In this document: piece by piece, positions 1-64,000 of the stretch | How positions within the stretch are numbered: position 1 is the stretch's first letter | Layout of the letters: each line of letters opens with the position of its first letter | Source of the DNA: Dactylonectria macrodidyma | Taxonomy: Eukaryota > Ascomycota > Sordariomycetes > Hypocreales > Nectriaceae | Length of the DNA: 64,000 nucleotides | NCBI GenBank assembly: GCA_020744425.1 | Contig: JAGMUV010000019.1 | Coordinates: forward strand, 806,001-870,000 | Direction of reading: 5' to 3' | Notes under the pieces: generated by a model | What the model was told of the DNA's origin: nothing | Seen by the model: the letters and a program-made list of their open reading frames with translations, nothing else | The model's database searches: none | Position numbers and translations under genes: made by a program

Positions 1-1053
1 CATCGTCTGCTTTGAACGGGTACGTCCCGAGACTACGGTATACAACCGGTCAGGAGGGTCCTGGGAGACACACCATCAGGTGTGGGATACTGCAGGGCAA
101 ATACTCGCATCCCACTTGAAGACAGGCTTGTTTCCATCACGGCATCACACAGCTACAGAGGTGAACATGCCTGCACCCGAGACCAATGCTGGTCGGTTGC
201 ACAACGTCAACACGAAGTCCCATCACGGAAAAGATCCCGAAGCCTTGACAGCAGTGGATGGAGCGGCGCAAAGGAAAGCCGAGGCAGTCTAGGACGTGAG
301 TCGTGACATCTATCATGTACGTCGTGCGGTGAATCGCGCACTTGGGTATTCGCATGTCCGTTCAGCTAGGACAGTTCTTGGACTGGGACAAATCCTTTGG
401 CAAGGACATGGTGTCGACCGACTCAATACAATGGCCTAGAATCGGCCCATGAACGATTCATCAACTTGATGCATGGCTTCATTATCGTGAGCTTGCGTGG
501 CGATATGATAACCTAAGGCAGTTAGTCGTATTAGACAGAGATGGCGACAGAAGTCATCGCAAGGGTGTCTAGCCTTGTCCTAGATGTTGGACAAAAATGT
601 GAAGGAAGCAAAAAGTGGGAGAATTGAGTCGCGTAGGAGATAACTAAACGGGATGATTTTATTGGGGTCGGAGGAAAGGTGCCATAAAGAATGGAGATCA
701 CGCAAGATATCCCGAGATGTTCGCGAGTCGGGAATTATGGGGCACCTAAAGAAATATCTGCTGACAGGCATTGACCCCAATCTTCTGGCAGATGTAAGTG
801 TGGGATAGCATGTGGGATAATGGGGCGAGGCGACAAGGGCCAGCCGTCTATTATAGAACTAGTCGACTGACGCAATTACTGGGAATAATAAGAGCATAGC
901 GTGCGAAAGTTGCCTCCATTCGCATATAATGTCAAGATCGTCTCCCGCCAAAAGCAACGACATGCCCGACAGGCTCTGATAGCAATCGGCAACTTCTCGC
1001 AGCGGGATTTTGGATTTCTAATCGAATCGTTACCGCAGACAAGTCCATTCGCA
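1..1053. other. Intergenic, left edge
   Basis: No gene is supported here. Short overlapping reading frames near 80-360 and 580-780 lack recognisable domains and have no splice-consistent extensions. The last few hundred bases are presumably the promoter and leader of the MFS transporter that starts at 1054; a methionine-less reading frame runs in from 901, so a longer 5' leader is possible. Confidence 0.5.
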
Positions 1054-3252
1054 ATGGCAGAGAAGCAAGACAACGGGCGCCTGCCCGGCTCTGACACGCA
1101 GAGCACGGATGCCGATATCACGCCCAACACCAGCCACGAGGAAATCGTCGTCACGCCTGTAAAGACTTGGAAGGGCTATGTTTGGGACTCTTGGGAGCTT
1201 CCTCCTCAGCAGCGGTGGCTGCTCTTCAAGGTTGATGCCTTTGTGCTCACCTTTGCCTCTATTGGATACTTCCTCAAGAACATCGACCAGACCAATGTCA
1301 ACAACGCCTTCCTCAGTGGAATGAAGGAGGATCTCAACATGTACGGCAATGAACTTGTTACAAGTGCGTGGTTTCCAAACTCCCAATTGCACCTATTTTG
1401 CTGCGATATGAGTGTTTCCCAAGCAGTTGCTCACCTCTTGGCATAGGCACTTCTATCTGGACCGTCGGCTATGTGATTGGACAGATCCCGTCTAACTTGC
1501 TCCTCACCCGTGTTTCGCCCCGATGGGTCATCCCATCTCTCGAAGTGGGCTGGGGCATTGCTACCATCGCCACTTCCGCTGTCAAGGATTACCGTGCTCT
1601 TTATGGACTTCGCTTCCTCGTGGGATTGTTTGAGTAGGTGACTCCTCGCCATTCTATCGGGAACTCTCTTGAAGGTGGCATTGTGCCATGTGCAACCACT
1701 AACTCGAATGCATAGATCTGGCTTCTACCCTGGTATTCATTACATGCTGGGATCGTGGTACACACCTCGAGAAATCGGAAAGCGATCCATGATCTTCTGG
1801 TTGGCTGGTTCTATTGGTTCCATGTTCAGTGGCTTCCTCCAAGCTGCCGCTTACACGAACCTGCACGGAGTCCATGGCCACGCAGGTTGTATGTTGCACC
1901 GATTTCTTTTTTTTAAGCCCATTCCTCAGTTTTGAGACGGATCAAATTTGAAAAAGGCAGCAATGAATTCTGACTGACTCCGACAGGGCGCTGGTTGTTC
2001 ATTATCGACGGCATCATTACTCTGCCTCTGGCCGTTATGGGTTACGCCTTCTTCCCGAATCTGCCTCAGGACGGTGTCAAGACATGGTGGACGACTAAGG
2101 AGGAGCACGATCTCTCAGTCAGGAGAATGGCCGCCGTCGGACGTGCTGGAAAGCAGCCCTGGACCAAGGCAAAGATCAAGAAGATTGCCCTCAGCTGGCA
2201 CACTTGGATCCTTCGTGCGTCTCTGCCTCTAAATTATTCCAACCACCAAGCTAACCATGCCATTAAGCTTTCCTCTATGTTATCTGGAACAACGGGTGGC
2301 CCCAGCCTGCTATGGGCTACTGGCTCAAGAGCTTCAACGTCGAGCCTGCGCCTGTTCCTGGAACGACATTCTCCATTCCTCAAATCAACAATTGTGAGCT
2401 TAACAGAAGATGTTTATACTAGAATTGAGCTAATCAATTCCCAGTGCCCATCCCCACCACTGGTATCTTCATCGTTGTGGCCTTGTCATGGGCCTGGCTC
2501 TCTGATGGTCTTGCCAAGGGCCGTCGCTACCCTTTCATCTACGCCGGTGCTATCATTACGGTATGCTTTCAGATGACTCCCTGCTCAAGTCAAAGCGATC
2601 AAAGCGCTAATGAATTACCCTCCCACTCAGCTTATCTTCACTGTTATCCTGCGTCAAATGCCCCTCTACGACAACGTTTATGGCCGCAAGGTTGTCTACT
2701 GGCTCAGCCAAGTTGGTGTACGTTTTTATATCAGTTGCATTGTTCCAACGCAGCTACTGACCCCACTTCTAGCTCGGTGCCGGCCCTCTTATTTTGAGTT
2801 GGATCAACGAGATTTGCACCGATGATACCGAGAAGCGAGCTCTGCTTGTCAGCGCGGCAAACGACTTCGCATATGTTGTACAGGCTGTCGTAAGTCTCCC
2901 AACCTCTCCCACAACGCGAACTAGACTGACAGCATCCCAGGCACCCAATTTCGTCTGGAAGACGACGGACTTTCCTGCAGCTAGGAAAGGTTATACCTGG
3001 TCAACTGTTCTCCAGATTCTGCTTAGTAAGTCTTCACCAGATCCGTTCTATTCTGAGTTACGAGTATTAACTGTCACGTCAGTTCTTTGGACTGCTCTGA
3101 TTCAGCTTCTCCTTTGGAGGGACCGCAGAAACGCAGCCGCTGCCGGTGATGTCGAGTCCGTGTCAGCCCGCGGTAACTCGGAACTGGAGGAAGAAGATGT
3201 TGATAGCAAGGCTATTCGCACGGGTCAGGTCAAGACTGTCAGCTTGGATTAG
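1054..3252 (+). CDS. MFS transporter, pantothenate/allantoate permease family (Liz1/Fen2-like), about 9 introns
   Basis: Predicted plasma-membrane proton symporter of the anion:cation symporter branch of the major facilitator superfamily. The pieces read as one protein across several short introns. The first exon runs from 1054 to about 1363 and carries the hallmark DQTNVNNAF before TM1-TM2. Exon 2 starts at 1447 with WTVGYVIGQIPSNLLLTR. Later exons give GFYPGIHYMLGSWYTPREIGKR, WRWLFIIDG, TGIFIVVALSWAWLSDG and FVWKTTDFPAARKGYTWST, and an acidic cytosolic tail ends at 3252. The order and motifs match fungal pantothenate transporters, which also include allantoate and vitamin H carriers, so the substrate is uncertain. 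The start at 1054 is chosen because the sequence from MAEKQ onward matches the family N-terminus. No lesions seen. It stands alone, upstream of a broken NLR. Confidence 0.9.
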
Positions 3253-3911
3253 CTCTAGGAATTTGCATGTGGCTTGCATAAGCCGAAAGCACATAACTCT
3301 GCTTCATACACATGTGATATACAATACGCGAGCTAATTATGGATGTGATCACACATAAATATGTTTACACAAGTGTCTAGGTCAATATCGTACTGCACAT
3401 GCCAGTCTACTTTTACAGTCAACCCATTGGCCCTGCATGGCGATTCTATGAAAGAAGCAAACTGTAGGCACCCATTCTCATCCGTCCACTTCTAGAAACC
3501 ATGCTGTCATTCAGCGACCGACATCACAAATAACAACTATTTGATCAGTTTCATCACAAAATGTAAGTTCCCCTGCACAGATAATATCGGATCTGGGTTT
3601 ATGTCTGGCAGCAGCATCGCGACTCAACATAAGCGATAGACTGCTTTTCATCAGCTTCATGTCCCTCTATTGCTGTTTCCATGGAAAACTCTAGCACTGT
3701 CACTTTTCATGTCGCTGTCGATCTTACTGGCGCTGAGTAGTGTGTTTCTGGGACCACCATAATCCATTGCCCACCACGGCCGCGTAGCCTTGGTGATCTC
3801 TTACTTCAGTATCAAACTTTCCAGCATTCATTGATAAATATCGATAATACTATCCTCTTTAGACGAGTTCCTGGCCCAAGGGCAAAGAAAACACAGTTTC
3901 TTTTTCTCAAT
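3253..3911. other. Intergenic between two convergent 3' ends
   Basis: About 660 bases between the 3' ends of the MFS transporter and the NLR pseudogene. I see no reading frame with coding character and no RNA gene. Confidence 0.5.
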
Positions 3912-6564
3912 TTAAGAATTTCTAAAACCCAATGCTTCTAAAGTTGCCAAATATCGAGCTTCTCTAGCTCTTCCAGTATCAAGTAACAGCTTGGCGATAT
4001 GCCCAAAACCCTTCGTGTTAGCCCACCATACGAATGAACGACGTATACTATCTCTGTCTTCAACATCGAGCCTTCCAGTATCAATGAGCGACTTGACGAT
4101 AGGCTCAAATCCCTCCAAATCGCCGTCCATAAAAGCGAGTCGCCATTCTCATCTCCGGTTTCGATATCAACCATGCCAGCATCGAGAAGGAATTCGACAG
4201 CATGCTCATGCCCTCCCCAAATCGCCCACCATAACGGTGTATGACCCTCATCATCTTTTGCTTCAATATCAACCCTCGTAGTGTCCAAAAAGAACTTAAG
4301 GGCATTCACCTTACCCTTAAAAGCAGCTATGCTAAAAGGTGTGCGCCCTAGGTTATCTCTTGCTTCGATATCAACCTCTCTAGTATTAAGCAGCGCTCTC
4401 AAGGCACCCACATGACCTCCCCAGGCAGCCTACCAACGCGGAGTACGACCATTCTTGTCTTCCGCTTGAATATCTGCCTTTACTATATCAATAAGTAACT
4501 GAATGGCGCCTTCATGCCCCCCCAAGGTAGCTCTGCACAATGGAGTACAGCCTTGGTTATCTCTCGCTTCAATGTCAAACCGTCCAGTATTGATCAATAG
4601 CTTGAGAACACCCTCATCCCCCCTCCAGGCAGCCCACCAAAGTGGTTTCCGGTCGTTATCGTCCTTTGTTTCCACATCCGCCTTCTCCGTGGTAAGGAGG
4701 AGCTGAACGACACCCTCATGTCCCCCTAAGGCAGCTTGGGATAATGGCGTACGGCTTTGGTAATCTCTCGCTTCCACATCGACCTTTCCTGTATTCAAAA
4801 GCAGATTAAGGATATTTTTGTGGCCCTTCCAGGAAGCATGCCACAACGATGTGCAGCTCAGATAATATTTTGCTTCAATATCAAGCTTTCCAGAATCGAG
4901 CAGCGAGATCACGATGCCCTTGTGGCCCTCGGAAACGGCATGAGTCAATGGTGTCCAACTCAAAGACTCATAAATGTCATGTTGATACACTCCTTCAATA
5001 TCTCCCTGCCTTGCATGAGTCATCCACGATATGGTGGCGTACCCCAGAGATGCCAAGCCTTTGTCGCTTCCGAATCTGAACACTATCCAAAGTTGCCAGA
5101 GCTGATAGGCCCTTTTTTATGAAGAAATCCTCAACTGATTGATGGATGAACTGCATAATGCGCGAGTCGGAGAACCATACTGTCTCGACAAGGCCACAGC
5201 TGAGCGTATTGATCTTCCTCTCCATCGTCTCATCGTCCCTTGTGTACTCATCTGGCTCCTCTCACTGTTGCAGTGATGTGTGAGAGCCGTTGGGGTCAAC
5301 AGCCATTGCCCAGCGTAGCTCTTCGATTGAGGGTGGTGACGTGGAGAAACAAATCCATTGGATCAGTCTTCTGGACCTGGCCCTCTGTTCCATACTTCGG
5401 AGGAGCCCATCGTATAGATCATCTAAGTCGGGAGGGATGCGCTGGATTTCTACCTGGATTCGCCTGACTCCTTCTCCTTTCCGTGTGAGCGTCAGTACAT
5501 CTTTCACAACGAGGCGCGCCCACGTAAAGACGCCATCCGCTCTGCGTGTGATTGTGTCTGTGATGGTTGATGCTGTTCCCTTGCCAAGCGTCGAAAGTTG
5601 AGTCTTCACAAAAGTTGCTATATCTTCGTGATTGACATGCTTCATTGATATGGCCAGGCCATAATCAAGCTCTAGAATTGGGTAGTGGCGACAGGAAAAG
5701 CAAACACGAAATGGATGTGTGGTGGGCGAGAGTTTGGTGATAAGCAACTTCAAGTAGTCAATTGGATGCACCGCGTTTTCTTCACCACATTCATCCAGGG
5801 CACCGACGAAAAGCCAGACTGACTTTTCGTTTAACACATTTGATAGCGACGACGCGAAAAGCTCCTGCAGCCCGCGCGCATGTCATTGCCATTTTTCACC
5901 CGTCATACCAATTGTGTCGCATCGCTTCTTGAACGTGTCTACAAGGGTTGACAACGACTCCGGCACTCGGAGAGAGAGCTGGTGAAGCAGCGATCGAAAC
6001 AGTCCGAGAAGCGATTTCTGAAGTTCTGTTCCTCGCCCATGGAAGAAGAATGAGAGGACGATGGAGTGATCTCGCAGTACAAGCTCTTCTTCAGCCGTGC
6101 ATAACATGCACTTGAGTAAGGTCGACTTGCCAGACCCAGGCTTCCCTTTTATCCAAAGTAGACTTCGATCACGTTTGATCCAGTCTTGAAACGTCGCGTG
6201 TTGGCGCAGCCACTCTCAAGTGCCGTCGATAGCACTCTCAATATCGTTAGGTCGACCGTTCATTTCGGAGAAGGCTAGCGATTCCTGGCAGTCTTGAACC
6301 ACGTTCGGCTCGGTGATTTGAGAACCATGAACTTCAACTGAGGGGTTAGTATTATAATGCCATTATGTAGTGAGATTGTGATGAGTAAGGTGATTCTCTC
6401 TTACCAATGTAATTGAACTGAATCCCCTGACCAGAATTGACATTCTGATCACCTGTCCCGGAATGCAGAAGCTGAAGTCCGCTTCCTGTTACATTGTATT
6501 GCGTGCCAGAGCCTTTACTGGAGCTTCTAGCGTGACCGATCGAGCTGTGTTCCGCGTCTGCCAT
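3912..6564 (-). pseudogene. NLR pseudogene: sigma amyloid motif - NACHT - ankyrin repeats
   Basis: Relic of a fungal NOD-like receptor. The N-terminus (start 6564) carries a Gly/Asn/Gln-rich motif at residues 18-54 with the pattern GSGTQYNxTGSG...GDQNVNSGxGIQF, which matches the sigma amyloid motif found before NACHT domains. A clean intron follows (about 6341-6402, GTAAGA...ACTAAC...CAG). The NACHT domain has a Walker A, GKPGSGKST, near 6150, then LLWIKGKPG, FVGALDECGEE (Walker B) and the end-of-NACHT signature FIHQSVEDFF near 5130. About ten 34-residue ankyrin repeats occupy 5000-3912. Lesions: in-frame TGA at 6216-6218, 5883-5885 and 5262-5264; TAG at 4430-4432 where neighbouring repeats have Trp; frameshifts near 5070 and 4125. 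Splice sites, Walker A and repeat spacing remain, so inactivation looks recent, or partly a sequencing artefact. No HeLo or lipase effector gene lies beside it. Confidence 0.88.
6403..6513 (-). other. Sigma-type amyloid signalling motif at the NLR N-terminus
   Basis: Residues 18-54 of the broken NLR. The segment has two near-repeats built on G-S/T-G-x-Q-(Y/N)-N, rich in Gly, Asn, Gln and Ser and lacking charges until its end. Family knowledge: such motifs template amyloid folding from an NLR onto a matching motif in an effector. Recognition is by pattern only. Confidence 0.7.
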
Positions 6565-7304
6565 TGCGAGGTGGCGAAGGATCTACTTGGATCGAGAAAA
6601 AAAAGGGCGACGACGGCCGCCAAAGGGCACATCATATGGCGAAGGTATGCTCTTGAGTCAACCCGATCGCGCGTATGCCTTCGAATGGCTTTGATCCAAG
6701 ATATGACGAAACAATTGCCTCGTTGTCAGATTATCGCAAGTGTTGCGAATGTCGGACCATCTAGCTCTGATTCCGACCTACCCAATCATCACGGCGACTT
6801 GCTACGACTTCAGCTCAATACGTGAGCGCCTTTAATTGGACGCCTCGTTGCGATTAGTCACATACACAATGTTTTATACAGCTTAACCTTTTCATGGGGT
6901 TTCCCCGCAGCGTTACTCATGGTCACAAAAAGCTGAATCGATGGACTCACACTAAGATTATGTAGTATTATATTAACTTTTAATACCTTATATTGTTCAT
7001 TTTTAGAAGCTCCTATGTACAAAATTCTGCAACAGATATTTGTATACAGATGTTCTACGGCAAGAACCATGAGTATATGGCTTTTTTGCGCGAGGCACAG
7101 AAGGAGAATGAGGAGCAGCTCAAGGAGTGAGCTATTCCTAAGCTAATCGCTGCTTAATGGCGCAGGATAGTTGTTCCCTACTTATGTTATTTATCTCACA
7201 TAATCTGTTACTAGTAATGGGATATTCAGATTTGTGATGACAGCCGCGATTTGAACCGTTGGATTCAAGCAAGATATCTGATGGGTTTCATACAACTCAT
7301 GGCA
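6565..7304. other. Intergenic; AT-rich stretch and an orphan coding-like tail
   Basis: Promoter side of the NLR relic. 6940-7020 is strongly AT-rich. At 7049-7129 (+) a 26-codon frame begins MFYGKNHEYM and ends KENEEQLKE before TGA. Its codon use looks like a real C-terminus, but nothing upstream connects to it. It may be the 3' tail of a lost gene or mobile element. Confidence 0.4.
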
Positions 7305-9666
7305 CTACGATTCCTGACTGTCATTCGTGAGATCAATCACACCGTAATCTCCTGTCTTGTCGCCGCTCTCAAAACCAGGCTGAGACACAATAGCCTTGCT
7401 TGAACGCGAGCCCAGCTTAGCGGTGTAAAACTCAGCCAGTCGCTTTGCCTCAATATCCTCGCGCGCTGCCTCCCAATCAATCTCCGGGATGTCAGAAGGC
7501 AAGATCAGTGGGGAAAACAATGGCGCGCGAGGCGGCGTTGGACCATCGTTGGGGGAAGAGAAGATAGGTGCTTGGGGTGGTGCTTTTCCCGTTGAGGTTC
7601 CGGGGCTTGGGCTTTGAAAGAGCAGCCTAATATTGGGAGTATCAGCATGACCAGGAGACCCTTGACTCAAAGACCTGTTTGCTGTAGGTGTGCTTGCACT
7701 AGATGGTTCTAGAACGGCACTTCTAGATAACGGTGTAGAGCCACCATGTCGCGTGTCTGGGGTATGGAGCAATTCCTCTGCCACTGTTTCTCTGGATGGC
7801 GACCCAGTTGTTGTCTGAATTCGTGAACGGGTTTGCGAATTATAGTGTGTGCTTTCCCTGTGTACACTCCCCGCGCCCGAGTGTTTAGGAACCGAACCTG
7901 CAGATCTGGGAGACCTTCTAGTATTTGAGTCCTGGTAGGTGCTATCATCAAGATCATGCTCCATTAAGCCTGGACTTTGAGCGGTCGATTTGTTGCTACT
8001 TGCGCGTGTCTTTCGGCGCTGGCTCGTATGTCGCGCTTCGACAGTAGTTCTTTGAGCAACAGTCATCTGCCAGCTCGGTGTCAGAGCCTCGAGTCTTTCT
8101 TTGATGACACGGTCCACCTGGCCAGCGAGTACCTGGCGCTCCGAAGTAACAATTTGTTGAACAAGCATGCCTAAAAACACTGGTGTGATCTTAGGATGCT
8201 TACTGTCATCAATCTCAACCGAGGAATGACTGTCCAAGAGATCTTGAACTATCGGTATAATCGACTGGCAACGTGCTATGGTTTGCTCCTGACGGAGGAG
8301 TGCAGAGCTTGTCCGAAACATGCCGACTTGGCAATGTACATTTCTCCATTGCTCAATGTAGGAAGACATCAGTGGCTTGAACACGCGCATAGCCCAAGTG
8401 TGGGTGTTTTCAAGGATCGCTTGAAACATGATGATATCTTCGAGCTTGGCGACATCTCCCTCCCAGATAGCTCTCATAACCTACAGTCTTTTATTAGTCT
8501 AGATACAAGTAATATAGCAAGAAACCATTCAAAGCCTTCGGCAATGCTAACTTACGGTGCCCTGCTTGCGCTTCTTCCACGTCACATCACTTGAATCATT
8601 CGTGCTCAAACAAGGAGCGTAGAAATCTTCAGCATAGTATGTAACCCAAACTTTGACCTTTGATCCAACGGTTGTGACGGTTGGCATGGGAGGAATATGT
8701 GCGTGGCTGGGCAGCACCATGGCGTACCTCGCCGAGATGTGACTGAGCTTGACCGCGCATGCTGCACCGTTGGCCGCCTGGCAGCTAACTGTTTCTTCTG
8801 CTCCACTGACTCCCTCCTTCTTGTGCTCAACAAGAAGCCAAGGATAGGAATTGAGGTTCGCTTCTTGAGGGGGTTTGTGGAAAACTCGAAAGGGCGACGG
8901 TCGTAGTCCAAATGCGACTAGTTCTTTAAGGTTGGACCATGAAAACCCCCCCACGAGAGAATGCTCCTGAGCCAGATTCCATTGTCTACCTTTAGGGCTA
9001 GCCACCTTGGGAATCGCTTGCCTGGCGTCCATGTGATACATAGGTAAGTAGCAGGCGTAGTCCGGCTTGGGACACTTTGACCTCTCAAAGCTGTTGAGAT
9101 CAGAATTCTCATCAACGCCCTTGCCGAATAGGTCCCATGATTTGTTCGCTCCACTGTACGTCCGTTAGCCGTGGTGCATTGATTTGATGGAGCAGGGTCT
9201 AAAATTTACGCTGTAAACGCATCATAGTAGTAATTGCAGCGTGAAACCCTGCGTAATGAATATCAGCTGTAAGCCACTTGGAGCAGTAGGACCTAACATG
9301 CCTCCGGGAACCCCCTTCCGGCCTTGATCTATCAACAAGTGGTTTGAAAAAGGAATCTTTGAAGAAGCTTGCCCATGTGTCCTCTGAGTAACCGCCGTGG
9401 TATATTCTCGACGCTTCATGGAGAATCTTGTACGCTGCTGTCAAAGCAGGGTCAGTTTTCTGAAACCTTCCCTCACCGTTTGTTGAGTCAACATGAACTC
9501 CTCTTGGTCCGACAGTGTGATTGATAATTAGGCAGGAGAAATCAAGCATGGATCTTCGTAAGGCGTCTACTTGCGGTGGATACAAAGCGGCCGGGGGATG
9601 GCTAGGGCGAATGTTCTCGTCATAGAAAATAGCCTTCTGGCCTAGTTGCCAACGATCCCAAGTCAT
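7305..9666 (-). CDS. PD-(D/E)XK nuclease-fold-like fungal protein with C-terminal SUMO-interaction motif, 741 aa, 3 exons
   Basis: Splicing: exon 1 9666-9210, intron to 9149; exon 2 9148-8556, intron 8555-8481 (GTAAGT...TAG); exon 3 8480-7305. The frame is kept throughout, giving 741 residues. Exon 2 carries FERSKCPKPDYACYLP followed about 70 residues later by YPWLLVEHKKE. A PD then a hydrophobic strand with E-x-K is the layout of a PD-(D/E)XK nuclease core, and several fungus-specific families share it; the family match is an inference. The C-terminal 250 residues are Ser/Pro/Thr-rich and presumably disordered, ending VIDLTNDSQES, a textbook SIM (V-I-D-L-T) with an acidic/Ser tail. Such a protein would be expected in the nucleus. 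No lesion seen. It is head-to-tail with the NLR relic, 740 bp away, with no evidence of a shared function. Confidence 0.72.
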
Positions 9667-10916
9667 GTCGTAGGAGTGTTTTGGTGAATGATAAAGCGAA
9701 TTTAGAGTGCTATTAGGAAGGTAAAAAGTGAGGGAAGAGTTTGTCGAGGGTCGCCTCCTTCTTGTACCCGTACTCCGAAGGGTTGCATCTGTTGGTTGTT
9801 AGTTGAAACCGGATGCACGCAACCTAACTGCATATCACCCCGGTTTCGAGTTTCAGCTGTCCCTAAAGCATCTTTAAACTCTCTCAATTAGGAATTAGAT
9901 GCTAACTGAATTGAGAAATTTTGCAACGCAAGTTTGGGCACGTAGAACACTCCTACTTATTGCGATCCTGTTGTAATTAGCTGAGGCTAAAGTGGGTCTA
10001 CGTATTCTGCTAGACCTGACTGCCTGGTCCTGACATGGGCTGTGACAAATCGCAACTGCAGCTATTGCGCCGCCTCCAGCAGAGGTCGGCTGCGACTGCT
10101 TGTAGCACCACTACAAATAAGGTAGACAGGTCAGTTTTTCAGGATAGCTATAAAAACGCCTAATTAGATTCTTTATCTAGTTGGATCTTTTCTGCGGACT
10201 GCGGCAAGGCTCAAAAGATGAGGGCTGGAGCAGCAGATCCGGGCGGGGTTGGGTGATTGAGGACTTCTTCAGCTAGGCTTATAGGAAGAAGGCGTTTTCG
10301 GCCCAATTGGAGAGAAACAGTTAAGAGGTAAGAAATCTGTGATGAAATTTATGATAATGCAGTCTAGAAAATAGGTTTCGGCTGCTTCCTGTGACTGGAA
10401 GGTCTCGCCTCTTCACAGCTGTTGAAGTTGATGACGTTAATCTCTCTGATCTTGTTGAAAAACCCCTTTCAAAATCCCCTAGCTTCTAGTCCTTGAATCC
10501 ACTGTTTATTCAGGCCTGCATTACTAGTTTAGCAACTCTTATAGAACTCTAGTAAATGCTATAGCTCTAACTCTTATATTATTTATAACTACCTTCTTAA
10601 GCCAAGTTATAATATAAATCTTATTTAATTGAATTTATAGATCTTATATAAGAGGAATCACTATATTATCTATTCCTAGTTTCAAATTTTATATGAAATC
10701 ATTTAAAGGAACTTTCTTAGTAAGTGAAGATTTGAATATACAGAAGTTTGAATTTTAATGTCATTTAATATGATAGCTAGTTACAGTAACAGGCGCCTAG
10801 ACCGTTACGTTATAGGGCAAAATATTAGGACTGCCTGTTATGAAGACGTGCCTGGATCAAAGGGCCCTCATTCTATCATAGTCACCCCTCAGCTACCCAG
10901 AGCGCAAAGAATACCG
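9667..10916. other. Intergenic with AT-rich block (about 10,500-10,770)
   Basis: No gene. The segment 10,500-10,770 is markedly AT-rich compared with its surroundings (long runs of A/T with frequent TATA and TTAA). This fits a decayed transposable element, possibly altered by RIP, but no element structure is recognisable. Confidence 0.45.
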
Positions 10917-11654
10917 TCAGGATATAAGTACACGTCGTCTAATCCACCATTCAACAAACAAAAGGTTAGGAATCCAACTCGTGAATCCCGTAAGTGTGAG
11001 CGCCGGCTCTGTTTCCATGCCCATGGCGATGAACAGCGGCAATTGCCAGCGCAGCATGACAGCCGCATAGGTGAGAGCAAAGTTGCGCGCCATCCAATCC
11101 CGGTGCTGCAATACCTCGCCAGCCCATATCGTATACATCCCTTGAGCGGCGGTTCCCATCCATATGATTCCCAGAAATGCAAATGCGTACTGTCCCAGGG
11201 GACGGCATATCGAAGTGAACGATACGTGCAAGGTGTTGATTCCGCCCAGAATGATCCCCGCCATGTACACACGGCCAATCCAACGATGCACTTTGGGGAC
11301 CCGTCTCCTGATTCCGGCGAGAAACTGGAAAGGGCCCAGGGCTATGGCGGTCAGACCACCCACGATGTGGCCGACGCCAAATATCGAGGCGCGGATACGC
11401 TCAATGATGGCGGGGTCGCCAAGCCGTACAACATCCAGCAGGAAATTCAAAGCATACGCAGCCACAAAGAATGCGGGTATGCTCAGCAGCGGCCACGTAA
11501 AGACAAAGGAAGTCTTGGGAGCCTGTTCGGTTTCGGTGCCGTTGTTGATGTTGGTGTCAGGGGAAGACTTGGTTGTAGGAGTTGCACGGACACTGGTGGC
11601 TGATAGCTGGATCAAGCCATGGTTGGCTGGTTGAAGTGAAATTGCTGACGACAT
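10917..11654 (-). CDS. DUF2306-family predicted membrane protein, 245 aa
   Basis: A single exon. I prefer the Met at 11654 (MSSAISLQPANHG) to the longer in-frame start at 11798. The extra 48 residues do not look like family sequence, and the segment before the first membrane helix is already long. The protein has about six hydrophobic helices: FVFTWPLLSIPAFFVAAYAL, GVGHIVGGLTAIALGPFQFL and GIILGGINTLHVSF, then LGQYAFAFLGIIWMGTAAQG and further C-terminal ones. HRWIGRVYMAG and HRDWMARNFALTYAAVMLRW are the conserved His-containing signatures of DUF2306 proteins. The biochemical function of the family is not established. Its 3' end faces the AT-rich block and its promoter faces the next intergenic region. 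Confidence 0.8.
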   Translation of the reverse strand: MSSAISLQPANHGLIQLSATSVRATPTTKSSPDTNINNGTETEQAPKTSFVFTWPLLSIPAFFVAAYALNFLLDVVRLGDPAIIERIRASIFGVGHIVGGLTAIALGPFQFLAGIRRRVPKVHRWIGRVYMAGIILGGINTLHVSFTSICRPLGQYAFAFLGIIWMGTAAQGMYTIWAGEVLQHRDWMARNFALTYAAVMLRWQLPLFIAMGMETEPALTLTGFTSWIPNLLFVEWWIRRRVLIS

Positions 11655-12780
11655 ACTGAGCAATAGGTAAGTCTTCGCTCTTCTGTGGCTGCGATCTATG
11701 CTATGCCCGTTGAGAATGTGTCTTAGGGCAGGATACTGGTCTCCGGGGCTGAGGGAGGCACTGATATAGGTAAGTCGTACTAAATCTGCGTGATCCATGT
11801 GGGTGGAGCTGGGGGGGGGCTAGGAAGTAGGAACGGGACCCGGCCGGAGCCCGACAATGTCTGAAAAGCCGAACCTCCTCATCTCGGGCTTAAACGACCG
11901 GTCGCGTGGTGGGCCTTCAAGTTGCGAGCCAGACTCATGGACCTTGAACTTCTAAGCAGACTCTTTCAAATTATCAAGGGACACTCAAGTGCAGAATGCA
12001 ACACTTGGCGAAGGGGCAGGATCCGTACCTCCAGAAGGCCACGTCCATGACCAGTCAAACAAACAAGGTGCCTTAGGTTCTTTGAGCAAGGTCGGGTTCG
12101 GTGTTTGGCTCACGTGGCTGCGTCGAAGTGTTCGAGGAAGGCCCAGCTCGAATAGAGCCGATGTTACAAAAAGCATGCCTCTCATACAAAAGGAACGACG
12201 AGCGACAAAAATTCCGCAAAGAGACTCAAATGAATTTTATGGAGACGACTCGGGGAAAGAATAACCGGGCTCTGTGACCATTTCCAAGGGTTCTAATTAC
12301 CAGGTCTAGGTTAATTTGCCCACCAGGTGCTATCAGTTTCAAAGGCATCGTTCTCAAAGACTGTTCCTCAAGTCGGACTGCCGTACCAAAATGGGACGAA
12401 AACTCGCAAATCCCTTCACAGTAGGAAGCTAGATGTACAGATGCCCTCCAGCGCGTGATAGTTGTTGGGGTTTTTAGCATGTTCCCATGCAACATGCAAT
12501 TTGGCTCATGAACAGAACTGAGGTACAGTGTCTAGAATCAGCTTTTCAAAATATCATCAGCTACCATCAGTTATATGCACATGCAGCGCGTTGAGTGTAG
12601 CTTGTCCGTATCAACAGTGCATTCGCTGCCCATCGAAATCACTACAACTCCGCCGGCCAGCTCGCGCGGGTTTCAATCACTCACTCATAGGTCGGCGACT
12701 CACGATAGTCACCCCTGAAAGATGATACACATAACTGAGAACTCATCTTGATTCAATCAAAACTGCCCAAGTGTATATGG
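11655..12780. other. Intergenic
   Basis: About 1.1 kb between the DUF2306 start and the 3' end of the CocE-like hydrolase. It contains a G run near 11809-11819. The short frames at 11989-12264 and 12226-12495 have no family character, and I annotate no gene. Confidence 0.5.
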
Positions 12781-14743
12781 CTACTCCGATTTTCTAGGAA
12801 TAATGGGAACCAGTATTTGGGATGGATACTCGCCACCGGTCCAGAGTCGATGGTCCCCCCCATTGACTTGAAGACTTTCATGACGGGTGAAAATTTTGGG
12901 ATCATCTCTTCGGTTTGTTTGTCTCTATTTAGTAGTGTTAGTTCGATCGAAATGAGTATTCCTGGAACAAGTCACTTGTTGATTGGGTTATGCTTACGGC
13001 AATATCAGTGCCTTGCACGATGAAGCGGAGCTTCTCGCCCGTTCGATACACCATGGAGCTGGCCCAGAGCTCTACTTCCAGACGATACACCTTGTTCTTG
13101 GCTAGCTTATCTTCTCGCGTGTGTGCCGCGACTGGCTGGCCTGGTGAAGACAAAGTAGGGTCCACCTCACGCCGCGAAGCTCGGAGCCATCCGAGACAGA
13201 CTGGACCATCTGAGAACCTGGTCGAGGTAAGCTTATCAGGAATTGTCAATCAAGAGAATCCCGGCCAGAGACTTACTGTGCATAAAAGGTTTGCCCCATG
13301 ATGCGGTCTTCACTGTCCAGCTTATAGATGGCGACGAACACATCCATATCGTCTCCTTCGCTAGTCTCCATGAAAAGAGTGGCCGATATGTGCCCGGTGA
13401 CCTCCACGTCGCTCGTGAAAGTCTTGTCAAAGACGGCGCGAGTTGCCATTGGACCTCCGGACAAGGAGTGATATTCGACGTGAGAGGTTGCCTCGACGGC
13501 TATATCCAGTATCGCTGATGTCTTGCTGTCCAGGTACCAGGGCGTGTGTACTTGCCTGCTCAAAGGCCACTCCATTTCGTCTCTCCACTCTCCCTGGTAC
13601 CAACGATCGCTGACTTCAAGTTTGACAGGAGGCCAAGACTCCACCTCGGTGTCGGCAACGCCCTTGAGGAACTTGTCATAAAATTGGCGCTGCTTCTCGA
13701 CGATTTCCGGTTGGTAATAGAATTCCCACTTTCTGCGTCGGTGCACAATCAGCCATTTCTCGCGACTGGCCATCTTCTTATATCCTTCCAATGTCCCGCG
13801 TGTGTGCAGTCCTTGGTCTGAGAAGCTGGCGATGACCAAGGCTGGGACCTGGATCCGCTCCAGTCTGGCCTTCTTCGACTCCCAAAGTTCGTCCCAAAAC
13901 GGGTGGTCGTGGAACTCTTGCATGAGGTCTTCCACAGAGCCGATTGCTGCTCCCCATCGCTCCGCAATGTATGGGAAGAAGCTTGTGTCAGGGATGCCGC
14001 CATGGCGAACGACTTCTCTGTAAAAGTCGGACCAACCTTCGACGGGCACAATGCACTTCAGGCTCGGCGGATTCAGAGCAGCCACGTGCCACTGGCTGAC
14101 AGCCAGGTACGACACACCGTTTAGCCCAACGTTTCCGCTACTCCAAGGTCTGGCAGCGAACCACTCAATGGTGTCGTAGAAGCTCTCGGCTTCTTCCAGT
14201 CCCGAGGAGAAGGTGGGTGTTCCCTCTCCGTACCAGGTTCCCGGCACGTCGACGATGACAACCGCGTACCCCAATCGAGTCCAGTAGATAGGGTCTGGTG
14301 CCTCGAAACACGTGTAGTTCGAGTACCATTCGCGCTTGGCTCCTGAATGGGGATATATTTTGTAAAGCGGCGCGGCGTTGTGTTTCCCGTAAGGCTGTCG
14401 GCGTTGAATATCAGTTAGCATTAGAGGTCAGAGATACGGATGGCAAAAGGACTGGGGCAGAAGCCTGTACCGTCCACGACATGAGCACTGGTGCTTTCTC
14501 GGACTCGTTCTCGGGCCGAAAGACGTCGGCGAAAGCGTGGAATCCCGTCCGAAGAGGCACAGGCACATGCGTCTCTATGATCATTCCATCGGCGGACCGC
14601 TTTGAGTATTCTTGTGGCGTTGCACCGCGCGAGGACGGATGGCTCAACGGCGAGGTGTATGCGCGGCGTAGTTGCGAGTCCCTGATGTCAGACATTGTGC
14701 TTGTGCTATCACTGGCAATACTGGAATGGGAAGCAAGGATCAA
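12781..14743 (-). CDS. CocE/NonD-type serine hydrolase (X-Pro dipeptidyl-peptidase S15 family), 584 aa, 4 exons
   Basis: Exons 14743-14471, 14394-13277, 13217-12998 and 12924-12781. Each junction is GT-AG and phase-consistent (1,755 nt). The family hydrolyses acyl esters or amides; cocaine esterase and X-Pro peptidases are members. Visible: WT|PYGKH at the first junction, then the nucleophile elbow VGLNGVSYLAVSQW (Ser in GxSYxA), the acid segment VIASFSDQGLHTRG, and IVHRRRKWEFYY holding the catalytic His region. The C-terminal jelly-roll has RFIVQGTDIA and ends GGDHRLWTGGEYPSQILVP. The last exon was found only by splicing; without it the hydrolase would lack its final strand. It is divergent from the aldehyde dehydrogenase across a 0.73-kb shared promoter, so co-regulation is likely. 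An internal Met at 14695 (MSDIRDS) is an alternative start. Substrate unknown. Confidence 0.88.
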
Positions 14744-14868
14744 ATGTTGGTAAAACGCATTAAGAGTTTATAATGCTCTCATGAAAAGGACATGATAGCT
14801 TGTGACCTCGGTGAGGCCATGCCTCTCTCGCTATCGTTTAGTGATTTCCCAAGTCCAATTCCAGCTGG

Positions 14869-14879
14869 TTCGGGTTCCG
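14869..14879 (+). promoter_or_regulatory. Candidate zinc-cluster operator, copy 1 (TTCGGGTTCCG)
   Basis: CGG-GTT-CCG palindrome core at 14871-14879, preceded by TT. It forms the left arm of an exact 11-bp inverted pair with 14954-14964. Confidence 0.6.
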
Positions 14880-14953
14880 TCTCTGTCAACGCGGAACGGA
14901 ACTTACGGAAGCCTAGTACCCGGCCCTCAGCTGTGGTCGTGGATTCGATATTG

Positions 14954-14964
14954 CGGAACCCGAA
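14954..14964 (-). promoter_or_regulatory. Candidate zinc-cluster operator, copy 2 (CGGAACCCGAA)
   Basis: Exact reverse complement of copy 1 including the two flanking bases, 74 bp further on. Confidence 0.6.
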
Positions 14965-15284
14965 GCTAGCTCCATTGTCAGCATGCCGACGAGGACAATA
15001 TCTGACCAACAGATTCCTCAGCGGCACCCACTCAAAGCTAGAGTGAATCCGTCACAGCTCGGGGCCCGCCATGTCCGAGGGCCGGTAAAGCCTCATACAC
15101 AGGCCTGACAACCTTGGTTATATCGGATCAAATAGAAAATCAACTGCCGGTTGCTATGAGCAAGGCTCTGTAAAGTTGTACTCAGGTCGCCCCCGCATTG
15201 TCGTTGCGGAGACTAGGACAATGTGGAGTTGCTACCCCAGAGGCTAAAGTTGAAACTAGGCCAGAGCAACGCTCTCCTTTGTTG

Positions 15285-15293
15285 CGGGTTCCG
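15285..15293 (+). promoter_or_regulatory. Candidate zinc-cluster operator, copy 3 (CGGGTTCCG)
   Basis: Third copy of the 9-bp core, 179 bp upstream of the aldehyde dehydrogenase start codon. Confidence 0.6.
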
Positions 15294-15471
15294 CTCAACA
15301 TGTCGCATCTGTTGTTAAGATCATGGACCTGGTTTGATGTGGGGAGTAAACATGTGTCATAAAGTCCAGGCGCTGCGAACTTGAACGTCCACACAACTCG
15401 ACATCTCATTGCTTGCTTCACTTTCAACCCCGAACTACACACACTCCTCAACATTCATTAAGGTCGTCGAG

Positions 15472-17186
15472 ATGGCAGTATCCAGTGACATAGAAACACG
15501 CCTGTGGATAGATGGCAAGGTGAGTACTTTCCACTCTATTATCCTCCCAACTGCGGTCACGAGTTGACCTAACTCCCTATAATTAGTTTGTCGAATCCTC
15601 AGACGGGACGACATTTCGTCTCTACTCGCCCGCTACTGGAGAGGTTGTAGCTGAAGGTAAGTAAATTACCCCCTCTGTCTGCACATGTTGACATCAAGGG
15701 CTTCAAGTGCACGAGGCGAGCAGAGATGACGCCAATGCTGCCGTAGCAGCGGCCAAAGCAGCGTTCCCATCTTGGAGCGCCCTTTCACCGGCGCAGCGCG
15801 GTGTCTATCTAAAGAAGTTGGCCGACTTACTCCGCCATTCTCAACAGGACATGGCGCGGCTTGAGGCAATGTCAATGGGTCGCCCTGTTTCGACGTACTG
15901 GGACGCGGCTGCGGCTGCCCAACAGTTTGACCACTATGCCGAGTCTGCATGGCAAGCCCAAGGCACCTCCAGTCTGAATACGCCAGGATACGTCAACGTG
16001 ACGTTCCGTCAGCCGTACGGCGTTGCAGCCGGTAAGTCGCCCGCCGCTCACAGGTTCCTCTTCTCTCATGACCTGGATTTATGAGACCTTCATAGTCATA
16101 ATTCCATGGAACCTTCCGGCGCTCTTCTTCGCCAAGAAAGCTGCACCCGCGTTGGCGGCGGGTAATACAGTTGTTCTGAAGAGTAGCGAAAAGGCCCCTC
16201 TAACGGTGAGTGGAGCCGCACATGCATGAAGTCATCCTATTAAGACATTCTTCCATATCTCCGGCACTAACTTGGCTTTTCCTTAGTCAATATTCATCGC
16301 ATCTCTCCTTGAGAAAGCTGGATTCCCACCAGGAGTCCTCAACATCATCTCAGGTCACGGTCCTCTGTCCGGATCGGTCCTCTCTTCGCACATGGATGTG
16401 CGCATCTTGACCTTTACCGGATCATGCAGAACGGGCAAGATAATCATGGAGGCAGCAGCCAAGTCTAATCTTAAAGAGATAATCTTGGAGCTAGGGGGCA
16501 AGAGTCCGGCCATCATCTTTGACGACACCAATCTCGATGAGGCCGTCGAGGCCACTAAAACGAGCATCCTCTTCAACAGTGGCCAGACTTGCATGGCCAA
16601 CAGCAGGATCTACGTCCAGTCATCTATCTCTGACAGATTCATCGAGAAATTCAAAACAAGCTTCTCCCAAATCCAAGCTGGGGACCCCACAGATACGGAG
16701 ACGTTGTATGGTCCAGTCGCCGACACTGTGCAGTTCGAAACCGTGTTGAAATATCTCGACGCAGGCAGAAAATCCGGAGAGGTGGCAGCGGGCGGCGGCA
16801 AGCTCCCGGGGCAGGACGGCAAGGGGCTCTTCTTGGAGCCGACCATCTTCATCAGGACAAAGGAAGACGCACAGGTGATGAAGGAAGAAATATTCGGACC
16901 CGTGGTAAACATCAACACTTTCAGCAGCGAGCGCGAAGTGCTGGACAAGGCAAACGACAGCGAGTTCGGGCTGTACGCGTCCGTCTTCACGGCCAATATT
17001 AACAGAGCCATGAGGTTTGCCAAGGCTCTAGATGCAGGCACTGTAGCTATCAACTGTACGAGCCCGACAACGCCATTTGACATGCCTTTTGGTGGCCAGA
17101 AGCAGAGCGGTGTTGGGGTCGAGGGACTTTACCATTCGTTGGACAACTTCCTCGAGACAAAGACGGTGATTGTGAAAGTCGGCTGA
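15472..17186 (+). CDS. NAD(P)-dependent aldehyde dehydrogenase, 5 exons
   Basis: Oxidises an aldehyde to its carboxylic acid. The start at 15472 begins [16 protein letters not shown], a 48-nt first exon followed by GTGAGT. Later exons give the N-terminal fold ([33 protein letters not shown]), then [24 protein letters not shown], with its Asn and Lys for cofactor and oxyanion binding. The last exon holds LTFTGS for NAD binding, the catalytic Glu in ILELGGKSP, the catalytic Cys in [19 protein letters not shown], and the family ending [12 protein letters not shown]. All key residues are present, and length (about 490 aa) is usual. It resembles fungal salicylaldehyde/indole-acetaldehyde-type ALDHs rather than a housekeeping one (low certainty). 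Its operators and its divergent partner suggest a role in the local catabolic block, plausibly oxidising the product of the dioxygenase at 22.5 kb. Confidence 0.92.
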
Positions 17187-18066
17187 GAATACGCATTGTG
17201 GCTACTACCTTGTACACACGTTTGCTTTGATTTCATGCCCAGCCACTTATCAGAACAGAATTGATCAAAGCACGGCGATTTGGGCGGGTAAAATATTGTC
17301 AATCTGTACTCACGTAGGTGGCATCACTTCTCGTTTGCCTCTCTTGCTGTGGTTCTCAATGTCTTACCTGCGACTATAATGTATCTGTTGGACCTGCACT
17401 GGACACTCTTGATCGACTTTTCCAGCTGCTCAGTGACTCTCACCCTGATTTTTTATTGCTGGTCACCGGACTGCACTGACAAGAGCACAGCAGCCTTCAT
17501 TAAAGTTAGAGCTTGTCGTTCTCTAACGACGACACAATTGTCTTTGATATTGTCAAGGCTCAAGTCACGGAACTTAAGGTACATCAGTCTCGACGGAGGA
17601 TTCCGAAACTATCCGCACACGGGCGTACGGCTTCTATCACTGTGATCGAACTAGAACTGTTTTTGTATGTAGATTTCCGTTAGTCCGACCCCTAGTTTGA
17701 GTGTAGAAAGGGCTTGCCACAACAGCCTAGGTAGCAATTCAAGTCTGTCATGTTCTGTTACGCGATTTGCGCGGCCGGGTCTCGACTCATGCCCACAAAA
17801 GCCGGGTCTCGTATGCTAATTAAACCACCAAAGACACGCTTTAACATGCACTCTCGGGGGTCTTTCACAGGATAGTCATGCTCTAAATAGTGGGGATGCG
17901 TGTGCTACATGACATAGTTCGGCACTTGGGAAGTGGCCCAGCGGGGAAAAGGTGGGGAACCCCTGTGGATTTATAAATCGGTTGTTTCTGGTTTGTCCTT
18001 TGCTTGGGTGTTTACCATACTGCATCCTGCTCCCGCATATGGACGCATCGCCGTTCTGTCGTCAGC
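17187..18066. promoter_or_regulatory. Intergenic / promoter of the Zn2Cys6 regulator
   Basis: No gene. Two direct copies of GCCGGGTCTCG lie at 17774-17784 and 17801-17811, differing from the CGGGTTCCG element at two bases. They may be weaker sites for autoregulation. A diverged repeat shared with 39410-39461 sits at 17710-17762. Confidence 0.45.
17710..17762 (+). repeat. Dispersed repeat, copy A
   Basis: About 50 bp starting GGGCTTGCCACAACAGCCTA, aligning with 39410-39461 at roughly 80% identity with one gap. Probably relics of one mobile element; no element ends are recognised. Confidence 0.5.
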
Positions 18067-20280
18067 ATGGCCACGTCGTTACCACACGCCAGAGGCAGCC
18101 TGAGCTGTGATCGGTGTCGGATCAGGAAGATCAAGGTATGTTGTCTGTCTAGCTGGTATCTACGGGTCGTGTAGAGATTGATCCGACCAAGTGTATCAGA
18201 TCAGAACGCGGGGACTGCGAAGGCTGTATCAAGACGGGCCAGCATTGTCATTCGAGCAGCACGAAAAGGTCACGACCCTATTACCAGACCTCAAAAGAGC
18301 AGTATGAGCTCATGACGCGCATCGTTCATCACTTCCTGCCGGATATTCCGCTGGAGACGAACAACCTGCGCCAGGCCGTCGCCAACCTATCCAAAGATGA
18401 TAATGCTCGAATTGGAAAGCAAAGCCAGGAGATCCACGCGGATAAAGGCCCACCTGATAGTTCGTCGTGTCCTAGTCCGACCCGAGACGGGTCAGCGTGC
18501 CAAAACTCACCATCGTCATCTCTTCCCTCCGTCCGGCCCGTGTTTGATGACAGGGGGACCTTTGTGGACGCCATGGCTATTATGCGTAAGCATGCTCTTT
18601 CTCTTGCTGTCGAAGTACGCTAGACTATATTCACACTGCTTCTTAATCTAGGTTTCGCCACGGGCTCTAGCGGGGCTGTCTTCTATCAACATATTCGGCA
18701 GACGCTGGCCCGCAGCCGGGGAAGACTGCTGCAAACACAGCCTACTTTCCGGCTGGATACTTTTGATTCTGACCCGGGGCCTGTCATCATCCCACTTCAC
18801 CTGCCTCCTCGTGACTTGGTCGATCAGGCTGCCCTCAAGTTCTTCGCAGAGGTAAACGCCGGCAACGGCATATTGGACTATGTGCAGTTTCACAACAACA
18901 TCGAGCAAGTGTACCAGAACAGCACTCCAGTAACTCAGGCATCCCTGCGCATTATGCATCTCGTCCTTGCACTTGGACAAGATTCGGATGAGTGGTTTGA
19001 AAAAGCCGCCGAATATGCTCCGGGCACGCTTCGCGAGGGCAGCTTGCAGAGCATCCAAGCTCTTATGTTGTCGGCAAGACCTTCCCACGCCTACAGTTTC
19101 CCGATTCCTCTCATCTGACACTGATACTTAGACTCTGTTTCATCTCGGCCGAAATCATCGTAACATGGCATGGATCGATACGGGCTGTGCTGTTCGGATT
19201 GCACAGTCTCTAGGTCTGCATCTCACGCCTGACACTAGCAGTACCAACCATACGGGCGCTCACAGCCAGATCTGGTGGGCTCTACATAATATGGAAACGT
19301 TCCTATCGTGCATGCTTGGGCGACCACCCGGTATCCTGGAAGACCACGTCAGCACCTCGAATCATTCTGGAGTGGTAAGTAAACGTACATGTCCATGTCG
19401 CCGGGGCGTACGCCAAAAGGATTAATGAAAGTGCACCAGCAGCAAATACAGGACCCATGGACCCCGCAGGAGTATGCGGCAGCTTCGGTTTCGCTCACTC
19501 AGATCATATGCCGTCTCTTACGCCGCTTGTACGGGCGGCAAAGCGACGAGGACCATGACCTCGCTGTCAAGGAAATTCTGGACCGACTCCAGAAATGGTG
19601 GGACGGTTTGCCCGTGTACCTTCGCCCAGGTCGCCCGACAGCACCTTCGTACGTGCGCGCCATCACGCACCTGGGACTCCGTTATCACCATGCTATCATG
19701 CTTCTTACTAGGCCATACCTTCTGCTCTCCGTCGACAACGAGGCTTCCGATGACGAGCAATGGAAAGCTTGTGTTACCAAATGCGAGAATTCCAATAGAG
19801 AATCCATCGTTCTCTTGAAGGAGATGGCCCGGTTGGGGCTCTTGAGCCAGCTCTCCTTCTCTGACGCCTATTATATTATTGCCAACGGCTCGATTCTATT
19901 CTTGCGCTGTCTCAAAACCCCGTCAGACGAGCTAGTAGCCGAAATGAAAGAGCTCCAGCCCCTGTTCTCTTTTACTGAGCGAAATGGGGTTGGCCAATGG
20001 GGAACAAAGTCCTATGACGCGCTTCTCGAGGCCATTAGGGTGCTCAACTTACACGAGAGGTGAGGAACTTCCACCAAGTAATCGAGGCTAGGTACGTACT
20101 GACGAGCTGCTGACTGATGATACTAGGGCTCACACGACTGTTGAGTCGCCGTTTTCAGGAAGCACTCTTGTGGATCCGCTTCTGGAAATCGATCAACTTG
20201 AGCAAATGGTCGAGGGCTTTTGGGAAGCATCTGCTTTTACTGATGTCGGTTATGTACAATTGGATGATATACTCTTGTAA
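18067..20280 (+). CDS. Zn2Cys6 transcription factor with fungal MHR domain, 6 exons
   Basis: The start at 18067 (MATSLPHARG) leads into SCDRCRIRKIK. An intron at 18136-18191 then joins to CIRSERGDCEGCIKTGQHC, giving six Cys at residues 14, 17, 24, 32, 35 and 42 (CX2CX6CX7CX2CX6C). The MHR region has FHLGRNHRNMAWIDTGCAVRIAQSLGLH, WWALHNMETFLSCMLGRPPGI and ITHLGLRYHHAIMLLTRPYL. An intron near 20062 joins HER to AHTTVESPF and the protein ends LDDILL at 20280. The junction at 19074-19131 requires a GC-AG intron (TCG|GCAAGA...TTAG|ACT); every GT alternative nearby loses the conserved TLFHLGRN. It lies inside the metabolic block, between genes carrying the shared palindrome, so it is the natural candidate for the local activator (inference). 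Confidence 0.88.
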
Positions 20281-20356
20281 TAGCCATTTTTTGGTTCTTG
20301 AAATCCCTTCCTCTCCTTGCGGCAACGTGCTTAGAGCAGCAATTGGCGGCTTCCCT

Positions 20357-20859
20357 TCAAATGTCAAAGATCTTGGCTTCGCCAATCCTTTCGCCTATGA
20401 TAGTGTCGATCTGTTTGCTTTGGTCGAGATGGTACATGATCAAATACTGCAACTGATAGTATTGGCCGAGCTTGATCGGCGGCATCCTGGCGAAGCCCTT
20501 GGGTGGACCACCAGTCAGCATTCACTTGAGTAAAAATTTGCTGATGGAAGCTGTGAATTTACCTCGGGGAGATCCTGAAGCGGGGTAAAATTGACGACGG
20601 CTCGAAGAGCGCAGGCAGAGTCATCCAGGACGATTGTTTGCGGGACTACCTCTTCGTTTATCAAGCGCCGCTGTTCTTGGAAGAACTTGACGTTCTCTTC
20701 GCGCGACTCGATCCGGAATCTGTCGCCTAGCAAGACCTTGATTCCGGGACTCCAATACCGTGAAGCTTGATCAAAGTCGTTGGCGCTGAAGTATTCAAGA
20801 TACCGTTTCACGTCGGCTTTTGTTGAGAAGATGGCGGTCATGGTAGCTTCTGTAAACAC
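20357..20859 (-). CDS. SnoaL-like/NTF2-fold small protein, 145 aa, 2 exons
   Basis: Exon 1 20859-20563; intron 20562-20498 (GTAAAT...CCCAAG); exon 2 20497-20357. The sequence reads ADVKRYLEYFSANDFDQASRYWSPGIKVLLGDRF, then VLDDSACALRAVVNF. After the junction (PLQDLPE|GFARMPPIKLGQ) it continues QYLIMYHLDQSKQIDTIIGE. This alternating helix/strand layout and length match SnoaL-like proteins, an NTF2-type cone fold found in polyketide cyclases, isomerases and hydratases. No catalytic assignment is possible. A second Met at 20841 may be the true start. It is convergent with the regulator (77 bp between stops). It has an in-window relative at 21398-21968. Confidence 0.75.
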
Positions 20860-21397
20860 GCCTAGCCTTGAGAGGGAGGAAAGGGACAGTTGAGATTAAG
20901 CTCTCCAATCGAAGGGGAGTGCACACTCTATGTCCGGCGGGTATATGGCGTTACGATTCTGATGCCCATTTAATGGAATCAGCAGGATTTTTGTAATCGG
21001 GCAAGCCAGACGAGGGCGGGATTAAGATGTGAACACCCATACACCATGGGCCCCGCAAAAGCTAGTTTAGCAGAGCGCCAATGTATGAATGTAATGTCCG
21101 TAGCCAAACTGACGGACTTTTGATTCGGGGCTCGCTGGTTGCATGAACTGAGAATACCGGGTTCCACACACCGGAACCCGAGCAAGAGGCGCGTGTCTGT
21201 CCCTAGAAAAAAAGAAGTCCATCGACATATGGATGACCCTTGGCGTCGATTTATGCGAATCGATAGGTGAATGTGAGAACTACCCTACAACTAATACATC
21301 GAAACAATGGGGGCAACGCTTGGTTTTCTCTGACAGCGGAGAACAATTGGGGTATTCCAGTACTCTGGCAAGTCCAGAAATACGTATATTTCAGAAA
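20860..21397. promoter_or_regulatory. Intergenic, SnoaL-1 promoter, with palindromic element
   Basis: The upstream region of the SnoaL-like gene ending at 20859, bounded by the 3' end of the second SnoaL gene. It holds the inverted repeat at 21158-21180. No coding sequence seen. Confidence 0.5.
21158..21180. promoter_or_regulatory. Inverted repeat containing the CGGGTTCCG element
   Basis: CGGGTTCC at 21158-21165 faces GGAACCCG at 21173-21180 across a 7-bp spacer. The right arm, extended one base left, is CGGAACCCG (21172-21180), the exact reverse complement of the 9-bp element in the divergent promoter at 14.8-15.3 kb. It lies about 300 bp upstream of the first SnoaL gene. Confidence 0.6.
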
Positions 21398-21968
21398 CTA
21401 TTGAGGCTGAGCCCATCTTATGACATATGTGTCCGTGCTCTCTAGTCGAGCAATGTGGCCCTCAGGATCAAGATGATACCAAAGGCTCATATGCACCAAG
21501 GGCCCTTCGCCTGCATACACATGTCCCCATTTCCCGGCGAAATTGTCCGTCTTGAAACCGCCAAGTCCTCGGAATTGCACCTCAAATTCAACGGCTACGT
21601 ACTTCTTGTCGACGTCCACAGCGACTTTTTTGGGAATCAACTCTTCCGAGACACATTTGTGGAGAGGTTTGACCCACTTCAAGAAACCCTCAAGAGTCTT
21701 GTCCTCGAGCGACTTGATATCCATCTGCCAAGGTCAGTAATTCATAAGCAGGTGCCTTTCTATTGCCAGACAGGCAGTTCAGGATAATAAGGCGTGCAGG
21801 AGTATGGGCGAGGAAAGTAGGAACACGACCTGTGTGAGTGCTTACGATGACGTCTTTGTGGTAGTATGCGCAGTAGCGAGGGAAATCATCCAAATTGAAC
21901 CCCGCTAGGTAGTCGTCAAGTGCAGCGCGACTGGTGAAGCTCTTGGTACCCGGTTGAATCTGGTCCAT
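21398..21968 (-). CDS. SnoaL-like/NTF2-fold small protein, 149 aa, 2 exons
   Basis: Exon 1 21968-21846 (MDQIQPGTKSF...AYYHKDVI), intron 21845-21725 (GTAAGC...TTGGCAG), exon 2 21724-21398. Exon 2 reads MDIKSLEDKTLEGFLKWVKPLHKCV, then VAVDVDKKYVAVEFEVQFRGL and a C-terminal HMSLWYHLDPEGHIARLEST. This is the usual SnoaL-like order: two helices, then a curved sheet. The product is close in length to the other SnoaL-like gene but diverged in sequence. An upstream in-frame Met at 22049 would add a stretch without family character, so 21968 is preferred. It is divergent from the dioxygenase with about 580 bp between starts, so the repeats at 22176-22263 may serve both. Confidence 0.75.
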
Positions 21969-22175
21969 CGTTGAAGTTGCTGCTGTTGTGTGATAAGACG
22001 TCGGTTGAGGTCCCTTTGCTTTGAATTGAGCTGGAAGTGAGCCGGACAAACACTGCCGCCAATAATGAACTATAGGAAGTGGGATAGCTACGAGTGATGC
22101 ACATCAAAGCACAGGTGCAACTCGTTAACTACTCCCGGGCTAATTATCATCAGTTGGGCGGAGGGTGTAGGAGCC

Positions 22176-22205
22176 ACAAGCCCAACGCGGAATGATAAGA
22201 CCGGC
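22176..22205 (+). repeat. Promoter direct repeat, copy 1 (CGG-N10-CCG with GATA core)
   Basis: Begins ACAAGCCCAACGCGG and ends in GACCGGC. CGG at 22188-22190 and CCG at 22201-22203 are ten bases apart, the spacing class bound by Zn2Cys6 dimers. The spacer is AATGATAAGA, containing a HGATAR (AreA/NIT2-type) core. Confidence 0.65.
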
Positions 22206-22233
22206 CTCCACAGCCTGTGGGGCGGACGGCCTT

Positions 22234-22263
22234 ACAAGCCCAGCACGGAATGATAAAGCCGGC
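22234..22263 (+). repeat. Promoter direct repeat, copy 2 (CGG-N10-CCG with GATA core)
   Basis: The second copy differs from the first at about four of 30 positions. It keeps CGG (22246-22248), the ten-base spacer with GATAAA, and CCG (22259-22261). The 58-bp offset between copies is a little over five helical turns. Confidence 0.65.
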
Positions 22264-22548
22264 TGCGGCACAACGCCTTTCCATATACTGACGGATCTAT
22301 CTCTCAGTTGCGGACGTGTTGGGTGATGTTCCTTGTCATGCTCCGGACCTTCCGTGGATGTACGTTACACCTTTGGTGAGCTGATGCCCGAGGCTGATCA
22401 TGATAGAGTCTGCCTGTGCATCTGGGAAAGCTATTAAAACCTGATTTGGTCTACAGGTCGTAGGGAGACTATTCAATACCTGCAAGAACCTATCTCAGTA
22501 TATGCTCATTTCAGTGACCAAGCACCGAAATCAACAATCACAACAGCT

Positions 22549-24180
22549 ATGGCATCAAATGTTCTCGCTACCCCGGACCGCTCAGCCTACATCCACGGCC
22601 GTCTGGCTACAACCCAGACGGAGTTTCCGAAGACGCCAGCCTTCTCCAAGGCGTTTGTGCCGACACGTTATGAGGCATCCATTCAGGAAGTCGAGACTCA
22701 GGGCGTCATTCCCAATGTGATCAACGGAACTTATTTCAGTATGCAGGTAGATCACCACATGCCTCCTCGATTCGAAGACGACCTGCTGTTCAATGGCGAT
22801 GGTGTCGTTAGCGCTTTTCGCATTGTCAACGGACACGTAGATTGGAAACGCCGTTACGTGCAGACAGATCGCTTCAAGCTCGAGTCTGAGGCACGCCGGT
22901 CATTGTTTGGGCGTTATCGCAACCCCTACACGGACCATGAATCGGTTCGCGGTGTCGTCCGGACAGCTGCCAACACCAACATTATCTTCTGGCGCGGCGT
23001 TATGCTCGCCATGAAGGAAGATGGTCCACCATTCGCATTGGACCCTACCACGCTCGAGACGCTTGGCCGCTACGACTTCGAAGGCCAGGTGCTCTCGCCC
23101 GTCTTCTCGGCTCACCCCAAGATCGACCCCGCCTCTGGAGAGATGCTTGCCTTTGGCTACCAGGCGGGTGGTGATGGTAACTGCGCCTCTCGTGAGCTTG
23201 TTTACTATGTGATCGACGCCGACGGCAAGAAGACCCACGAGGCCTGGTTCGAGATGCCATATGCGGGCTATATTCACGACTTTGCCTTCACCGACGACTG
23301 GATCATCTTCCCGCTGACCCCACTAAAGGCCAGCCTCGAAAGGATCAAACAAGGCGGCAACTACTGGGCGTGGGACCCGGAAGACTACGGGTACTTCGGA
23401 ATTGCACCTCGACACAAGCCAAAGCGTGGGGATATCACATGGATCCGGACCGAGAACTGCTTCCAGGGCCACATAGCTGGCACATACCAAACGGATGACA
23501 ACAAACTGGTGTTCGATCTGTCCATGGCCAGCGACAACGTCTTTTGGTGGTTTCCACAAGAAGGCAAGGCTCCAGAGCGCCGACCTATGACATCCCCCAT
23601 GTCAAGATACGTCTTTGACCTTGAGGACCTTTCTGCAGTCGACATGATCGAGCCGACGCAGACTGTCCACAAAATGGTCGAGTTCGCGCGTATCGACGAT
23701 CGTTTCTTGGGGAAGCCCTATCGCCACTACTGGGCCGTCGGCTCGGATGCCTCCAAGCACTACGATTTCGAGAGGTGCGGGCCACCGAGCACCGGCATCT
23801 GGAACATGCTCATTGGTTACGACTGGGAAACGGGCAGAGAGCAATCGTGGTACGTAGGGCCGACGAGCACGTTGGAAGAGCCATGCTTCATTCCAGCATC
23901 GACGACGTCGCCGGAAGGTAGTGGCTATCTGGTGGCAGTCATTGACCGTCTCGACGAGATGCGACAGGATCTCGCCGTCTTCAACGCTCAAGAGCTTTCT
24001 GCTGGACCGATAGGCTTGATCCGTCTGCCTCTTAGGCCACGAAGAGGGTTCCACGGCAACTTTGTTGACCATGCCGACATTGAAGCATTTGCTAGTCGCC
24101 GGGCGAAGCATGGTGATCTTGGGCCTGCGAAGGCGGCGGAGAAGCCTCTACCATGGCAATTAGACATACAAAAGATCTAA
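22549..24180 (+). CDS. Carotenoid oxygenase family protein, lignostilbene-dioxygenase-like, 543 aa
   Basis: Single exon. Non-haem iron(II) dioxygenase of the family that cleaves conjugated double bonds in carotenoids, apocarotenoids or stilbenes, giving two aldehydes or ketones. Family signatures are in order: NGTYFSMQVDHHMPP and LLFNGDGVVSAFRI at the N-terminus, then four blocks likely to hold the iron-binding His: FSAHPKID near residue 188, YIHDFAFTDDW near 242, QGHIAGTYQ near 308 and GFHGNFVDH near 503. Length and single-exon structure suit the fungal lignostilbene-dioxygenase-like branch. The start at 22549 (MASNVLATPDRS) is the first in-frame Met. Lack of a signal peptide or membrane helix suggests a cytosolic enzyme. 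With the nearby aldehyde dehydrogenase it could form a cleave-then-oxidise pair. The substrate cannot be read from the sequence. Confidence 0.9.
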   Translation: MASNVLATPDRSAYIHGRLATTQTEFPKTPAFSKAFVPTRYEASIQEVETQGVIPNVINGTYFSMQVDHHMPPRFEDDLLFNGDGVVSAFRIVNGHVDWKRRYVQTDRFKLESEARRSLFGRYRNPYTDHESVRGVVRTAANTNIIFWRGVMLAMKEDGPPFALDPTTLETLGRYDFEGQVLSPVFSAHPKIDPASGEMLAFGYQAGGDGNCASRELVYYVIDADGKKTHEAWFEMPYAGYIHDFAFTDDWIIFPLTPLKASLERIKQGGNYWAWDPEDYGYFGIAPRHKPKRGDITWIRTENCFQGHIAGTYQTDDNKLVFDLSMASDNVFWWFPQEGKAPERRPMTSPMSRYVFDLEDLSAVDMIEPTQTVHKMVEFARIDDRFLGKPYRHYWAVGSDASKHYDFERCGPPSTGIWNMLIGYDWETGREQSWYVGPTSTLEEPCFIPASTTSPEGSGYLVAVIDRLDEMRQDLAVFNAQELSAGPIGLIRLPLRPRRGFHGNFVDHADIEAFASRRAKHGDLGPAKAAEKPLPWQLDIQKI

Positions 24181-24975
24181 CGCGATAGAGGTATTGTTTT
24201 AGCTGAAGTGGTTAATTCTTTATAAACAAAGGCAAACTTCCCAGTTGCTTTTTCAATGGCTATATCAGAAGCGGGTATTGGTTCAATGATGGCACGGCAA
24301 TACTGAACCTGTATTTCCATGGCGGCCTTTATTAAGCCGATATTGTTCACTCCAATTAGAGGTACTGTTCATATCATCGTCTCCGCTACGCCTTGTCGTT
24401 TTGTTTCAATTACAGGTCTTCAAATCCTGTGTCGATGCGGCTTTCGACATTGCCCAAGCAGCGTTGATCGCTCCACACACTGCATGCATTGGAAGGCACA
24501 ATCTATATAGCGATATCTTTTGAACAAATCATTCGCTAAATTCTTCATGTCGTCCCTCGCGCAATCCGATGCGTATCTGCCATTAGTCAGACCAAAACAG
24601 CCACAGAATCGAGGACCAGAACAGTGAATGAGACTGGTGAACAGCGCTAGAAAGGAGGAATCAATGTCAAAACAACAACAATATTGAAGAAACATCAATG
24701 CATAATCTTATAGTTAACTTAGTGCGTCTAGACAGCAAATCAAAATTGCCTCAAACATCAGTAGTCTCGGCTTTGTCCGGATTGCAAATAACGCCTCGTC
24801 TAGACACTTTTAAACATTAGTGCTGACAAAGAATAAGTGACGTCACCCGAGCTCAGTCGAACACACGAAGATGCCGTTCATCCCGTCGATGGTGAAGCTT
24901 TTACGCTTCTTGTCACTGCCTTCAATACCAAGTTGAAACGAGATCAAGACCATCGAGGTCGCTGTCTCGCTGAGA
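24181..24975. other. Intergenic, promoter of DUF3533 gene
   Basis: 795 bp with no gene. A perfect CRE-type palindrome lies at 24838-24845. Confidence 0.5.
24838..24845. promoter_or_regulatory. CRE/ATF-type palindrome TGACGTCA
   Basis: Exact TGACGTCA 131 bp upstream of the DUF3533 start codon. In fungi bZIP factors of the ATF/AtfA class, linked to stress responses, bind this site. Function is inferred from motif and position only. Confidence 0.45.
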
Positions 24976-26541
24976 ATGCTGTCAATCAATTCTCTCTATC
25001 CCAGGGCCTGTGACAACCGCCTGCCGACCAACCATCCGACGCTAAAGAAGGCCCGCGGACCCTTGTTCAGGGCGGCCGGCACCAATTTTCTGTTTCTCCA
25101 GCTTCTTTTCCTCGGTCTCTTTTGCTACATCTTTGGCGCCCTGTACCAGCAAACCAACCATACTCACAAACTTCAGCTCGCATTTGTTGACTACGATGGA
25201 GGCGCAATTGGCCGTGCCGTGCGCAATGCATACGCCTCCCTTCAAGGAGATAGCTTCCCCTCTCTAATCGAGCGATCGCCTTCCGACTTACAGACTCCAT
25301 CGGATCTCCGAGAGGCGGTCTGCAGGACGAGATACTGGGGAGCTATCTACGTAACTAACGGGGCCTCAGATCGACTTGAGGATGCATTGGCTGGAGGTGA
25401 GGCGGCGTCGGCATATGACAGCATGGGCGTCATGGCCTACATATGGAACGAGGCCGTATATGCACCTATCGTCGATGCATCAGTTTCAGCCAACCTTCAG
25501 CTTCTTTCTAGCACCGCCAGAGTTGCATACAGCTCTAGAAATGGGACAGGCAACATCCGATCCGTCTCCGGTCAGGCCCTGTCGGTTCTCGCGGAGCCGT
25601 GGAAGTTGCAATCCATCAACATACAACCGACAACGCAAGGTTCAAGAGCAATTTACAACACCGTGGTTATCATCTTGATCTTGGTCCAAGAGTTCTTCTA
25701 TCTCGGAACAATCAACGGCCTCTACGCTCAGTTCAAAATTTATTCCCGCGTCGACGCGTACCGCATCATCGTCGTGCGCAACATAATTTCCCTCACTTAC
25801 ACGTTTATTGGGTCGCTTTGCGTCATCGGTACCATCTGGGCGTTCAAAGCTGGCTGGGATATCAATGGCAATCAGTTTGTCTTGTCTTGGGTCACCTTGT
25901 GGCTCTTTGCACACGTCAACTTTCTCACTCTTGACGTCTTCACAGTGTGGCTGCCTATTCCGTTTGTCCCAATGGCTCTTGTATCCTGGATCATCTTCAA
26001 CATCACATCGGTACTGTTGCCCTTTGATCTGAGTCCAGCATTCTTCCGCATTGGGTATATTTGGCCAGCGCACGAGGTCTACCAAATCCTCACAGATATT
26101 TGGTCGCGAGGGTGCAATCCCCAACTGTACTATGCTCTACCGATCTTGTTTACTTGGGAGATTGTAACTCTCGCCTTGAGCGCTTTGGGAGTCTTCCGCA
26201 GGTGTCACTTCGCGGTGCTTGCGGAAGAGCAACAGGCAAAGGAGTCCATGGAGCGTATTGATGCTGCCGTGGCATTTGAGTTGGCAAGAGAGAGAGAGAG
26301 AATCCAGAAACACGCTGAGTCAAGCAGACCAGAGTCTCAAGGAGAGCCTAAAAAGCCACCTTCCGACACGGATACTGTTGAGGATGGCGACGAAGAGCAT
26401 ACCATGCGAGAAGAACTAGCCGATGTCATTGAGCGGGTTACCACGAGACAACGACGGGAGCTGCAAAGGACGGGAACGACCTGCAATTTCGGGCCATCGT
26501 TCGATCTACCATTCAATTATGAGAACAGTGATAGCAAATGA
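24976..26541 (+). CDS. DUF3533 / SNG1-family membrane protein, 521 aa
   Basis: Single exon. A first membrane helix (FLFLQLLFLGLFCYIFGALY, residues about 37-56) precedes an extracellular loop of roughly 170 residues with LAFVDYDGGAIGRAVRNAY, matching the family's conserved beginning. Five more helices lie between residues 225 and 400 (IYNTVVIILILVQEFFYLG, LTYTFIGSLCVIGTIWAF, WLFAHVNFLTLDVFTVWL and others). The C-terminal 120 residues are charged and cytosolic with EEQQAKESMERID. Yeast SNG1 confers resistance to nitrosoguanidine, and fungal members are linked to drug resistance or lipid asymmetry; the mechanism is unsettled. It follows the dioxygenase on the same strand and may serve as an efflux or tolerance partner of the catabolic block, but nothing beyond position shows that. 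Confidence 0.85.
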   Translation: MLSINSLYPRACDNRLPTNHPTLKKARGPLFRAAGTNFLFLQLLFLGLFCYIFGALYQQTNHTHKLQLAFVDYDGGAIGRAVRNAYASLQGDSFPSLIERSPSDLQTPSDLREAVCRTRYWGAIYVTNGASDRLEDALAGGEAASAYDSMGVMAYIWNEAVYAPIVDASVSANLQLLSSTARVAYSSRNGTGNIRSVSGQALSVLAEPWKLQSINIQPTTQGSRAIYNTVVIILILVQEFFYLGTINGLYAQFKIYSRVDAYRIIVVRNIISLTYTFIGSLCVIGTIWAFKAGWDINGNQFVLSWVTLWLFAHVNFLTLDVFTVWLPIPFVPMALVSWIIFNITSVLLPFDLSPAFFRIGYIWPAHEVYQILTDIWSRGCNPQLYYALPILFTWEIVTLALSALGVFRRCHFAVLAEEQQAKESMERIDAAVAFELARERERIQKHAESSRPESQGEPKKPPSDTDTVEDGDEEHTMREELADVIERVTTRQRRELQRTGTTCNFGPSFDLPFNYENSDSK

Positions 26542-27286
26542 TCAATGTGACCGAGATAGCGTCGAGGATATGGCTTCAGGATGGGGAATATGTGGATATG
26601 CATCAAGAAAATGGACTGAAGTCGGAGTGTATCTAGTTATTGCAGGAAATAGTTCTACGGAACGACGGTTGGACCTCTAGCATATCTACTTTGAAAACAT
26701 TTGAGTTTCACTCCGCAGGTTGGCTCACAGGGGGATATCTCTAAAGCTCAGTTCCCAAATTGGCAAATGTGTTAAATCAGCACATAACCCATCTTCATCT
26801 GACCGTATGTCCTGAATTTGATCATTCAGGGCTGGTAAGTGTTTGTTTATTCTCTTAGACACATTATTGTGGTTTGGCAATGTCGACTTCGATTAACAAG
26901 CCAGTTTTGGCCTCTTTGCCATCGATTCGCAACCCGTCGAGAGTCGGAGGTTAAACTACTCCAAAAGGCCTCAAATAAGTGCTCGCAAAGAGATAGTGGG
27001 TAAAATACCCACCACTGTTATTGCAATGCTGTGGTTTGGGTGCTATCCGAGCCTCGTCTGAACAGGTTGGCGTTCTAGAATGCCACCAACCAGAAATTCC
27101 GTCCGGCCTGGTCTCCATCGGTTGATCATTGGTCAAGTTTGCATGACTTGATGACTGTGCAGATTATGGCGCAGTAATACACACTACGTGTGCGTATCTC
27201 ATCTCCCAACCACAAAAGGCGGGGGAGGAGGGAGGCCAAAAGCTTGCCTCATTCTATCAACCACCCTCAGTCACTCACTCACCACC
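26542..27286. other. Intergenic
   Basis: No gene seen between the DUF3533 stop and the kinase relic. Confidence 0.5.
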
Positions 27287-28269
27287 ATGACTGACAATCT
27301 CAACTTACCAGACCTAGTACGCGACTGGGAACTCAACACTACCATCATCAGCGACACGTGCCCCGTCCATGCCAGCCACATCGCCGATTCCTCCAAAGGC
27401 ATGTTGCGCCAGAGTGTGGAAGAAAAATGGGAGCGCAAAGAGAGACTCGGTAGCGGCTCCTTCGGCGTGGTTTGGCGTCATGAGTGCGTCTCAGGGCCTC
27501 AGATCGGCAAGGTGCGAGCTGTGAAGAAGATGGAATAAGGGGGGGTTGGACTGTCTCCAAATGAGAATAAGTAACTTGGCCGAGAAATATCGACGATTGT
27601 TAAGTTCTCACATGAGCAGGTATGGCAATGTCGCCAATGATCAACGGTTTTTCTTCTCACGTCCCTGGTCACTAACCAGAGTGATCAACGGTATCACGGC
27701 TGCTTTGTTCGCTCCTTTGGCTGGTATTGCAACCAACGTTCAGTCTTCATAGTGATGGAGTATTTCCCGTGAGGAAGCTTGGAGATTTATATCGAAAAGC
27801 CTCTTCCCGAAGACCAAACAAGACTCATCAGTCTCCAAGTCCTGCAAGGGCTTGCTTTTATGCACCGAAGCAACGTTGCCCACTGGGACATGAAGCCACA
27901 CGTAAGTCTTAACGCTTTTTAGTCTACAATGGCAAACTCTAACATATGTAGAATATTCTTGTCCAGAATAAAGGCCCGCAGTGGCGGGTCGAGATCGCCG
28001 ACTTTGGCTGCAGTAAGAACACCGAAGAAACACTACTACGTACTCATCGCGTCGGCACACCAGCCTATCTTGCCCCCGAGATGCATCCGTATCTCTTGTC
28101 TAGAGAAGGAGGTGGCGACGACGACGGCGATGATGACGAAGATGACACCTACATCATCGCCTCTGTTAAACTCAAGGAGTTTCTGCTGAGGGTGAACTCC
28201 CATGCTCGGTCCATACAAGTCACGGCTTCACAGCAAGGAACAAGTCCCCGGACAACATCACTAGCATAG
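27287..28269 (+). pseudogene. Ser/Thr protein kinase relic
   Basis: Decayed kinase gene. It begins MTDNLNLPDLVRDWE and keeps the Gly loop (RLGSGSFGVVW), the VAIK-type Lys in VRAVKKME, REIS..VKFSH, CFVRSFGWY and MEYFP, the catalytic loop VAHWDMKPHNILV, ADFGCSK (DFG intact) and GTPAYLAPE. Lesions: TAA directly after KKME near 27536, TAA after NENK near 27572, and TGA after MEYFP near 27769. The HRD Arg is replaced by Trp. Two introns survive with good sites: about 27620-27679 (ending TAACCAG) and about 27904-27951 (GTAAGT...TATGTAG). After the APE motif the frame runs into an Asp-rich stretch and then unrelated sequence to 28269, so the rest of the C-lobe is missing. It cannot encode an active kinase. 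Confidence 0.82.
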
Positions 28270-28371
28270 GCGGCAACGCTTTATGTGATATGAGTATGTA
28301 CTTTGAACCAAAAAACAAAAATATCTACAAAGAAAAAGACTGATGCTCTTGTTTAAAGAGTCAGTCTCACC

Positions 28372-29842
28372 TCACAGCCAGGTGTAGCACTCATCCGCAA
28401 TCGGGGCGGTGACAGTGTAAACCGTCTGCCGCCACCATTGAGTCACAAACGCAATGACGTTAAACTCAAACGTAGAGACGACTGCAAGCCCCTGGGAGCA
28501 GTCTCCAGTGTCGGGCTGCGTCACTGTTCCATCCGCATCGGTGCCGTTCACGGTTCCGTTGATCTCCTGGCTTGCGCTGAGGGTAAAGTCGTTGTAGAAC
28601 TTGGGCTGAGCAGTCACGCCGCCGCTAAGGTCCAGCAGACCGCCAAAGAGCTCGAACTGGAGCATCACGGTGACGTCGACGTACGGGTCGACGGACGCAA
28701 CCGCCTTCTCGCTAATGTTAGCGTTAGCAGTGAAGACGGGGGTCCAGCCCGTGGCGGACGAGCCCTTGCTGTTGAGGAAGTCGATGTGGAAGTTTCCATC
28801 CTCGATCTTGACTCCCAAGTCAGCTGTCAGGGTGACGGCGGCTTCGGCAGATACGTTGACTCCGATGGCAAAGTCCAGGGCCGGTCCGAGCTGCACGATA
28901 CCGGGGACGCTGACGAGGCTATAGGTGAGCGGCTCCGGGTCATACACGACGTTCTGGCTGTAAGGCGCGGTGACTTCGACGGAGAGGCCCAGGTCAGCCG
29001 ATGCGTAGGTGTCGACATCGAAGGACAGCTCGTACACCTTGGCGAGAAGGATCGAGTATCGGAGCTTTCCGGAGAAGGTGACAGAGGTGGTGAGGTTGGC
29101 GTTATCTGCAGTAACGTACAGGTAGGGGGCATACGAGTACAGCGATGTGGCCGGGGTCAAGGCCACGGTGTGCGAAAGAGTCAGGCCGTCGGCGCCAACG
29201 GTGATGGCACGCTTCTGCGGGCCAGCCGGAATGGAAGAGAATGAAATCTCAGTGAATGCTATTACGATTAGCCTTTGGACTGCGCTGCGGGATATGGTGA
29301 GGTGACAAACCAGCAGTGCTGTTCAGATCGGTCTTCTCGCCGCTAGCGACCACCGTCAAGGCAGCGCTGTCTGATGTGATGCTCTTGGCAAGGAAGATGC
29401 CTCGCTCGTTATCAACATCACAGTCACCGAGATGGTTGGTAACCAAGACGAACTCTTCGTCGTCGGACCAGTCCTCCACTGCCTCATCAAAGGCCTCCTT
29501 GGTGCTGAAAACGATGGAAACAGAGCCGGCCTCGCAGTCAACTGAATCAATATCACCAATGTCTTCCAGCACGACAGTAGGGTGGTTCATTTCAAGCGAG
29601 ACATTGACAAAGCTGTTGCCCTCTGATCCCCAGCTCAGAGACACATTAGTGGCTGGAACCAGGTTCTTGATGTCCGAGGTGTCAACGTCCGGGTTGCTGA
29701 TAGGGCTGAGCGTCGATTCCTGTCCGACCCTGGAGTTGTTGAAAGACCTGCCGAACATGGCATTGGATCTCGGAAAGGGCGGGTTCGAGTGGCTGGAAAC
29801 CAGTCCAGCCATGGAGGCCAGGAGCACAGCGGAAGAAAACAT
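28372..29842 (-). CDS. Secreted fungal protein of unknown function (possibly DUF7029/DUF7223-type), 472 aa, 2 exons
   Basis: Exon 1 29842-29311, intron 29310-29259 (GTTTGT...AATAG), exon 2 29258-28372. It begins with a signal peptide (MFSSAVLLASMAGLVSSHS). The N-terminal domain is acidic and beta-rich with NVSLSWGSEGNSFVNVSLEMN and SIVFSTKEAFDEAVEDWSDD. A KR dipeptide (GPQKRAITVG, a possible Kex2 site) lies just after the intron. A large second domain of Val/Thr/Ser-rich strands then ends with paired Cys (GDCSQG, ADECYTWL). Several NxS/T sites suggest heavy N-glycosylation. The two-domain shape resembles fungal secreted proteins annotated DUF7029 plus DUF7223, but I am not certain of that match. 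No GPI-anchor hydrophobic tail. Likely extracellular or wall-associated. Confidence 0.78.
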
Positions 29843-32265
29843 GACGATTTGTCTTGATGGTCTGAATGGACTTGGTCTACAAGCTCTAACGATGGTCTTT
29901 CAGGGTTCATCCGGCAGAGGCAGGATGCACCGGTATTTATCATCGGGAAGCGAGATGGCTATCATGCGCATTCACATACAATCCCGCTTACTGCGGTGCA
30001 CCACGGGAGCAATCTTGGGGTTCTCGGCCGTCAACGTTCCATCCTGGCCCACGACGCGTTACGCCGACCCACTATCAAGGACCCCAAGACCCTTATTACA
30101 ACGCGCCAGATCCGAGCGTGTATTCATTCACGTGTTTGCGCCGTTGGATTGCTCTTTGAGGAAGTGAGGAGTCATGGAATCTAGGCTGTTTTTGGGGGCC
30201 TGTCAAGAGGGTGTGTCGCGGATTGCCGGTGTCAATACCCGATTCGGGTATCGTGAGCACACTCTCACCGGACGTTAGTCCAACCCTAGCCGACTCACCG
30301 TAGTCTTGACATAACAACCCTGTTATCGCAAGACATAACGCCACGAATATAAGGGAAACAGCGCCGAGGAGATGTCAAACGGTTTAAGTGCCTGCTGCAA
30401 TCCACCAATCCAGATCGTAAGGGTCGTGTCGGGTCGGGTTTAAAGCCAGTCGATGGCGCTGCTGCCAAGCGCCATCGCGAGTAAGTGGCCTCGATGGACA
30501 TTTTCGGTCACAAAAGCAACCCGCATAATGGTCCTGAGATCTTTTGTCGTCACATATTACCTATGTTGATCTATGCCAAGATGCAAGTCGTTATGTTCGG
30601 CAGCCATCGTAACTAGCTCCTGCTGTAATAGGTCTCTGAGGCATTTAACATTGCTGGGCCGCGGAAGACCAAAAAATAAATTAAATGGTTAACCTTGAAG
30701 CATCTTCGAAATGGTCAGATGATAGATCAGGGACGGTAGTTGCAAGTATTTCCCTGTCAGCTCCGTTCAGGGGGAACGGGGCTGAGAAAAAGGACAGGGC
30801 TTAGAAATCAGCATACCCACACCTTTGAGCTATTATCAGCAAATGGTTACAAGGTGGAGTCAAGGTGTATTCGTCGTGTAGCCACCAGTCATATCGTTCG
30901 TACTGTTGCAGAGGATATCCGGTGTCAAGGATGTCAGACTAGACGGCCCATGTATGTTGTATGCTATGCTACGCCGTAGGACCAGACTAGCCCTCCGGGC
31001 CGACAAGCAAACTCTATCTCGGCGTAGTTACGATACTCAACATCCTAACTTATATGCTCGAAATATGGAGGATATGAGACCCTACCAAAGTAGCGTCTTC
31101 AAGCCATTACGCTCCCAAAACCTTATGATTCTACTATAACGTCCCCCACAAGCCGGAGACAGTAACCTCGCATGCAAAGGCGTTTGAAATAAGAGAACCA
31201 AATCAATCATACCTTTTCATGTCTACGATCACTTTGGTTCGGCATGATTGTACCGCAACCAAATGACTAGCAGTAGCATTGGTCCCGGGAGTTAATTCCA
31301 GTGAAGCCCTTCCTTGGTAAGACTGGGTATGTTTCCCCACCCGCAACTGTGTATGTGTGCGTATGACGACACATTGGTTCGCTTCTGCATCTTGTACCAA
31401 CGCCAAGGAAATATAAATTAAATGGTCAGACTACGAAAAAAACGACTCATTGACAATAGAGCCAATCAAACGCATCTGACCGTTGCATGGCTGCATGCAA
31501 CGGCCTGAATGGGTGGTGAGGACGACATCTTTCATGTGATCAGCCGAGACCCGGAACCGAAATCTACCATCTTGGTTTTCTAAAGAATGATTGAATGTCA
31601 AGGAACGGCATTCAAGTATCAATAAGTAACAAAGGTCTGTATGACAGGCTCTCATCAGTGGCAAAGATGAGTCTCACCTAACCTGCTTAACCTATGTATC
31701 AACCAAATCCCCTCTCACTACCCCGACCGCGGCATTATAGAAATGGCACTTCCATCACTGTATTCTTCAACATGAATTGCGGCAAAGCATATCGGCACCT
31801 TTAAACACTCGGGCACTTACCAATTCCTCCTAATTGGTTGATTCCCACCGAACTCAACTTCTCACTTGGGCCTTCCAGGAGCCCGTGCCACGCATAAAAC
31901 AACCTAAAGCCTTTGAGGCAAGGCGCTTCGGAATAGGAAGGTCAATTGGTGATAGTAGCAATGTCACCATGCCATCTGCAGGGGTGGGACGACATGTAAC
32001 CTCGCAGCCTAACAGATAGAGCCGAACCTTACAGGGACATGTAGGGATGGGTGGCCGTCACATGCAGAGGCGACGCACTGATGCGCTGCATCAAAGGGTT
32101 AAGCGTAATCGCACTTCGACATGTACAGTATCAGGCATCGTCTTTGATTCGCTGCGTTTATGAAAGGATTAGGGAGTCCCTGGTGAAGTTATCCGTGATG
32201 TAGTACATTGCCATCTACAAAAATAAATGAAACTTTTATGTGAGAAATCAAGTATTTACTCTCTC
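29843..32265. other. Gene-free stretch, 2.4 kb
   Basis: I see no gene, RNA or clear mobile element. Many short frames exist without domain or splice support. The part next to 29843 is the promoter of the secreted protein. Confidence 0.5.
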
Positions 32266-33360
32266 TCAATCGGTCTTTATGGCCAAGATCTCCTCCTCCA
32301 CAGCTTTTCCTAAACTCTGCGTATTTCCTTTACCGCCCATATCCGCCGTCATGACATCAGGATCCGACCTTGCCAATACGTTCTCGATAGCTTTGAGCAT
32401 GGCCGCCGCCGCCTCGGTGAGCCCAAAGTGGTGCAGCATCATCTGGCCCGCCCAGATCATGCCGATGGGGTTGGCAATGCCCTTTCCGTAAATGTCCGGG
32501 GCGCTTCCGTGCACCGGCTCAAAGAGACTCGGGAACTCTCCGGAAGGGTTGATGTTTCCTGATGGCGCGATGCCGATGGTGCCGGTGCAGGCTGGGCCCA
32601 AGTCCGATAGGATGTCGCCGAAGAGGTTGCTGCCGACGACCACGTCGAAGGATTGGGGCCGTTGTACGAAGTGGGCCGTCAGGATGTCGATGTGATACTT
32701 CTCGACGGCCACGTCCTCATACTGCTTGTGCATCTCTTGCACGCGCCGGTCCCAGTATGGCATCGTGATGCTGATGCCGTTGCTCTTGGTCGCACTCGTC
32801 AGCTTTCTGCGAGGCCGACTCGCCGCAAGGTCAAAGGCGTAGCGGAGCACCCTGTCGATACCCACACGCGTCATGACCGTGTCCTGGATGACCGTCTCCC
32901 GCTCCGTGCCTTCGAACATGATGCCTCCGACACTGCTATACTCGCCCTCTGTGTTCTCCCGCACGATCCAGAAGTCGATATCACCCGGCTTCACGCCCGC
33001 CAGGGGAGACCTAACGCCGGGCATCAGACGACAGGGACGGAGATTAATGTACTGGTCAAACTCGCGCCGGAACTTGAGCAAGCTGCCCCAGAGTGAGACG
33101 TCGTCCGGGACCTGGTCGGGCATGCCGACGGCGCCAAAGTAGATGGCGTCGAACTTGGACAGCTTCTCCTTCCAATCCTCGGGCATCATGGCGCCGTGTT
33201 TTGCGTAGTAGTCGCAGCTGGCAAAGTCGAACTCCTCGAATTCTAGCGACAGGTTGAACTTTTTAGCCACGGCTTGGAGACACCGGACTCCATATGGCAT
33301 GACTTCAACGCCGATGCCATCTCCCGGCACCACAGCGATCTTGAACGTTTTGGAACACAT
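32266..33360 (-). CDS. Tartrate / D-malate dehydrogenase-like (beta-decarboxylating dehydrogenase family), 364 aa
   Basis: Single exon. Member of the isocitrate/isopropylmalate dehydrogenase family, which oxidises and often decarboxylates hydroxy-acids with NAD(P). Family blocks in order: IAVVPGDGIGVEVMP, the substrate-binding Arg segments LWGSLLKFRREFDQYINLRP and WIVRENTEGEYS, then the Lys segment RKLTSATKSNGISI, DILTAHFVQRP, and the metal-binding Asp in VVGSNLFGDILSDLGP. FEPVHGSAPDIYGKGIANP leads into the cofactor region. The LWGSLLKFRREFDQYINLRP block and the 364-aa length fit the tartrate dehydrogenase/D-malate dehydrogenase (TTUC/DmlA) branch better than LeuB or Idh. No mitochondrial presequence; likely cytosolic. 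It lies 488 bp downstream of the hydrolase on the same strand; a joint role in hydroxy-acid use is a guess. Confidence 0.88.
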   Translation of the reverse strand: MCSKTFKIAVVPGDGIGVEVMPYGVRCLQAVAKKFNLSLEFEEFDFASCDYYAKHGAMMPEDWKEKLSKFDAIYFGAVGMPDQVPDDVSLWGSLLKFRREFDQYINLRPCRLMPGVRSPLAGVKPGDIDFWIVRENTEGEYSSVGGIMFEGTERETVIQDTVMTRVGIDRVLRYAFDLAASRPRRKLTSATKSNGISITMPYWDRRVQEMHKQYEDVAVEKYHIDILTAHFVQRPQSFDVVVGSNLFGDILSDLGPACTGTIGIAPSGNINPSGEFPSLFEPVHGSAPDIYGKGIANPIGMIWAGQMMLHHFGLTEAAAAMLKAIENVLARSDPDVMTADMGGKGNTQSLGKAVEEEILAIKTD

Positions 33361-33848
33361 TGGACAAGCGGTGTAAGATAATATGCTAAAAGAATTGAAT
33401 ATCCTGTAGGTTATTGTGAGTTGATATCAATGAAGGATAATCTCAAAGCTCGCTGTCGTGGATGAAGGAGTCTTTTCTAGTTATGGACGTTGTCGGTTGA
33501 ATGAATAGCCGCAGCGGCATCGGACGTCTGTACTTTGGTCACGACTCCAATACAATGCATGGGCGTCATTCGATAAACGATCATAGTTAGCTATCTCCTT
33601 CGTAGTTGTAGCGGTACTATTAATCTTGAACACGTTGTCGCAGCGCGATCAGGTGTCTGTGTGTGTGTGTGTGAAATTCAGGTTTACAGCCATGATATGT
33701 CCTAGGCTAGCTCTCAACGATCATAATTGAGAAGGATAGCTTCCCTATCAGATCCATATATTATACATGCGATTCAGATAGGATCACGGTTTCTCTTAAA
33801 CTTAACAACCATGGCGTAGTTCAAAACCACCACAAGGGTAGCTATTGT
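33361..33848. other. Intergenic with (TG)n microsatellite
   Basis: Promoter of the dehydrogenase. A (TG)8 tract lies at 33658-33673. No gene. Confidence 0.5.
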
Positions 33849-34754
33849 TTATTCATTCAGAAAATCGACGATAGCAGTAATCACATCATCCGGGGCCTGT
33901 TCTGGTATATAATGTCCCGAATCCACGCCCCTGCCCTGGACAGTTATTCCCGGCTCCGTCACAGCCTGCCACTCTTCAACTGCGTTGAAACACTTTTCAA
34001 TGACTCCATGCTTGCCCCAGAGAACCAGCAATGGGCAGCGCACCAGCCTTCCATTCTTCAGATCATCCTTTGCCTCCTCCAGATCCAGTGTCGCGGCGGC
34101 ACGGTAGTCCTGGCACATGGAGTGAACTGTAGCAGGGTCTTCCATGTTCTTGACATAGGCCTCAAAGCAGGCTGTGTCGAAAATCTGCAATCCATCACCC
34201 TGTCGACCGCCCATGAACATCTCGGCAACCTCTCGAGGGCGCGCCGAGATGAGCGTCTCCGGAAGAGGCTCCTTCTGAATCAAAAAGAACCAGTGGAAGT
34301 ACGCCTTGGCGAACTCGAAATCTGACTTCGAGTACATGGCCAACGTCGGGCAGATGTCGAGAAGAATTGTTTTGCGGACTCGCTCGGGATGGTCGACGCA
34401 CAGCTTATGGGCCACCCGTGCACCGCGGTCATGGGCGCAGACGTAGAAGGAATCGACAAAGCCGAGGCCATCCATGACGGCCACGCAGTCGCGGGCCATG
34501 GCGCTCTTTGCATACGCCGACAGTTCGCCTGGCTTGGACGACTCGCCATAGCCGCGCAGGTCGATGAGCACAACGTTGAACTTGCCCGCCAACTGGGGAG
34601 TAACGCGGTGCCAGATATGTTTGGTCTGAGGAAACCCGTGAAGCAAGAGGAGCGGTGGTGCAGCCGGAGAGGCATCGCTGCTCTTCAATCCACGGATCGT
34701 GACCTCTGGGTCAGATTGTGTCTTGATGGCGAATGGCTGGAATCCTTCAAACAT
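33849..34754 (-). CDS. Alpha/beta hydrolase, fluoroacetate-dehalogenase-like, 301 aa
   Basis: Single exon. Soluble alpha/beta hydrolase with an Asp nucleophile. LLLLHGFPQTKHIWHRV supplies the oxyanion loop. The nucleophile elbow reads CAHDRGARVAHK (Asp about residue 119), and the cap has AKAYFHWFFLIQ and SMCQDYRAAA. The acid region is PLLVLWGKHGVIEKCF and the base is the His in SGHYIPEQAP. Fluoroacetate dehalogenases use HDRGAR (Asp plus two Arg that bind the carboxylate) and a cap His-Trp pair with a Tyr for halide; all these positions look conserved here. This makes a small haloacid or alpha-substituted acid the likely substrate class. Fungal members are uncharacterised as far as I know, and epoxide hydrolase activity is an alternative. 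It is divergent from the Zn2Cys6 half-gene at 35109, with 354 bp between. Confidence 0.87.
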   Translation of the reverse strand: MFEGFQPFAIKTQSDPEVTIRGLKSSDASPAAPPLLLLHGFPQTKHIWHRVTPQLAGKFNVVLIDLRGYGESSKPGELSAYAKSAMARDCVAVMDGLGFVDSFYVCAHDRGARVAHKLCVDHPERVRKTILLDICPTLAMYSKSDFEFAKAYFHWFFLIQKEPLPETLISARPREVAEMFMGGRQGDGLQIFDTACFEAYVKNMEDPATVHSMCQDYRAAATLDLEEAKDDLKNGRLVRCPLLVLWGKHGVIEKCFNAVEEWQAVTEPGITVQGRGVDSGHYIPEQAPDDVITAIVDFLNE

Positions 34755-35108
34755 GCTGGGTGTTCTGATGAGATATCTTCTCTAGTATCAAGTCTAGGCG
34801 AGTTTATTCTTGGCACGATTACAGTTGACTGGCCCGGTATGATTGATTTTAATAATCACCGGCATCTGATGATGACGCCCCTCACATGCAAGTAAGTCAT
34901 AGCCGAGCAAGGGCTCGGTGTACATGCGGCTCAACGTTTAAGCGCTCACTATTTGCAGACTAAGACTAGGGCGACAAATATCCCGCTCAACTGCCGGTCT
35001 GTGCAATGGCACTCTCTGCAGCTGCATAACAGAGCCTCGGTCGGCAAAACAAGAGCCCTTGTCTGTTTCATCTGAAGTCTCAGTCCATTTCCATTTGTCC
35101 GACATCGC
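34755..35108. promoter_or_regulatory. Divergent promoter, hydrolase / Zn2Cys6 gene
   Basis: 354 bp. An imperfect inverted repeat at 34833-34862 has CCGGT at its left end and ACCGG at its right end around an AT-rich middle. It is a possible operator. Confidence 0.4.
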
Positions 35109-36148
35109 ATGGCGTCGGTGCGAGGTCGTGCGGCATGCAATGGATGCCGAGCGCGCAAGCAGAAGGTGAGCGTGTATCCGATCCCCGCATCTCAAATACC
35201 TACGTAATCGGTTTGTTGAACAGCCGCAACTGACTATATTTTTCCAGTGTGACGAATCAAGGTATAATTCACTTCGAAATACGTTCTCTCATACTTCTTG
35301 TCTTGCTAGGGTTACTAACGTGTCAGTATAAAAGGCCAGTCTGCTCGAGATGCCACACCCTGAACCAGCCTTGTGTCTGGCCCGTATCACGCAAACGGTA
35401 AGATGAATCCACACCCAGGTTTTGTTCGTTAGCTTTATGCCCAATTGTTCAACATATAAAGTTCAAGAGCTTGCGTTTGACACAGCGACGTCTTCATAGT
35501 GGCCCGGCCAAAGGATATACGGAAGCCTTAGAGCATAGGCTAAGGGAGACCGAGACTGCCCTATTGCGCCTCTGGATGACTACAACTGAAGACTCGGTCG
35601 AGCTAGCATTCAAACAAAATGACCATCTGCCAGGGAGCAGTTCCCTTTCGTCAAATGATGGGCAGCAAGCCCCTAGCCGTGCTGGACCAAACAAGGCCCA
35701 CGTGATCTCCCAGTGGGAAGACTTCCCCCTTACGTCTGCACAAGATATTGGCAGGTGGGCTAGAGAGGCCAAAGGAGCAATTAAGGCATCCGAGAATCGG
35801 AGCATGAGAGGCGACTCGGAGCCATTCAATCATGCACCAGAGCCGCCATGCATTCCCAGAGACACTCCCGCCCCACAAAACATCACAAAGGCAACGCTCC
35901 CTAACACGATTTCGTCAACACCCCCTGCATCAATAGCCATGCTTTCCAACACAGCTACAATATTAACTCCTGAGACACAGTCTGCTCAAGAAGGAGATTT
36001 TTCGACGGCAAGCACGCCCAGCCACGTGGCTCGATTTCACAGCCGCGGCCAAGAAACAAGCAACATAACACACTCAGACAGTCCGACCCCAAGCACAAAA
36101 GCCAAGATCCGATTATCTCAAGAGTTCACGGACCAGTATCTGTGGTAA
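35109..36148 (+). CDS. Zn2Cys6 DNA-binding half-protein lacking the MHR domain, about 4 exons
   Basis: The start at 35109 (MASVRGRAACNGCRARKQK) is spliced to CDESR and then, with an acceptor after AAAAG near 35344, to PVCSRCHTLNQPCVWP. This gives a canonical CX2CX6CX6CX2CX6C cluster (Cys 10, 13, 20, 27, 30, 37). A last exon adds RRLHSGPAKGYTEALEHRLRETETALLRL, the usual linker/dimerisation coil after the cluster. HVISQWEDFPLTSAQDIGRWA and a long Ser/Thr/Pro-rich stretch then end at FTDQYLW, TAA 36146-36148. The final codons overlap a donor-like GGTAAAA, so the frame may once have continued into another exon. Full-length relatives normally carry a C-terminal MHR domain. Here that domain appears in the neighbouring gene on the opposite strand. 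Not clear whether it is functional. Confidence 0.72.
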
Positions 36149-36415
36149 AATTGCCGGTTCTGTATTTCTTGGGCCTTATTTTGCCACCAATAGGACTAAT
36201 AGTGGTTATGATTTGGATACTGGCTGCAGGCTTCAGTCCTTTGAGGGCAGTATACCACTGACAAGCAACCCTGTTTCGTGGCAACACTAGGAGCACAAAA
36301 TATTGCAAAGAAGATTCCTTTTTTCGACAGCGAGCGGCGATGGATCAAGCGCTCGCAAAATACTCCCAAATACTCTGGGTCCCCAAGTCCGTTCGTTCAA
36401 ATTCTGGCCAGAACA

Positions 36416-38704
36416 CTAGGCACCAAAGCGACCCCCAGGTCCCTGAAGACTAGCATCCCAACCAATACTGCTAAACAAGCTACCCATTTCAGTGTCTTGC
36501 GCGCCACTGAACAAACCTTGGCGATCAATATGAGCCGCGTCAAACCCGAAATCAGGGCCCGTGTATTCCATGACAGGCATCCAGTCCTCTGCCCCGAATG
36601 GATCTTCATCGGCTACAATATTTGCAGCTGTGTATTGCAACGGCCCTTGGTGCCATGCTGTCATTTCATTGTATAATCTTTGTCGTTTGGCGCTTCGGCC
36701 TTCGGGGATTGCAGTTGATGCTGGGTCCATGTCCATCGTTTGGATCGAGGCATGGTATGGAAGCCTCGATGGATATATTGTCGGGCCCAAGTCGACTAGC
36801 GAAGGGCCAAAACGATCATTTAAGCGTTGTAGAAGCGATTTAATAGCTTCTCGGCAGTGACGCGCACTTGCCCACCGTGATGCCATGGACTCGAGGATGG
36901 CGAGACAATGGCCGAGATCTCTAAGGTGCGAATTAGCTGCGCAAAACAAGAATGGCACACATAGAAGATGTGTATGAGGCAACGGGCGAAGTACTTACGA
37001 ATTAGCTTTTGCGTTTGGATACAACTCCAAAAGGCTCGCAAAGGCAATCACCAATCCGGCCATCCATACAGCTGACAACGTTGCTGGCCAAGCCATAAGG
37101 AAGACATTGTCTGTGTGCCACTTGAGCTTCACAATGATGTTTCGACTTGCACTCAAGGCCATCTGAACACTAGATTGAAAATCCTGATTATCCGGCGGGA
37201 GCGAGAGAAATGGTCGGTGGATTAGCAGTATTAAGTAGTTGTGAAGCATGTTGAAGAACACCGAGTGAGACGGCTGCCGATCAGGTGAGCCGTCACGCAC
37301 TTCATCCTGAAACGTAGGGGGGAGGCCATTCCACCAACAGTGGATTCGATAGGTTATATCTCGAATGCTTTGAGAGCTAATATTTCGAGTGTGTATTGAT
37401 CGGTGAAACAAATGCACAACTTCGCCAAGCATCTGCGAGTACGTTGCGAGATGGCTCAAAATGAATTCTCTTGCTTCTTTTCCGGCAGCTGTGTAATGCT
37501 TTGATGGGCTTTGGGCGGCAAGGATATCCTGGGTTGTCAGGACTTCGCTTGGTCGACTACCTGGCTCTGGGTGAGCAGATGGGTTCCCAGCTAGATAGCC
37601 AGTCTCGGCCTGGTTCACCGGTAAGTGACCAAGGACCTGTTCGTTTAGGGCAGCTTGTGAGGTTACGGCGTTCTCCTTGGCTTTGACTGGCCGATGTAGC
37701 TCGATCATGCCTGGTATGCAAACATCCACATCTGCGTCTTGGATGCTAAACGGATGGCCTAATGCCTGGCCGATGTACCGGTCTAGGACGTAGGCACACC
37801 AAAAGATGCGCTTCCGGATGCCATATGTACTGAGAGGAAGCTGATGATAACGTGAGGGACATCGATGAAAACCGGAGTTGTGCATAGATCGGGCTAGGGC
37901 GCCTTGGATTGTCGACGCCGCTCGGAGTGACATGGTAGAGATGAGGTACAGCTCTGCGGCCAAGAGAGCCTGGAGAGAAACGGCATCATGACTGGAAAAG
38001 AGATTTCCGATCACTGAAACAAATGCCTGCGCTGATTGAATGCGGCATGCTGGCTCTAAGCCATCTCGAGCTGAGGTCGAGGCGGCAATGTTGAATATGC
38101 TCTGGAACATGACTGCTCGACACAACTTCCAGTTCGGTTGACGGTTAAGTGGCAAGTCGGGATCGTCACCATAGAAGTGATTGACCTGTTCGACAAAGGT
38201 CGGCCCATGTAGGAACGGAAAAAAGGGATGCCAATGGCGGAAGAAATTCATCAGGAGCTTCTGAGCCTTGTCTGCGGGAGGGGCAATTCCTAAAGCAGGA
38301 GCATCGACGCCGTAAGACGGTGTTCCAGGGCTTGTGCTTGAAGCCGACTCGGCGGGTTTTGCTCGGCTATCATTACCTGCCGATGGAAGCTCGTCATTGG
38401 TTTCGGGAGCAACAAGGTACGTGTGAGCTGAGCCTGGGTCAGGCCCCTCGGCATCAGTAGCAACATTCGCAGCCGGACCAACACCAGCACTACTATCACG
38501 CTGCGGTTCAGACGCGTCCCCAGCAGCGGCCGAGGCTGCCATGGCGAAGGCGCGGAAGACTGTATCAGCAAAGAAGACACCGCTGGCGCTTCCGATGAAC
38601 TCGCTATCGTTGGACGGCAACGCGACAAAGGATCCAATCTCAATTGTCGGCAAGCGGTTGCTCGCAGCACCACCGCTGGGCAGTCCTCGAGATGGCACCG
38701 ACAT
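36416..38704 (-). CDS. Fungal MHR-domain protein lacking a zinc cluster, 2 exons
   Basis: Exon 1 38704-36993, intron about 36992-36926 (GTAAGT...CACCTTAG), exon 2 to 36416. The N-terminus reads LPTIEIGSFVALPSNDSEFIGSASGVFF, a segment that in whole regulators lies between the DNA-binding cluster and the MHR domain. The MHR domain follows: LLMNFFRHWHPFFPFLHGPTF, LEPACRIQSAQAFVSV, IQGALARSMHNSGFHRCPSRY, IRKRIFWCAYVLDRYIGQALGHP and LILLIHRPFLSLPP. The C-terminus has DLGHCLAILESMASRW and a low-complexity tail. I read the reverse strand upstream to about 39,100 and found no CxxC cluster to extend it. It is tail-to-tail with the Zn2Cys6 half-gene. Without a DNA-binding domain it could act only through partners, if at all. 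Confidence 0.78.
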
Positions 38705-39156
38705 GACGCCTGGGAGGAATGGGAGGAAGCGGAGAGATCATAAGCGCTTTCAAGGTTGGCGTACCGGCGTTTCGATCAACAACTCCAATTGATTATCATC
38801 AAATAACAGGTAGCCGTGCGATTGTTGACCAGCTGAGTCGTCAGCGTACCAAAGAATGCTTAGAGTTTGGCGGATCTGGTGATGGTCTGTCGGGTTTTCT
38901 TTCTGCCGCGTCCCCATCAGATGCTCACGAAATTGATCAACCGGAAGTAATCAGGGCGTATTTTCAAGTCTCTCTTAAGGGTGCTAAAATGATGCTGCAG
39001 AGTGGCGTGTCTTCTCATCAATTATACGACACCATGTAGAGGTGATCATGCCAGCAATTACAATGACAGCAAGTTCGAAACAAGTTCTACCCAGCGCTAT
39101 TGCAAAACAGAATATATATGCAATTGGGAGTCCTGGAGTCAACAATAACCGGTCCC
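38705..39156. other. Intergenic upstream of MHR gene and tRNA
   Basis: No zinc cluster or coding exon could be found on either strand. Confidence 0.5.
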
Positions 39157-39245
39157 GCTCATGTGGTATAGTGGTTAGCATTTCAGTTTGTGGATCTCTG
39201 TCTATCAACTCACTGACGACGGCGGTTCGATTCCGCCCATGGGCA
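39157..39245 (+). tRNA. tRNA-His(GTG) with 17-nt intron
   Basis: Acceptor stem GCTCATG (39157-39163) pairs with CATGGGC (39238-39244) with one T:G wobble; discriminator A at 39245. The A box is in TGGTATAGTGGTTA. Anticodon stem TCAGT (39183-39187) pairs with ACTGA (39212-39216); anticodon GTG at 39190-39192. An intron at 39194-39210, placed one base 3' of the anticodon, restores a 7-nt loop. T arm is GGCGG-TTCGATT-CCGCC (B box intact). A T run follows at about 39248-39252, as expected for Pol III termination. Confidence 0.92.
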
Positions 39246-42150
39246 ATTCTTTTTGCTCCCTGTTGAACGCATAAAGTTTGTTCGTGCGCGTGTGTGTGGG
39301 GACCCAGAACCTAAAATCCGGCCCGGCTGCACGAATATTGTAGGAGACCTTGAGGGTTTTGTATTGCTACCCAGGCTGCTGTGCCCTCATTTTTTACACC
39401 CGATAAAAGGGGCCTGCCACACCAGCCTAAGAGCAAGTTAAGACTCTCATGTCCTCCTACCATACTTGCGCAACTGGGTTTTCACGGAGAACACGGCTCG
39501 CCGTTAAGGCTCTTTTTTATAACGTTGCGACTTATAGGCAAAATGACATTTCTATTATATCAAGGTACATTTGTGAAATTTTATAATTTGTTTCCTTTAG
39601 ACTGGACCATTCCTTCTATTTTTAATTTTCGCTCTCCGAGGAATTAGTTAATGCAAAGAAGAATGACAAAGAGACTTAGCTAAACACTTAGTTATAGAAA
39701 GTGTCCATCCATCATGGCCAAGTTCTGCGTGCAAAGGGAACTTCCTCTCCTGCGCCGCCTAGAACGGAGTGTTATCCAGTCTACATTCGGCTCAGTATCA
39801 CCTACCTTCCTATTTTCAACAACTCATTTTCAGCGAGCCCCGATAACAATACGCTTAGGGAGCGAGGGGATGCAAGCAACCACGCCAGGCATGATCATCA
39901 AGATCAGGTTTAGGAGCATTGAGTAAGGCTTTCTGAGCAATTCGGGAATCTGCATATTCGTGATGATATTGTAAGGGTTTCTAGACCAGATCAACAGCGG
40001 TGAGCTCCATGCCTCCATGGCATTTGGATTAATTGTGTCTCTAAATCGCCCATGACCCCAAGGTCTCAGATGCAATGGGCGGACGGTCATTCGCGACAGC
40101 AAATTTCAAGCACCAGGTAATGAGCGAAGCAGGGTCCAGCAGGTAGCTGTACTCTGCTCGAACTAGCTGTGTGAATTGCTTCGCAAGTTGAAATCCTTGG
40201 TTTTACTTGTGATCTCCCATTCATCACAACTCGAAGATCAAATACAGGCAAGGGAATACGTGATTAGACACGTAGAAGAGGTTGTAAATCACCAGGATGA
40301 AGACCAGGTGAAATAAAGTCAGCGACTATTCTTAAAAATGAACGTTTCCTCATCATCAGTCGAGGCATCAGCATTCAAAGAGTAGAGCATGATGGAGCTT
40401 GGCTGATGTACACAGATGAAATCCCTAAGACTTCGACACGGCCATTTGACATTGCTGGATCTTGTGTTTAGGATTTATGTTGGCTAACCCGTGGCTGGAA
40501 TTTAAAGAGCAACGAAGACGATCAAGCAAGACGTGACGGAGTCCTCTTACGGCGAACGCTTGTGGTCGAGATCCCGACTTGACACGCACATCCCGACCAT
40601 TCCTTGTTCTAAGATTCCACAGACACATGGAGCATTGCCCCAATGGCTTCTTCAGTTATTGAATTCGTGTCATACAAGCTTTTGTCCTCAACTCTCAGAG
40701 TTTGACCTCTTCTATCACTCTTGATCCATGAGGAATTACAACTCCGTTGTTAAGATGTCATCTGGGAACACTCCTAAGCGATCATGAGGAGAAAAACATG
40801 ATCTTTCTTTTCGTGCTCGGTATTTGCTCGAGTGATCACTGACTTCAATTGAGTCTCTGGATGATTTTCGATGTTGCGGCGATATGAGGTCGACACAAAG
40901 GTATAGCATGTAGCAAACAGAGCTTGCTGGAAAGATTTCCCAGCTGTGTGCTATGGAAAGGCATCAGTGAGAGTTAATTTGCGGTGTCAACACAGTAGCT
41001 CCATCTGTTGGAAGTTCCCCGTTGCTCATCGCTAATTGTAAGGCATTCCATCTTGATTTGCACGATCTCGTTGGCGTGGGAGCTACCCTACACACGCCCA
41101 CGGGTTTGATGTCTCTACCGTGAATCAATTCACGACCTCAACGAGACCAAATCGAACCAAATAGTGGTTCATGCAGATGGAAATACGACATCAGTGAGGA
41201 CTAATTGATCACCTTGTTCTTTCTTGGCGAAGATTTGTCACATAATGTTAATAGGAACATAACATGTGACAATTGGGTGTTTGACTAACCAACACCCTGA
41301 TACTGAAGACTCTCGAAGTCCCGCTGAGTACAGTGTAATCTGTCTAGCTCACAAAGCTATCTAGCTTGGGGGGATGTACGTTAACCGTGATGTCATTATG
41401 CACACTCATCACACAGATTTTTCTATCCGAAACATTATTCGCCATGGGCAGACCACAACCGAGAGAACACGTCGCGTCGTGGATGTGACAACTCAGATAA
41501 AAGCGACGATCACCAACATAGGAGAGGGAGAAATTGATACGTTACAGGGCAAGCTCGGAGCGGAGTAATGAGTGCTTGGACCTCCGGCGGAAAATGCGAT
41601 GACACAGAACCGAAAGCAAGGGGAGGGGACCGACGTCTAGAAGGCAAGGGGAAAAAACCCCAGTTGCCCGGCAAGGGGCCCTACAGCTCCTGAAGCATGA
41701 TCCTGAAGCTGAAGTTGACGGCGGAAGACGAAGGGGCAGAGAGAGAATGGACATCGCACCGAGCATGTCCACCGAGAACTGGTTACGCAACAACCGGGCA
41801 CTACTAACGCATCGAGATTGCCATGTCAAGTAGATGGATGGGATGCGGTAGATCCTGCGTAGGGGATGTGATTTGTCTCGGAGCTCGATGCAAGGGAGCG
41901 GAAGACAAGGATATCCGTTAGGCGACATGGCACATGGCCACCAGCTCAGGCCGTGTTATCAATCAAGGTTCCTGATTCAGAGCATCTTGGCTCCCGATGT
42001 CGCTCCATTCGGCTCGTCCCGCCAAGGTGAAGACCTAAGACGGCTTCGCTCACGAGGAGGTTGAGCCAGACTTGTGCACTCCTGCGTCGAAGGCTCCGCA
42101 CTGACTGGTTCACGCAGCACAGTAGGGCCATCGCTGTCTCACTGAACAAG
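39246..42150. other. Gene-free stretch with a dispersed repeat
   Basis: No gene seen. A repeat shared with 17.7 kb lies at 39410-39461. Several AT-rich pieces (39,500-39,700) look like decayed sequence. Confidence 0.5.
39410..39461 (+). repeat. Dispersed repeat, copy B
   Basis: Starts GGGCCTGCCACACCAGCCTA and aligns with 17710-17762 (about 80% over 50 bp). It lies 165 bp 3' of the tRNA-His gene; regions around tRNA genes often hold retroelement remnants. Confidence 0.5.
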
Positions 42151-45100
42151 TGTATGAACTATGGGGCACAAACCAGCCTCCCTTGCGTCCTGGATTTTAC
42201 CTCCATTTGTCAAAGTTTGTGAGTCGAAAAGGGCTGAGCAAAATCAGGAAGCATCAGATCAACCCGAGGGATATTGAAAAGCCACCACGACCGTTCGCCC
42301 GGTCTTGTGATTCGCTGTCTCGTTCTCCCTCCAGTGCCACCGCCGCCGTTCAATGCCTCTGGGCGCCTTGTGTCAACCACCTACCCGAGTTAGCAAAGAG
42401 CCTAATTAACTGGAACCGCCTTGCATGGGCACTGTTCACCTCAGCTGAGCAGCTGAACAACACCACGGGCCATGTGAGGGCGGCGGGGCCGAGCTGTCGT
42501 CGTCGCCCTCATCAGCTTGGGGGGACAATCCGGTGTCGGTGATGCCTTTGGGGCTTGCGATGGTGATACCACCGGCTGCCAGCAGCTTGTCCCTTCTCAT
42601 CACCGCGAGGCGCCTTGTTTGGGGCCTCAAGCCCTCGACTGCGCCGGGGCTGAAACATGACCAACCAGGCGAAGACTTGCTGCAGCTGACGGGTGCTCTT
42701 AGCCTTGGGGGCTTTTTCGTCCCACCAAGTTATCAACGAAGCCTGTGCTTTTAGTTGGAGCCTAGCAGTGACATTCTGATGAGCGCCTCTTTTACCAACG
42801 CCACTCTCTCACTGGATGACAGATACCCGGCCCTCTGCCTCTCGCCCTCCTTCGCTGGAATAGCCCGCAAGCCGCACGGCCGGGACGGGAAGAGGAACCC
42901 GAGCCAGATGGTCTATTGCCAAGGCCTCCGCCAAGGGGTAAGAAGGTCACAAAATTCTCCTCCTTTGGGCGGACCGAAGCCGTTGGGCTGAGCCTTAGGG
43001 AACAACTGCGCCAGGGGCCAGCTGAAGCTACAGTGGCACCAGTCCCAGTCGGCAAGAATTCGCATGGCGCTGTCCTTGCTTGCGAGCTGCGATCTAAAGA
43101 TGGCATGGCGCGGTCGCGACGCGTTTTTGGTTTGTTTGTCAGTGTTTAAACAAACAAAAAAGACACCACCCCGCCATCGCGACAGTCAATGACGAACTCG
43201 ACGAATACGGATGTAATGAATGGTGGCATCGTCTATGTCATTAAAAGGCTAGAGAACATCGGAGTCAGCATATTTCATGGCGGCTCCGCTGCCGAGATTG
43301 GGCTCCCCATCAACCCCAGAGCGATGGAGCAGTGGACCACAGCTGGGCAGGGGTAGGGATTGGAGGTACAAAAAACTCAACAACTGGACGGGAGAAGCTG
43401 CCCAGGACCTTCCTTTCAGACCTCCGTCTCAGATCTGTGAGCACTTACAGAGACAACAAAAGTTCTGGGTACGACGATCAGTCTCAGTGGCTGGACGGCT
43501 GTCCCATCGGAAAGAATGTGATTCCGCGACTTGGTTCAGAAGAGGCATCTTATGGCGTTTTTGTGTTTAGTCAAATGAAGACCCAACCAGGAGGTCGAAG
43601 AGCATCTCCGCGGCCTATGACGGCCAAGATTCCGAATACTACACTGCAGTTTCGATGTCAAGGGCCACACACCAGCTTGCATGTCAGCACCTACGTACTA
43701 CTACGGAGTAAGCATTTCAATCTCCCGGATCTCAACACCCAGGCCATCTAGCCGCGTTGGGCCACTGAGGTGGGCAGGTTGGCAGGCCTGGACGGGTCCT
43801 GGATGGTACAGCGAGTGCCCGGCGCGTCGGGTCCACGAGGAGAGAGCATGGGTCTTTTGGAAAATGAGACCGAATTCCAGAAGCAATGTTTGCTGGCCTT
43901 GTTTCCTCGCTTGCTGAGCGCTCTCGAAGAGGACCGAAATTTGATACCAGGCATCTGGCCCATCTGAGTGGTTGCGGCCCCCGGAAGAGCTGGGGGGCCT
44001 CATGGGCTGTGGCAAGCAGGATCTGGCAGGGATGTGCTGCGCGTGCTACCGGGCTGGGATGTTGGGAGGAATGTGGGATGGAGCCCTGACGGGTGGCTTG
44101 AATGTTCTAGGTCTGGGTCTGGCCTTTGTTGGACAGTTCGTGGTCTTTCTAGGATCCCACGAGGGCATCTCTTGACCTTGCGGACAAGGCCTTTTTCAGA
44201 CCCAAGCCGCTGGCTGGGGGGCAGCTCATCTTGTTCTGGGTCCTGAATGGCTTCCCTTGACCTTGGTGATTGACTCGCTGGGGCAGAGGTGGAGAGGGCA
44301 TTCAATGGTGCCGACTGTGCGGAACAACGCATCAACTTCAAATATCATAATCCCATGATCAGCGGCGGATTATGACTTCTCGAACTGTCATGCGTGACGC
44401 TGGAAGATGCTCTCCGCCTTTTAGCTGACAGCCATCATCCTTGTTCTTACACGGCCTGAGCTGAACGGAAGGGAAGAAAAAGAAGGCTGACAGGGCAGGG
44501 CGAGGGTCAGGTTGGTAATCCTCTTGCTGATCAATCCTCCACAAAAAAAAGTTTCCATCTACGTACAAGTGGGAAAGCCGCCTACTACGTATGAATGAGT
44601 ATCGGAAACTGAGAACGCGATCGAGATGTCTCTAAGTCAATCCCTTCCAAGCAGTTGTGTACTGTAACGCTAGTAGACGACGCTTTGCGCCCAAAGCCCC
44701 CTGCATTCGGAACAACCGGCCGCTGGAATAAGAACCAAGGAAGAAACAAAAAAAAACTGGAGAACGTGAAAATGACGACGAAAAGACAGAAACAGGCTTG
44801 ATGATGACGGGCAAACAAGATTTATTGGAGGTGCAGAATGGTTAGGTTCCCGATTATGCTTCTCTAGCCTCAACGGTCGACGAGCCCTCAGTTGGTTTCT
44901 CGGGACTCAAGCCGGGAGCGGACCAACACCAGGAAGGCCGATTTTTTTTTCCTTCCCTGGTGCGAGCGCTGTGACGGTGTGATTGTGCCTGCGTTGCGTG
45001 CTCCTGATGTGCCGCGTACCTGCATCTGTGCATGCTCGCCTCGGCAAGGTACGCGTGGGTGTGTTAGTTTGTGTTTCTATTACTATCCGACTTCTGTTAT

Positions 45101-46400
45101 ACCCCCGATGTAACACACAGCATCAGAAATACGTGACGAGTTGAAACGTATCTTACCAACTGGAACCTTAAGTTAGAGTTGAGAAGTATCGTTCCCAACA
45201 GTTCAGCCACAGCTCTGGTGAGGAAAACAAGAACATGGCGGAAAATTGTATGTACCCGCAGAGCTGCAGTTACCCGCCGACAAGCCCTGTAGCAGTCGCT
45301 TTCGCTTCTCGCCCATCACCATTTTCCGCTCTCCTCTTCCTTTCGCTACGTATGTTATCCCACTCGGTTAGCTGCCAGGTACACCCAACGCCAGGCACCA
45401 AAACCTGCGGGGCCGCTAACTGGATGAGGGCCTAGGCTCAGGCACCAGAACCGTGGGTGGGCCGCGGGGACTAGGCCCTCTTTGTGGATGATCCCTAGGG
45501 GGTAGGTGAACACCATAAAACATCAACTTGTACTGGGTCTTTTAGAAGTGAATTTTAGAGATAAAATAATATTAAAAATGCATTTTTATCCCTCAAACTG
45601 CAGATTTATAGACTAATTTATGACAAGACATGCATTTTATATACTTTTATGCTTTCATTTAGTGATAAATATGACCGTCATTAGTTGTTCGCTCTGCATT
45701 GCTCAATGGGAGTCATTTGTATGTGGTGTTCTTCCCCTGGAAAGGGAGCGAGGAACACTAACCTATAGTGAGCTCCAGTGGATACAGGGGGGAAAACAAT
45801 TGCGCTGCAGCGGTGCACCTAGCTTGTGATCCCCTGTAGCCCTGGCCTTGCACGCCTTACGGAGATGGAGCACACTTCCTCGTAGGCTACTGCAATTCTC
45901 GGCTTAGGGCACTCTGTTTAATGACATTATAATCCTTTGGATTAGTGCATTCTCTTCTTATACGAAGTACTTCTAGTCCCGGAGTGAGAGTGGGGATTTA
46001 TGCGATGGATATTAATTATGACGATTGGATTTCTCATCGTTCATTCTCTCCCGTCGGGTTGGGCCAATGTTCTTCTTTGCATCTCATCTCGCCATGTCCC
46101 ATCCCATGTTAAACTACCGTACCTGTGCCCTCAGCTAAGGCACACAACCCAAAGCACATGCTCAGCTCGGTTCGGGACTAACACCATGCACGCTTCATGC
46201 ACATGCAAGCGCATATGCCAGGGCGCCTCGACTGGCGAATGCACCACCACATCCCATGCATTATGTCACAGGCGCTTGTCTCTTTTCCCTTCCCATGTGA
46301 AGGAGGCGGCGGTGGTGCGGTGGGGGAGACTTCAGAACCAGCCAGCGCGAAAGAGGGCAAAAGTGCGGGACCCCAATCTCAGGTTCGTCTGCAAGGCACC
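42151..46400. other. Gene-free stretch, GC-rich then AT-rich
   Basis: 42.2-45.5 kb is GC-rich with many short overlapping frames in all phases, none with domain character. At 45531-45680 it turns strongly AT-rich. No gene or RNA identified. A non-coding transcript cannot be excluded. Confidence 0.45.
45426..45480. repeat. 10-bp exact inverted repeat, hairpin-like
   Basis: GAGGGCCTAG (45426-45435) is the exact reverse complement of CTAGGCCCTC (45471-45480), across a 35-bp GC-rich spacer. It sits beside an AT-rich patch. CAGGCACCA recurs upstream (near 45393) and in the spacer. Possibly the end of a decayed small element. Confidence 0.45.
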
Positions 46401-48728
46401 CGTAGCTGAAAAATAAGTGCAAGTTAGCAGTTGTTCAACTGGGTAGACAAGACGGTGAGTGAGTAATTGAACGTTGATGGCGTCGAGGGAAAATGAAAGA
46501 GGGAGATGAGGCAGTTGAAGATTTTTTTTTCTTTCCTTCTGTCTCTTGCATCTCATTCTTTTTCCTCCTTCTGGTGGGTTGACGTCAACTCACGCGTCCG
46601 CTGATACACGCACGCGGGCTTATCCTTTGACTTCTTGTGTCTCTCTTTGACCTGTGCTGCTGGCTCACAACGTCGCTTTTTTCCGGGGCCGCTCTCTTGT
46701 TGGCCATCAGACTCCTGTGAGACACACATCACGGCTGGTAGCAAGCAGATCAGATCGGACAATTCCCTCGTCCCCCTGACATACACCTGCATACAGCTGC
46801 AGCTCCAACCACAAGTCCCAACCAAAAGGGCGTCACCAGAGCGAAACCTGACGACATATTGGTCAGAGTCATCATCATCGTCACATTTCCCCAACCTCTC
46901 GGCGCCTCAGTTGCCCCGTCTGATTCTCGCCATTTGCTGCTGGACAATCAAAGCCCCCTTCCCCCATCATCCGTTGCCAGTTGGTTGCCGTTCCCCCCAG
47001 CATACCCGCCCGCCACACCTTGCTTTGGGTCGACTGGCCTGACTCGAAAGTCTCAAATTCTAGACCCCCAAAACTGGCGACTTTTGCATTTCGCTCGCCA
47101 CGCCGGGTACGCTACGTTAGACTCGGGGTAGGCTTTCCACCCCGTCCAATCGTGGCGCGCTCTTTCCCTAGGCGTCTTTCCTGTCTGTCCACCCTCCCGT
47201 CCCATTCGAGGAGGGCATTCAACCGAGGGCAACGAAAAGCGAAAAGCGAAAAAAAAGAAAGAGAGGTAGCTTGACCCGACCAAACGGAACAAACACCGTT
47301 GCGAGACTCACCGTCGCAACACTCACAGACGCGCGCGCTCTTTCCCTTTTCCACTGAGCCCAGGGCCTGTCTTCCCCCTCCCCTGTGTCACCTGCCCACC
47401 TTTCGTCCCGCGTGGTGGCCTCTCAAGCTCAAGCCTCTTTCGTCCCGTTGACTCCTCCTTGTCAACACGACTTGTGCCGGCCAACGCCAACTAACTTAAC
47501 CTCGAGGTAGCACTGCTACCCTCCTCTCGGATTACAACCCTTTCCCGAATTACATACAACCCATTACAACCCCCTCCCCGCATCTCTCGCCCATCAGGTT
47601 TTTGCACCAACAAGTCTGGGCTTGGGCTTCTTTTTTTCTTGTATCATTTCCTTTGCGCCGTGTCGCTCCGTTCACTCCGGTCATCTCTCACCCCCGCCCG
47701 TCAGAATCCTGGCTCCCGGCCTATATGTCGCATTTCCGCCTGGAGTTTCCTGTCAAAAATCCTTGCTCTTTGGTGAACCCAGCTCGCCAACCCAGATCCC
47801 CTGGTCCCCAAGAAATCAACCCTACCCGCTACGCTCATCCCGGCTTCCCCGTTGACCACCTTGGTGCAAGGTTCGTGCCCGTGTACGTGCGATTTCCAGC
47901 TCCGGGGCCTACGCTGCCTGTTCAAAGTAGTGCGGTGATTCATCATTACACTTCGGCTGAATTGAACCTGAACCCGCCGTCTGGGCTTCCTTTTGAGAAC
48001 GGGGCCGCCAGTCTGGATTGCTAACGCCCCCAAGTTGGACGAACGTCATAACGGTCATAACGCTGACCCTCCGCTCCTTGGATCATTTCCCCCGGTCTCC
48101 CAACGCAGCGACCTTTACTCTTCAATTCTCCTGTCTGGCGCTGACATAAAACGTCGCTTGACGAAAACCGCGTTTGCCACAGAGCAGTGCCTTTTTTTCG
48201 GTTTGCTTCGCGCTGTCTGGCAGGGAACCAGAAAGCGACGAATACCTCATCACGCGCTTGGCTGGGTCTGCCAAGTCCAGAACTCGAAAGACACCGGATC
48301 GTGTCACCAGCGGAGAAAAAAAGCCCGCTCATTTGCTTCTCCGACTCACCAAACGACTGCGTCTCTTGTCTTTCTTTTCGTCGCCGGCCATGCACCGGTA
48401 GCGATGGCACAGCGATACTGTTGCCAGGTCTCTCTAATTCACCACATTCGTTTCACAGCTGCCACCGCCACATTCTGTGCACACAGCCTCAGGCGGCAGG
48501 ACAGCCACTAATTAGCACATCGCCAACCCACAGGCCAGACCAGACCAGACCGACGACAACGGCCACGACTACGGCCAAGACAACCATCACGACTGGCCGC
48601 ACTACGCCTGTATCTGCAGCCAAAGCCCACCCGTGGGCCACTGAGGCCATTGCTGTCTCGTCCCTGGCCCAGTAGCCACAGCCTCACATTCCAGCTCGAC
48701 ATCCCGCCGGGTTGGCACCATCATCATC
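46401..48728 (+). promoter_or_regulatory. Pyrimidine-rich upstream/leader region of the RabGAP gene
   Basis: From about 46.9 kb to 48.7 kb the + strand is rich in C and T, with many short frames and no domain. This is typical of long fungal promoters and 5' leaders of housekeeping or signalling genes. A CRE-type TGACGTCA is at 46580-46587. Many upstream ATGs would precede the coding start if the leader is long. Confidence 0.45.
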
Positions 48729-51700
48729 ATGACTCCCGCTCCCATACACATTCCCGATCGGTTGGGAGAGTCGTTACCATCTCCGCGATCCCCCAACCGC
48801 CAGTTCTCTCTTTACGCTTCCCGCATGCGCGACAATAACAACAGCCCAGTTCCCACCGGCTACGATGCATCACCACTTCCTTCACCATCGATCCTACATC
48901 AACCAATTTCACTGCCGCCGTCCCCGAGCGTCCAGATCGTGCCGTTTGGCTTTGCCTACCGGAATCTCAACTCATCATCCGAGTCACTGCCGCTGTCACA
49001 GCTACCGCCGCTTCCTCAGTCACCAATGGTGCCCATGTCACCGAGGTGGGACTCGTTGTCGCATAGCTCCAAATTTATCCTGCAGCCAAAGCCCGAGAGC
49101 CCCAACCCAGCCTCTCCGGTAGACGCCCCGCTCAATCCTCCCTCGCCGTTTCGTCCCTCGCCCTTCGCATACGACGCCTACAGCATCGCCTCAGAATCCC
49201 GAAACGCATCCCCGACATTCGCTCTCGCAACACAGCTGCCACCGGCGGATCTGCATGCCTCTGACAGCCCTTCCGCCTCCTCCCCGGTCGGGAATTTCTC
49301 AAGACCTAGGAAGCAAAGCATCCGACAGCCAATCATAGACCCGTTCAAGCCACGACCCACCCCCAGCTTCAACCCAGCCGATCAGTACCTGGAACTCGTC
49401 AGCTCCCCTGCCCAAAGCCCCCTTTGGCCTCCAACACGTCCCCGTGGTCCTTCTGTCTCATCGTGCCAATCCTCCTCCACATATCACTCCGTGCTCTCGC
49501 CTCCGAATTCAGAATTCAACGAACCTCGACCACCGCGTTCCCGTCCTACGACCAATGGTACCACGCCCTTGCACCGTCCGCCCTTGACCTACAACAACAC
49601 CGCCGGCTCAGCTTCCCCCAGCGCTGTGGCCGCGCCGTGGATGAGTGGAGAGGAGCTTCGTTCCAGCTTCCGGTCCCAGTTCACCGAATCTACGGCCCCG
49701 GGAACCACTGCGACGGAGCGGAGCAGCGTCCTGACGAAGGACAGCTCAGTCACGTCGCTCTACCCCCCAGCTGACGCCGACAACGAAGACGACGGCGAGG
49801 AGGAGGCCGATGACGACGCTGACGAACTGAGTCTCGACGATCTTATGGGCATGTACGAGAAGGGTTTCGACGACGACGAATTGGACACTGGCTACCCCGT
49901 GGAAGATCGCCCTGACACTTCGGCCTCGAAGATTGACTACGTTGGATTACGCCCAGAGTCCGGCACTGCATACAGTATTAGCTCTCGACCTGCTACGTCA
50001 ATTTCGGACCGCGACTATAGCATTGGCGCTCGACCTGAGACATCTGCTTCAATTGACTTTCACCCGGATGGCCGCCCTGGAACGTCTGCTTCCAATAACG
50101 ATTATAAGAACCACACACACCCCGAGACGGCTGCTCCGGACGTTGACCACAACATTGTGGCCAGACCTGGAACTTCGACTTCGGGCCGGGATTACAACAC
50201 CAGTGCACGACCTGGATCCTCTTCCTCGAGCCAGGGTGACATCGCGTATACGCGCCCCGGAACCTCAAACTCTGACCGTGACTTCGACATGGGTGGCCGT
50301 CCTGGCACCTCGGCGTCGGACATGGCGTCACGCCATAGCTTCATTCACTTTCAGATTGACGAAGCGGACGAAGAGGATTTCCCTCTGCGCGGCGGAGAAA
50401 ATGAAAAGACATCGACCTTGGACAGAGAGATTCGCATGTCCAAGTTGATCTTCACCAGCCCGGCATACATCGCATCCGTTCCCCACATCGCTGAAAACTT
50501 GGCCCGCAGAAGCATGGAAAAGCGCGACTCGGCCAAGTCATTGGATTCGGAGCCTTCCGTCGTCTCCCAACCACGAGCTCCGATGAATGAAACGGTTCCC
50601 CCATTCTCTCCCTCCATCACCGAAATCACGTCTCCCATTTCTCCTCCCATCTCGCCGCCCAATGACGACGTCAAGCCTTCACTTCCTCTCCCCTTTTCCC
50701 AAAAAGCCACTCCATCCCTCATCTCGCCTCCTGTCTCACCACCGCCAACAGTCACACCAAACATGGCACCTCCGATTGCCCCGGCGCCACCAGAGGATCC
50801 TGGATGTCGAGACAGGTACGGCTTCAAGAAAGAGACCCAGAACGTGAGCCGAAAGGAGTACGACACATGGAATGCTGGCTATACTGAATACCTTGCTCGA
50901 CGACGAAAGAAGTGGGTCGCGTATCTCAAAGACAGCGCACTGATGACAGACCACCCCAACCGGTTTCCAGCGCCGAATGCGAAGACGAAACGATTTGTCC
51001 GCAAAGGCATTCCTCCGGACTGGCGAGGCGCTGCCTGGTTCTACTACGCAGGTGGCCCAGCCATCTTAGCTCAACACTCAGGTCTCTACGACAAGCTGAC
51101 GACTAAGAAGGCCAGCGACGTGGACGCTGAAGCTATCGAGCGCGATCTCCACCGCACATTCCCGGACAACGTCAGTTTCAAGCCACCGGGTGGATTCCAA
51201 ATTGCACCGGCCAGTGCGAGGGAGAGTGCATCGACCATGACGGACGATTCCATTCGGGGCCACAGTCCGGTGCCTCCCCCAGGGTCCGAGGACGAGCCAC
51301 CGATCATCACTTCGCTTCGTCGGGTTCTACACGCATTCTCCGTTTACAACCCCCGAATCGGGTACTGCCAAAGCTTGAACTTTTTGGCTGGTCTCCTGCT
51401 TCTCTTTGTGCAGACGGAGGAGCAAGTCTTTTGGCTACTCAACGTGATTACACGCATTTACCTCCCAGGCACCCACGAGACGAGCCTAGAGGGTTCCAAG
51501 GTAGACTTGGGGGTTCTCATGACGGAGCTGCGAGATACCATGCCGGCCATCTGGGACAAGGTTGGAGGGGACCTGGAAGCGGAGCCCATGTCTCGACCAC
51601 AAACGAGCAAGTCAATCCGCCTACCTCGGTCCCGGCGCAAGGATCTCTCTCGACTCTCGACGGACCGCCTTCCCCCAATCACGCTCTGCATGACGGCGTG

Positions 51701-52115
51701 GTTCATGAGCTGCTTCATTGGAACACTGCCCATCGAGACAACACTTCGTGTGTGGGACGTGTTCTTCTACGAAGGATCCAAGACCCTGTTCCGCATCTCG
51801 CTTGCCATCTTCAAGCTCGGAGAAAATGAGATCAAGGCGGTGTCCGACCCAATGGAAATGTTCGGTGTTGTTCAAGGGATCCCTCGCAAACTCATTGACG
51901 CCAACGGGTTGATGGATGCATGCTTCAAGCGACGCAATGGCTTCGGGCACTTGAGTCAAGACCAGATTGACGTGCGTCGCCAGGAGCGTCGAGCCAAATC
52001 ACAGTACGACCGGGGCCAAAAGAATAAGATCAACCAAACCTGGAACGTGACACACGCAGAGCCGCCAAAGGAGAAGGGCCTCTTTGGAAAGAAGCGGACA
52101 CCAACTGGAGCATAA
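48729..52115 (+). CDS. TBC-domain Rab GTPase-activating protein, 1128 aa
   Basis: Single exon. A long disordered N-terminus rich in Ser and Pro contains a degenerate repeat (RP-x-TS-x-S...) at residues about 392-537. An acidic DDG/EEE patch comes just before. The TBC domain occupies residues about 750-1075. It opens RKGIPPDWRGAAWFYYAGG. The Arg-finger motif is IERDLHRTFPDN, and the Gln-finger motif is GYCQSLNFLAGLLL. Both catalytic fingers are therefore present. Later parts are EEQVFWLLNVITRIYLPGT, TAWFMSCFIGTLPIETTLRVWD and LFRISLAIFKLGENEI. It should stimulate GTP hydrolysis by a Rab on membranes of the secretory or endocytic route; which Rab is not readable. The C-terminus is basic (FGKKRTPTGA). 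No lesion. Confidence 0.93.
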   Translation: MTPAPIHIPDRLGESLPSPRSPNRQFSLYASRMRDNNNSPVPTGYDASPLPSPSILHQPISLPPSPSVQIVPFGFAYRNLNSSSESLPLSQLPPLPQSPMVPMSPRWDSLSHSSKFILQPKPESPNPASPVDAPLNPPSPFRPSPFAYDAYSIASESRNASPTFALATQLPPADLHASDSPSASSPVGNFSRPRKQSIRQPIIDPFKPRPTPSFNPADQYLELVSSPAQSPLWPPTRPRGPSVSSCQSSSTYHSVLSPPNSEFNEPRPPRSRPTTNGTTPLHRPPLTYNNTAGSASPSAVAAPWMSGEELRSSFRSQFTESTAPGTTATERSSVLTKDSSVTSLYPPADADNEDDGEEEADDDADELSLDDLMGMYEKGFDDDELDTGYPVEDRPDTSASKIDYVGLRPESGTAYSISSRPATSISDRDYSIGARPETSASIDFHPDGRPGTSASNNDYKNHTHPETAAPDVDHNIVARPGTSTSGRDYNTSARPGSSSSSQGDIAYTRPGTSNSDRDFDMGGRPGTSASDMASRHSFIHFQIDEADEEDFPLRGGENEKTSTLDREIRMSKLIFTSPAYIASVPHIAENLARRSMEKRDSAKSLDSEPSVVSQPRAPMNETVPPFSPSITEITSPISPPISPPNDDVKPSLPLPFSQKATPSLISPPVSPPPTVTPNMAPPIAPAPPEDPGCRDRYGFKKETQNVSRKEYDTWNAGYTEYLARRRKKWVAYLKDSALMTDHPNRFPAPNAKTKRFVRKGIPPDWRGAAWFYYAGGPAILAQHSGLYDKLTTKKASDVDAEAIERDLHRTFPDNVSFKPPGGFQIAPASARESASTMTDDSIRGHSPVPPPGSEDEPPIITSLRRVLHAFSVYNPRIGYCQSLNFLAGLLLLFVQTEEQVFWLLNVITRIYLPGTHETSLEGSKVDLGVLMTELRDTMPAIWDKVGGDLEAEPMSRPQTSKSIRLPRSRRKDLSRLSTDRLPPITLCMTAWFMSCFIGTLPIETTLRVWDVFFYEGSKTLFRISLAIFKLGENEIKAVSDPMEMFGVVQGIPRKLIDANGLMDACFKRRNGFGHLSQDQIDVRRQERRAKSQYDRGQKNKINQTWNVTHAEPPKEKGLFGKKRTPTGA
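49905..50335 (+). repeat. Coding repeat array RP-x-TS in the RabGAP N-terminus
   Basis: About nine degenerate copies of a 16-18-residue unit with core RPxTSxS and a following D-Y (for example ARPETSASIDF, GRPGTSASNNDY, ARPGTSTSGRDY). This looks like an expanded Ser/Thr-rich, probably phosphorylated linker. Copies differ, so it is not a young minisatellite. Confidence 0.75.
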
Positions 52116-53080
52116 TACATTCCGGCAACCCGGCACATGAGTGCACTCATTCACAGCCACTCACAGCCGTACGCCAACACTCCCTTATTATTTCTCATCA
52201 CCCGTCGAACTTGACTTCGACTTGACCACAGCTTCGAACTTAGACACCAAACAATTCACAGCATACCAAGACTAAGGCGGCAGAGCCACTTGCTCTATTC
52301 ATGGCATGGCGTTTCAGCGGGAAGCACGGCTCGCTTCTTGTTTCGACTTGGCGGCGCCGTGCCTGCTTTTCTTCTTTCCCTTTCTGGCATTTTTTGCTTC
52401 TATTCCACACTATACCAACTTTTTTTTCTTTCATGTCACGTCTTAAAAAGAGGGGGAGGGAATGATGGATGGACGGACGGATGGGATGGACACGCGTCGA
52501 GGAAAAGAAAACTTGTTTATCATAATGACGACGGTTAACGGCTTCACTGCGACAAAAGTACAATACCACAAGTACAGGAGGGACTATGGACCTACGAAAA
52601 CGACGGAGGGCGCTCCCGCAGGAGATGAGCGGCTAGGGGAGGATGTCTTGGGAGCAAGACGGCGGAGAGATTTTTGCGGACGGTTTTATATCCATGAGAG
52701 GAATCATGTACGAATTGGATAGAAGGAGGGGTGAGCATCTATAGATGGACCCTATAAAGTGATATCCCAAGCAATGAGGATGAAGTACCAAAACTAAGTG
52801 GCTCCTGTTTAAGTGACTTGATACGTAGTAAACGCTGGATTCGTCATGTGCCTTAATTTTTTTAATTTTTTTTTCCCCTTGGCTCGACTAATGATGCATT
52901 GAGCGTGGATTATTATTTCTGATACATGTGGGTTCCTGGGGCTTGTTGCAGGCGTCCCCTGAGTATGTTTTGCCTCATGTCTGGTTTCCACAGTGTCCTA
53001 TTCCATTTCATCGTGTCATAGCATCCTCTCCGTGTCATGGCATCCCCTCTCCATGTCATCACCCAGAACTTGGGGGTTAT
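52116..53080. other. Intergenic between convergent 3' ends
   Basis: 3' regions of the RabGAP and E2 genes. T-rich tracts near 52420 and 52865. No gene. Confidence 0.5.
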
Positions 53081-53665
53081 TTATGAAGCCGTGGGAGGAA
53101 AGACGGGTTCGGCCTTGGCGTACTTGTCAACGTGGAAGCGGACGTTCTTGTCCCAGCCGGCGCGGTCGTTGCGGTACTCGTCGGCGATGCGGTCCTCAAG
53201 GGGGTCATCGGGCTGGGGCTCGAAGAGGAGGTTGCGGACGGCCTCGAGGACGGCGCGCAACTTGGTGCTGGGCTTCCAGGCGTCGGGCTTGAGCAGGCCC
53301 AGGCAGATGTTGCCCAGCGAGTCGTTGGTGATGTTGGGGTGGTAGATGCGCGTCACGAACTTGACCACAGGCGCCTTGAACGGGTAGTCGGCGGGGAGCG
53401 TCAGGACGAGCCCGAAGACGCCGCCCGCGTACGGCGAGGGGGCCGATGGGCGGAGCGTCACGTGCCAGGTGTGGATGGACTCGTTAGGAGGGAGAGATAC
53501 GGTGAAACCCTCGGGGGGGTCTTGCGAGACGTCGGCGAATTCCTGGACAAGAGAGGGATTGTTAGAGGTGGAGGAGGAGGAGGAGTTGGGGTTGAAGGGG
53601 CGAAGATGGGAGGGCAGGGCAGGGCAGGGGAGTGAACTTACCTTGGCGATGCGCTTGGAAGCCAT
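53081..53665 (-). CDS. Ubiquitin-conjugating enzyme E2, UBE2D-like, 161 aa, 2 exons
   Basis: Exon 1 53665-53642 (MASKRIAK), intron 53641-53543 (GTAAGT...GTCCAG), exon 2 53542-53081 beginning EFADVSQDPPEGF. The UBC fold has FGLVLTLPADYPFKAPVVKF, then the RIYHPNI (HPN) motif, and the catalytic Cys in NICLGLLKPDAWKPSTKL. The helix NLLFEPQPDDPLEDRIADEY closes the family pattern. E2 transfers ubiquitin from E1 to substrates via E3. It is closest to the UBE2D/Ubc4-5 class, but the loop after the Cys (GLLKPDAW) and the short C-terminal extension differ, so it may be a fungus-specific paralogue. The intron placed in codon 8-9 is common in fungal E2 genes. All key residues intact. Confidence 0.92.
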   Translation of the reverse strand: MASKRIAKVSSLPCPALPSHLRPFNPNSSSSSTSNNPSLVQEFADVSQDPPEGFTVSLPPNESIHTWHVTLRPSAPSPYAGGVFGLVLTLPADYPFKAPVVKFVTRIYHPNITNDSLGNICLGLLKPDAWKPSTKLRAVLEAVRNLLFEPQPDDPLEDRIADEYRNDRAGWDKNVRFHVDKYAKAEPVFPPTAS

Positions 53666-54523
53666 TTCAGCGGTTGATAGAGTTGGATTTGTGAAAATAG
53701 AAGTAGAAGTGGGAGTAGGTCGTCGGTCCGTCTGGCGATGATGCTCGATGGGGGAGCTTTGTAGGAGCAAGCTTTAGATGGAGCTCTGTCTCTTTGTCCC
53801 AGCCGGCGTCTTTCCACCTCTGGAATCTCTTTGTCTGAGTATTAAATAATCCGTGTTTGTTTGCAGCCCGCTCTGTCAAAATCGCAAACCTGTCTCGACG
53901 CAGAATTTGTTTTTTTTTTTGATGGACAGCTTCATAGGCAGAAGTAGAAGAAAGGAAACGAAAGAAAAGAAAGAGGTATGACGATGGGTTATGGTGGGGG
54001 GGGGGGGGGGCGGCAGGCGGCCAAGCATTCCAGCGCCTGAGAGGAGGGGCCACAGCCTATGGGGGGTGCTTGTTTCCTTTGCCGGGGGTTCCACTTCGGC
54101 GGGCCCCCTTCTATTACGTACCGCTGGGTGTCAGTTTTGAAGTGAGCCGATGGAGGTTGCCGCGTGATGAATCAGAGCGCTTGGAGGAGGAAGCCATTGG
54201 TCGGTGGATAAATGTGTATAAGTGTATTGATTACTAGCTGCAGCCGTGTACAGTGATGGAGTTATGGAGTTGTGAATTAACCTGGGATGCAAATGCTATG
54301 CCCCATACCCATCACTCACTTATGCATCCCGACACCTCCCCGTCTCGGTGAGCAACCCCACATTTACCCATCCCACCTTCACCGAGACCCTCACCGAGCC
54401 CAAAAAAAAGTTTCGCCCATCATTCGTTGCAACTTGCAACACCAACCGCAACCACCACCAACTCACTCCCTCCTCACAACCCACCCGGAAAGCGCTAATC
54501 GCCCTGCGCGCAGACCGCCCGCC
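53666..54523. other. Divergent intergenic region, E2 / RRP1-like
   Basis: 858 bp. A run of 15 G lies at 53996-54010 on the + strand. No gene. Presumably a bidirectional promoter for two housekeeping genes. Confidence 0.55.
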
Positions 54524-55327
54524 ATGGCCGCCCACGAGACCCAAATGCCTTTTATCCGCAACCTTGCGTCCAGCGGTCCGTCAATGCTTTCCCCTCCGCA
54601 TGTCACCACAACGCCCTTTCGCTAACTGTATATCAATCCAGACCGCAAGCTTCGCACCTCAGCCCTCGAATCCCTGCAGACGTTCCTCGCCTCCCGCTCG
54701 TCACTCTCCGAGTCCGACGCCCAGAAGCTCTGGAAGGGTCTCTTCTACGCGCTGTGGATGACGGACCGCCCGATCCCGCAGCAGCGCCTGGCGACCGACC
54801 TCGCGGGCCTCGTCTTTCAATTCAAGGGCCCAGACTGCGTCGTTCCCTGGCTGCGCGGCTTCTGGGCCGTCGTCGGTGCCCAGTGGACCGACATCGACGT
54901 CCTGCGCCTTGAAAAGTTCCTGCTGCTGGTGCGCCGCGTCTTCGCCGCCCACGTGCGCCTAGCGGCTCAGCACAACTACGAGGGTGACGCCGTCGACGCC
55001 ATCGTCGCCGTGCTCGCCGACTACCCCTTCGAAGCCGAGGGCGACCTGCGCAAGGTCCCCGTCGGTGTCCGCCTACACGCCCTAGATCTATGGGTCGACG
55101 AGCTGGAGCGCGAGGGCGCCCTGGCCGACCCAACCGCTGCGCCTTTCGTCAAGAGCATCGGCGACCTGCTCCTGCCGCTGAGCCGCTGCCCCGTCAAGCA
55201 GGTACGCGAGCGATGCGGCGACAGCTACGACGACGAGCGGCTTCCCTGGGGCACCAAGGCCGCGAGCGACCAAGAGGGCGACAACGACGACGAGAGCGGC
55301 GACGAGTGGGGTGGCATCCAGGATTAG
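54524..55327 (+). CDS. RRP1: Ribosomal RNA processing protein RRP1 / NOP52 family, 245 aa, 2 exons
   Basis: Exon 1 54524-54575 (MAAHETQMPFIRNLASS), intron 54576-54641 (unusual donor GTCCGT, branch CTAAC, ATCCAG), exon 2 54642-55327 beginning DRKLRTSALESLQTFLAS. The sequence then reads KLWKGLFYALWMTDRPIPQQRLATDLAGL, followed by LRLEKFLLLVRRVFAAH and PVGVRLHALDLWVDEL. These are the hallmark helices of Nop52/Rrp1, a nucleolar factor for 27S pre-rRNA processing and 60S biogenesis. The protein ends in an acidic tail (DNDDESGDEWGGIQD). The start is chosen from the intron phase and the family beginning. At 245 aa it is slightly short compared with yeast but contains the whole core. Confidence 0.9.
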
Positions 55328-55760
55328 GCTTGTGCAGCAGCAGAAGAATCAGCATCATCACATGGCGTACGGCGTTGGGATATGACATGGGGAAAAAAGA
55401 ATTAGCAAGGCAATGCTTGATATTATTCGTCGCCTTTTGTTGTCTATACATGGCCCACTTAGAAGTTGATACCAGCTGGAATACAATGAGATCTAGACAC
55501 CATCGACAGTTGGCAGTGTCAACCAAACATTCACTCCATCGTGTCACCGATCCACCAAGTCACCCCAGATTCCTGTGACTAAAACGTATCCATGTCTACT
55601 TCATTGCAAAGTCGTCTGCCCCTTTTCCAGCCAGGGCGCCATTACTCCTTACTCTATATACTACTCCGCCGCCAACTCTCTCTCGCCCACCAGCCCTGAC
55701 ATGCCTCAAGCTGCGAGGGTGAGCGAGAATGTTCATCTTCCAAACCGACACTTTCAAACA
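55328..55760. other. Intergenic between convergent 3' ends
   Basis: 430 bp, no gene. Confidence 0.5.
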
Positions 55761-58700
55761 TTACCACACCCGCTTATCTCCCCCAATGGCCTCATCCTCA
55801 TCATCCTCGACATCGTAGCCCATCTCCCGCACCTCCCGCGCCCGTTCCTTGGCCTTTCGCGCCTGTCGCCATGCATCCCACTTGGCCTGTTGCTCTGGAT
55901 CCTCTGTGCGCGGCTTCAGCAAACCCTTCTTGTGCATGCGCCGGCGGAGCTGGCGCTTCTGCTCAAACGATAACGCGTCGACGTCGATATCGGTCATTTC
56001 GCGGCCATGGTAGGCGTCCAATAAATCAGCCGACCAGTCCCCCATCTCCTCCATGAGCATGTCCATCAGGACGCGACCCTGGCCGCCGGTAGTCCACTGA
56101 TCCAGCTTGACGGGTAGCGCGGTGCCAAAGGTAGGGTCGTCGAAGGACCAGACGCAGGGAGTTTTGCCGCACGACGTAGGACGACAGTACGCGGCGCACA
56201 TGGCCGATTCGGCGGCGTACCAAAGCGAGAAGAGTAAGACCATGATGCCCAAGAACGTAAAACGAAACGATGGCTTGCGGCGGTAGAGACTCGGGACAGG
56301 TAGGCTTAGAGGTACGTAGGACACCGTCCCTGGGCCCACGGGTGTCGTGCAGCTAGTGCAATGGTCGTGGTCTTGAGGATGCGTGTCCGACTTCTCGGCC
56401 GACTTGGTCTCATGCAGGACCTGGTCTTCAAGGCGCTCGATGCCCTTCTTGGCAGTACGGATACCCATGAGGCCGGTTTGCAGGGACTTGCTCATTCGTG
56501 TAAAGGTAGCTAGGTCGCCGTCGGAGTGGTCTGGATCTTGAGGGTTGATCTTGTTACTCTTGGTGTTGAGTCTGGTGTCGAGCTCTAGGTCAAAGTCAAA
56601 GTCGTCGTCCTGTGATGCCTGATCCTCGAGGTTGTTGATGAGAGCTTCCATCCTTGGCGTAGGGGCCTTGCGACCTAGCAAAATTTCCTCGAGATCGTCG
56701 AGGGTTGAATCTTCAATTTGATGAGAGCGCTGAAGTTGCATTAGGTCATCTTTGACAGTTGGTGGCTTGGCCGTGTTCCTCAGTGGCCCTCTGCGCCGCG
56801 GCAGTGAACGAGCGCGCCTTCTTCTCACTCCGGATGACAACGCCGTGGATGCGGATTTCTCGTCCGTCCCCGGATCAGACGTCGTGTCCTGATCGTGACT
56901 CTGCCATGCAACGTCCACCTTGCTTTCTCGAGGCCGTGCAGAAGATCTCGGCCGTGATAATTTAGCATCTTCAGGCGCCTTTTCGTGCACTTTCTCCTCC
57001 CGTATTGATGCACCTGATTTTGGTCGTGGCATATCTTCGTGCGGTTTCTCCTCCCGGGTGGATGCTGAGGATTTCGGTCGGGATGCCTCCTCCACCGGCT
57101 TCTCGTCTCGGATCGATGTTGAGGATTTCGGTCGGGGTATGTCCTCAAGCGTCTTCTCCTCCCGGATTGATGTAGATCTTGGTCGTGGTGCATCATCGAG
57201 CGGCTTCTCCTCTCGGGCAGATTCTGCCCATTTCGGTCGGAGTACGTCCTCCAGCGGTTTGTCTTCTCGGATAGATGCTGCAGATTTTGGTCGGGGTGCA
57301 TCCTCCAGCGTCTTCTCGACCCGTGTGGAAGCTGAAGACCTCGGTCGCGGCAGCCGTGTCTCCTCGCGTGGCTTCTCATCCTTCAGTTCAATCTTCTCCA
57401 CCTTGACCGTCGCTGGAGTCTCAACATAAGCTCCTGTGATTTTCGGAGTTGGCATCGTCAGTGGGTCAGGCTTCGGGGCCCGTGGTGTTGCTTCGACATC
57501 CTCCTTCTCGTCTTCCGAGTCTGAAGACGGAGACGGTGCTCGAACCGAGCCCTTCTCCGAGTGGTTCTCGCCCGGCGCGAAGAGGTTCATCTCCGCTTCT
57601 ATCCTGTCTGTGGGATCTGACTCCGACTGCATACTAGATCTCTTGCTCTTAACAGAGTCAGTGGAACGCGTACGGGGCAGACCGGTAAATCCAACAGTGG
57701 GTTTCGATGTTTCGTTGTTCATCCTTTGGCGTTGCGCATGTCTCGGACCATATTCGGATGCGCGTCGTGGGATGGCGGTTCTGGAATCTGAATCTTGGGT
57801 GGCGGGCTTGTCAGCTGGCAACGGACTGGGCGGCCGTCGTGGCTCCGTGTCCGGCGCAGGGCTGGAGCTCGCAGCTCTTGCCAGCCGTCGCAACAAATCT
57901 CGCGAGTCACCGCGTGTATGGGAATGTGACATGTCAGGTGGTACAACGCCAACCCCGTCGTTTGCTTTGCTTGATTCACCCCGTTCCTCTATAGGCGCAT
58001 GATACTTAGTCTCCAGCGCCTTGAAGATGGTGACGGGCGTGTCGGGTATTCGCTGACCGCCCATCTCAAACGCCGACTTTGGTCGAACCGGATACTCTCT
58101 ATCCCGATCTACGGCAGAAGTCGTCTCCCGGCCAGTTCGGGCCGACAGCGGTCGGGGTTCCTCTGGAGACAGTGAACGAGAGTGGGAGTTTGAGTTTTGC
58201 TCCCGGATCTCCTCCAGCCTTGCTTTTGCCAATGCTCGGCTGGGGATGCCGGTAATCTCGCGTTGACGTATTTCGTCCAACTTGGTGTTTCTAGGTCTCG
58301 GTAGACTCCTGTCTGGGATTGGTATCTGGTACTCAGCCTGAGCCTCACGCTGCCGTATGTCATCTAGCTTCGTATTGCGCTGCCGCCTTTGGGAAGATTC
58401 GATTGGGATATTGCTTCCGGCCTTGACCTCCCTTGACCGGATCTCATCCAGCTTAGTATTCCGCGAGCCTGGGTTGGCTACTCTTGTCCGCGAATTGATA
58501 TCAATCTCACTTCCTTCGTCAAACTTGATTCGGTTGGCAAACGGCCTAGTTCCCATCGAAATCCTAGGACTATCCGATATCTGTAGGTCTCCAGCGGTAA
58601 AGTCCTGGTCGAGCTCCCAGGCAAATTCCTTCTCGGGCGATGCATTCTCTGCGTTCAAAGGAGTGGGCGGAGCCCGGCCTTGCTGGTGCTGTCCATTCTC

Positions 58701-59549
58701 AATCGATGGCCATGGCAGGTCTTCTATCCCTGGGACCAGTGGGGGAATGCGACCTTGGTTTGTTAGATCGTCCTTGGACGGCATGTGCTTCAGTAGCCGC
58801 GACTCCGGCCGAAGCCTACTACTTGGATCATCTGGACGGTGTTCCGCACGGTCTTCGGGTGTGACCCCATTAACCTGTAGGCCAGGGGTATCCTGCGCAG
58901 GTTCTTTTGGTCCAAGTCCTATCCTCGACTTTCCGTACAACGACCTCCGCCTGGGCGTGTCGCTCTTCTCCGGTGAGGGTCGTACTTCTCCTAATGTCGA
59001 GGTTGCTAGAGAGTGGCGCGAAAACGGCCGGGATGGTGCCTTAGTATCCAGGTGATCTTGCCCCAATATCTTCCTCATCCTCTTGTCTTCCTCCTCACGT
59101 CTTGCGCGGGCCACTCGAGGTGCCGGGCTGGGTGACGCATCCATGACAAGGCTCTGGTCGCTCCCCTCCTCATCCTCCTGCATGGCCCGGTTGAATGCAT
59201 CGCTCAGTGACAGTTGCTTTCGGCTCGAGAACGTGACGCCCGTGGGTTTCGGTATGCGCGTGCCCCCAGGTGATGCCAGGCTGCTGCTGCTGCTCCTCCT
59301 TTCCAGAGTCCGCATCTGTGGCTCCGAACTCATACGTCGTACGCCATCTCCAAACGCGCTTGTCCGATACTTGCTCGTGTTGAGCTGTGGTTGATCGTTT
59401 TCTTTATCTTTGAGCTTCGTGTTGTTGATGTCGTCTCCTCGAGAGGCGGTACTGGAGAATAGCGGCTTCCTGCCTGACTCCTTGACGACAAGCAGGCTCG
59501 TGGGTCTCCCATTTGGCCGTTTGGCCAGAGGATCTTTGTCGCGTTCCAT
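55761..59549 (-). CDS. Large repeat-containing single-pass membrane protein, 1262 aa
   Basis: Single exon, product not recognised. The first 1000 residues are low-complexity and highly charged, with LSLSDAFNRAMQEDEE near residue 115. Three copies of about 28 residues with core RNTKLDEIRxRE lie at about 356-450. A later array of seven or eight copies of a 19-residue unit (RPKSxASxREEKPLED) spans about 730-873. The acidic-then-helical segment LDDLEEILLGRK is near 950. Around residue 1090 a hydrophobic helix (FTFLGIMVLLFSLWYAAESA) is followed by a Cys-rich piece (CAAYCRPTSCGKTPCVW), then a long helical charged C-terminus (FEQKRQLRRRMHKKG). This suggests a membrane-anchored scaffold, perhaps at the ER/nuclear envelope or spindle pole, but that is a guess. 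No lesions. Confidence 0.82.
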   Translation of the reverse strand: MERDKDPLAKRPNGRPTSLLVVKESGRKPLFSSTASRGDDINNTKLKDKENDQPQLNTSKYRTSAFGDGVRRMSSEPQMRTLERRSSSSSLASPGGTRIPKPTGVTFSSRKQLSLSDAFNRAMQEDEEGSDQSLVMDASPSPAPRVARARREEEDKRMRKILGQDHLDTKAPSRPFSRHSLATSTLGEVRPSPEKSDTPRRRSLYGKSRIGLGPKEPAQDTPGLQVNGVTPEDRAEHRPDDPSSRLRPESRLLKHMPSKDDLTNQGRIPPLVPGIEDLPWPSIENGQHQQGRAPPTPLNAENASPEKEFAWELDQDFTAGDLQISDSPRISMGTRPFANRIKFDEGSEIDINSRTRVANPGSRNTKLDEIRSREVKAGSNIPIESSQRRQRNTKLDDIRQREAQAEYQIPIPDRSLPRPRNTKLDEIRQREITGIPSRALAKARLEEIREQNSNSHSRSLSPEEPRPLSARTGRETTSAVDRDREYPVRPKSAFEMGGQRIPDTPVTIFKALETKYHAPIEERGESSKANDGVGVVPPDMSHSHTRGDSRDLLRRLARAASSSPAPDTEPRRPPSPLPADKPATQDSDSRTAIPRRASEYGPRHAQRQRMNNETSKPTVGFTGLPRTRSTDSVKSKRSSMQSESDPTDRIEAEMNLFAPGENHSEKGSVRAPSPSSDSEDEKEDVEATPRAPKPDPLTMPTPKITGAYVETPATVKVEKIELKDEKPREETRLPRPRSSASTRVEKTLEDAPRPKSAASIREDKPLEDVLRPKWAESAREEKPLDDAPRPRSTSIREEKTLEDIPRPKSSTSIRDEKPVEEASRPKSSASTREEKPHEDMPRPKSGASIREEKVHEKAPEDAKLSRPRSSARPRESKVDVAWQSHDQDTTSDPGTDEKSASTALSSGVRRRRARSLPRRRGPLRNTAKPPTVKDDLMQLQRSHQIEDSTLDDLEEILLGRKAPTPRMEALINNLEDQASQDDDFDFDLELDTRLNTKSNKINPQDPDHSDGDLATFTRMSKSLQTGLMGIRTAKKGIERLEDQVLHETKSAEKSDTHPQDHDHCTSCTTPVGPGTVSYVPLSLPVPSLYRRKPSFRFTFLGIMVLLFSLWYAAESAMCAAYCRPTSCGKTPCVWSFDDPTFGTALPVKLDQWTTGGQGRVLMDMLMEEMGDWSADLLDAYHGREMTDIDVDALSFEQKRQLRRRMHKKGLLKPRTEDPEQQAKWDAWRQARKAKERAREVREMGYDVEDDEDEAIGGDKRVW
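56930..57360 (-). repeat. In-frame repeat array, 19-residue unit
   Basis: Seven or eight diverged copies of a 57-bp unit coding (A/P)RPKSxxSxREEKPLED inside the large membrane protein. In-frame expansion and variable copies are visible; length is likely to vary between strains. Confidence 0.75.
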
Positions 59550-60897
59550 CGCCGGGGTTGGCGACAGCAGTTGGACCAGTGGCGTTGAATCAGAAGGCGG
59601 ATAGATGCATCGTTGTCATCAAGGTCAAGCTCGGATCGTCGGCGCGTTCATAGCAATGGAGGCAATTGCGCGACGGACAGGACGGGTGTTTCGTGTAAAA
59701 CAGCTGTTCAAGAGTACAAAAAGTGCGACGAGCTCTCGTTCGGCGAGCAAGCACAGCAAACAGAGGTTATCGCAAGGTTGGTCAAATGTTTTGGTAAAGT
59801 CGTGCTAGGCGCGTTGGAAGCGGCCGAGCTTTGGGGCCGTCTTGGCGGTCCGCGACTGCCAAGTCTGCCATTCTGTCCTCCGCTCCTGCCGTTTCGTCGC
59901 TTCTGCGTCAGGTTCGCCTAGCTTCCCCTGTCCGGAGCCGGGAAAGGTGATTTATCCGGCGGCAGACTCATCTCATTGGCGGCTTTTGATCAACAATCGA
60001 CCGTTGGGCTCCACACATTTACAGATGCCATGTCCGTGAATCAAGAAAGAACACTGCGTGAATGAATAAATGAAAGGAATTTGGAGGAACGCAAGACATT
60101 AACCGAGTTTTAAAAACAAATATCAAAAGTTTATTTCATCAGCTGGTATTTGAATACTAGCCGTACATATCATAGTTCATCCAGGATTAAACTCTTTCTA
60201 AGAGATACACCCGACCACCTCCTATAATTTCTAAGTACCTGCCTGTAGGTACAGGTGTGGGCCCGGAGTGAGAACTTCAGTAACGAAGAGTTCCACAATC
60301 TTCAAGCAAATTTACCTCAGCATCACTTGGTTAACCTACAAGATTGGAAATTAAGGACTACAACCTTTGCGCACAAGGTCTTAATGCTGGTGCCAACTGA
60401 CTCATTTAATTATCTATCAGATAAATGATCAAGTGTTGGTAGCTAGATACAAGATAAGGCCAGTTTGAGAGCTTCGTCCACAGCTCGCGATTGCCAATCT
60501 TACCATGTTGGAAATACGGTGTTATCAGATGTGCAGTTGTGCAGTTTCGCGCAACTACATTTATATGTGGCGGATGACAGACAGAAGATAATGAACAGCT
60601 ACTAGTTCAGTAACATTAAACGCGAGTATGCATCCACATGCAGGAGAAAGGTGGGTGAACATCCTCTCTGGAGATAATGCGTAAACCTTATCTTTGAAAT
60701 TCTCAAGGAATTTCTTATTCATACCTGCTTGCTCCAGGCCAAAAAAAAAACCTCTTCAGGTACCTAGACTTCTGGTACTAAGGACCAGACATTATCTAGA
60801 CTTGAAGTCCAGCCGTTTGTAGCCTCCGAGCGTTCTAGTTCTAGTCGGTTCTGGATAAATGATCCAGCATGAGAAGACGTGTAGTTAGCCATGGCTA
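59550..60897. other. Intergenic
   Basis: Promoter of the repeat protein and 3' flank of the LOV gene. No gene or RNA found; AT-richer from 60,050 on. Confidence 0.5.
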
Positions 60898-62278
60898 TCA
60901 CTGAATTAGAGGCGGGATGGCATCCGGAGACTCGACGAGGTCGATTTGGCATCCAACGAAGTACCTGGTTTCAGGCGTGTCCCAAGGGATGGGGATTATC
61001 GTCATCAGGTTCAAAAACGGCTTGCCCCCTTTCCTATAATTAATCATGCTCTGCTGAATCTCGTGTCCGCTCTGGATCATCTTCTTGAGACTGTAAACGG
61101 CAGTGTCATCGACGTATACTCGCTTCGACCCAGCCTGGACTTTTCCATCAGGCGCCTGTAGAAAGCGACAGTTTTTTCCAATTATTTCATGGCGACTGTA
61201 TCCTGTGAGATTCTGGAACCCTTCAGACGCATATATAATAGGCCAGTCATCTAGAACTGCGTCACACACGACGAAAACGCCCGAAAAGTTGAGTGCGCTC
61301 ATATCTATCTTGGGGTCTTTGCGAGTAGAAACAAGCCATAGGGCCTTGAATATGTCGAAATTAGACGTCTCGTTTCTGGGCTCCTGACTTGATGACAATT
61401 CAGGGTTGGCTGGGTTGCTAAAGAAAGAGCTGTTCAGTATCGGAAACATCGGTTGTTGATGCTGCACGTCATATTGAAGCTCGTCAAGCCTTGTGCTTGC
61501 TGTATCTTTTGAAGTAATTGCCCATTCGACGTCGGAAGGAGGTATAACCGGCGACCCAGGAAAAGAAGCGGGAGGGGAATCCCAGAGTGATTCCGTGTAT
61601 TCGAGAAACCGGTTCAAGGCGAAATGAGCGTCTGTTACATGCCCCTCGGAGCCTTGCTCTTCCACTATGCTGGCCAGTTCGATGCGGTCGATCTCCAAGG
61701 CCTTAAGTTGTGACTGGATTTGTTTGAATTCTTCTTTGAAATCAGACTCCATGCGTTTTGTGCGCTCGTCGATTGATGTCGTAGTAAAACTTCGAAATAG
61801 GCAACGATCAGCGCCAAAACTCATGTATCCAGCGAGCCATGGATACTTACAGTGTCACAGCATTGGCTGCAAGATTGAGCGACGCTTTATACGTGAGGAT
61901 CGTGTCCCTAAAGAGTTGAATCTCCTTGTCTTTAAATGCCCAAACGATTTTCTTCCATGTGCGAACCTTCCTGGTCCCATCGCTGGAAGCCTGAGTATAG
62001 CTCTGAAGAGTGAGCGTGAACTCTTGAAATATGTCCAGGCAATTTTCCAAAGCAGCCTTGAGAGGGTCACACAACGATCTGTTGTCGTCTAGTTTCTGCT
62101 GCAAGTGCGTGAGGCGTTCAAGGGTGCCATGCAATGCCTTCAAGTCTGTTGAGAGTGATGCGATGTCCTTGGGGGCGCTTTGCAGGCTGTCAATGAGCTC
62201 AAATAGCCTTCTTGAGCCATGCAGAGCGACGCCCAGGATGCCTATGACGCTCGCCGTAACGGAGAGCGGATCTGCCAT
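60898..62278 (-). CDS. STAND/HeLo-like N-terminal domain fused to a WC-1-type LOV photosensor, 439 aa, 2 exons
   Basis: Exon 1 62278-61851, intron 61850-61790 (GTAAGT...TTCGAAG), exon 2 61789-60898. The N-terminus (MADPLSVTASVIGILGVALHGSRRLF, then DIASLSTDLKALHGTLERL) matches the fungal N-terminal domain found on STAND/NLR proteins and PigL-type proteins. A coiled-coil-prone helix (about 146-190, KRMESDFKEEFKQIQSQLKAL) and a variable linker follow. The LOV domain (about 310-430) has FVVCDA, YASEGFQNLTGYSRHEIIGKN, and CRFLQ with the photoactive Cys at about residue 350. The 11-residue insert typical of WC-1/VVD, INYRKGGKPFLNL with both flavin-binding Asn, and FVGCQIDL with the Gln complete it. 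All flavin positions are present, so it should bind FAD/FMN and form a Cys adduct in blue light. The alternative start at 62353 adds 25 residues without family character. Confidence 0.87.
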
Positions 62279-63463
62279 AATGGGTGCTGCATCGGCGGCC
62301 TGGGGATAGCAAGATGAATGAAAATGAGTGAGTTCGCAAAATTGAAAATGCATTGCGACGCCTTCCCTGTGCCATGTGGCCTTGGAGGGCCAATAGGATA
62401 AAGCCTGAAATGAGATAAGCCACCACGAAGCAAGCCACTTTCAATGCTCGCTCACTGAGACGACGAGCGTATTCGTGCGAAAATGCACAGCTAGGCGTAA
62501 GTGGAAGGGGAGAAAATGCGATAAGTTACCTCTTGACAGGCTCGATGATCTCCTGATATGTCATTGGTCTAGCCAGGGCCTTTGCTGGCCGGTTTTCCTG
62601 CGTTTGCTAGTTAGCCAAGGGGTCAATGAAACACCAAGGAACTCTGAGTCCCAACAAAACAACCTGCCAACTCAATTGGGAAATCAGATTCCTCAAATAG
62701 ACCAAACACGGATAACATTACTTGAGTAGGTTCGACTTCTTGGGGACCTGTAGTCAACGTCCAGGCATGGAATGTCTGTCAGGAAGATGAAGGCGCGTGA
62801 GAGGCCAAAAGTATCCCGCAATTCGGTTGTGGTTGAATCGGATTCCTGGCCAGGTTCATTCTGCCATCTAGTCTTGCCTAACTCAAGTTATTGACCACTT
62901 ACACACAACCAGTTGATGTTGTTCATCGAGCTATGCATCTGGTGCATGGATGCGTGTCAGATTTGGCGACAGCGCACCAATTGGCAACCAGTCGCTCAAA
63001 ACACACAATCACCAACCTCTCAAAACTCGTATCCTCTAACTTGAGTGCTTCAGGATCTAGAAATACACTCTGAGATACAAGATTCGATTCATCTATATCA
63101 AGCCTATGCTGAATAAGCAGGGCCGATAGTCTGCATGAGTCTCCACACTGCCCACTTGGTCCAATGCGCCCTGTACGCCCTACATTCAACAATGACTCAG
63201 TGCAAGACTGCGACTCATCTACTCCCTAGACTCATACGAATTTTCTATTCTACATAGCTACTGTGAGTCAATTGGCCACTTAAAGAGTTCCACTGGACAC
63301 TTCCCTCCTGTGCTTGATCCCTTGGTGTTTGTCGTTGAGCAAGCATCTGCGAAACACCTAGAGACAGCCATCCAAGGAACTCGACTTAAACACTGGGCTA
63401 CCAGGCAGGCTTAAACAAACCCATTCAACTCGTCTATCTCTTATATCCTCTGACTAGTTCATA
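62279..63463. other. Divergent intergenic region, LOV gene / AATase-like gene
   Basis: 1.2 kb. A 90-codon minus-strand frame at 62923-63192 has no known family character. No gene annotated. The two genes are divergently transcribed. Confidence 0.5.
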
Positions 63464-64000
63464 ATGGCGGAGAGTCCTACTCCCCTGGCAATCCGGCCCC
63501 TTGGCGCCGTGTAAGCAACCCCTCTTCTCTTCCCAACTCTCACCACCAAAGAAATGATCACCAACGCAACTCCTCTAGGGAACTCTACTCATCCAGCCGC
63601 CACCCGCTAGGCCTATACCGCTGCGTCGTCCTCACAGGACGCTACACCAACCCGCCGCCGGGAACCAATGCTGACGCCGCCGTCTTCGCCGCCCTCAGCC
63701 GGTTAGTGTCCGCGCACCCGATGCTTCGCGTAGGCATCATCGGCGAGGACACAGACGCGGCGCATTTTTCGCACGTGGCTGAGGTCGACCTGCAGAAGCA
63801 CGTCGGCTTCCGCACACTCCCGGCCGGCGGCCATGGGTATGAGGCCGGGCTCGAGGCCGTTCATGCTTGGTGCCACGATCAGCTGTGGCCGGACATTGAG
63901 ACAAGGCCGCCGTGGCGCGTCATCGTCGTGCGGCCCGAGGGCGGGGAGCCGTTTGAGGATATTGTCTTTGCATTCCATCATTCTCTCATGGATGGCACCA
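63464..64000 (+). CDS. Alcohol acetyltransferase (AATase/condensation superfamily), N-terminal part, cut by window end
   Basis: The start at 63464 (MAESPTPLAIRPLGAV) is spliced, GT|GTAAGC to TCTAG|GGAACTC, to ELYSSSRHPLGLYRCVVLTGRYTN. The sequence reads ALSRLVSAHPMLRVGIIGED and RPPWRVIVV, and ends at FAFHHSLMDGT. HHSLMDG is the HxxxD catalytic motif of AATase/BAHD-like and condensation-type acyltransferases. The opening GLYRCVVLTGRY with RHPLGL is typical of fungal alcohol acetyltransferases. It would transfer acetyl (or another acyl) groups from CoA to an alcohol. The C-terminal two-thirds lie outside the window. Confidence 0.85.

Follow-up and report, generated by a model that had tools for sequence, protein, structure and literature searches.

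The described proteins closest to the gene studied here are White collar-1 (WC-1), Vivid (VVD, ENVOY or VvdA) and the HeLo-like proteins of Pfam family PF17111. Neurospora VVD, which has a LOV domain and no DNA-binding domain, damps the white-collar complex, and its residue Cys71 passes the flavin-pocket signal on to the N-cap. HeLo and MLKL-like domains assemble at membranes. A zinc-finger-less WC-1 of basidiomycetes contains a LOV domain, lacks a DNA-binding finger of its own, keeps its PAS domains and acts with WC-2; to our knowledge, no HeLo-like head occurs on this protein. Related fungi also possess the non-WC LOV proteins LovA and RGS-LOV (LovB, BcLOV4-type), and the accessible portions of a 2023 review name WcoA, VvdA, LovA and LovB as the four Fusarium LOV flavoproteins besides WcoB and contain no description of a chimera such as the one reported here (PMC10056346). 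Our searches of open-licence PubMed Central likewise returned no description of the chimera, whether we looked for PigL_N or HeLo-like domains together with LOV, for paralogs of WC-1 or for white-collar duplicates in F. oxysporum. Within this literature, the first-pass annotation, which knew of no description of the fusion, was right.

The gene was found in a window of 64,000 nucleotides (the whole stretch of DNA that was analysed; C11, positions 806001-870000) from Dactylonectria macrodidyma. Its product shares with WC-1 the type of LOV domain, including the N-cap helix and the WC-1/VVD loop, and some of its relatives keep the PAS-PAS-GATA part; it differs from WC-1 in having a HeLo-like N-terminus, in lacking PAS-B, PAS-C and the GATA finger, and in coexisting with a canonical WC-1. 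Like VVD it is a LOV protein without a DNA-binding domain, but it is encoded by a separate gene, carries 284 residues before the LOV domain (the PF17111 module and a linker) where VVD has a short cap, and has Gly in place of Cys71. With the HeLo-like proteins it has in common the family profile and a hydrophobic first helix, and its head is modelled as a putative four-helix bundle, but this head sits on a photosensor and not on an NLR, an ankyrin or an amyloid motif. Loss of the finger is shared with the basidiomycete zinc-finger-less WC-1, whereas the chimera has also lost the PAS domains.

Gene structure and domains of the chimera

The gene lies on the reverse strand (62278-60898, −) and consists of two exons with a 439-residue product. 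Exon 1 (61851..62278, −), delimited by the splice model, encodes residues 1-142 plus two bases of codon 143 and carries the HeLo-like/PigL_N head. A 61-bp GT-AG intron (61790..61850, −), in which a CTGAT branch-like site and an AAG acceptor are visible, separates it from exon 2 (60898..61789, −), which completes codon 143, runs through residue 439 to the stop codon and codes for a coiled-coil-prone helix, a conserved SPPxSFPGSP module tail, a disordered linker and the LOV domain. According to the sequence, retention of the intron would end translation after residue 143. The spliced product is the same as the D. macrodidyma database protein P0001 (439 aa; 100% identity over 100% of the length), which confirms the single 439-residue frame with one intron that had been annotated. 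Since this identical protein exists and relatives share the architecture, a chance juxtaposition or a split gene can be ruled out. In the relative P0037, 23 extra residues lie exactly between '..MTL' and 'FTATSIDER', by eye the same junction as the intron; we read this insert as a retained intron, which would lend independent support to the intron position here.

The annotation had also assigned the N-terminal domain to the fungal STAND/HeLo-like kind, and profile searches agree with this. For exon 1, the match to PF17111 of Pfam (now PigL_N, earlier Helo_like_N) has an E-value of 2.5e-21 and 76.5 bits, and in the full protein the match spans residues 2-174 with 79.5 bits, both far above the cut-off (gathering score 27.2). 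The accessible part of PMC9815663 refers to this family as Helo_like_N or HeLo-like. In the profile scan of the exons, the SesA and HeLo profiles gave sub-threshold echoes only. The AlphaFold2 model of exon 1 (pLDDT 80.1) has helices at residues 4-31, 37-58, 67-93, 108-114 and 116-140 and depicts the head as a four-helix bundle; the first helix is hydrophobic. Compared with PDB sequences, the head had weak matches only (best E 0.0018), and Foldseek with the head model returned none at E 0.001 or better. In the whole-protein AlphaFold2 model (mean pLDDT 63.8, the head and LOV blocks scoring above the linker), a long coiled-coil-prone helix follows at residues 151-187 (61657..61767, −), with pLDDT below 50 from residue 177 on. 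The HeLo-like module comprises about 228 residues in all and occupies the place of the WC-1 N-terminal region.

The LOV domain covers residues 285-434 (60916..61365, −). Exon 2 matches PAS_9 with E 1.3e-16; VVD is the top match both in sequence and in fold, being 39% identical over the LOV domain and the best fold match of the whole-protein model, and residues 286-425 align to Vivid chains without a gap. The photoactive Cys350 of the NCRFLQ motif (codon at 61168..61170, −), Asn393 and Asn403 (the VVD flavin pair at alignment positions 151 and 161) and Gln424 are all present, so that the full LOV core is as annotated. Its assignment to the WC-1 type also holds, given 68% identity to the LOV domain of the fungus's own WC-1 and its placement among WC-1s in the LOV tree described below. 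The description of the photosensor as intact stands for the photochemical core and not for the whole signalling path, because the residue aligned with VVD Cys71 is Gly313 (codon at 61279..61281, −).

Published VVD variants show what is at stake at these positions: according to the available excerpts, C71S and Q182L keep the photochemistry but abolish the conformational switch, which C71V strengthens (PMC6378743, PMC6396943). To compare proteins, we tabulated the key residues in 37 proteins having both the module and a LOV match, fragments included, and in 190 other LOV-matching proteins that were fetched, mostly canonical WC-1s plus a few short likely chimera fragments (P0067, P0069). Position 71 is Cys in 34 chimeras, Gly in one (the D. 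macrodidyma gene) and a gap in two; position 108, the photoactive Cys, is kept in 35, with one Gly and one gap. Asn occupies position 151 in 34 chimeras (Ser 2, gap 1) and position 161 in 35 (Lys 1, gap 1), and position 182 is Gln in 29, Leu in four, Arg in one and a gap in three. Among the 190 others, Cys is found at position 71 in 185 (Ser 1, gap 4), whereas Cys108, Asn151, Asn161 and Gln182 (VVD numbering) are kept without exception. The four natural chimera LOV domains with Gln182 replaced by Leu (P0008, P0009, P0021 and P0022) carry the same change that blocks the VVD switch. With Gly at position 71 here and Leu at 182 in Ilyonectria, the D. macrodidyma protein and its Ilyonectria relative may transmit a changed light signal or none.

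Probable origin from white collar-1 and relatives of the gene

A search of the 77.3-Mb D. macrodidyma assembly yielded five LOV matches: the chimera gene, WC-1 on contig C16, and three weaker matches, one each on C1, C77 and C2. Identity to the chimera LOV is 68% for WC-1, 37% for C1, 36% for C77 and 33% for C2. In our reading of their sequences, C1 would be VVD-like, and C77 and C2, which are separate from the chimera, would be of the LovA and RGS-LOV types; a domain scan of P0001 gave no RGS match. An origin of the LOV domain from VVD is rejected by these identities (37% to the VVD-like match versus 68% to the own WC-1). The canonical WC-1 (P0200, on C16) persists as a 954-residue frame with a GATA finger.

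A trace of the ancestry is found 3' of the stop codon, outside the protein, where tblastn detects a decayed, frameshifted remnant of WC-1 PAS-B with a short following piece (60466..60755, −). With five WC-1-type queries on the whole window, co-linear frameshifted PAS-B pieces were found at 60755-60508 (E 1.7e-6 to 7.5e-6); the last piece, 60507-60466, is insignificant alone (E 0.46 to 2.8 on the window). The best PAS-B piece reaches 36.2 bits on the 598-bp stretch, against a best score of 21.9 among shuffles (500 dinucleotide shuffles, 491 scored). These pieces imply that the frame formerly ran on into PAS-B. The G+C content of 60300-60897 is 42%, compared to 49% for the gene.

According to the domain scan of P0001, PAS-B and PAS-C are absent from the 439-residue product and there is no PF00320 match for a GATA finger, which is present in P0121 and P0122. 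The place of the WC-1 N-terminal activation region is held by the PF17111 module. In Botrytis BcWCL1, the accessible text of one study reports, the N-terminal region carries an activation domain and is needed for self-dimerisation and for activation in yeast (PMC10418492). The gene looks like a truncated WC-1 duplicate in which the head has been swapped for a HeLo-like module and PAS-B, PAS-C and the GATA finger have been lost.

Relatives were collected with three queries: the full-length protein (148 proteins with E no higher than 0.001, of which the best 120 were considered), the Ilyonectria head (28 proteins, all considered) and the complete chimera P0122 (1078 proteins, with three bearing PF17111 among the 120 matches listed). 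Precomputed domains place both PF17111 and PAS_9 in at least 24 clusters, 21 from the full-length search and three (P0121-P0123) from the head search; they belong to Dactylonectria, Ilyonectria, Purpureocillium and many Fusarium species, and their database names include 'White collar 1' and 'GATA transcription factor LreA'. With at least 24 clusters having both Pfam domains, a single-species oddity is ruled out. Many proteins of the same architecture, which the annotation had named as a refutation if published, are present in databases, but none appears in the publications found. The module occurs in 47 of 237 fetched proteins, 37 with and 10 without a LOV match.

The relatives form a graded series. 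PF17111, LOV, PAS and GATA occur together in three proteins, P0121 (Purpureocillium lilacinum) and P0122 (F. oxysporum) by direct domain scan, which covered eight proteins, and P0123 by precomputed domains. P0008 of Ilyonectria robusta has PF17111, LOV, PAS-B and PAS-C and no GATA finger (direct scan), and ends at KKKRKRA, just short of where the finger would start. PF17111 and LOV alone were found by direct scan in P0001, P0012 and P0018, and this is the architecture of the D. macrodidyma gene and of Fusarium copies; P0018 (F. beomiforme) keeps, by eye, a short stretch resembling the pre-finger region of WC-1. In P0008 and P0121 approximately the first 58 residues of the module are missing, probably due to the gene models. 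Five Fusarium clusters (P0030, P0031, P0033, P0035 and P0040) have the module without a LOV match; in P0019 the photoactive Cys is Gly, and in P0020 the LOV core is missing.

Direct scans also turned up other bodies behind the head. P0026 of Thelonectria olida, named a histidine kinase, joins it to PAS_3 and is a second sensor-type fusion, and P0046 of P. lilacinum joins PF17111 to ankyrin. The heads of P0046 and P0121, from the same species, are 89% identical (165 columns), their bodies being ankyrin repeats and WC-1, respectively; this is a sign of head swapping. A white-collar-like LOV protein filed under Candidatus Bathyarchaeota (P0062; 65% to the chimera LOV over one third of the query) is probably fungal contamination of an archaeal bin.

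The number of joinings was addressed with trees. The LOV tree contained 65 rows, namely the 32 of 37 chimeras with at least 140 positions and 33 chosen canonical WC-1s. Here the 29 chimeras without a GATA finger in their precomputed annotation group together within the WC-1s as a single clade (98/94, the bootstrap being not yet settled), P0122 and P0123 fall inside the Fusarium WC-1s (95/95), and P0121 stands beside Bionectria, near Purpureocillium and Metarhizium; the D. macrodidyma row has a long end branch of 0.3. In the module tree (33 of 47 rows, with an unsure root), the Dactylonectria, Ilyonectria and Fusarium modules, those of full chimeras included, form one clade (100/98) with Thelonectria outside, and P0121 pairs with the ankyrin protein of its own species (100/100). 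P0121 groups with the Purpureocillium WC-1 in a tree of the tail (97/98) and in a LOV+PAS+PAS tree of six chimeras and 25 canonical proteins (100/99; 536 columns). On these 536 columns, a single joining for all six PAS-keeping chimeras was rejected (p-AU 3.2e-7); one clade of the five remaining without P. lilacinum P0121 was not rejected (p 0.053), and the three GATA-bearing chimeras alone as one clade were rejected (p 8.5e-6). With LOV alone (150 columns) one clade was not rejected (p 0.16; 0.38 without P0121), a test that is indecisive on the joinings because the domain is short. In our reading of these trees, WC-1 received the same module on two or more occasions, unless gene conversion by the canonical WC-1 overwrote the WC-1 part.

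Rates of change and locus context

Between the LOV codons of the chimera and those of its own WC-1, 30, 19 and 85 differences are found at codon positions 1, 2 and 3 of 150 codons (dN 0.197 by NG86; dS saturated). The low change at second relative to third positions indicates protein constraint, a count that spans all the time since the duplication, including that before the truncation. Identities were further compared in 18 hand-chosen chimera pairs and 7 canonical pairs. In four recent Fusarium pairs the LOV domain is less conserved than the head (head/LOV 91/80, 88/77, 92/78 and 96/72%); the Dactylonectria-Ilyonectria pair gives 79/66%, and deeper chimera pairs have similar values for both (65/63 and 64/66%). 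The order is reversed in three pairs that involve GATA-bearing chimeras (P0122-P0001 64/71, P0121-P0001 58/69 and P0121-P0122 55/82). LOV identity amounts to 62-80% in 12 GATA-less chimera pairs versus 91-98% in the 7 canonical WC-1 pairs, and this fast evolution of the LOV domain in the GATA-less clade counts against a strictly needed photoswitch there.

On one side of the gene lies a 1283-residue open frame (55764-59612, −) with no Pfam match at E 0.01. The other neighbour is an acetyltransferase-like gene (AATase, sub-threshold), beyond which, in L014, long frames resemble a membrane channel by eye. No NLR-like gene was seen among the two scanned window neighbours and the L014 open reading frames of at least 180 aa inspected by eye. 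The 1190 bp upstream of the gene contain no GATCGA (0.28 expected), hence no sign of white-collar feedback, and GATC occurs there three times where 4.98 copies are expected. A single GATNC..CGAT-like site, at 63074, could be a chance hit, although 0.11 would be expected over this length.

Possible functions of the chimera

The reading that we favour, tentatively and at a little below an even chance, is that the protein is a modulator of the white-collar complex without a DNA-binding domain, acting through LOV contacts and head assembly. The LOV domain would bind a flavin, probably FAD as in VVD, and form a cysteinyl adduct; it would retain WC-1-type LOV contacts, either with the cell's own WC-1 or with another copy of itself, and by analogy with VVD the chimera likely works by LOV-LOV contact. 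The helical head and the coiled coil could help the protein to assemble or to reach its place in the cell. With neither DNA binding nor an activation region left, the outcome would be a damping or redirecting of the white-collar complex, as by VVD but reached by a separate evolutionary route. The effect of light on the D. macrodidyma protein is uncertain, because the N-cap Cys that acts as the relay in VVD is Gly. The kept flavin-binding core with its photoactive Cys in 35 of 37 chimeras, the WC-1-like LOV domain, the constraint on its codons, the single clade of GATA-less chimera LOVs, the PAS-B remnant, the graded relatives, the activation domain in the corresponding region of BcWCL1 and the persisting WC-1 speak for a modulator; Gly at the Cys71 position, Leu at position 182 in Ilyonectria, the absence of GATCGA, the faster LOV domain and the five LOV-less Fusarium clusters speak against it.

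A rival reading is a gene in slow decay, in which LOV would be a passenger under relaxed constraint, on its way to being lost, and the helical module the conserved working part. This is less likely in our estimation, yet it agrees with the fast LOV domain of the chimeras (end branch, pairwise identities), with the loss of the Cys in P0019 and of the LOV core in P0020, with the five Fusarium clusters that keep the module without a LOV match, and with the PAS-B already decayed at the D. macrodidyma locus. Against decay, however, 439 open codons and an intact core stand beside the frameshifted PAS-B, third positions have changed in 85 of 150 codons and second positions in 19 (a count that also spans the time before truncation), and the photoactive Cys is kept in 35 of 37 chimeras. 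A light-gated HeLo-like effector, as proposed by the first-pass annotation, would have blue light act on LOV to free the four-helix head for membrane assembly. Such light gating of a membrane or death activity found no support and we regard it as improbable: full GATA-bearing chimeras carry the same head, the small stretch read around the gene shows no NLR-like neighbour, LOV changes faster than the head in recent Fusarium pairs, and the D. macrodidyma protein has no counterpart of VVD Cys71. A similarly small chance, slightly below that of the effector, falls to each of two further readings. One, more far-reaching, is that a HeLo-like head of the death-effector kind was repeatedly joined to a white-collar photoreceptor, so that an immune-type domain would assemble or act at membranes under the control of blue light; in GATA-less members such as the D. 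macrodidyma gene, this would take place without any part in gene regulation. The other is a light-independent scaffold, a constitutive HeLo-like adaptor with LOV kept as a WC-1-binding surface or as a redox/oxygen sensor; in its favour, the flavin core is kept and signalling positions vary (Gly313, and Leu for Gln182 in 4 of 37 chimeras), but both positions are kept in most other chimeras (Cys71 in 34 of 37 with two gaps, Gln182 in 29 of 37 with three), and other LOV proteins reported to signal without the Gln weigh against it.

If the head assembles in light, it could be of optogenetic use, and nature offers, in the replacements of Cys71 by Gly and of Gln182 by Leu, variants on which the VVD switch can be tested. 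The chimera family would add one LOV class in Dactylonectria, Ilyonectria and many Fusarium species that is masked by database names such as 'white collar 1'. The graded loss of domains, from the full chimera down to a protein with LOV alone and a PAS remnant beside its gene, would illustrate how a light-driven transcription factor becomes a small LOV protein, and may represent a second route to a VVD-like molecule.
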